32,590 nt of DNA from Archaeoglobus sp. GTDB taxonomy: Archaea; Halobacteriota; Archaeoglobi; Archaeoglobales; Archaeoglobaceae. The translations under genes and the position numbers were made by a program. Location: NCBI GenBank assembly GCA_017656505.1, contig JACDNU010000032.1:1-32590 (forward strand). The letters run 5' to 3'. The notes beneath the pieces are model-generated. The model did not search any database and had not been told where the DNA came from. It saw only the letters and a list, made by a program, of their open reading frames with translations. Positions 1 through 32,590 of the stretch are shown here, one piece after another; position 1 is the first letter of the stretch; each line of letters begins with the position of its first letter.

Positions 1-142
1 GTTCTCTGAGCCATTTTGAAAACTCTTTTTTATATTTGTCATACTCTAAAACAGCTTCTTGCTCTGTTATGGAAACCGAGGGCACCGAGGGTGAGACCCT
101 GAATCTGGCGCCTTTTCCTGACTCGGCAACCCCCGCTTTGGT
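1..142 (-). pseudogene. Integrase-like reading frame, partial, running off the left edge
   Basis: On the minus strand a frame stays open from just after a TGA at 145-143 to base 1. It first reads through the tRNA-Leu fragment (GVAESGKGARFRV) and then continues as SITEQEAVLEYDKYKKEF followed by SKWLRE. The last part, with its F-x-K-W-L pattern, resembles the start of the SAM-like core-binding domain of tyrosine integrases. In SSV-type archaeal integrases the attachment site lies inside the int gene, so the protein frame reads through tRNA sequence; after integration the gene is split into N and C parts. I infer an int(C)-type fragment, with no start codon in frame ahead of the tRNA part. Only 47 codons are visible, so the catalytic residues cannot be checked. 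A chance open frame is possible. Confidence 0.4.
94..136 (-). tRNA. 5' half of tRNA-Leu(CAG), truncated (attachment-site remnant)
   Basis: Read on the minus strand from 136, the sequence gives acceptor strand GCGGGGG, TT, a D arm with GCC/GGC stem, then CCAGA, the anticodon loop with CAG, and GGGTCT. This matches the first 43 nt of an archaeal tRNA-Leu. After 94 it diverges: the 3' side of the anticodon stem (expected TCTGG), the variable arm, the T arm and the 3' acceptor strand are absent. No TATA box lies at the usual 25 nt upstream; the nearest A+T stretch is about 40 nt away. It is probably a tRNA fragment left at an integration border. An intron-containing tRNA whose 3' exon lies beyond base 1 cannot be excluded. 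Confidence 0.6.
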
Positions 143-185
143 TCATTCAATACCTAACCCATTCCTTGTTAAGGATTTATGAAGG

Positions 186-2330
186 TTGTGGTCAGCATTT
201 CCATTCCATCATGATTATAATGAAAAACTTTATTTAATACTAACAGAAGTTTACTCTGAATCAAATGTTGACCACTCTTCACTAAGGGGTGAGAAAATTA
301 AGGATATTAAGGATAGCGAGGATGTTAAAACACCTCAAAACGAGGGAAATTCTAATGAGAAAAAGCTCCCAGAAATAGATAATTTTGATTATTCAGAATT
401 CGGTTCCATCATTCCTGAAGATAAGGCGGAAAAAGAAACTCCCACCGAGGTTAAACCTTCAGACAAAGATGACGAGAAAACAGATGGAAAAACAGGTGAT
501 ACAAATGATGGTACAAAGGATACAGAGAATACAAGAGATACAAGGGACATAGAAAATGAGGAAGAGAAGAAGGAAGTGAAAGAAGTAGAAGAAGAAGGAG
601 AAGAAGGAGAAAAAGTAGAACTCCCAGAGAAAGAGGTTAAAGAAATTAAGGAAGAAGAAATCGAGAAAGAGGCTGTAGAATCAATAGAAAAAGCAAAGAA
701 GAAAAAAAGATTTTGGGGCGGAAAGGGAGAAAAAAAGGAGAAGAAAGAAAAAGAAAAGAAAGAAAAGAAGGAGAAAAGAAAGAAGAAAAAGAAAAAACAT
801 GAGCCCCTTTTCGAGCCTTATAATCCAGAAACCCACGGCCCGCTTATCGAGTATTCTCCTCCTAAAGGGTGGGAAATAATAGACGAGTACTGGATCAAGG
901 AACATTACGCGAAGGTGTATATAATAAATAGCGATGAGGTCCACGATCAGAAATACGTTGTTGTTGAACCGAAACTAAATCCCTACGAGCTTGAAGTGTA
1001 TTACGAGCTGAAAAAGATTCTGAAAGACGAGCTGGAAAGCATAGAAATCGATGAAACTTCGGATAAAGAAGCTGTTCTGAAGGATGAGGTGGACAAGCTC
1101 ATAAAATCGATAGGAATTGATTTGCAACCTCTCTCATATTACAAAATAATATACTATCTAGTAAGAGACATCGTTCACTACGAAAGGATCTCAACTTTCA
1201 TGGAGGATAAATTCCTTGAGGACATCTCCTGCAACGGCTACAACATTCCAATCTTCGTATTCCACAGGAATTACGCGAATCTTGAGACGAATGTCGTTTT
1301 TGACGATCCTTCGGAGCTTGATGCTTTTGTGATTTCTTTGGCTCAAAGATGCGGAAAACACATCTCGATAGCCGATCCGATGATCGACGCAACCATGCCT
1401 GATGGTAGCAGAATCCAGATGACTTTGGGCAAGGAAGTAACCGACCGCGGTTCAACCTTTACGATAAGAAAGTTCAGGGAAGAGCCTGTAACTCCGGTCG
1501 ATCTAATAGCATGGAAGACCTTCTCAGCCGAAGAGATGGCGTATCTCTGGTTATGCATTGAAAACAAGAAGAGCCTGATCTTTGCGGGCGGAACAGCGAG
1601 CGGTAAGACAACGTCGATGAACGCTATCTCCCTCTTCATCCCGAGGAGAGCCAAGATAGTGACGATCGAAGACACGAGGGAGATTATGCTTCCTCATGAA
1701 AACTGGATTCCCGCCGTAACGAGAGATGCTTTCCACGGCGACAAGAGCTCGATAGACATGTACGACTTGCTTAAGGCAGCTTTGAGGCAGAGACCCGAGT
1801 TCATAATAGTCGGAGAGGTCAGAGGCAAGGAAGCGCTAACACTCTTTCAAGCTATGTCGACGGGCCACACAACCTATTCAACCCTGCATGCAGACACAGT
1901 AAGTGGGGTTATCCACAGGCTTGAGAATCCGCCGATAGGTGTTCCAAGGGCTATGCTCGACGCTTTGGACATCATAAGCATCCAAGCCCAGACCTTCATC
2001 GGAAAGAAGAGGGTTAGGAGGAACATGGAAATAAGCGAGATCGTTGGGCTGGATCCGTACTCAAAGATGCTTCGAACGACAACCGTCTTCCAGTGGGATT
2101 CCGTAAACGACACGCATAAGGTTGTTGGGGCATCGAAAACGCTGGAAGATATAAGGAAATCCAGGGGCTGGAGTGTGAAACAGCTCCAGAAAGAGCTTGA
2201 AAGAAGAAAGCAGGTTTTGGAGTTCATGGTCAGCCATAGAATCCACGACTTCAAGAGCGTTGCAAACATAATCCATGCTTACCAGAGCAATCCGGAAAAG
2301 ATTCTTGAAAAAATGGAGATCGTTGTCTAA
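186..2330 (+). CDS. Type II/IV secretion system ATPase (GspE/TadA/ArlI family)
   Basis: Hexameric secretion ATPase that drives assembly of a type IV pilus- or archaellum-like structure from the cytoplasmic side of the membrane. The catalytic half carries Walker A GGTASGKTT at about residue 467, the Asp box IVTIEDTRE, Walker B IIVGEVRG at about 540, and the His box STGHTTYSTLHADT. Residues 1 to about 208 are unusual: first acidic and Asp/Thr/Glu-rich, then almost only Lys and Glu, ending in a Lys-rich block before HEPLFEPYNP. The start is uncertain. TTG 186 follows an in-frame TGA at 180, has a weak ribosome site, and no ATG occurs in the N-terminal half; a GTG near 577 is an alternative. The next gene starts 17 bp downstream and encodes the membrane partner. 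No pilin or prepilin peptidase gene is nearby, so the substrate is unknown. Confidence 0.9.
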   Translation: MWSAFPFHHDYNEKLYLILTEVYSESNVDHSSLRGEKIKDIKDSEDVKTPQNEGNSNEKKLPEIDNFDYSEFGSIIPEDKAEKETPTEVKPSDKDDEKTDGKTGDTNDGTKDTENTRDTRDIENEEEKKEVKEVEEEGEEGEKVELPEKEVKEIKEEEIEKEAVESIEKAKKKKRFWGGKGEKKEKKEKEKKEKKEKRKKKKKKHEPLFEPYNPETHGPLIEYSPPKGWEIIDEYWIKEHYAKVYIINSDEVHDQKYVVVEPKLNPYELEVYYELKKILKDELESIEIDETSDKEAVLKDEVDKLIKSIGIDLQPLSYYKIIYYLVRDIVHYERISTFMEDKFLEDISCNGYNIPIFVFHRNYANLETNVVFDDPSELDAFVISLAQRCGKHISIADPMIDATMPDGSRIQMTLGKEVTDRGSTFTIRKFREEPVTPVDLIAWKTFSAEEMAYLWLCIENKKSLIFAGGTASGKTTSMNAISLFIPRRAKIVTIEDTREIMLPHENWIPAVTRDAFHGDKSSIDMYDLLKAALRQRPEFIIVGEVRGKEALTLFQAMSTGHTTYSTLHADTVSGVIHRLENPPIGVPRAMLDALDIISIQAQTFIGKKRVRRNMEISEIVGLDPYSKMLRTTTVFQWDSVNDTHKVVGASKTLEDIRKSRGWSVKQLQKELERRKQVLEFMVSHRIHDFKSVANIIHAYQSNPEKILEKMEIVV
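720..797 (+). repeat. 78-nt uninterrupted purine tract inside the secretion ATPase gene
   Basis: Every base from 720 to 797 on the plus strand is A or G, inside a wider purine-rich stretch from about 545 to 800. It encodes the Lys/Glu-rich tail. Such homopurine runs are prone to slippage and can form triplex DNA; any effect here is inference. Confidence 0.85.
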
Positions 2331-2347
2331 TTTGTTTAGGTGATAGG

Positions 2348-4297
2348 ATGATAAAAGAAGCAAACTACCTCAGCTACCTCGGATACAAGCTCTTCGGAGA
2401 TAGGATAAGGAAGGAGAGACACAAATACTACTATCTAGAGAAATCTCTGAGGCAGGCCATGATTTCTATGCCCCCGGAGATGTACATAGCCTCAGCCCAA
2501 ATGATTTCCCTTATCTTCGGTTTGATAGGAGCAATAATCGGTTTGCTCTCAGCCTATCTCATTGTTGAAATAGTTGGATTGCCGGAGGTCATTTTCCCGA
2601 TCTCTCTGCCGGAGCCTCTCTACACCTACTGGCTGATTTACAGGCCGTGGGTTATTGCTGGCTTCCTTGCTATACTGATTACGGTTGTTTTGTATTACGT
2701 AGGCTACTTGCTTTTCAAGATCTATCCTTCAACTGTAATAAGCGACAGAAAGAGCAAGATAAACAGAATCTTGCCGCACGCGATAACCTACATGTACTCT
2801 CTGAGCAGAGGTGGAATGAACCTCGTAGAGATATTTCGAAGCCTTGCCGAGAATCATGAAGTTTATGGGGAGGTTTCCGTTGAATTTGCGAGGATAATAA
2901 GGGACATGGAGCTCCTTGGCAAGGATTTGAGAACAGCTCTTTCCGACGCCATAGACCTTTCTCCATCAGAAAACCTCAGCGAGTTCTTCCATGGTTTAAT
3001 CACGATCATTGACAGCGGTGGAGATGTTACGAGATATTTCGAGGAGAGAGCAGAATTCTACCTCGAGAGGGCGAAGCAAGACCAGAAGAACTTCCTTGAA
3101 TTTCTCGGACTGATGGCCGAGAGCTACATAACAGCTTTCGTTGCTGGGCCCCTTTTCCTGATAATCATCCAGACGGTCATGGTTGTGATGGGCCAGGGAA
3201 ATGATATCGCTTTATACGCGATAATCTACTTGGTGATTCCTATCGGCTCTTTCTTTTTTGCGATAGTGATAAAGCTGCTAACGCCGATGGAGGAAGGCGA
3301 AGCTCCAGAGCTAAGCGAGAGTTTCGGAGTGAAAAAGAAGGGGAACAGGGTTGAAGGTTACGAGGATGCAATCAAGAAATTCCATAAGAAGATCAAATCA
3401 TGGAATTTAAAGAAAACGCTCAAAAATCCTCTGAAACCAATTAAAAGAAAGCCAATCTATGCCTTCATATTCTCAGTCCCGGCCGGAGTTCTTTTCATGC
3501 TCTACGGATTCATGCAGTTCCCCTACAGGCTTGGAATGGACTTCATTTCATGGTTTTTCTTCTTCGATGACTACGTTTTCATATCCTTGGTGATAATCTT
3601 CCTGCCCTTCGTAATATTCTATGAAGCGGGAAGGAGGAAGATAAAGACAGCTTTGAGACTCACACCAGTTTTCCTGAACAAGCTCGCCTCAGCCAACGAG
3701 AGCGGTATGCCGATATACCGAGCAATAACGATGATTGCAAAAACCGACACCAGCCCGCTCAGGAAGAATATTGCAAAAATAAAGTCAGATTTGGACTGGG
3801 GAATAAGCTTAAACGATGCTCTCGTTAGGTTTGCGAACAGGCTGAAAATCTTCGAGCTTTCGAGGACGATAACTCTGCTTAACGAAGCTCTGAAATCGAC
3901 AGGCAATGTTACGGAAGTGCTGATGGTCTCGGCAAAGGATGCATCGAATGCTGAGCTCATGAGACGAGAAAGGCTAACCAACATGTTCATGTACGTGATA
4001 ATAGTCTACATCTCCTTCTTCGTGTTCATCGGAATAGTTTACATAATTTCGACAACCTTCCTCTCAACCCTTGCTGAAAGTGCTGCAAAAGTTGCTGAGA
4101 GCGGAGCCTCCTATCAGATGCTCCAGGGGCTAAATGTGGAAACCTACAAGAACATCTTCATGCACGCGTCGATCTTCCAAGGCATATTCGCCGGAATCGT
4201 TGCTGGAGTCATGGGTGAGGGAAGCATATCCTCGGGTATAAAACACTCGCTGATAATGCTTGTGATGGCTTATTTGCTCTTCACAATCCTGATCTAA
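2348..4297 (+). CDS. Archaeal type II/IV secretion membrane platform protein (GspF/TadC/ArlJ-like, double domain)
   Basis: Polytopic membrane protein that forms the inner-membrane platform for the ATPase encoded just upstream (17 bp apart, presumably one operon). The start ATG 2348 has a GGTGATAGG ribosome site. Hydrophobic segments lie near residues 45-75, 95-125, 260-310, 375-400, 405-425, 545-575 and 610-645. Two GspF-type cytoplasmic helical domains are visible, at about 135-260 (HAITYMYSLSRGGMNLVEIF) and 430-550 (LTPVFLNKLASANESGMPIY). At 649 residues it is about the size of two fused T2SSF units, as in archaeal TadC/ArlJ-like proteins. Between them, about residues 315-370, is a Lys-rich cytoplasmic stretch. 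The substrate pilin is not encoded here, so whether the machine makes an adhesion pilus or a secretion device is unknown. Confidence 0.88.
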   Translation: MIKEANYLSYLGYKLFGDRIRKERHKYYYLEKSLRQAMISMPPEMYIASAQMISLIFGLIGAIIGLLSAYLIVEIVGLPEVIFPISLPEPLYTYWLIYRPWVIAGFLAILITVVLYYVGYLLFKIYPSTVISDRKSKINRILPHAITYMYSLSRGGMNLVEIFRSLAENHEVYGEVSVEFARIIRDMELLGKDLRTALSDAIDLSPSENLSEFFHGLITIIDSGGDVTRYFEERAEFYLERAKQDQKNFLEFLGLMAESYITAFVAGPLFLIIIQTVMVVMGQGNDIALYAIIYLVIPIGSFFFAIVIKLLTPMEEGEAPELSESFGVKKKGNRVEGYEDAIKKFHKKIKSWNLKKTLKNPLKPIKRKPIYAFIFSVPAGVLFMLYGFMQFPYRLGMDFISWFFFFDDYVFISLVIIFLPFVIFYEAGRRKIKTALRLTPVFLNKLASANESGMPIYRAITMIAKTDTSPLRKNIAKIKSDLDWGISLNDALVRFANRLKIFELSRTITLLNEALKSTGNVTEVLMVSAKDASNAELMRRERLTNMFMYVIIVYISFFVFIGIVYIISTTFLSTLAESAAKVAESGASYQMLQGLNVETYKNIFMHASIFQGIFAGIVAGVMGEGSISSGIKHSLIMLVMAYLLFTILI

Positions 4298-4324
4298 TGG
4301 ATTGGGTAGGTCTGAGGATAGTTC

Positions 4325-4371
4325 CTTTAAAATTCTTTTAAAATCTCTTAAAATCTTTTTAAAAAGATTTT
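4325..4371 (+). promoter_or_regulatory. Tandem TTTAAAA repeats ending in a 22-bp perfect palindrome (candidate NikR operator)
   Basis: Four copies of a CTTTTAAAATCT-like unit follow each other at about 10-12 bp spacing from 4325 to 4371. The last forms a perfect palindrome at 4350-4371: AAAATCTTTTT followed by its reverse complement. It abuts and partly overlaps the nikR TATA element (TTTTATAA, about 4369-4376), a good place for autorepression. It does not resemble the E. coli NikR operator, so the link to nickel is inference. Confidence 0.5.
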
Positions 4372-4396
4372 TATAAGGTTGAACAAGAGGGTAAGC

Positions 4397-4819
4397 ATGG
4401 AAGAAGGTATCACTCGCATAGGTGTTAGTCTTCCAAAAAATCTTCTGGCCGAGTTCGATTCTATAATAAAATCGAGGGGCTATTCTTCGCGTTCTGAGGC
4501 GATAAGGGATGCGATAAGGATGTATATAAACGAATTCAAATGGCTAGAAAAAGAGAGCGGAGAGGTTATAGGGGTTGTGAGCGTAATTTATGACCACAGC
4601 TATCGTGGAGTGACGGACACGATAATCTCCCTCCAGCACGATTTTAACGATATAATCACCACAACCATGCATATTCACTTGGATGAGGAGAACTGCTTGG
4701 AGATGATCAACGTAAAGGGGGACATGGCCAAGGTAAAGAAGATGGTTGGCAGGCTTAGTTCGTTGAGAGGTGTGACATCTGTAAAGCTCATAACGGCATT
4801 TAAGGGAGAGAAGTTCTAG
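4397..4819 (+). CDS. nikR: Nickel-responsive transcriptional regulator NikR
   Basis: Ribbon-helix-helix repressor that senses Ni(II) and controls nickel uptake or nickel-enzyme genes. The 140-residue product has the N-terminal RHH DNA-binding domain ([17 protein letters not shown], then [10 protein letters not shown]) and a C-terminal ACT-like metal domain. The four family nickel ligands are present: His in SLQHDF, both His in TMHIHLD, and Cys in EENCLEM. I choose ATG 4397 rather than TTG 4379 because the TATA element centred at 4373 lies 24 nt upstream, fitting a leaderless mRNA, and because it gives the usual family length. No nickel transporter lies next to it, so its targets are elsewhere, apart from possible self-control through the palindrome upstream. 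Confidence 0.92.
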
Positions 4820-4892
4820 TCTTCCGAATAATCCTCCTGAATAACCTTCAGATAGTATCAATTATATCAATTGAACCTTTGCTATCCGAAAA

Positions 4893-4900
4893 CTTAAATA
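4893..4900 (+). promoter_or_regulatory. TATA box of the initiator tRNA gene
   Basis: CTTAAATA is centred about 29 nt before the mature tRNA 5' end, predicting a leader of only a few nucleotides. Between them, 4904-4911 (CTTCGTAG) and 4920-4927 (CTACGAAG) form a perfect 8-bp inverted repeat that overlaps the first two tRNA bases. Confidence 0.6.
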
Positions 4901-4925
4901 ACCCTTCGTAGCTATTCTTCTACGA

Positions 4926-5000
4926 AGCGGGGTGGGGTAGCCAGGTAATCCCGGCGGGCTCATAACCCGCAGATCCGTGGTTCAAATCCACGCCCCGCTA
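4926..5000 (+). tRNA. Initiator tRNA-Met (anticodon CAT)
   Basis: The 75-nt cloverleaf folds completely: acceptor AGCGGGG with CCCCGCT, D arm GGG...CCC, anticodon stem GCGGG with CCCGC around loop CTCATAA, variable AGATC, T arm CGTGG-TTCAAAT-CCACG, discriminator A. The A1:U72 pair and the run of three G:C pairs at the base of the anticodon stem mark an archaeal initiator rather than an elongator or Ile2 tRNA. CCA is not encoded, and no intron is present. Confidence 0.93.
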
Positions 5001-5139
5001 TAAGCTCGTAAACACCCCACCTCCTTCGCTGTTTCTTAAAGTTTTGATCAAGAGTTAGACTATTTGTAACTAATCGAATTTTGCAGGAGGTTTACATCAT
5101 CATAATTGTAATTTGATTATTATTATAATTCAAGAAAAA

Positions 5140-5147
5140 TTTAAATA
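5140..5147 (+). promoter_or_regulatory. TATA box of the surface-protein gene
   Basis: TTTAAATA centred about 25 nt before ATG 5169 predicts a leaderless mRNA and selects that ATG over GTG 5151. The gap from the tRNA to here is very A+T rich; it also holds a GGAGGT at about 5085 with no start codon at a usable distance. Confidence 0.6.
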
Positions 5148-5168
5148 TTTGTGGTCATATCCTTTTTC

Positions 5169-8100
5169 ATGAAAAAGAGCTTCTTACTATTTGTAGTGGT
5201 AGCTTTGCTACTTCTTGTAGTTCCAGTAAACGCCCAATTTCAATTTAAACCTTGGAAATGGGAACAAGTTAGCGAAGAAGGATTTAGAGACCTAAACAAC
5301 GATTATGCATGGGCTATGGCCGTATATACACCTATTGATGGGAGTACAGAGTATCTGTATGTCGGTACTCTGAATACGGCAAGTCTCACAAATCCACCAA
5401 CACCATCTTCAGGAGCTCAAGTGTGGAGAACAAACGGAACAATGGTTGATGGAAAGTATGTGTGGGAGCAAGTGGTTGGTCCAGCAGGATCGCAGGCCAC
5501 TGCTGGATTTACAAGTGTTGACAATAAAAGTTTTGCTTTGGGCGTTAGAGGAATGACAGAATATAATGGTTTATTGTGGGCAGGAACACTCCCTCTTGCA
5601 GAGATTTTTGTTACTAATGGCACAACTTGGAAAAGAGCAAATCTGCCTGGATTCGGAGTTGTTAATATCTCCAGCGTTACTACTGGCTCACTAACCTCTA
5701 CAAGAGGAATTACAGTCTATAAAGGAAAAATATACGCTGAGGCTGAGGATAAAGAGAATGGTGTAAGAATTTTTAGGTATAATGGCTCTACGAATTTCGA
5801 TGAAATTGGCAGCCTCCCTAATCAAATGGCGTGGGAGCAGGTTAACTATCCTGGATTTGATGGGACGAATTACAGTCGTACGGCTTCTGAATTGATTGTT
5901 TACGATCCACCTGATGACGGAAAGAACATCGAATATCTATATGCGTTTACTTGGACTGTTGACGCTGCAGACATAATTCGCACCTCCCCTTCTGAAATGA
6001 AAGGGTTTGAGATCTGGAGAACAGATGGAGCAAAAAATCCAGACGGGACACTAAAATGGGAGTGTGTAGTAGGGAGAAACAGTTCCTATGGAAATTCACC
6101 CGGGTTGGGAGATAACGCTAATGGTGGCGTTCTCTCAGTTGTTATATTCAAAGGAAAGCTCTATATCGGTACTGCAAACTTCAAAGACGGAGCAGAAATA
6201 TGGAGAACCAGCGATGGAGTCCACTGGGAACCGGTTGAACTATTCGGCTTTGGAAGAACGAATGGATACATCTGGAGGATGATCGAATACAATGGCAAAC
6301 TTGTTGTCGGCACAATGAACCCGTTCATGGGCTGTGAGATCTGGGTGAGCGATACAGGAGATCCAGGCACTTTCAGGCAAGTAAATCTCAATGGAATGGA
6401 TCTGTCTTATAACCTGCCCGTAAACATCGGTGCACTCTTTGATAAGGATTTAACAGTAAAGCTTGCAGATCAGTACGGTATTAGGGCTGTGGCAAAGTAC
6501 CAAGGATATCTGGTTATAGGCACTGCAAGCTGGGGAGACTGGATCGATAAACTTCTCTATAATGCGACCAATGGAAAGTGGGAAGGAGCCTCCGATTACG
6601 TAGGCTTAGAAATATGGAGAACCGACGGCACTCTCTACACCCCAAGAGAAATAGACATAGACAAGAAAGCTTGGGATGCAAACACCAACCAGTGGGTTGA
6701 CAGACTTGATGCAAATGTAGGAGACACAATCAGGTTCAACTACACAATTCACAACGATCAAACCACCGATTTGGAAGACATAGTAGTCTGGGATTATCTC
6801 TCCTCAGGTCTTAAATACTCTGGAAACTCAACCATTCCTCCAGTTGTATTGGACTTCTCATCCCTCCCCAGAGACTTATGGATGTTTAACAGAAACCTCG
6901 GAACGATACTCGTCTGGGATCTCCATGGGATGACAATAACTCCTGGAGATAGCCTCTCAATCGAATACGATGCAGATGTAGTGAAAGAGGGCAAGAGCGT
7001 AAACATCGTGGTCTCAGTGGGGAAGTTCGGGAACGAAGGTGGTTTGAGCGAAGATGAACTAATTATTGACGTTGGAAAGTTATGGAAATGGGAACAAGTT
7101 AGCGAAGAAGGATTTGGAGACCTAAACAACGATTACACATTCTCTATGGCTGTGTACAACACTGGTGACAAAGAATACCTCTACGTGGGAACTCTGAACA
7201 CCCAAACTGGAGCAGAGATTTGGAGAACTGATGGAACAATTGGGACTGACGGTAAGTACATCTGGGAACCAGTTGTCGGTCTAAGTGGAACTCAAATGCC
7301 CGCAGGATTTGGACAGGGAATTACCGGGGCGAGAGGGATGGTAGTGTATGATAGATTACTATGGGTCGGTTGCATGGATAAAACACCAGACTTGCCCGGA
7401 TTAGCATACGTTTGGGTAACCGACGGTACAGATTGGAGGTTAGCAAACATTCCAGGGTTTAACAATAGCGATGCATCAATTAGAGGCATGGCTGTCTTTA
7501 ATGGTGAGTTGTATGTTGCCACTCAAAGATACAAAGGTGGTGGTGCAGACATCTATAGATATACTGGTCCAGCAGCTAACGGAGATCTCAATAAAGTAGA
7601 TCCCAATGCATGGGAAAGAGTTTTTAGCGTTTCTGCAGATGAAGCGGATGCAATTGGCGTCCTTTTAGAATACAAAGGATACCTTTACGCCTTTGGCTGG
7701 TCTATTGGCATTAATACAGTGGGACTCTCAAGCTGGCATGGTTTTGAGATATATAGGTCAAGTGATGGGACTAGCTGGGAAAAAGTGGTAGGAGATTCAG
7801 CAACAACTCCAAGAGGCTTTGGTGATGATGCGAATCATGCAGTCCTGAGTGCTACGGTATTTAATGACATGCTTTATGTTGGCACTTTAAACTTCAAAGA
7901 CGGAGCAGAAATATGGAGAACCAGCGATGGAGTCCACTGGGAACCGGTTGAACTATTCGGCTTTGGAAGAACGAATGGATACATCTGGAGGATGATCGAA
8001 TACAATGGCAAACTTGTTGTCGGCACAATGAACCCGTTCATGGGCTGTGAGATCTGGGTGAGCGATACAGGAGATCCAGGCACTTTCAGGCAAGTAAATC

Positions 8101-8903
8101 TCAATGGAATGGATCTGTCTTATAACCTGCCCGTAAACATCGGTGCACTCTTTGATAAGGATTTAACAGTAAAGCTTGCAGATCAGTACGGTATTAGGGC
8201 TGTGGCAAAGTACCAAGGATATCTGGTTATAGGCACTGCAAGCTGGGGAGACTGGATCGATAAACTTCTCTATAATGCGACCAATGGAAAGTGGGAAGGA
8301 GCCTCCGATTACGTAGGCTTAGAAATATGGAGAACCGACGGCACTCTCTACACCCCAAGAGAAATAGACATAGACAAGAAAGCTTGGGATGCAAACACCA
8401 ACCAGTGGGTTGACAGACTTGATGCAAATGTAGGAGACACAATCAGGTTCAACTACACAATTCACAACGATCAAACCACCGATTTGGAAGACATAGTAGT
8501 CTGGGATTATCTCTCCTCAGGTCTTAAATACTCTGGAAACTCAACCATTCCTCCAGTTGTATTGGACTTCTCATCCCTCCCCAGAGACTTATGGATGTTT
8601 AACAGAAACCTCGGAACGATACTCGTCTGGGATCTCCATGGGATGACAATAACTCCTGGAGATAGCCTCTCAATCGAATACGATGCAGATGTAGTGAAAG
8701 AGGGCAAGAGCGTAAACATCGTGCTCTCAGCAGGGAAGTTTGGTTCTGCATGTTGTGGTGAGAGTGGAATAGGTTGCGACAAAGTTGTAATTCATGGGAA
8801 ACAAGCTCCACCACAACCAATTCCTGAGTTCTCTCCAATTGGATTTGTGGCAGCATTTTTCTCCGTGGTTGTAGCAATACTGTGGAGGAGAAGGGTTGTT
8901 TAG
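5169..8903 (+). CDS. Large secreted surface protein, tandem-duplicated, with PEF-CTERM-like anchor
   Basis: The 1244-residue product starts with a signal peptide (MKKSFLLF, a long Leu/Val core, cut near VNA-Q) and ends in PIPEFSPIGF, a hydrophobic helix and WRRRVV. That fits a PEF-CTERM tail that an archaeosortase would process, so the protein is probably displayed on the cell surface. Two tandem halves start with WKWEQVSEEGF (residues 29 and 639). Each has about six repeats of the type YVGT-x-EIWRTxDGxxWEPV, similar to Asp-box/BNR beta-propeller blades, then a DUF11-like Ig-fold domain (about 496-610 and 1067-1181; VGDTIRFNYTIHNDQTTDLE). Residues 337-614 and 908-1185 are the same. Many Asn-x-Ser/Thr sites suggest glycosylation. 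The ligand is unknown; adhesion or glycan binding is a guess. No neighbour explains its role. Confidence 0.85.
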   Translation: MKKSFLLFVVVALLLLVVPVNAQFQFKPWKWEQVSEEGFRDLNNDYAWAMAVYTPIDGSTEYLYVGTLNTASLTNPPTPSSGAQVWRTNGTMVDGKYVWEQVVGPAGSQATAGFTSVDNKSFALGVRGMTEYNGLLWAGTLPLAEIFVTNGTTWKRANLPGFGVVNISSVTTGSLTSTRGITVYKGKIYAEAEDKENGVRIFRYNGSTNFDEIGSLPNQMAWEQVNYPGFDGTNYSRTASELIVYDPPDDGKNIEYLYAFTWTVDAADIIRTSPSEMKGFEIWRTDGAKNPDGTLKWECVVGRNSSYGNSPGLGDNANGGVLSVVIFKGKLYIGTANFKDGAEIWRTSDGVHWEPVELFGFGRTNGYIWRMIEYNGKLVVGTMNPFMGCEIWVSDTGDPGTFRQVNLNGMDLSYNLPVNIGALFDKDLTVKLADQYGIRAVAKYQGYLVIGTASWGDWIDKLLYNATNGKWEGASDYVGLEIWRTDGTLYTPREIDIDKKAWDANTNQWVDRLDANVGDTIRFNYTIHNDQTTDLEDIVVWDYLSSGLKYSGNSTIPPVVLDFSSLPRDLWMFNRNLGTILVWDLHGMTITPGDSLSIEYDADVVKEGKSVNIVVSVGKFGNEGGLSEDELIIDVGKLWKWEQVSEEGFGDLNNDYTFSMAVYNTGDKEYLYVGTLNTQTGAEIWRTDGTIGTDGKYIWEPVVGLSGTQMPAGFGQGITGARGMVVYDRLLWVGCMDKTPDLPGLAYVWVTDGTDWRLANIPGFNNSDASIRGMAVFNGELYVATQRYKGGGADIYRYTGPAANGDLNKVDPNAWERVFSVSADEADAIGVLLEYKGYLYAFGWSIGINTVGLSSWHGFEIYRSSDGTSWEKVVGDSATTPRGFGDDANHAVLSATVFNDMLYVGTLNFKDGAEIWRTSDGVHWEPVELFGFGRTNGYIWRMIEYNGKLVVGTMNPFMGCEIWVSDTGDPGTFRQVNLNGMDLSYNLPVNIGALFDKDLTVKLADQYGIRAVAKYQGYLVIGTASWGDWIDKLLYNATNGKWEGASDYVGLEIWRTDGTLYTPREIDIDKKAWDANTNQWVDRLDANVGDTIRFNYTIHNDQTTDLEDIVVWDYLSSGLKYSGNSTIPPVVLDFSSLPRDLWMFNRNLGTILVWDLHGMTITPGDSLSIEYDADVVKEGKSVNIVLSAGKFGSACCGESGIGCDKVVIHGKQAPPQPIPEFSPIGFVAAFFSVVVAILWRRRVV
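6176..7010 (+). repeat. 835-bp direct repeat, copy 1
   Basis: This block recurs at 7889-8723 with an offset of exactly 1713 bp. I compared the two line by line and saw no difference, including at third codon positions. The flanks diverge at once (C/T on the left, G/C on the right). Confidence 0.9.
7889..8723 (+). repeat. 835-bp direct repeat, copy 2
   Basis: Second copy of the block at 6176-7010, in frame in the same gene. It covers the last propeller blades and the DUF11-like domain. A shorter repeat at 5253-5303 and 7083-7133, with a single mismatch, opens the two halves. Confidence 0.9.
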
Positions 8904-8913
8904 TTTGTTTAGT

Positions 8914-8943
8914 CTATTTTTTAAATAATTTTTTAATATTTTT
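8914..8943. terminator. T-rich intergenic terminator between convergent genes
   Basis: Three T runs (8917-8922, 8929-8934, 8939-8943) follow the stop codon of the surface-protein gene and precede the convergent moaE stop. Oligo-T is the usual archaeal termination signal. A-runs facing the minus strand are also there, so it may serve both directions weakly. Confidence 0.5.
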
Positions 8944-8948
8944 AGGAA

Positions 8949-9620
8949 TTATTTATCGTGAACCCAGACTTCGCCATCTGCGTAAACTTCTTTCTTCCAT
9001 ATTGGAAGCTCTTTCTTCACGATTTCCATGCTCTCAGCCAGAGGTTTCCAGAGATCCTTTCTGTGTCTCCCCATTATTACCACATAAATGATATCCTCAC
9101 CCGGCTCGAGCACCCCCGTTTTATGGAATATCTTTACCCCCTCAACTCCCGGATACTCCTTAAGCCTGCTTTCTATCTCGGCTATTTTTTCAGAGAAAAC
9201 GGGCTCGTATGCTTCGTATTCCAGTCTGACGACCTCTTTTCCCCCGGAAAGTTTTCTCACAAAACCTATGAAAACCCCAATTCCTCCGCATAACTCCGAG
9301 TTCTTTTCCCTTTTAACCTCCTCTATAAGCTCTTGAAGGGTTCTAATCTCTTTTGTTGAGGTCCTCTGAACTTTCTGAATCAATTTCTCGTCGAGAACTG
9401 CTTTTTCATAACCGAGATCCGCTAGGGCTGTTAGCAAGCTTTTTAGATCATGTGAGGTGGCGAGATTAAGCCTTTTAGACTCGCAGACAAGTTTACCATC
9501 AATTTCTTTAATGAAAACGGTTTTGTCTTCCTTGTTTACCTTATCCTCCCTATACCCTTTATCCCCCTTATCCCCTTCGCTACTCTCCCTCTCCACTTCA
9601 GATACGCTATACACTTTCAC
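8949..9620 (-). CDS. moaE: Molybdopterin synthase catalytic subunit MoaE with N-terminal extension
   Basis: Transfers sulfur from MoaD thiocarboxylate to precursor Z to make molybdopterin, the cofactor for molybdenum and tungsten enzymes. The MoaE domain spans about residues 85-223: GVFIGFVR, LEYEAYEP, HKTGVLEPGE (H166), GRHR (about 184-187), and VKKELPIWKKE with the expected catalytic lysines near 203 and 209. The family is normally about 140-150 residues; here about 85 extra residues precede it. They include a low-complexity linker (GDKGDKGYREDKVNKEDK) coded by GATAAGG-like repeats and a weakly conserved stretch to about 83 that might be a decayed MobB-like partner domain. The start is GTG 9620, with a strong GGAGGGTGA site, 4 nt after the metallophosphoesterase stop: the last gene of a minus-strand operon. 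Confidence 0.87.
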   Translation of the reverse strand: MKVYSVSEVERESSEGDKGDKGYREDKVNKEDKTVFIKEIDGKLVCESKRLNLATSHDLKSLLTALADLGYEKAVLDEKLIQKVQRTSTKEIRTLQELIEEVKREKNSELCGGIGVFIGFVRKLSGGKEVVRLEYEAYEPVFSEKIAEIESRLKEYPGVEGVKIFHKTGVLEPGEDIIYVVIMGRHRKDLWKPLAESMEIVKKELPIWKKEVYADGEVWVHDK

Positions 9621-9624
9621 GATT

Positions 9625-10179
9625 TCACCCTCCTTCTTGCAACTCCCCTTCTTGCAGCTCCTCTAAATCTCCCAATCTTTCCATCCCACAGAATTTTTCC
9701 TGCGCTATCTCCATCCTCACATCCAGTTTCCTATCATCCACTTCGATTACCGCACAGCTTGCGATCGATAATCTCGGCCTTGTCGGGCTTCCAGGACATA
9801 TAAGAAGGACTTTACCGATTTTCTCAACATGAAAGCGGTGTATATGGCCGAAAATCAAAACATCCATTTCCATCTCCCTCGCTTTATAACCCAGATCATC
9901 GAAATAGTTCAGGTAGTTCCCCTGATGAACCAATCCAAATCGGATTCCTTCTATTTCAAATAATTCGACTTCTGAAAGTTCAGACTTTATCCTTTTATCG
10001 TCTGAATTGCCAAAAACTGCCTTAAGCTCGTATTCTGACTTCAAATGCTCATAGACCTCAAATGAGTGAAAGTCGCCACAATGAACTATCAAGTCCGCTC
10101 CCCGCATCACTTCCTCAAGTCTAGGAGGTGGAATCCACTCTTCCATATGGGTGTCAGAAATCGCCACAATTTTTTTCAT
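9625..10179 (-). CDS. Calcineurin-like metallophosphoesterase (YfcE/MJ0936 type)
   Basis: Small two-metal phosphodiesterase, 184 residues. All family motifs are in order: SDTH (D9, H11), HCGD (D36), GNSD (N58), VHQG (H85), GHIH (H112, H114), then PGSPTRPR, which is typical of the YfcE/MJ0936 group. Members hydrolyse model phosphodiesters; the natural substrate is usually not known, and it is not indicated here. The C-terminal tail beyond about residue 165 is Glu/Gly-rich and repeated (LEELQEGELQEGG), which is not part of the fold. It sits between the RsbRD_N gene (24 bp upstream) and moaE (4 bp downstream), so it is probably cotranscribed with them, but no functional link is evident. Confidence 0.88.
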   Translation of the reverse strand: MKKIVAISDTHMEEWIPPPRLEEVMRGADLIVHCGDFHSFEVYEHLKSEYELKAVFGNSDDKRIKSELSEVELFEIEGIRFGLVHQGNYLNYFDDLGYKAREMEMDVLIFGHIHRFHVEKIGKVLLICPGSPTRPRLSIASCAVIEVDDRKLDVRMEIAQEKFCGMERLGDLEELQEGELQEGG

Positions 10180-10203
10180 AATCTGAGCTTCTCAAAGTAC
10201 CAA

Positions 10204-10701
10204 CTATCTCCTTATCTTTATGTTGTCGTAGAATTGCTGGTCTTCCAGAGTTAGTTCGATAGATCTCTCGAGCATTCTTTTCTCCTTCTCCTTTTCCATC
10301 AGCCTGAGTTCGAATATCTCTTCCCTTAAAGAAACGTATATGTCAAATGCCATGACTGCAATACCCTCAACGACTTTTTCCAGCTTTCTGTAATCTGCAA
10401 GACTCATTTCGGGGAAGATGTTGTAGATCACTTCCTTCAAACTAAGTAGTTGGGAGATTGCTTGGCCTGGGCCTAGACTTTTATCGGTTGCAAGATACCT
10501 CATGAAATCATCTAGCGCTCTCTCCAGCTCGTCAGCTTCCTTCCCGGCAAAAAGCTTTATCAAGCCAGAAACAATCCCGCTTGTGCATGATTCTAGGTAA
10601 TCTCTAACCTCCACAACTGGCCTGAACCTCTCACCAAAAAGAGTGTTCTGCCATTCCTTGAGTATAAGTTTCTTTGCTTTTTCAAGTTCTTTAGCTTTCA
10701 T
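10204..10701 (-). CDS. Stand-alone RsbRD N-terminal-like sensor domain protein
   Basis: 165-residue helical protein matching the RsbRD_N pattern: KLILKEWQNTLFGE at the start, FRPVVEVRDYLES, LERALDDFMRYLATDK, GQAISQLLSLKEVIY, and AFDIYVSLREEIFELRLMEKE near the end. In bacteria the domain precedes STAS domains in RsbR-type stressosome proteins; in sulfate reducers single-domain versions occur beside redox membrane-complex genes. No STAS domain follows here. It may sense or bind a ligand for a partner elsewhere. The 48-bp gap after the prenyltransferase gene holds two direct copies of TGATGGAAAG (minus strand; 10732-10752) and several GGTGA/AAGG motifs; GGTG 8 nt ahead of ATG 10701 is the likely ribosome site. 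Heme-linked sensing is an inference from its neighbour only. Confidence 0.72.
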   Translation of the reverse strand: MKAKELEKAKKLILKEWQNTLFGERFRPVVEVRDYLESCTSGIVSGLIKLFAGKEADELERALDDFMRYLATDKSLGPGQAISQLLSLKEVIYNIFPEMSLADYRKLEKVVEGIAVMAFDIYVSLREEIFELRLMEKEKEKRMLERSIELTLEDQQFYDNIKIRR

Positions 10702-10749
10702 GTTTTTTCACCATCTCACCTTGCCTTTCCCCTTTCCATCAACTTTCCA

Positions 10750-11619
10750 TCACCAGAGTGCTCCCAATATCATCGAGAAGTATATAATACCCAATGTCAT
10801 GCTTGCGAGCTTGTACATCCTTCTTGCAGCTATCCTATTTGGTGATTTTGCAAACTTTATAGCTCGATAGAGGAAGTATGCTGTGATTATTACCGCCGTT
10901 ACCAGGTATGCTGGGCCAAATGGGAGTAGGAAGAATAATACTGCTACCATAAGCAACATCAATCCGACACTGAAAACTATCACCCACGAAGCTCTCTCCA
11001 TCCCGACTATCAGCGGGAGCATCGGGATTCCCGCTTTTCTGTAGTCCTCTTCGAAGTGCATCGAGAGGTACCATATGTGGGCTGGAATCCAGAGCAGAAT
11101 TATCGCTGAAACTATCAACCCTGCAAAGTCCAAATAGCCTTTTGCGGCAGTCCATCCAGCCAAGGAAGGCATAGCTCCGGCTAATCCTCCTAAAACAATC
11201 GAGTAGGGATTCTTTCTTTTGAGCATTATCGTGTAGATGACTATGTCAAAGAAAAGTCCTAGGAAGATTATGAATGCAACGAGTGGCTTTACAAGAAAGC
11301 CCAGAAAGATCCCCAATGCCACGAGAATGCTGCCGTAAATAGCGCAACCTTTTGGGGACAGCCTCCCTGATGGAACGGGTCTGAACATTGTTCTAGGCAT
11401 AAGGATATCTATATCCCTATCTAACCACATGTTCAGGGCTGTTGTGCCAGCAACAGCAAGGAAAACTGCTAAGAAGGTTTTAATAAAAAGCGAAATATCT
11501 ATGGAAAAACTCGAAGCAACGAGAAAGGAGATAACACAGGTAATCATTAATAATGTCGTTTGTTTCGGTTTTATGACCTCATAGAACGCCTTGAGATCCA
11601 TATCCCTTCTTTTTATCAC
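10750..11619 (-). CDS. ctaB: Protoheme IX farnesyltransferase (heme O synthase), UbiA family
   Basis: Integral membrane prenyltransferase that adds a farnesyl or longer chain to heme b to make heme O, for oxidases or other heme-dependent complexes. The first Asp-rich motif NMWLDRDID (N63, D67, D71) and RTMFRPVPSGRLSP follow the family pattern. The second motif region FFDIVIYTIMLKRKNP, the GGLAGAMPSLAGW loop, and WIPAHIWYLSMHFEEDYR followed by AGIPMLP are characteristic of CtaB/CyoE rather than of other UbiA enzymes. About nine hydrophobic helices fill the 289 residues. The start is GTG 11619 or, less likely, ATG 11601; neither has a good ribosome site. It is the first gene of the minus-strand operon and shares a 93-bp promoter region with the divergent histidine kinase. 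No oxidase gene is seen in the window. Confidence 0.88.
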   Translation of the reverse strand: MIKRRDMDLKAFYEVIKPKQTTLLMITCVISFLVASSFSIDISLFIKTFLAVFLAVAGTTALNMWLDRDIDILMPRTMFRPVPSGRLSPKGCAIYGSILVALGIFLGFLVKPLVAFIIFLGLFFDIVIYTIMLKRKNPYSIVLGGLAGAMPSLAGWTAAKGYLDFAGLIVSAIILLWIPAHIWYLSMHFEEDYRKAGIPMLPLIVGMERASWVIVFSVGLMLLMVAVLFFLLPFGPAYLVTAVIITAYFLYRAIKFAKSPNRIAARRMYKLASMTLGIIYFSMILGALW

Positions 11620-11681
11620 CGCTACTTGAACATTTCGGTCTTTCGATCTCCATCATTATTATAATGAGTAAAAGAGAGTTT

Positions 11682-11689
11682 TTTTATAC
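11682..11689 (+). promoter_or_regulatory. TATA box of the histidine kinase gene in a divergent promoter region
   Basis: TTTTATAC is centred 27 nt before ATG 11713, predicting a leaderless mRNA. On the minus strand an A+T element around 11655-11668 could serve ctaB. Confidence 0.5.
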
Positions 11690-11712
11690 TTAGGTAGATT
11701 AGTAGTTAGAGT

Positions 11713-13539
11713 ATGTCACTCAGGCTGAATGCTTCGTTGCTAATCGCACTATTTGTTACTTTCATGGTCGATTTACTCTACACGCTTTACACGCCACACC
11801 TTTACCTTTTGAAGTTTTTTATCTTCCAAGTTTTCCTCCCTGCCCTAATTTTTCTTACGGCTTTCATCGTTTATCAGGCTAATAAGAGTGAGCTAAAACA
11901 TTTTGCTCTCTCATTTTCGATCTTTTCGGTTATACTTTTCCTGATCAACCTCTATTTTTTCCTGAAGGAGTTTTCAGAGTTTGGCTTGGTATTCAATCCA
12001 GCACCTCTAAAGCTCTTTGCCGTGATACCTGTAATTTCTGCCTGCGTCTATCTTTATCCCCGTGCATGGAAGTATCTCAGGCTGAGAGATCTGGCCCTCG
12101 TACTTCTAATCAACTCGCTGGCCATCATCGCCTCCTTTTACCCGCTCACTCCCATCACTTTAAGCAAATTTTACGTACAGCCAGTTGCCTTCATCGATTC
12201 CTTGCTCGTATTTCTGGCTGTGATGTTTGCGTCGTTTCTCGCTGCTGTTTATCGTGAAGAAGCTAGAAAAATGCTCATTCTTTCCATTATAGCCCTGGAG
12301 CTATTTTTCTTTTCGGATATCTTCTCGCTCTACAATGTGCTTCTCAATCTGAGAATTCCAGCTGAAATGCTGATTGATTTGGCTTATGTCTTCTTATTTT
12401 TCGGATTTTACAACGCTTATGCTGGAAAAGAAATGCTCTCGATCGATGCCCTTGAGAGAATGGTTTCGGAGTACCAAAGAAGGCTGGAGAATATCTCAAG
12501 CTACAAGAAATTCTTCGACCACGCTGAGGACGTTTTCTTCAGGCTGGATGTGAAGGGAAGGTTCGTTGATGTTAATCCGAAGATCGAAATCTTGGGGTAT
12601 TCAAGGGATGAGGTCCTGGGGAGAAAGTCCATCAAGCTCATATCGAGAACGGACAGAGATCAGACTATCGAGAGATTCAGGAGTGTCCTGAAAGGAAACA
12701 GGGAGAAATTCAGGGTAAGGGCGATGAAGAAAACTGGAGAGATAATTGAGATGGAAGTCATAGAATGGCCTTGGAGGGAAGGAAACATCTTTAAGGGCGT
12801 TGAGGGGATAGCAAGGGATATATCCGACATAGTCGAGGCGGAAAGGAACATAAGATCCCTCAACGAGTATCTGACCGTTTTAAACAAGATCTTGAGGCAT
12901 GATATTCAGAACGATCTGGCTGTTATAAAGATGTATGCAGATCTCATTAGGGAGGGAGAAGAGATTGATCTTCAAACTTTCCTGCAGAAGCTCGATGAGA
13001 GGATAGATCATGCCATCTCAACGATAAGGGATGCGAGAGAGATCGAGAAGATGCTGAAAGTCGGCGAACTCGTAGGAGTTAATCTTTCAGCGGTTCTAAT
13101 GAAAGTAATCGAGGAATTCAACAGGGAAGCAAGGATAACCTATGAGATTCCTGAAGGTGTATACGTTGAGGCGGATAGCGCGATCAACTCGGTCATCCAC
13201 AACATAATTCAGAATGCAATTTTCCATAACGACAAAGAAATTCCAGAGATAGATGTCACCGTTACGGAGAAGGGGGACAGGGTTTACGTGAGAATAGCCG
13301 ATAACGGCCCAGGAGTTCCAGACGAGATGAAAACCCTCATATTCGAGGAGAATTTCAAGGGTGAGACGACTGGCAGATCTGGATTGGGGCTTTATCTGGT
13401 CAAGGAGACGATGAAGAGGTATGGTGGTAGAGTTTGGGTTGAGGATAACGAGCCATACGGCAGCGTTTTCGTTCTAGAATTCGTAAAGTCAGACATAAGC
13501 GAGGACTTCCTGAAGATTTCCAAAACAGATTTAAGCTAG
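11713..13539 (+). CDS. Membrane sensor histidine kinase with 7TM-like and PAS domains
   Basis: Two-component sensor of 608 residues. Residues 1-235 hold about seven to eight hydrophobic helices (a 7TM-type input domain). A short coiled linker is followed by a PAS domain at about 265-375 (FFDHAEDVFFRLDVKGRFVD, then GYSRDEVLGR). The dimerisation helix carries NKILRHDIQND with phosphoacceptor His396. The HATPase domain shows the N box (IHNIIQNAIFHND), G1 (DNGPGVP) and G2 (GRSGLGLYLV). The HDIQND type of H box is common in Archaeoglobales and methanogen kinases. No response regulator is adjacent, so it is an orphan. Its divergent arrangement with the ctaB operon suggests shared control or a redox/heme-related signal, which is inference. 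Confidence 0.9.
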   Translation: MSLRLNASLLIALFVTFMVDLLYTLYTPHLYLLKFFIFQVFLPALIFLTAFIVYQANKSELKHFALSFSIFSVILFLINLYFFLKEFSEFGLVFNPAPLKLFAVIPVISACVYLYPRAWKYLRLRDLALVLLINSLAIIASFYPLTPITLSKFYVQPVAFIDSLLVFLAVMFASFLAAVYREEARKMLILSIIALELFFFSDIFSLYNVLLNLRIPAEMLIDLAYVFLFFGFYNAYAGKEMLSIDALERMVSEYQRRLENISSYKKFFDHAEDVFFRLDVKGRFVDVNPKIEILGYSRDEVLGRKSIKLISRTDRDQTIERFRSVLKGNREKFRVRAMKKTGEIIEMEVIEWPWREGNIFKGVEGIARDISDIVEAERNIRSLNEYLTVLNKILRHDIQNDLAVIKMYADLIREGEEIDLQTFLQKLDERIDHAISTIRDAREIEKMLKVGELVGVNLSAVLMKVIEEFNREARITYEIPEGVYVEADSAINSVIHNIIQNAIFHNDKEIPEIDVTVTEKGDRVYVRIADNGPGVPDEMKTLIFEENFKGETTGRSGLGLYLVKETMKRYGGRVWVEDNEPYGSVFVLEFVKSDISEDFLKISKTDLS

Positions 13540-13556
13540 TCATCCTTTCTTTTCTC

Positions 13557-14243
13557 ATGGTTTTTAGGGTTAAAGGAGTTGCAATAGACATCGATGGCAC
13601 ACTAACCTTCAAGGACAGAAGCCTGAACTGCAAGGCTGTCGAGGCGTTGAGAAAGCTCAGAAATCGCATCCCTGTTGTGCTCGCAACGGGAAATATTTCT
13701 TGCTATGCAAGAACGACTGCAAAGCTCATCGGAGTCTCAGACATCGTCATCTGCGAGAACGGCGGCGTTGTGAGATTCGAATACGATGGCGATGACATCG
13801 TTCTGGGGGATGTTGTTGAATGTTTAAAGGCCGCAGAATACCTCAAGAATTTCTTTGAAGTCGAGTTGCTTGATGCTGAATACAGGAAGTCGGAAGTCTG
13901 CCTCAGGAGAAGATTCGGTCTCGAAGAGGGAAGAGAGGCGTTGAGAAAAGGCGGATTTGATGGGGTAAAACTGATCGACTCGGGCTTTGCATACCACATT
14001 GTCGATGCAAGGGTTAGCAAGGGAAGAGCTTTGGAATACATCTCCAGCGAGCTAGGATTGAATGCCAAGGATTTTGCTGCGATAGGAGATTCTGAAAACG
14101 ATATCGATTTGCTAGATGCTGCCGGTATTGGGATAGCTGTCGCTAATGCCGATCTGAGGCTGAAGGAAAGGGCAGACGTGGTTGTCAGTAAGAAAAATGG
14201 AGAAGGTGTTATAGAAGCTCTGGAATTTTTGGGCTTGATTTGA
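13557..14243 (+). CDS. Phosphoglycolate phosphatase, archaeal type (HAD family)
   Basis: Dephosphorylates 2-phosphoglycolate. The 228-residue product has HAD motif I DIDGTLT (D11, D13), motif II ATGN (Thr44), Lys155, and motif III GDSENDIDLL (D178, D182), with a cap of the Cof/SPP type between motifs II and III (about 80-155). Size and the C-terminal GIAVANADLRLKERAD fit the archaeal TA0175/PH1421 group. It starts 17 bp after the kinase stop with no clear ribosome site. The related sucrose-phosphatase and phosphomannomutase HAD enzymes cannot be excluded from the sequence alone. Confidence 0.85.
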   Translation: MVFRVKGVAIDIDGTLTFKDRSLNCKAVEALRKLRNRIPVVLATGNISCYARTTAKLIGVSDIVICENGGVVRFEYDGDDIVLGDVVECLKAAEYLKNFFEVELLDAEYRKSEVCLRRRFGLEEGREALRKGGFDGVKLIDSGFAYHIVDARVSKGRALEYISSELGLNAKDFAAIGDSENDIDLLDAAGIGIAVANADLRLKERADVVVSKKNGEGVIEALEFLGLI

Positions 14244-14258
14244 TTTTAACCATCAAAA

Positions 14259-14265
14259 ACTATAT
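14259..14265 (+). promoter_or_regulatory. TATA box of the small conserved gene at 14290
   Basis: ACTATAT centred about 28 nt before ATG 14290, again consistent with a leaderless transcript. Confidence 0.5.
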
Positions 14266-14289
14266 CTCACCAGCTTTACTCCTCTCACC

Positions 14290-14580
14290 ATGAAATTTAA
14301 GATAATGAAAATAGAGCTAAAGGATGAGGAAACGGTTCAGCTCTGGCTCAAGCGACTGAAAAAGGATGCAACTCTCCTCCCATCTCCCGAATCGATTTTC
14401 TCCGATCCTATGAAGATAATCGAACTTGGAAAGCAGATGGGCACGGCTTACGTTAAAGCATTGGAGGAAATGCAGTACGACTCCTTCATAACGATAGATT
14501 ACGAAACCTACAACCTCATGGATGTTAGGGTTGGAGACATAGTCGAGGTGGAGATAAAGCAGGCTGAAAGGAGTGATTAA
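14290..14580 (+). CDS. Small conserved archaeal protein of unknown function
   Basis: 96 residues, soluble, no Cys, no signal peptide. It starts with a beta strand (MKFKIMKIELKDEETVQLW), then a helical middle (PMKIIELGKQMGTAYVKALE), then two more strands (SFITIDYETYNLMDV, GDIVEVEIKQ). The ending RVGDIVEVEI is typical of a small beta-barrel or of the end of an alpha/beta sandwich. I do not recognise the family. Codon use and a well-placed TATA box support it as a real gene. It is convergent with egsA, separated by 47 bp that contain a hairpin. Confidence 0.75.
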   Translation: MKFKIMKIELKDEETVQLWLKRLKKDATLLPSPESIFSDPMKIIELGKQMGTAYVKALEEMQYDSFITIDYETYNLMDVRVGDIVEVEIKQAERSD

Positions 14581-14603
14581 GGGATAAATTAGCGATTGAG
14601 ATC

Positions 14604-14626
14604 CCGATCAGTTTGAGGTTGATCGG
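14604..14626. terminator. Hairpin between convergent genes
   Basis: CCGATCA (14604-14610) and TGATCGG (14620-14626) make a perfect 7-bp stem with a 9-nt loop. It lies in the 47-bp gap between two stop codons. It lacks a T run, so termination is likely but unproven. Confidence 0.4.
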
Positions 14627-14627
14627 C

Positions 14628-15719
14628 CTAGGCAATACTTTTCATGCAAACACCTGTTTTCGCAAGAACAACCTCGAACTCATCTTTGCTCGGATTTACA
14701 TCCTCTAAAATTGTATATCTCTTAGTTCTGATCTTCTTCGCATACATCAAAGCCTCTATAACCTGCTCTCTTGTTAGACCAATCTCTTTGGCTGTTGTTG
14801 GAGCCTGAATCTTTTCGAGCGACCTTTTCAGTCTTTCCCAGTTTCCTGTGCCGTAGTACTTCTCATGCAGGTATTCCATAATTATCGATCCTATTGCAAC
14901 TTGCTCACCATGCGTAGCGTTACCAAACCCAAGAAAGTCGAGTGCATGGCTGAACTTGTGTTCTGAGCCACTTGCTGGCCTGCTGCTTCCAACTATCGAT
15001 ATTGCAACTCCGCTTAGGATTAATCCTCTTACTAGCATCGTGAGATGGTCTGTTTGTTTGAGATCCAGTCTTTCGGCAGCACTGAGCATTAGATTTGCAG
15101 GCAACACTGCCATGCTGGCTGCTATTTCATTGTAGTCTTCACCAGTTTTCTCTCTGGAGAGGCTCCAATCCTTTACTGCAACAGTGTTGGAGATCAGATC
15201 TCCGTAGCCGGAGCGGAGCAGTCTTATGGGGCTATGCCGGAGAATAACCAGATCTGCAACTATCGCTGCAGGAGGTTTTGCCGTTACGGATATTGGCTTT
15301 CCGGCCTCTTTGAAGCTAGCTATTGGGGATGCAATACCATCATGAGAGGCAACGGTTGGGACACTAATAAAGGGAACATTCATTTCCGAGGCAAAGACCT
15401 TTGCGACATCCAAAACCTTTCCACCACCAACTCCCATCACGCAGTCTATATCCCTATATCCCAGGTCAACGATAAGCCTCCTAACTTCTCCCATTCCCCC
15501 CTCCTGAACGAAGTGAATTCCTGCAAGGCTGGCATCTATTCTCTCCTTTATCTTCACTGCAACAAGCTCATAGGATGTTTTTCCGGTGATGAGATATACA
15601 CTGGAAAGATCGAGGTTCTCGATTATATCGCCTATGTACTTTCTAGGCCCCTCTCCGATTTCAACGAAAAGAGGCATGTCTACCGTGTTCAGAAATTCCC
15701 TCTTCAACTTTCTCTTCAT
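14628..15719 (-). CDS. egsA: sn-Glycerol-1-phosphate dehydrogenase
   Basis: Reduces dihydroxyacetone phosphate to sn-glycerol-1-phosphate, the step that fixes the stereochemistry of archaeal membrane lipids. The 363-residue product has the NAD(P)-binding MGVGGGKVLDVAK (about 95-107), the PTVASHDGIASP loop (121-132), and the zinc ligands expected for the family: D174 (SGYGDLIS), H254 (SGSEHKFSH) and H270 (ATHGEQ). Start ATG 15719 has a strong GGAGG site 6-7 nt upstream. It lies 22 bp downstream of htpX on the same strand, probably cotranscribed. Length and motifs are normal. Confidence 0.95.
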   Translation of the reverse strand: MKRKLKREFLNTVDMPLFVEIGEGPRKYIGDIIENLDLSSVYLITGKTSYELVAVKIKERIDASLAGIHFVQEGGMGEVRRLIVDLGYRDIDCVMGVGGGKVLDVAKVFASEMNVPFISVPTVASHDGIASPIASFKEAGKPISVTAKPPAAIVADLVILRHSPIRLLRSGYGDLISNTVAVKDWSLSREKTGEDYNEIAASMAVLPANLMLSAAERLDLKQTDHLTMLVRGLILSGVAISIVGSSRPASGSEHKFSHALDFLGFGNATHGEQVAIGSIIMEYLHEKYYGTGNWERLKRSLEKIQAPTTAKEIGLTREQVIEALMYAKKIRTKRYTILEDVNPSKDEFEVVLAKTGVCMKSIA

Positions 15720-15741
15720 CTAAATCCTCCTAAAACTTTAG

Positions 15742-16665
15742 TTAGAGTTCTGCGGCGAGCTTTTCCAACCTTTCGATTCGCTTCTCTACAGGTGGATGGG
15801 TAGAGAATAGGGAGAGTATCGAATCCCTTGAGAGGGCTGGAATTATGAAGAAGGCATTCAGACCTTCAGCCTCCTTCTTGTATTCTGGGTGTATCCTCTC
15901 CATTTTTCCGGATATTTTTAGCAAAGCTGAAATCAAAGCATTGGGGTTTCTTGTGAGGTAAGCGCTTCCCATATCGGCTGCAAACTCCCTGTATCTGCTT
16001 AAAGCCCTTATGAGCAGAAAGCTAATCAGCCATACCAGAGCTGAGACGGCGAATATTATCAGGTTTGCAGAGCCTTGCTCCCTCCTGCCGTATCCGAACA
16101 TCCCCGCAAACATAGCCCATCTCATGATGAACCATGCAACGGTTGAAAGGAAACTGGCTATCGTTATCACCGCGACATCTCTGTTTTTCACGTGGCTGAG
16201 CTCGTGGCCAAGAACTGCTTTAATCTCTTCAGCATTGAGTGTTCTCAGCAATCCAGTCGTAACGGCTACAACAGCATTCTTCGGATTTCTTCCCGTTGCA
16301 AAGGCGTTTGGGACTGGGGTGTCAACAATTGCTATCCTCGGCATCGGCAGGTTTGCGGCCATAGTCAGCTCTCTAACCATTGAATATAGCTCTGGAGCTT
16401 CGCTCTCTTCAACAATCTTTGCCCCGCTGGCGTAAAGCACTATCTTATCGGAGAAGTAGTACTGAATGAAGAGAAAGATTGCTGCAAAGGCTATTAAACC
16501 GGTATATCCTACTCCAAACGCAAAAAGGATCGTTAGGAAAGCTAGGTATATGATACCCAATAAGAACATCGTCAAGAACATTCTAAGCGTTAGCCCCCTA
16601 TCTCTGACCCATCTCATAATTGGATTGTAAATTTTGCTGTATTTAAATTCTGCCTCCCACGTCAT
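15742..16665 (-). CDS. htpX: HtpX-type membrane zinc metalloprotease
   Basis: Membrane-bound M48 protease that degrades misfolded membrane proteins, with its active site in the cytoplasm. The 307-residue protein has hydrophobic helices near 28-50 and 54-75, then the catalytic HELSH (H154, E155, H158), third zinc ligand E227 in RYREFAAD, and further helices near 165-190 and 200-222. ATG 16665 overlaps the stop of the upstream thioredoxin-like gene by 4 bp (ATGA type), so the two are translationally coupled. The pairing with a membrane-anchored thioredoxin-like protein points to envelope protein quality control. Confidence 0.93.
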   Translation of the reverse strand: MTWEAEFKYSKIYNPIMRWVRDRGLTLRMFLTMFLLGIIYLAFLTILFAFGVGYTGLIAFAAIFLFIQYYFSDKIVLYASGAKIVEESEAPELYSMVRELTMAANLPMPRIAIVDTPVPNAFATGRNPKNAVVAVTTGLLRTLNAEEIKAVLGHELSHVKNRDVAVITIASFLSTVAWFIMRWAMFAGMFGYGRREQGSANLIIFAVSALVWLISFLLIRALSRYREFAADMGSAYLTRNPNALISALLKISGKMERIHPEYKKEAEGLNAFFIIPALSRDSILSLFSTHPPVEKRIERLEKLAAEL

Positions 16666-17096
16666 TTATTGAGAGATAAAATAAAACTCTTAAATTCGTT
16701 TATGTCGAGATACCCCGTCTCTATTTTGGTTACATTTCCATCCGGGCTGAGGATTATGTAGGAGGGAGTGACAAAATCCAAATGATTTTTCTCAAAAGCT
16801 GGGACAAATTTCATAACGATTTTGTCGGTTCTCACATTCACTTTCACGGGAATAAACTTGCTGTTTAATAAACTGGCAATTTGCTTGTCAGAGAAAACTT
16901 TTGAACTCATCAATCTGCAATAGGGGCAGCTATCGGAGTAAAAATATACGAAGATTGGTTTTTTTGTTTCCTTGGCAAGTGTGTTTGCCTGATCGAATTC
17001 TTTCCACTCGACGAGTTCTTGGGTTGCATACATTTGGGATGCTATAACGAGGATGAAGCCTGAGATTATCAGAATCAAGGCAAGCTTCCGGATCAT
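16662..17096 (-). CDS. Membrane-anchored thioredoxin-like protein
   Basis: 144 residues: an N-terminal signal anchor (about 4-22) followed by a thioredoxin fold facing outside. The redox motif is SCPYC (C57, C60), preceded by KPIFVYFYSD; the cis-proline loop is DFVTPSYII; the end is a helix. The spacing fits the thioredoxin_7/DsbD-gamma-like group, which reduces or isomerises disulfides or supplies electrons to cytochrome maturation. It overlaps htpX by 4 bp, and faces the 266-bp region that carries the H/ACA-like RNA. The partner reductase is not encoded nearby. Confidence 0.87.
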   Translation of the reverse strand: MIRKLALILIISGFILVIASQMYATQELVEWKEFDQANTLAKETKKPIFVYFYSDSCPYCRLMSSKVFSDKQIASLLNSKFIPVKVNVRTDKIVMKFVPAFEKNHLDFVTPSYIILSPDGNVTKIETGYLDINEFKSFILSLNK

Positions 17097-17221
17097 TGGA
17101 ACACCTTTGCTTAGGAATATTTAACTATATTTAACTATTTTTAGCTTTCCCGTAGCCTTGAAAATACCAGCTTTGAAAATACACTGATAAAAGCCCTGAC
17201 AAAGGAATTTCGACGAAGGAA

Positions 17222-17229
17222 TTTTATAC
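17222..17229 (+). promoter_or_regulatory. TATA box for the H/ACA-like RNA
   Basis: TTTTATAC centred about 25 nt before the first base of the GC-rich stem at 17248-17250. No plus-strand open frame follows, so the promoter points to a non-coding transcript. Confidence 0.55.
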
Positions 17230-17247
17230 AAAAAAGTTGAGAATTCA

Positions 17248-17307
17248 TTGCCCGCCCGCCATGAGTTCTCTGATGCGATGAGGGGAACGCCACTGGGCGG
17301 GCAACAT
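17248..17307 (+). ncRNA. Probable H/ACA guide sRNA (single hairpin with K-loop)
   Basis: In the gap between two genes, TTGCCCGCCC (17248-17257) pairs with GGGCGGGCAA (17295-17304). Inside is an internal loop, GCCATGA on the 5' side and GCCACT on the 3' side, then an upper stem GTTCT/GGAAC. It is capped by CTGA-TGC-GATGA, a K-loop/K-turn signature bound by L7Ae. An ACA box (17304-17306) follows the lower stem, and 15 nt separate it from the upper stem, within the 14-16 nt rule of H/ACA RNAs. A TATA box is correctly placed upstream. Such RNAs direct pseudouridylation of rRNA with Cbf5, Nop10, Gar1 and L7Ae. The loop strands predict a target of the form AGUGGC-UN-UCAUGGC; I could not search for it. 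Confidence 0.65.
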
Positions 17308-17362
17308 ACTAAAGTAACGTGCCAGAGAATAGAGACATACTAGGGCAGCGTACTACGGCATA

Positions 17363-17890
17363 CTAGTTCTCTCGATCCTCATCATCGGTTGGCTTGTAAA
17401 CGACTTCGATGTTCGCCTCTTTTAAGAACTCCAGACCCCTCTCATCCGCATACCGCTTTCCGTAAACAACCTTCTTTATCTTAGCGTTGATAATCATCTT
17501 GGCACACATTATACACGGCTGATGGGTTGTGTAGAGCGTCCCACCTGCTATGCTGACTCCATGAACGGCAGCTTGGATTATAGCATTCTGCTCAGCATGA
17601 ACGGCTCTGCAGAGCTCATGCCTTTCTCCCGATGCTACGTTAAGCTCTTCCCTCAAACATCCTATGTCGAGGCAATGTGGCAAACCGGTCGGCGCTCCGT
17701 TGTAACCAGTCGATAGGATGCGTTTATCCTTTACTATCACCGCCCCGACGTTCTGTCTCAAACAAGTGGATCTTCTAGCTACAACCTTTGCTATGTCCAT
17801 AAAATAGGTGTCGATATCGGGTCTTTCTTTTGATTCTGCTCTCTTCACTTTCTTTACGATGTCTTTCTCTGCGATTTCAGTATCTACCAT
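17363..17890 (-). CDS. dCMP deaminase family protein (ComEB-like)
   Basis: Zinc-dependent deaminase converting dCMP to dUMP, the precursor for dTMP. The 175-residue product has the first zinc motif AVHAEQNAI (H98, catalytic E100) and the second PCIMCAK (C126, C129). The long insert between core strand and zinc motif ([20 protein letters not shown], with extra His/Cys that can bind a second zinc) is typical of dCMP deaminases of the ComEB/T4 group rather than of cytidine or guanine deaminases. The first 25 residues are charged and outside the domain, so a later start is possible. It is monocistronic and divergent from the regulator at 18039. Confidence 0.88.
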
Positions 17891-18038
17891 ACCAATCTCT
17901 CACAACTCACTCTCAGGGGTTTTATGTTTTTCGTGTTTGGAAAAATTGGGGAAGAGTTTGGGGGAAGAAGATAGAGAGATAGAAAACTAAAAATATCCTA
18001 GCCGCATATCTGTTTTGATTATTTTTGAAGGTGATGGA

Positions 18039-18554
18039 ATGGCAAAAAGAGCAAAGCTTGTCAGCGATATCGTGGAATTGGTTCCGATTCTTCAGATATT
18101 CTCAACTCAATTGTATAGGAGGGTCTACGAATCTTTGCTTGACAGGTGGATGACCTACGATGAGCTCGTTAACGAGTTCGGGGATGGTGTAGAGGAGGCT
18201 TTGAAAATCCTCAAGCACGCAGGAATGCTTGAGGTCAAGTGGAGAATGCCCGAAAATCCAGGCGGCAAACCTGAGAAGGAGTACCATGTCAGCTACACCC
18301 ATCTGAGCGCTAATTTCTTCGCTTCGCTCAAAGACCTGAACAAGATCCTTGAGGTGATATTTCTGCCCGATGACGAGCTTGAGGAGATAGTTTCGAAAAT
18401 AATCCAAGAGATAAACATTGGAAGGATGTCCGTGCCGCACATAAGCAGGAGTTTGCAGCTGGATCCGCTTTTTATAAGGGCTGCAGCAAAGAGATCATTG
18501 AAATTGAATATCAAAGGCCAGCTTGTGGAGATTGCCAAGAATGAAGAGATTTAA
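18039..18554 (+). CDS. Archaeal winged-helix (ArsR-like) transcriptional regulator
   Basis: 171 residues. The N-terminal half reads as a winged helix: LQIFSTQLYRRVYESLLDRW, then MTYDELVNEFGDGVEEALKI, helix-turn-helix, and the wing GMLEVKWRMPENPGGKPEKE. The C-terminal half is a helical domain (LNKILEVIFLPDDELEEIVS, and so on) that may dimerise or bind a ligand. I choose ATG 18039 with the GGTGAT site just upstream, not TTG 18015. It resembles a family of ArsR-like regulators common in Archaeoglobales and methanogens. No metal-binding Cys is present, so it is unlikely to be a metal sensor. Its target is unknown. Confidence 0.75.
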   Translation: MAKRAKLVSDIVELVPILQIFSTQLYRRVYESLLDRWMTYDELVNEFGDGVEEALKILKHAGMLEVKWRMPENPGGKPEKEYHVSYTHLSANFFASLKDLNKILEVIFLPDDELEEIVSKIIQEINIGRMSVPHISRSLQLDPLFIRAAAKRSLKLNIKGQLVEIAKNEEI

Positions 18555-18632
18555 GTTACCCAGTTACTTAAAACCACTCTTTTTTTGATTTTTGAATGTT
18601 GATGAAGGAGAAATCCAAAAACCAGTGAAACA

Positions 18633-18875
18633 ATGAAGAAGTTCAAAACCTTGCGGGATCTTCTGAACTATTTTAGGTGGAATCCGGAGGAAGATCTTGG
18701 AGAGGTAATGATAGAATTCATTGACAGGCCAAAAGGGATAAGAACAATAAAAGGAGATTCGATAAAGGACATAGGACATAAGTTTATCTATCTCGAAGAT
18801 GACACGCCTCTGCCCCTCCACCGCATAACTAGAGTTGTCTACAAAGGAGAGACCTGGTGGGTGAAAAAGGGCTAG
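18633..18875 (+). CDS. DUF504 / UPF0248 family protein
   Basis: 80-residue conserved archaeal protein. It shows the family pattern: RDLLNYFRWNPEED at the start, a central strand VMIEFIDRPKGI, KGDSIKDIGHKFIYLEDD, and PLPLHRITRVVYKGETWW at the end. The function is unknown; the DUF is often found near RNA-processing genes in archaea. It precedes argH by 33 bp on the same strand, so it is possibly in one transcript with argH and gatD. Start ATG 18633 is supported by length; the upstream site is weak. Confidence 0.82.
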   Translation: MKKFKTLRDLLNYFRWNPEEDLGEVMIEFIDRPKGIRTIKGDSIKDIGHKFIYLEDDTPLPLHRITRVVYKGETWWVKKG

Positions 18876-18908
18876 AGTATAGTTTGAGTATAATTGGGAG
18901 ATGGTTCG

Positions 18909-20453
18909 ATGGGGAATGATAAAAATAATAAAAGTAATGCCAAAATCGATACTAAAACCGATACAACTAAAGCAAAAAATAAGGAGAAGGTCAGAATAGT
19001 CAGAAGCAGATTCGAAGAAGAGATGGATAAGCTGGCATTGGAATTCTCTTCATCGATTAAGGATGATGAGAAAATCTTTTACTACGACTTGCTTGTGGAT
19101 TTTGCCCATGTCATCGGGCTTTACAAGATGAAACATCTCACGAAAGAGGAAGCGAAAGAGATACTCCTCGGCCTGATGAAGATCAGGGATGATGGTTTTT
19201 CCAAATTGGATGTTAACTATGAAGACATTCACGAGGCGATAGAAGCTGCTCTCTCGAAAATCACCGATAAGGCTACAAAAATGCATACCGCCCGCTCGAG
19301 AAATGATGAGGTTGCTGCCTGTCTGAGACTTTTCGCCAGAGACAGGTTGCTTGCGATAATGTTCAGCCTAATCGAGCTCCGGAAAACGATTCTGGATCTG
19401 GCAAAGGAAAATATCGAAACGATAATGCCCGGCTTCACCCACCTCCAGTATGCTCAGCCCACTCGCTTGAGTCATCATCTGCTCGCTTACCACGACATGC
19501 TCAAAAGAGATTATGAGAGGGCCTTAGAATGCTTCAAAAGGGTAAATCTCTGCCCTCTTGGAGCTGCTGCCTTCGCATCCACTTCCTTCAGGCTTGATAG
19601 AGGTCTTACGGCCAAGCTTTTGGGTTTTGACGGGATCGTAGAGAATTCGATGGATGCCGCTGCATCGAGAGATTTCGCAATCGAATCGATCTTCGTTTGC
19701 TCTTCAATAATGCTCTCATTGAGCAGAATAGCTGAAGAGATCGTTCTTTGGAGCTCTGAATTCGATTTTATGGAGCTTGCAGACAGCTATGCTTCATCTT
19801 CCAGCATTATGCCCCAGAAGAAAAACCCCGATATTGCCGAGTTAATCAGGGCGAGAGCTGCAAGAATTTGCGGGAATCTGACTTCTGCAATGATGATCTA
19901 CAAAGCGATGCCCTTCGCGTACAACAGAGACTTCCAGGAGATGAATCCGTTGCTTTACTTCAGCCTCGAGAGTGCTGAACTCTGCACGATCTTGATTTCC
20001 AGAATGCTTGAAACGGCAAGGTTAAAACGAGAGAAGATGGAGGAGAAAGCATCAAAGGGATTCTCAACAGCTACCGACATTGCTGATTTGCTGGTTCAAA
20101 AGGCAGGAATTCCCTTCAGGCTCGCTCACAGAATAGTCGGCTATCTTGCGTCGCATGGAATTGAAAATCCGAGTTTGGGTAAGCTTATCAAAGCTGCGGA
20201 GGAAACTGCTGAACCGTATGTTTCAGCTATAAAGGATAAAATATCGGAAGAAGACCTGAAATTTGACGCTGAGAAGGCTGTGGAAAGCCGTAAAAATGTT
20301 GGCTCCCCTTCAAAGGTGGAAGTGGAAAGAATGATCGCTGAGAGGATTAAAATTCTAGAAAAAGATCAAAACGAGCTTGAATCGAGGGTCGAGAGGGTCT
20401 CTGAGTCCCTTGAAATGCTTTATAAGGAGATTCAGGGTGTAGTTGAGTTATAA
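18909..20453 (+). CDS. argH: Argininosuccinate lyase
   Basis: Last step of arginine synthesis: splits argininosuccinate to arginine and fumarate. The 514-residue product carries the fumarase-superfamily signature SSIMPQKKNPD (the flexible catalytic loop), the substrate motifs HTARSRNDEVA and GFTHLQYAQPTRLSHH, and the C-terminal arm of archaeal ArgH. ATG 18909 is preferred because GGGAG lies 8 nt ahead; TTG 18894 gives only five extra residues. The first 33 residues are Asn/Lys/Thr-rich and probably disordered, longer than in most ArgH proteins. The gene is followed after 10 bp by gatD; other arginine genes are not nearby. Confidence 0.95.
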   Translation: MGNDKNNKSNAKIDTKTDTTKAKNKEKVRIVRSRFEEEMDKLALEFSSSIKDDEKIFYYDLLVDFAHVIGLYKMKHLTKEEAKEILLGLMKIRDDGFSKLDVNYEDIHEAIEAALSKITDKATKMHTARSRNDEVAACLRLFARDRLLAIMFSLIELRKTILDLAKENIETIMPGFTHLQYAQPTRLSHHLLAYHDMLKRDYERALECFKRVNLCPLGAAAFASTSFRLDRGLTAKLLGFDGIVENSMDAAASRDFAIESIFVCSSIMLSLSRIAEEIVLWSSEFDFMELADSYASSSSIMPQKKNPDIAELIRARAARICGNLTSAMMIYKAMPFAYNRDFQEMNPLLYFSLESAELCTILISRMLETARLKREKMEEKASKGFSTATDIADLLVQKAGIPFRLAHRIVGYLASHGIENPSLGKLIKAAEETAEPYVSAIKDKISEEDLKFDAEKAVESRKNVGSPSKVEVERMIAERIKILEKDQNELESRVERVSESLEMLYKEIQGVVEL

Positions 20454-20463
20454 GGTGATATTA

Positions 20464-21708
20464 ATGGTGGCAGCCAAAGATAGGGAAGAACTAATCGGGA
20501 AAAGAGTGAGGGTTAAAGTTAAAGATAAGATTTTTGAAGGAATCGCAATGCCAACCCGCTCGGACAGCCTCGTTTTGAAGCTAGACAGCGGATATAACGT
20601 AGGACTGAAAGATTACGAAATCCTCGAAGTATTTGAGGTGGAAAGCGTAAGCATTCCCGTGGAAAAATTCGAAAAGCATCCTGGCCTGCCGAATCTAAAA
20701 ATAATCTCAACAGGAGGAACAATTGCAAGCAAAGTGGATTACAGGACGGGAGCTGTTACTAGCCAGTTCTCCTCAGAAGAAATTCTTTCGGAGGTGCCAG
20801 AGCTTAAAGAAATCTGCAACGTGGACTCGATGCTCCTCTACAACATCCTTTCAGAGAACATGAAACCGGCGAACTGGATCGAGCTGAGCAGGGAGATCTA
20901 CAAGAGCATAAAAGATGGTTTCGATGGTGTTATCGTAACTCACGGCACAGATACGATGGCGTATACGAGCTCCGCCATAGCCTTCATGCTCTCAACTCCA
21001 GTTCCAATTATATTCGTGGGCTCGCAGCGAAGCTCAGATAGGCCTTCAAGCGACGCTACGATGAATTTGCTTTGCGCTGCCCATGCAGCAAGCTCGGAGC
21101 TTGGAGAGGTTGCTGTGGTTATGCACGCAACGACGAGCGATAACTACTGTCACATTCATAGGGCCGTTAAAGTCAGAAAGAATCATACCTCGAGGAGAGA
21201 TGCATTTCAATCGGTAAATCAGCTCCCCATTGGTAGGGTTGAATACCCCTCAGGAAAAATTGAGTGGAACATTGATTTCATGAAGAGGGGCGAGAGAGAA
21301 TTGGAGCTGAAGGACAAACTTGAGGAAAAGTGCATCCTCATAAAGTTCTTCCCCGGGCTTTCGCCGGAGATTCTCGATTTCTACTATGAGAAAGGCTACA
21401 AGGGATTCGTGCTCGAAGGGACTGGTTTAGGCCACGTCTCAACGGACTGGATCGAAACCCTCAGCAAAATTTGTGAAGATAGCCTGGTTGTGATGACTTC
21501 TCAATGCATATGGGGCAGAATCTGCGATAGAGTTTACGATACCGGAAGAGATCTGTTGAAGGCTGGAGTGATTGAGGGCGAAGACATGCTGCCGGAGGTT
21601 GCTCTGGTGAAGCTAATGTGGTTGCTTGGAAACTATTCGCTTGAGGAGGCAAAGGAACTCGTGAAGCATAATTTCGTCGGAGAAATCAATCCGAGAACTT
21701 CTTATTGA
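20464..21708 (+). CDS. gatD: Glutamyl-tRNA(Gln) amidotransferase subunit D
   Basis: Asparaginase-like subunit of the archaeal GatDE complex: releases ammonia from glutamine or asparagine so that GatE can convert Glu-tRNA(Gln) to Gln-tRNA(Gln). 414 residues. N-terminal GatD-specific beta-barrel (about 1-60, GKRVRVKVKDKIFEG), then the amidase domain with ISTGGTIAS (catalytic T83), THGTDTMAYTSSA (T162, D163), the lysine in RAVKVRKNHTSRRDAF, and a C-terminal domain from about 290. Start ATG 20464 has AAGGTGAT 4-5 nt upstream; TTG 20443 would overlap argH. gatE is not in the window, so the complex is assembled from separate loci. Confidence 0.95.
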   Translation: MVAAKDREELIGKRVRVKVKDKIFEGIAMPTRSDSLVLKLDSGYNVGLKDYEILEVFEVESVSIPVEKFEKHPGLPNLKIISTGGTIASKVDYRTGAVTSQFSSEEILSEVPELKEICNVDSMLLYNILSENMKPANWIELSREIYKSIKDGFDGVIVTHGTDTMAYTSSAIAFMLSTPVPIIFVGSQRSSDRPSSDATMNLLCAAHAASSELGEVAVVMHATTSDNYCHIHRAVKVRKNHTSRRDAFQSVNQLPIGRVEYPSGKIEWNIDFMKRGERELELKDKLEEKCILIKFFPGLSPEILDFYYEKGYKGFVLEGTGLGHVSTDWIETLSKICEDSLVVMTSQCIWGRICDRVYDTGRDLLKAGVIEGEDMLPEVALVKLMWLLGNYSLEEAKELVKHNFVGEINPRTSY

Positions 21709-21846
21709 TTTTATGAGTTTGTTGTGTATAATTTGTATAACTATCTATAATTAGTTTGAAAAATCGAGAGTCGAGTAGGGTAAATGAATGGTGTGAAAAT
21801 GGGTTTTTTAATTAGGTTTGTTGGTTCTATTGGTTACATTATTCCT

Positions 21847-22335
21847 TTACTCGAATCTTATTCCACACTTCCTGCATTTCATCGAATAAAGGCCGGAAAT
21901 CACCCTCTTCATCTTTTCTTTCTGTTCATCGCTGAACTCGAAAGATGGGTTCTCCATTTTTTCCATCTCTTCCCTCGACGGTATTTCCAAGGAATACCAT
22001 TTTTTGTTGGTAAGCAAATCCGTTGCTTCAGTTTCCATCCAGTTCGTCGCAATTGCTATTCTTGGTGAGGGATGGAGAAGTTTTGAGATTAAGACTGCAA
22101 GCCTAGCTGTTAGTGTTATGGTCTCGCTGGGGGAATCGCAGAGGATGAGGATTTTGTTGAAATCTTGAATTTTCACGAGCAAATCGATTAAAACGATCCC
22201 GTAATCCTCGCCTAAATCAAAAACGATATCCTCAGTTATCTCATTCCCCGAATAACCTTTTGATGTTAGAAGGTTTTTAAGCTTGCCCTTAACTTCCTCC
22301 TTGCTAATGTAAGGGATGATCCTCTCATCTGACAT
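21847..22335 (-). CDS. HSDR_N-like (degenerate type I restriction N-terminal) protein with C-terminal CxxC
   Basis: 162 residues. The pattern EDIVFDLGEDYGIVLIDLLV, then KILILCDSPSET, AVLISKLLHP, IAIATNWMETEATDLLTNKKW resembles the PD-(D/E)xK-fold domain at the start of HsdR and of many archaeal stand-alone proteins. The usual catalytic E-x-K is replaced by L-C-D, so it is probably not a nuclease. The C-terminus has CRKCG (two cysteines), half a zinc ribbon, after a Lys/Glu-rich helix. It has no R-M partners near it. It may bind DNA or nucleotides; no function can be given. It starts at ATG 22335, with the MFS gene ending about 100 bp upstream on the same strand. Confidence 0.6.
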   Translation of the reverse strand: MSDERIIPYISKEEVKGKLKNLLTSKGYSGNEITEDIVFDLGEDYGIVLIDLLVKIQDFNKILILCDSPSETITLTARLAVLISKLLHPSPRIAIATNWMETEATDLLTNKKWYSLEIPSREEMEKMENPSFEFSDEQKEKMKRVISGLYSMKCRKCGIRFE

Positions 22336-22433
22336 TATGGTTAGAGGTATTTTAGAGTTAAATTAGTTTTCGAGGGTTTTGGGGGTGTGATGTTTATGCC
22401 AAACATCTGCAATGCATTCTGAAACCAGATAAA

Positions 22434-23708
22434 CTAGCTTTCTTCAGCAACCGGATAAGTCTCCTTCGTGATGAAAGAGCAAACCAATGAAATCATGGCA
22501 GCGATGAAACAGAACTTGAAGGCTATCGCATAGGCTTCGACAGGATAAACTCCTCCTACTTTGCCAACCAAATCCATCAGATATCCCATCACAGTCTGGA
22601 AGACCGCTCCTCCTATGAAGGGGAATATGTTGACCATGCTCGTCGCTATTCCGGTTATCGCAAGGGGAAAGAGTTCCTTCGTTGAGGTGAAGGTTATGAT
22701 CAGCACTCCGCCGGAGAAGCCGATGATGAAGGAAAGCAGATAAAGCATGGGAATGCTTAATCCAGCTGTGATAAATGCAATCGGAATCCATGTGAGGAAG
22801 TAAATGATCGTGAAGATCACCAGCGTCTTCTTTCTGGATTTCAAAATTTTGTCGGAGAGAAAACCTATTATCGGGCTGCCCACCATCATCCCTATGCCAA
22901 CCATCATCAGTATCGCACCGGCTTCAGCCTTATTCAATCCGTAGACTTCCATGAGATACGGTCCACCCCATAAACCTTGGTATCCCATTATACCGCCATA
23001 CTCGAAAAAGAACCATATGCCAAGGGGCCAGAAGTATTTGTTTTTCAGAACGCTCTTTATTCCCTCCTTAATTTTTACCTCGGCCTTTCCTGCTTTAACC
23101 ACCGGCTTCAGCCCTACAGAAGCTGGAGAATCCCTGACTATGACCCAGCAAAGGATTGCAAGAATCAAGGTTACGATTCCTATCACCAAAAACGAGTTCC
23201 TCCAACCGAAAAAGATCACCATCATCGCAAGCGGATAGGCTGAGGAGATAGCCCCGAAGTTTCCTACCGCAAGCAGCACCCCTGTCAGACTTGCAAACTC
23301 GTGCTCCCTGAACCACTGGGAGAGGATTTTAAGCGTTGGAATGTAAACGCCTGAGACTCCTATGCCCATAAGCAGTCTCGCGACCAAGGCCATCTGGAAA
23401 TTCGCTGCCAGGCCGAAAAGCGTGGCCCCTACAAAAGCTATGAAGGTGAAGAAGGTTGCCGTCTTCCTCGTGCCGAGTGTGTCGGAGAGTGTTCCGACGG
23501 GTATCTGCATGACTGCATATGGGTAGAAGTACAGAGAGGACATGAGTCCTATCGCAACAGCCGAAACAGCAAACTCAGCCATCAACTCTTTTGCTATTAC
23601 AGCTGAAGAGGTGCGATGGAAGTAAACGAAGAAATATATAGCCGCGAGAATTCCGAAAATAATCCAGCGATGGCTATACGTATACTTCACGATCTCACCT
23701 TTGGACAA
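22434..23708 (-). CDS. Major facilitator superfamily transporter
   Basis: Twelve-helix membrane transporter, 424 residues. Motif A between helices 2 and 3 is GTLSDTLGTRKTA; the repeat between helices 8 and 9 is GFLSDKILKSRKK. The Arg in helix 1 (FVYFHRTSSAVI) and the GWRNSFLVIG stretch resemble the organophosphate/anion (GlpT/NarK-like, OPA/ACS) part of the superfamily, which carries sugar phosphates, organic acids or anions. The substrate cannot be told from sequence. The start ATG 23708 is preceded by GGTGAGATC. The 219-bp intergenic stretch with repeated GAAATT motifs lies between it and the divergent purA. Confidence 0.85.
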   Translation of the reverse strand: MSKGEIVKYTYSHRWIIFGILAAIYFFVYFHRTSSAVIAKELMAEFAVSAVAIGLMSSLYFYPYAVMQIPVGTLSDTLGTRKTATFFTFIAFVGATLFGLAANFQMALVARLLMGIGVSGVYIPTLKILSQWFREHEFASLTGVLLAVGNFGAISSAYPLAMMVIFFGWRNSFLVIGIVTLILAILCWVIVRDSPASVGLKPVVKAGKAEVKIKEGIKSVLKNKYFWPLGIWFFFEYGGIMGYQGLWGGPYLMEVYGLNKAEAGAILMMVGIGMMVGSPIIGFLSDKILKSRKKTLVIFTIIYFLTWIPIAFITAGLSIPMLYLLSFIIGFSGGVLIITFTSTKELFPLAITGIATSMVNIFPFIGGAVFQTVMGYLMDLVGKVGGVYPVEAYAIAFKFCFIAAMISLVCSFITKETYPVAEES

Positions 23709-23790
23709 TTACACCAATCGATTAATACGCTCACTTAACATTGCTCATGATAAATTGATATAGAAATAGATAAATTTTATTGCTATTCTG

Positions 23791-23874
23791 GAAATTTTGG
23801 GAGATTGAAAGTCCGAAATTAGAAATTGGAAATTGAAAAACTTGTGAAAATTTAGTAGAAACTTGATGGAAATT
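23791..23874. repeat. A+T-rich region with five GAAATT motifs in the MFS-purA divergent gap
   Basis: GAAATT occurs at 23791, 23815, 23822, 23829 and 23869 within 84 bp, three of them 7 bp apart. This could be regulator sites or simple-sequence drift. No ORF lies in the 219-bp gap. A weak TATA-like CTTTAACT is found about 26 nt before purA. Confidence 0.35.
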
Positions 23875-23876
23875 GA

Positions 23877-25220
<1,344 letters not shown>

Positions 25221-25349
25221 TAGGTTGAATCCAATTGATGGCAAGTTGACTAAAATTGACGGGTGATGGGATCAGCTACCATACTAAGAAGTAAAAAGCT
25301 TACAAGTTAAAGCAGAAACATTCGGTTAAAAATATTCTTAAGCAGAAAA

Positions 25350-26642
25350 CTAGCAAATAACACCCCTCAAATAATTAAAAGTGTAGTCTACTATCTTTAC
25401 CTCGTAAAATTCACCAAGCCTTGCCTCATCCAGAATAACAGGCCTGTACGAATCGGTTCTGGAGAGGTAACCTTTCTTACCGGCTTTCGTAACGAGAACG
25501 CGGTAACGCTTTCCGAGATGTTTTGAGTTGTTCTTTTCTCCCATCTTTTTTGCAAGCTCGGTGAGCTTTCTGCTCCTCTCCTTCTTTATCCAGTCAGGCA
25601 TGTCCTTGAGCTTTGCTGCAGGAGTTCCTTTGCGAGCTGAAAAACGGGTTATATTGACGATGTCAGGCTTTATTTTTTCGATCAGCTCATAGCTTTTCAA
25701 AAATGAATCCTCGTCCTCGCCGGGAAAGCCGACTATTATATCCGTTGAGAAAACCAGATCGGAAAATTCCCTTCTGAATCTTTTAACAACCTCCAAAAAT
25801 TCTTCAACCGTGTATTCTCGCATCATTTTTTCCAGAATTTCATTATCTCCACTCTGCACGGGCAGATGAAGGAACTTGTAAATTTTCTCACTTTTGAAAG
25901 CCTCAACAAGCTCGTCAAGGATTTTCAAAGCGTTATTCGGATTCATCATCCCCACTCTAACTCTAAACTCCCCCTCTACTTCCGAAATCTTATCGAGCAA
26001 CTCCGCTAGATTTCTTCCGTTGTCGAGTCCGTAGGCTGCGGTATCCTGCGATGTAAGCTGGATCTCCTTGAATCCATCTTCAACAGCTTCTTTTACCTCT
26101 TCAACTATGTTTTCCAGCTTGAAGCTGAAAAGCCTGCCCCTGGCAAATCTTGTGGCACAGTAAGAGCATTTTCCAACGCAACCCTCTGATATCGATACGA
26201 TCGCTATGCTGTTTTCCCTTAGCCTCTCTTTAAAACACCTCAACTCTGACTTATCTAGCTTGTTTCTCTTCCTTACATCGGCCTTTTCCCCAGCCATGAT
26301 CGCTTTAACGATCTCCGGAAGAGCGTTGAGGTTGTCTGGAGTAAGAACTCCATCCGAGATTCCATCAACACTCGGACTTATCCTTGGAAGGCATCCCGCT
26401 AAGATGACTCTCTTGCCCAATTTCTTGATCTCCTGCAGCCTCCTCAAAACCTTTCTTTCGGTATGCTCTATGACTCCGCATGAGTTTATTATCGCGATAT
26501 CGCAGCTCTCGAAGTCTGATAGTGCAAAATACCTTTTAGCGAGACCGCGAATTATATCTGAATCCGCCTGGTTGCTCGTGCAGCCGTAGGTTTCGATGTA
26601 AATTTTTGGTTTTGTTTCTGAACTTGTCCCCGAATTACCCAT
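25350..26642 (-). CDS. tRNA t6A37 methylthiotransferase (e-MtaB/CDKAL1 type)
   Basis: Radical SAM enzyme that converts t6A37 in tRNAs reading ANN codons to ms2t6A. The 430-residue product has the N-terminal UPF0004 domain with three cluster cysteines (C21 in YGCTSNQADSD, C55 in NSCGVIE, C84 in AGCLPR), the radical SAM motif EGCVGKCSYCATR (C155, C159, C162), and a C-terminal TRAM domain (YRVLVTKAGKKGYLSRTDSY). The order and the short spacing fit the archaeal/eukaryotic MtaB group. It is divergent from rfcL, with a 119-bp gap. ATG 26642 has no good ribosome site. Confidence 0.93.
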   Translation of the reverse strand: MGNSGTSSETKPKIYIETYGCTSNQADSDIIRGLAKRYFALSDFESCDIAIINSCGVIEHTERKVLRRLQEIKKLGKRVILAGCLPRISPSVDGISDGVLTPDNLNALPEIVKAIMAGEKADVRKRNKLDKSELRCFKERLRENSIAIVSISEGCVGKCSYCATRFARGRLFSFKLENIVEEVKEAVEDGFKEIQLTSQDTAAYGLDNGRNLAELLDKISEVEGEFRVRVGMMNPNNALKILDELVEAFKSEKIYKFLHLPVQSGDNEILEKMMREYTVEEFLEVVKRFRREFSDLVFSTDIIVGFPGEDEDSFLKSYELIEKIKPDIVNITRFSARKGTPAAKLKDMPDWIKKERSRKLTELAKKMGEKNNSKHLGKRYRVLVTKAGKKGYLSRTDSYRPVILDEARLGEFYEVKIVDYTFNYLRGVIC

Positions 26643-26731
26643 CGCCTAAGATTGGCAACTTCTGATTAAAAAGCTACTGCTCACTGAGTTTATCGTATGA
26701 AATCTTCCCGCTTTAAACCACAGCAATAAAG

Positions 26732-26740
26732 TAATATATT
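26732..26740 (+). promoter_or_regulatory. TATA box of rfcL
   Basis: TAATATATT is centred 26 nt before ATG 26762, a good archaeal promoter for a leaderless mRNA. Confidence 0.6.
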
Positions 26741-26761
26741 CTCCCGGCAAACTGAATTCGA

Positions 26762-28234
26762 ATGCTCTGGGTTGAGAAATATCGGCCAAAAAAGCTTGAA
26801 GATGTTGTAATATCGAAAAAATTACTTGATGAGATTCTGGAGTGGGCTAGAAACTGGGATTCCCATCGCAAGCCTTTATTGCTTGCTGGCCCACCCGGTA
26901 CGGGAAAAACGAGCCTTGCTTTGGCCTTGGCTAGCAGTCTCGGATGGGAGACTGTTGAACTTAACGCGAGCGATCAGCGAAGCTGGGCTGTAATCTCGAG
27001 AATCGTCGGCGAAGGAGCTTTTAACGAAACTTTAAGCTTTGATGGGGAATTTATGCGATCATCGGAAGGAAAAAGGAAGGTAATAATTCTCGATGAGGTA
27101 GATAATCTGCACAAGAAGGAGGATGCAGGAGGAGAGGGAGCTCTGCTAAAGATCATCAAAAGAAAACCCCTGCAGCCCCTTATTTTGATCGCCAACGATC
27201 CCTTCGCGTTATCGAGAGAGCTAAGGGGACTCTGCAAGGTTGTTAATTTTAGAAGAGCCGATTACCGCTCGATAGTCAAGGTTTTACAGAGAATTTGTTC
27301 GCTTGAGGGGATAAAGGCTGATAAGGATGCTTTATTGCTTATCGCCAAAAACAGCGGAGGGGACTTAAGGGCAGCGATAAACGATCTGCAGGCTGCAGCT
27401 GAAGGAAAGAAGAAGCTAACCGTTGAAGATGTCGCAACTTCAGTCAGAACCCAGCAAACGGACATATTCAAGGTCATCCAGAAAGTGTTCAAGAGCTTCG
27501 ATCCGGAGGTTTATTCGACAGCAATGCTTCTCGACCAAACGCCGGAAAACATAATCTGGTGGGTGAGCGAGAATCTTCCGCTGGAGTATGAAGGCGAGGA
27601 TTTGCTCAAAGCCTCTCTTGTGCTATCAAGGGCTGACATCTTCCTCGGAAGGGTTAAAAGGAGACAGTACTATCGGTTGTGGAAGTATGCGGCATACCTC
27701 ATGACAGTAGGTGTGCAGCAGACCAAGAAAGAGCCGAGAAAAGGTTTCACGAGGTATAAGGTTCCTTCGATGTGGCAGAGGTATGCCTATACCAAATCGA
27801 AAAGGGAGAAGTTGAAGAAGGTTCTGCTGAAAATTGGAAGGTTCTCGCATCTCTCATCCAAAAAGGCTTACGCTGAGATGTTTTATTTAGTAAGGAATTT
27901 GCTGGTTGAACTGGATATCGAGAAAGCTGCTAAGATAGCAGCGTTCTACGAATTCGATACCGATGATCTGGAGTTCATAACCGGGGATGGCAAGAAAGCG
28001 GAGAAAATTTGGAGGTACATCGAAGAAAACAAGCTGCATAGAATCGATGAAAGCTTTCTTGCGAGTTATGAGGCCTATGAGGGTTACGAGACTGGAGTTG
28101 AATCCCGGGAATCGGACGTAGAATTTGAAGCAGATGTAGAATCCAAGGAACCGGACGAAGAGAGAAAAGAGAAGAGAGGTAAGGAAAAGAGAGCAAAGAC
28201 AACGACTCTAGACTCGTTCTTCGGTTCTGCTTAG
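26762..28234 (+). CDS. rfcL: Replication factor C large subunit (clamp loader)
   Basis: AAA+ subunit that, with RfcS, loads the PCNA clamp at primer ends. The 490-residue protein begins MLWVEKYRPKKLEDVV, then Walker A GPPGTGKT (43-50), Walker B VIILDEVDN (D111, E112), an RFC-type domain III to about 330, and a charged C-terminal tail. Residues 430-475 are Glu/Lys-rich. The last 12 residues, KTTTLDSFFGSA, contain a PIP-box-like LDSFF for PCNA binding. The small subunit is not in the window. It ends 12 bp from the convergent primase-like gene. Confidence 0.95.
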   Translation: MLWVEKYRPKKLEDVVISKKLLDEILEWARNWDSHRKPLLLAGPPGTGKTSLALALASSLGWETVELNASDQRSWAVISRIVGEGAFNETLSFDGEFMRSSEGKRKVIILDEVDNLHKKEDAGGEGALLKIIKRKPLQPLILIANDPFALSRELRGLCKVVNFRRADYRSIVKVLQRICSLEGIKADKDALLLIAKNSGGDLRAAINDLQAAAEGKKKLTVEDVATSVRTQQTDIFKVIQKVFKSFDPEVYSTAMLLDQTPENIIWWVSENLPLEYEGEDLLKASLVLSRADIFLGRVKRRQYYRLWKYAAYLMTVGVQQTKKEPRKGFTRYKVPSMWQRYAYTKSKREKLKKVLLKIGRFSHLSSKKAYAEMFYLVRNLLVELDIEKAAKIAAFYEFDTDDLEFITGDGKKAEKIWRYIEENKLHRIDESFLASYEAYEGYETGVESRESDVEFEADVESKEPDEERKEKRGKEKRAKTTTLDSFFGSA

Positions 28235-28246
28235 ACAAATTCATCT

Positions 28247-29164
28247 TTACGGTCTTTCCCCTCTAAAACTCCATAGGTATTTTGAAAGGTTTTCAGCCAT
28301 TTCGACAACCTCTTCTGGAGTTAAACTCTTGAGCCACTCGATAATTCCATCGTCATAAAGCATTTTCTCACTCAAAGGAACGCTTATCCCGTCCGGCTCA
28401 TAGTTTTTCATGTGTAAACAGCCTAATGGAACTCTCGCCAGTTTTCCGCTTGGAGTTTGGGAAGGGTCGATTATGATGTAGTTATCCTTTTTCTCGTGCC
28501 CGCCCGTAACCTTAAAATCTACCATTTGCCTAATCTTTCTCACCCAGACATCAGTCCACGATTGAAATAGTACCGTTTCCGAATGAAACTGGAGCTTTTC
28601 GTAGAAATCAGCTGGTTGAGGCTTTGAAAGAAAGCAGTAAACGTGAAAGCTTGAACCCGTCCAGTAAACTGCAATCGATTTCACGATCGAGAATTCATCA
28701 TCTTCTATTTGCTTTTCTATCAGCTCAACAAGGAGCCTCGTAACTTTCAGCGATTTAAGCGGTGAAAGATTCCTTCTGTCAATATCGATGAAAATCCTTT
28801 CGATCGCTTTGCCTTCCCCCTCTCCATTCGTAGCGTAGTAGAACTCCGAGTACTTCCGGGGAACGAAATATCTCCAGAGTTTAATTTGTCTTTCGTTCAG
28901 CTGATCTTTTACCTCGTTGAGGTGGTGACCTGCCCTAAGCTTGAGAAATTCTTCGTCAATCTGTCTGAAATCTTCAATCCATAATTCTCCAAGCTTTCCA
29001 GCTCGATTTAGGAAGTAAGGGATCTTTGCTTTAGGTACCCAGGTTTTGGATGCTATTTCCTTTCCTTTTAAGAATTCCTCAAGATATGGGGCTATTTTGC
29101 TGTATAATCCTAAAACATCGAGTTCGCCAAATGGTTTTAGAATCTCTGTTTTTTTGCTACTCAT
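28247..29164 (-). CDS. Archaeo-eukaryotic primase superfamily protein, PriS-like
   Basis: 305 residues. The three AEP catalytic motifs are all present: hhhDhD as IFIDIDRR (D127, D129), S-x-H as GSSFHVY (S172, H174), and hD as YIIIDPS (D233), followed by ARVPLGCLH (R244, H251), the counterpart of the PriS RLPGSLH region. The usual zinc knuckle of replicative PriS is missing; only Cys177 and Cys249 occur. It is also shorter than most PriS (about 330-400). The first 100 residues are helical and unfamiliar. Hence it may be a second primase-polymerase for repair or lesion bypass rather than the replicative primase, though a divergent PriS is possible. It lies 12 bp from rfcL, convergent. No helicase or ligase fusion is present. 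Confidence 0.7.
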   Translation of the reverse strand: MSSKKTEILKPFGELDVLGLYSKIAPYLEEFLKGKEIASKTWVPKAKIPYFLNRAGKLGELWIEDFRQIDEEFLKLRAGHHLNEVKDQLNERQIKLWRYFVPRKYSEFYYATNGEGEGKAIERIFIDIDRRNLSPLKSLKVTRLLVELIEKQIEDDEFSIVKSIAVYWTGSSFHVYCFLSKPQPADFYEKLQFHSETVLFQSWTDVWVRKIRQMVDFKVTGGHEKKDNYIIIDPSQTPSGKLARVPLGCLHMKNYEPDGISVPLSEKMLYDDGIIEWLKSLTPEEVVEMAENLSKYLWSFRGERP

Positions 29165-29273
29165 TGCATCTAGTTTAGTTTAAATAACACTTAAATTTTG
29201 ACCCACATCTAGTTGATGATTTCGTGTTCAACCCCATTTTAGGACTTGGTCCTCTCAAATTGTTGCCTAAAGT

Positions 29274-29282
29274 TTTTTATTA
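29274..29282 (+). promoter_or_regulatory. TATA box of the MaoC-like gene
   Basis: TTTTTATTA centred about 23 nt before ATG 29301, so the mRNA is probably leaderless. Confidence 0.5.
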
Positions 29283-29300
29283 TTCCAGAATACTTGTTTT

Positions 29301-29765
29301 ATGCCTAGAGAACCCATATATTTCGAGTCGATTAAAGTAGGAGAGGAGATCGAGTCGATTCCAAGAACGATAGTTGAATCGGATATCTGGCTTTTTGCCT
29401 ATCTTACCGCCGATTTCTTTCCACTCCATACAGACGTTGAATTTGCCAAAAAAACACCCTTTGGGCAAAGAATAGCTCAAGGAATGCTCGTGCTATCCAT
29501 AGCCCTTGGAATGGTGGATCAGGTTATTCTCTCCAAATACGATGTGAGCTCAGTGGTGGCTTTTTATGGACTCAGGGATGTAAGATTTTTGCAACCGGTT
29601 TTTATAGGAGACACGGTGAAAGCTGTGGCAAAAGTTGTGGATAAAAAAGAGAAAGGTAGAGATCTAGGGATCGTTACATACCAGCTGGAAGTAAGAAATC
29701 AAAAGGATGAGGTTGTTTTAACCGCTGAATACTCTGCACTCATTCGGAGAGCTCCCCCAGAATAA
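29301..29765 (+). CDS. MaoC-like (R)-specific enoyl-CoA hydratase
   Basis: 154-residue single hot-dog domain that adds water to enoyl-CoA or a related acyl thioester. The hydratase-2 motif is present: catalytic Asp38 and His43 in TADFFPLHTD, followed by FGQRIAQGML. The product then runs LRDVRFLQPVFIGDTVKAVA and EYSALIRR, typical of the fold. It is convergent with the acyl-CoA synthetase gene, overlapping it by 26 bp. The two suggest acyl-CoA or organic-acid metabolism; the natural substrate is not determined by the sequence. Confidence 0.88.
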   Translation: MPREPIYFESIKVGEEIESIPRTIVESDIWLFAYLTADFFPLHTDVEFAKKTPFGQRIAQGMLVLSIALGMVDQVILSKYDVSSVVAFYGLRDVRFLQPVFIGDTVKAVAKVVDKKEKGRDLGIVTYQLEVRNQKDEVVLTAEYSALIRRAPPE

Positions 29766-31314
29766 TCTCTTTCAATTTTATCCTATCTGCTTTTCCGAGT
29801 CTTGTTAGGGGGATTGATTCTCTAATCAGTATTTTCTTCGGAATCTTGAAGTCTGCGAGCTCTTTTTTGCAAGCCTCAATGATTTCCTCTTCAGCCACGC
29901 TCTCCCCAGGCTTTGGAACGATTACCAGCCAGACAACCTCCCCGTAGATCTCGTGAGGGATGCCAAAAGCTGCAGCAATTGCAACCTTGGGGTTTTTCAT
30001 CGCAACCTCCTCAACCTCTGAAGGCAAGACTGTATAGCTGCCAACCCTTATTACTTCTTTTTTCCTTCCTACGATGTACAGTTCGTTTCCCTTCATGTAT
30101 CCAAGATCACCGCTTATCCAGAATCCATCCAAAAATCCTTTTTCCGTTTCTTCAGGCTGGTTAAAATATCCCTTACTAACCATTGGCCCTTTGACAAGTA
30201 CCTCTCCAACCTCCCCCTCTTCCACTTCTTCACCCTTCTCGTTTACTATCTTTATTTCAACTCCCTCGAACGGCACCCCTACGTAACCCTCTACAAACTT
30301 TTCCGCTGGATCGTCAGGCAAAGAAAAGGTTGCAAACCCAGCAGTTTCAGTGGAACCATAGCCTACGCCAATTTTTTCACACCACGATGCCATACGCTTT
30401 AGAAGTTCAGGATTGAGTTTCTCTCCTGCTGTAACAAGCAGCTCAACTGGTGGTAGGGTTAAATTGGAGCCTGCCGCGATTGAGAAGATCAACGCAAACA
30501 TGGTTGACACTCCACCGAAAAATGGTATCCTTTCTTCTGAAAGCTCTTTTAGGACTATATCTGGTCTCCAGTGATCAATTAAGACCATTTTAGAACCATT
30601 AATCAATCCAACGGAAAAAAGCTCTGTTGTCCCACCGACATGACTTGGAGGTAGATGGACGAGAGACCTCATTCTTTCTTCCCTTCCTAAATAACTCAAA
30701 ATGCTCTTCAGCTCGCCGATCGCCATCGATATGACGTTTTTGTGAGATAGCAGCGTGGCTTTTGGCACTCCCGTTGTACCACCTGTAAAGATTATCAGAA
30801 TGTCCTCATCCGGTGATTGGGTGGTGGTAGTAGAATTAGAATCCCTCAAAGGTTCCCCCTCAAGAAGGTCTTTAAAGTAAGGTTCTGAGTTTAGGAAAAA
30901 GACCTCTGGATTACCGATTTCTGATTTAATCTCAGCCAAGGTGGATTTTATGTCATTTTCTTGAAAGCTATCGAGTGCTATTACCACTTTAGGCCTTGCA
31001 TGGCCAAGAAATCCCCTGAGTTCGGCAGCTCTATACCTCACATCCATTGGCACACAAATTGCTCCCACCTTGGAGCATGCTACGAATGTGTAGGCATATT
31101 CCGGGCTCATTGGGAGTATGGTTGCAACTCTATCTCCTTTCTTTACTCCTACTTTGACAAGGGATGCGGCTAATCTATCAGCAAAATCCTTGAACTTTCC
31201 GTAGCTGATCTCCTCGCCCCTGAATTTTAAAGCTGGGTAGTTTCTATCGACTTCTGCCCAATAGTCAAGATACTGCCACAAAAAATCGAATTCTTTTATT
31301 ATGCTCTCCTTCAT
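29740..31314 (-). CDS. AMP-forming acyl-CoA synthetase (ANL superfamily)
   Basis: Activates a carboxylic acid via an acyl-AMP to acyl-CoA. 524 residues. The ANL motifs are in order: A3 IIFTGGTTGVPKATLLSHKN, A4-like LPPSHVGGTTELFSVG, A5 GYGSTETAG, A7 WISGDLGYMKGNELYIVGR, A8 RKKEVIRVGSYTVLPSEVEE, and the A10 lysine near residue 508 (RLGKADRIK). The N-terminus (EFDFLWQYLDYWAEVDRNYP) and overall length fit medium/long-chain or aromatic acid CoA ligases. The ending overlaps the maoC-like gene by 26 bp. Substrate choice cannot be read reliably from these motifs. ATG 31314 has only a weak upstream site; an A+T-rich stretch with TTAATTA sits about 25-35 nt upstream. Confidence 0.9.
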   Translation of the reverse strand: MKESIIKEFDFLWQYLDYWAEVDRNYPALKFRGEEISYGKFKDFADRLAASLVKVGVKKGDRVATILPMSPEYAYTFVACSKVGAICVPMDVRYRAAELRGFLGHARPKVVIALDSFQENDIKSTLAEIKSEIGNPEVFFLNSEPYFKDLLEGEPLRDSNSTTTTQSPDEDILIIFTGGTTGVPKATLLSHKNVISMAIGELKSILSYLGREERMRSLVHLPPSHVGGTTELFSVGLINGSKMVLIDHWRPDIVLKELSEERIPFFGGVSTMFALIFSIAAGSNLTLPPVELLVTAGEKLNPELLKRMASWCEKIGVGYGSTETAGFATFSLPDDPAEKFVEGYVGVPFEGVEIKIVNEKGEEVEEGEVGEVLVKGPMVSKGYFNQPEETEKGFLDGFWISGDLGYMKGNELYIVGRKKEVIRVGSYTVLPSEVEEVAMKNPKVAIAAAFGIPHEIYGEVVWLVIVPKPGESVAEEEIIEACKKELADFKIPKKILIRESIPLTRLGKADRIKLKEIILGELSE

Positions 31315-31470
31315 GTTTCGATTTCAATTTTGTAATAATTAAATTTTATGATTTACATTCTCTTACTTGTTCAATATCTCGCTTAGTCCGTTAGTAATTA
31401 ATCTAAAAAGAGTTCAGACGTATGAGGGTTAGAAGGCCATTCTCAAAGGGTTACCTTAAAGTGTGAGGTA

Positions 31471-31965
31471 TCATCGGTGGTGTTTTACTCTTTCTCTGAT
31501 TTTGAGATGGGAAATGAAAAAGAGTATCCCAGAAATAATCAAGAGATGGGGAGTGTAACCAAGGTTAAAATAGGGTAGAAGTTTTTTAGGATTTGGATGA
31601 TCCCAAATGACTCCATATTTATCAAACATCAGAAAATTATAAATCATTTTGTAATAAAGTATATAAACTACTCCTAGAGCAATTAAGGAAAATGAGGCTA
31701 ATAAAGTTATTTTTCTTAATTTAAAACTCAGCGGAATTGTAACGAAACAAAGAATTAGTAGTAGATCCTTTAGATTTTCAAGGATTGATAATTTACTGAA
31801 GTATAATTGATTTTGTTCAGTAATATCAACTATTATTGCAAAATACTCTTTCAGTTTCCAGATATCAAAAACAGATATTTGATCGGTTCCGATGTAAAAC
31901 AAAGGAGAGAGCAGAGCTAAAATAAAAATTACTGTTCTTGTCACTTTGAAATAAATCTCGTCCAT
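31471..31965 (-). CDS. Small polytopic membrane protein of unknown function
   Basis: 164 residues with four hydrophobic segments: about 8-28, 64-82, 86-106 and 141-158. The loops between are Lys-rich; the longest, after segment 1, contains DISVFDIWKLKEYF-like text and is likely outside. No family is recognised and no signal peptidase site is seen. A GGTGGG site precedes ATG 31965. Its codons favour ATA, TTA and AAA more than the genes to the left, and the DNA is A+T rich, so it may be of foreign origin. GGTGGTG-type sequence lies at both ends of the gene (31475-31483 and 31967-31973, opposite orientation), which may be chance. Confidence 0.55.
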   Translation of the reverse strand: MDEIYFKVTRTVIFILALLSPLFYIGTDQISVFDIWKLKEYFAIIVDITEQNQLYFSKLSILENLKDLLLILCFVTIPLSFKLRKITLLASFSLIALGVVYILYYKMIYNFLMFDKYGVIWDHPNPKKLLPYFNLGYTPHLLIISGILFFISHLKIRERVKHHR

Positions 31966-32070
31966 CCCACCACCGCTTTTATCTTGTTAGGAGATCGTGT
32001 TAACGAGTAGTTAATTAGCTTAACTGATTATCTATCTATAAGGTTATTTTCACTTCACTCTTCAACTCTT

Positions 32071-32541
32071 ATGTATTTCGATTTCAACCTACTCACTATG
32101 AGTTGGATCAAGTTAAAAAATAGAATTTGACGGCAGGAACGAAATCATAGAGCCGACTACACTGCATTTAAATAGGAAATCGCTCATAAAAAACTCAGTG
32201 ATACAACAATTCTGAGAGGGAAAGGAATAACAAGGGAAATGTTGAAGAAGGACTTCATGGCTCTGACTGATGGAGGTAATCTAGATACTACTTCTAAATG
32301 GTTACTTAGGTGGGCAATTACCATGAAATGGCCTAAGATTGAAGATAGAAAATGGATTACAAAATCGAAAACAAGATGATGATCACAAAAAGTTTACCCA
32401 ATAATAAGGTTTGGTGAAGAAAATTATAGGAAAGGTTGCTCAAGTTTACCGGGCCAAAAATATGGCAGAGATGCTTTTTTTAAAATGGATGAGGAGCTTA
32501 AGAAACTTAAGCATAAGGTAGAGATAAAAGATTACTTATAG
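32071..32541 (+). pseudogene. Broken gene of unknown family, with frameshifts and two adjacent stops
   Basis: Coding-like fragments follow each other in changing frames. MYFDFNLLTMSWIKLKNR ends at TGA 32128. FDGRNEIIEPTTLHLNRKS starts at 32126 in another frame and ends at TGA 32213. From about 32212, a third frame reads LRGKGITREMLKKDFMALTD, then NLDTTSKWLLRWAITMKWPK, up to two adjacent TGA codons (32377-32382). The same frame then continues, VYPIIRFGEENYRKGCSSLP, to TAG 32541. Amino-acid composition is that of a real soluble protein throughout. The family is not recognised; mobile-element or restriction-type ancestry is a guess. It sits in the A+T-rich right end of the window, so it is likely an inactivated acquired gene. 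Confidence 0.45.
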
Positions 32542-32554
32542 GGCCCTTACCAAA

Positions 32555-32590
32555 CTAACACTCAGCCAACCTCTGCAAAGCTTTCTTCTC
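32555..32590 (-). CDS. Possible C-terminal end of a minus-strand gene leaving the window
   Basis: The minus strand from 32590 reads EKKALQRLAEC and stops with TAG at 32557-32555. Eleven codons cannot establish a gene; the composition is plausible. The 13 bp to the left, up to the pseudogene stop, hold nothing else. Confidence 0.15.
   Translation of the reverse strand, partial: EKKALQRLAEC

Follow-up and report, generated by a model that had tools for sequence, protein, structure and literature searches.

A tRNA-Leu(CAG) half joined in frame to an integrase gene fragment very probably marks the junction of an integrated element with a pTN3-like integrase in Archaeoglobus

Half a tRNA gene at a contig edge

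At the left edge of an Archaeoglobus contig, half of a tRNA gene is read in frame into what looks like the start of an integrase. What is this structure, and why does the sequence break off there? The stretch of DNA analysed here (the window) is the whole of contig C32, 32,590 bases long, from an assembly of 2.52 Mb in 95 contigs, and its base 1 is the contig end. The features near this end are as follows.

1..55: same sequence as the first 55 bases of contig C3, which carries a second integrated copy (contig comparison)
2..93, minus strand: beginning of int(C) (~31 residues), read in one frame with the half tRNA; core-binding region YDKYKKEFSKWLRE, tyrosine recombinase of the PF16795 type (similarity to the complete copy in the sister genome G004)
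94..136, minus strand: 5' half of tRNA-Leu(CAG), which forms the att core at the end of the element that bears int(C) (43/43 identity with the gene of G004)
137..192, minus strand: host 5' flank of the tRNA gene
173-192, minus strand: probable promoter box ACCACAACCTTCATAAATCC (similarity to the loci of relatives; the promoter role is putative)
186..2330, plus strand: host type II/IV secretion ATPase (PilB3-like), adjoining the integration site (PF00437, 2.6e-37; PF23989, 1.6e-6)

The half tRNA comprises nucleotides 1-43 (nucleotide 1 is base 136 and nucleotide 43 is base 94) and spans the anticodon loop and the beginning of the 3' anticodon stem; ARAGORN reported no complete tRNA at 94-136. 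G004 has an intact tRNA-Leu(CAG) that agrees at all 43 nucleotides. The 43-mer also occurs in G002, G005, G009, and G041, and with one mismatch in G001, and this occurrence across relatives excludes a chance match. On the minus strand, an open frame extends from base 142 to base 2; its translation is TKAGVAESGKGARFRV-SPSVPSVSITEQEAVLEYDKYKKEFSKWLRE, where TKAGVAESGKGARFRV consists mostly of tRNA-derived residues and SPSVPSVSITEQEAVLEYDKYKKEFSKWLRE is the portion after the tRNA; all three frames of the half tRNA are open. The portion after the tRNA is 71-77% identical to the complete integrase of G004, depending on the stretch aligned, and the DNA identity over bases 20-136 is 90%. The catalytic PF16795 domain lies outside the window, whose copy is truncated by the contig edge and retains the first 31 residues only. 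Thus, both elements of the first-pass annotation, made from the sequence alone, are borne out: the 43 nucleotides of tRNA-Leu(CAG) and the integrase-like frame that follows them. It had further suggested that the window begins at the border of an integrated element; a border is indeed present, but it lies at 94-136, and base 1 is a mere assembly break within int(C).

Contig C3 provides a second junction of the same type, with a half tRNA of the GAG isoacceptor. The two contigs are identical over bases 1-55 and 94% identical to base 136, and have no similarity past it. In both, the start of int(C) contains neither a stop codon nor a frameshift. From base 137 onward, C3 is syntenic with the 5' flank of the uninterrupted tRNA-Leu(GAG) in G003 and G004. 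The 55-mer from the window start is on no other contig examined, and a 25-base probe searched against the whole genome matches C3 and C32 only. The next stretch of int(C) is probably common to the two integrated copies, and the piece was probably lost from the assembly, as this shared repeat and the lower limit on contigs (the smallest is ~1.1 kb) explain the missing stretch. The assembly also lacks the remainder of int(C), the body of the window element, and the restored tRNA-Leu(CAG), and therefore the chain of evidence for this genome was completed through relatives. The sole full-length relative of int(C) in the same genome, on contig C5, comes from another branch of the integrase tree.

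The opposite junction type

Contig C58 carries an intact tRNA-Leu(GAG) at 4271-4355, with an int(N) frame of 89 residues just upstream. Its translation, MGTETHLSG...LISPSEG-AGVAESGKGARLRV, runs into the tRNA and stops within it, the frame being the one used in the window. The C58 tRNA and the C3 half have 44 consecutive bases in common and diverge on both sides, as expected of a pair of att sites, and C3 and C58 appear to be the two ends of one insertion. For the far flank of C58, no syntenic counterpart was found among the relatives examined. The element part of C58 (4.3 kb) encodes a 462-residue protein without a Pfam or PHROGs match, a winged-helix protein, and small proteins; no capsid or packaging-ATPase gene was found in these 4.3 kb.

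Counterpart loci in related genomes

In G004, an Archaeoglobales MAG (isolate B4_G15, QMZD01000013.1), the half tRNA and the secretion-ATPase neighbourhood of the window are followed by a complete int(C), 288 residues long with the att part counted in, which has matches to PF16795 (Phage_integr_3, 1.4e-42) and to the PHROG integrase family phrog_5127 (1.6e-46). The catalytic part that the first-pass annotation expected beyond the junction is thus seen at this counterpart locus. The adjoining genes encode a beta-helix protein and two proteins of no assigned family. On another contig of G004 (C116), int(N) leads into an intact tRNA-Leu(CAG), and its last 44 residues are 95% identical to those of the C58 int(N). 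The intact tRNA-Leu(CAG) that the annotation proposed to look for was not found in the own genome of the window, but is present in this relative with int(N) upstream. In G003, tRNA-Leu(CAG) is uninterrupted, with a related upstream sequence.

G009, a single-contig genome of 1.90 Mb from the same family, contains a whole 13.3-kb copy at tRNA-Leu(GAG) with 43-base repeats at its ends, that is, both junctions of one element. Its integrase matches PF16795 (2.9e-37). By sequence similarity, this copy is a pTN3/TKV4-like provirus: in addition to Int, it has homologs of the pTN3 major capsid protein (6.5e-22), packaging ATPase (1.2e-47), Holliday-junction-resolvase-like protein (1.6e-7), and zinc-ribbon protein (1.9e-6). 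The label double-jelly-roll for its putative capsid protein comes from the pTN3 annotation and homology, not from a fold. Both the G004 copy and the 13-kb copy of G009 retain the catalytic residues R..K..xxxR..Y, which are lost in a 2.4-kb remnant at tRNA-Leu(CAG) of G009. This remnant (L050, 6535-9038) comprises an int(C) that lacks its catalytic end, two small genes, int(N), and an intact tRNA, with an extra copy of the tRNA 3' end ~90 bases downstream.

Across these loci, the att repeats are 42-44 bp long and begin at tRNA nucleotide 1 or one base before. The architecture is that of type I integration: the window and C3 carry a half tRNA with int(C), C58 carries int(N) with a tRNA, and G004 and G009 have both. 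In all five cases the att site is the 5' half of the tRNA, not the 3' end as in pT26-2-like integrases. Searches of IMG/VR with int(N), int(C), and the pTN3 Int as queries yielded no relatives.

Probable integration through an att site inside the integrase gene

We hold with high confidence that the window feature is the junction of an integrated mobile element whose tyrosine integrase gene contains attP, and that int was split at the host tRNA-Leu(CAG). The integrase is a suicidal one (SSV-type, type I) of the pTN3-like kind, found in Archaeoglobales. An SSV-type integrase with translated tRNA sequence had been proposed from the window alone, and the fusion of int(N) to tRNA-Leu(GAG) on C58, the PF16795-type int(C) in G004, and the uninterrupted tRNA in G003 all bear this out. 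By recombination between its own attP, inside the reading frame, and the 5' half of the tRNA-Leu(CAG) gene of the host, the integrase would divide int into an int(N) and an int(C) part. On the window side, the order at the junction would then be native 5' flank of the tRNA gene, 5' tRNA half, int(C), while at the other junction, unassembled here, int(N) would run in frame into a restored tRNA-Leu(CAG). The cleavage site presumably borders the anticodon loop. The split Int would be unable to excise the element unless a compatible intact integrase were supplied. The window element is a probable provirus and, by analogy, may be a virus like that of G009.

The host side of the junction is consistent with this order. 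A box ACCAYAANNTTCATAAAYYC, first spotted by eye and counted afterwards, so that its chance figure is post hoc, lies ~20-56 bases upstream of the half tRNA in the window and in G004; G002 and G003 have it at this distance from their intact gene, while the restored tRNAs carry int(N) code in its place. This means that the half retains the native 5' flank. The box is a probable promoter, and the restored tRNA would be transcribed from the int(N) side, in agreement with reports on pTN3. The secretion ATPase adjoins the junction in G004 as well; base 186 is the start of its longest frame, and the true start is probably further downstream.

Farther into the window, a gene at 5151-8903 (plus strand) encodes a 1250-residue protein, probably secreted, with a hydrophobic C-terminal end. 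It contains two near-identical repeats of ~570 residues, spaced by 1713 bases and 96% identical over a 300-base piece.

Alternative explanations

The half stops beside the anticodon loop, the usual position of archaeal introns, where the tRNA-Leu(CAA) of the same genome apparently has one. Hence one could read the structure as a tRNA-Leu(CAG) with an intron left of base 94 and the 3' exon past base 1, which the first-pass annotation had itself named as the counter-explanation. However, tRNA-Leu(CAG) is whole and intron-free in G001, G002, G003, G004, G005, and G009, and the sequence that follows the half is integrase code in common with G004 and C3, which makes an intron very improbable. The window could also hold the 5' half gene of a split tRNA joined in trans, as in Nanoarchaeum, and the failure to find an intact tRNA-Leu(CAG) in this genome would fit. 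We give hardly any credence to this, as no orphan 3' half was found in the ~750 kb searched, which took in every contig shorter than 20 kb, the four good matches to a 3' half all come from other tRNA-Leu genes, and the same kind of half is surrounded by an integration structure in C3/C58 and G004. A decayed old remnant, with the element mostly deleted or recombined with the GAG-type copy, deserves more attention but still seems unlikely. The 2.4-kb remnant of G009, with its truncated int(C), is a precedent for deletion, and an inversion between two related integrated copies has been reported for TKV2/TKV3 (PMC6972569; PMC8371274). Against decay, the visible start of int(C) is free of stops and frameshifts in C32 and C3 alike, and the missing stretch is already accounted for by the repeat and the contig size limit. 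An integrated element with an int split at tRNA-Leu(CAG) thus remains our preferred reading; weighing against it are the parts missing from this assembly, the long branch of pTN3 in the integrase tree, and the far flank of C58, for which the relatives examined offer no syntenic match.

We also considered an integrase-driven inversion between the tRNA-Leu loci, suspected since the counterpart of the G003 DNA downstream of tRNA-Leu(GAG) is found at the far end of C3. We abandoned this idea, as in G005 that DNA likewise lies ~70 kb from the tRNA, G003 probably having the derived arrangement, and as C3 continues into C35 via a short overlap. Capsid and packaging genes on contig C9 were rejected as the body of the window element, as they have their own, different recombinase and the region has no 31-mer in common with C32, C3, or C58.

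57739-58443 of C9: packaging ATPase
61581-62567 of C9: capsid-protein homologue
67405-68127 of C9, minus strand: PF00589-type recombinase

The region of C9 at ~55.0-68.1 kb (L125) is a second, different provirus-like region in the genome. Another side observation is the tRNA-Leu(CAA) gene on contig C15 (L006, near 1501-1630), unreported by ARAGORN, with its apparent intron after the anticodon.

Comparison with known integrases

Among the closest known systems is the Int of pTN3 from Thermococcus nautili (KF527230). It likewise has att inside int and a PF16795-type catalytic part, and the 5' half of tRNA-Leu is read sense in the same frame (AGVAEPG...) as in the window; the use of one frame, though all three are open, favours a common origin. 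At the same time, the identity to the window-type integrase is only 27%, the target of pTN3 is tRNA-Leu(CAA), judging by its att sequence, rather than CAG or GAG, and its host belongs to another order. The G009 copy and pTN3 have capsid protein, packaging ATPase, and resolvase-like genes in common. According to a 2021 review, pTN3-like integrases use an attB in the tRNA 5' half, called unique in archaea (PMC8371274), of ~41-44 bp including the anticodon loop (ibid.; PMC5495485). In vitro, the pTN3 Int performs integration, excision, and inversion on tRNA-Leu 2-44, a result obtained for this integrase only (PMC5495485). The 5' half as att, which the first-pass annotation had remarked upon as unusual, is therefore confirmed, but is not an oddity: PMC8371274 presents it as a hallmark of pTN3-like integrases. 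Integration into the 5' half is a rare mode, used by pTN3 of Thermococcus and now seen in several Archaeoglobales genomes.

By contrast, pT26-2-like integrases (GU056179; pGE2; ApPV1 and AvPV1 of Archaeoglobus) have a split int with att in the same place in the protein and 31-33% identity, but read the tRNA 3' half antisense; their att is the tRNA 3' end (PMC6972569). Genes for integrases of the SSV type (fuselloviruses, represented here by SSV20) are likewise divided into an int(N) and an int(C) part upon integration; the SSV20 integrase uses the 3' half antisense and is distant from the window type.

A tree was constructed for 39 related integrase sequences, with relatives picked by similarity to one query and SSV20 as the outgroup. 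The window-type int(C) genes L058, L059, and L083 form a clade with L060-L062 (support 100/97). This clade is probably sister to pTN3 (99/95), on a long pTN3 branch (1.7) and with only one pTN3-like reference included. Forced grouping of the clade with pT26-2 was rejected (p-AU 0.008). The main paper on suicidal integrases of Archaeoglobales is that of Badel et al. 2020 (MBE).

Orientation of the tRNA half

Among the 39 integrase genes, 32 contain the 3' half (T arm) antisense and four the 5' half sense, none has a sense 3' half, and in three no att was recognised; half and strand were scored in or just before each gene by a simple expression, which degenerate sites may escape. The four sense-5'-half genes are pTN3 and three genes from Archaeoglobales. 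Wherever the sequence itself was read, the acceptor end points towards int(N) and the anticodon loop towards int(C). The two modes (5' half sense, 3' half antisense) therefore seem to mirror each other about the anticodon stem-loop, a dyad-symmetric structure at which SSV1 Int is reported to cut.

Both modes occur in the clade of the window: L060-L062 have 3'-antisense sites, probably in tRNA-Glu and a tRNA with the CAT anticodon (from sequence reading). As they share the clade with the 5' users L058, L059, and L083, at least one switch of halves has occurred within the clade or at its base. A single group of all four 5'-half users was marginally rejected (p-AU 0.046), while a clade of the three Archaeoglobales 5' users was not (p 0.30). 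Our tentative proposal, which we rate at somewhat below even, is a mirror rule: the acceptor end stays next to int(N) and the anticodon loop next to int(C), and halves may be switched via flipped recombination at the stem-loop. The flip itself is a hypothetical mechanism. Term searches of the 2021 review (PMC8371274) turned up no discussion of att orientation within int.

tRNA-Leu genes are also used from the other side. The integrase of ApPV1, a pleomorphic provirus of A. profundus (BK065154; L108, 1-60), apparently contains the antisense 3' half of tRNA-Leu(GAG), which thus seems to be targeted by ApPV1 from the 3' side and by the window family from the 5' side. In G002, G003, and G004, tRNA-Leu(CAG) is directly followed by another recombinase gene (MVDMDEWR...), the start of which also follows tRNA-Leu(TAG) at the end of C22 of G003, and in the genome of the window (G000) a recombinase follows tRNA-Leu(TAA). 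The loci of these 3'-side recombinases are:

8347-9540 of L052
248-562 of L055
ends of contigs C25 and C22 of G003
5095-6660 of contig C26 of G000

Implications

These data establish the 5'-half mode in Archaeoglobales, with uncertain priority, and with two leucine isoacceptor genes used in one genome. The occurrence of 5'-half users among close 3'-half relatives provides a data set on how a target changes when it is translated into the integrase. It also yields loci at which the native tRNA 5' flank precedes an integrase fragment, while the working tRNA would rely on the int(N) side of the element.
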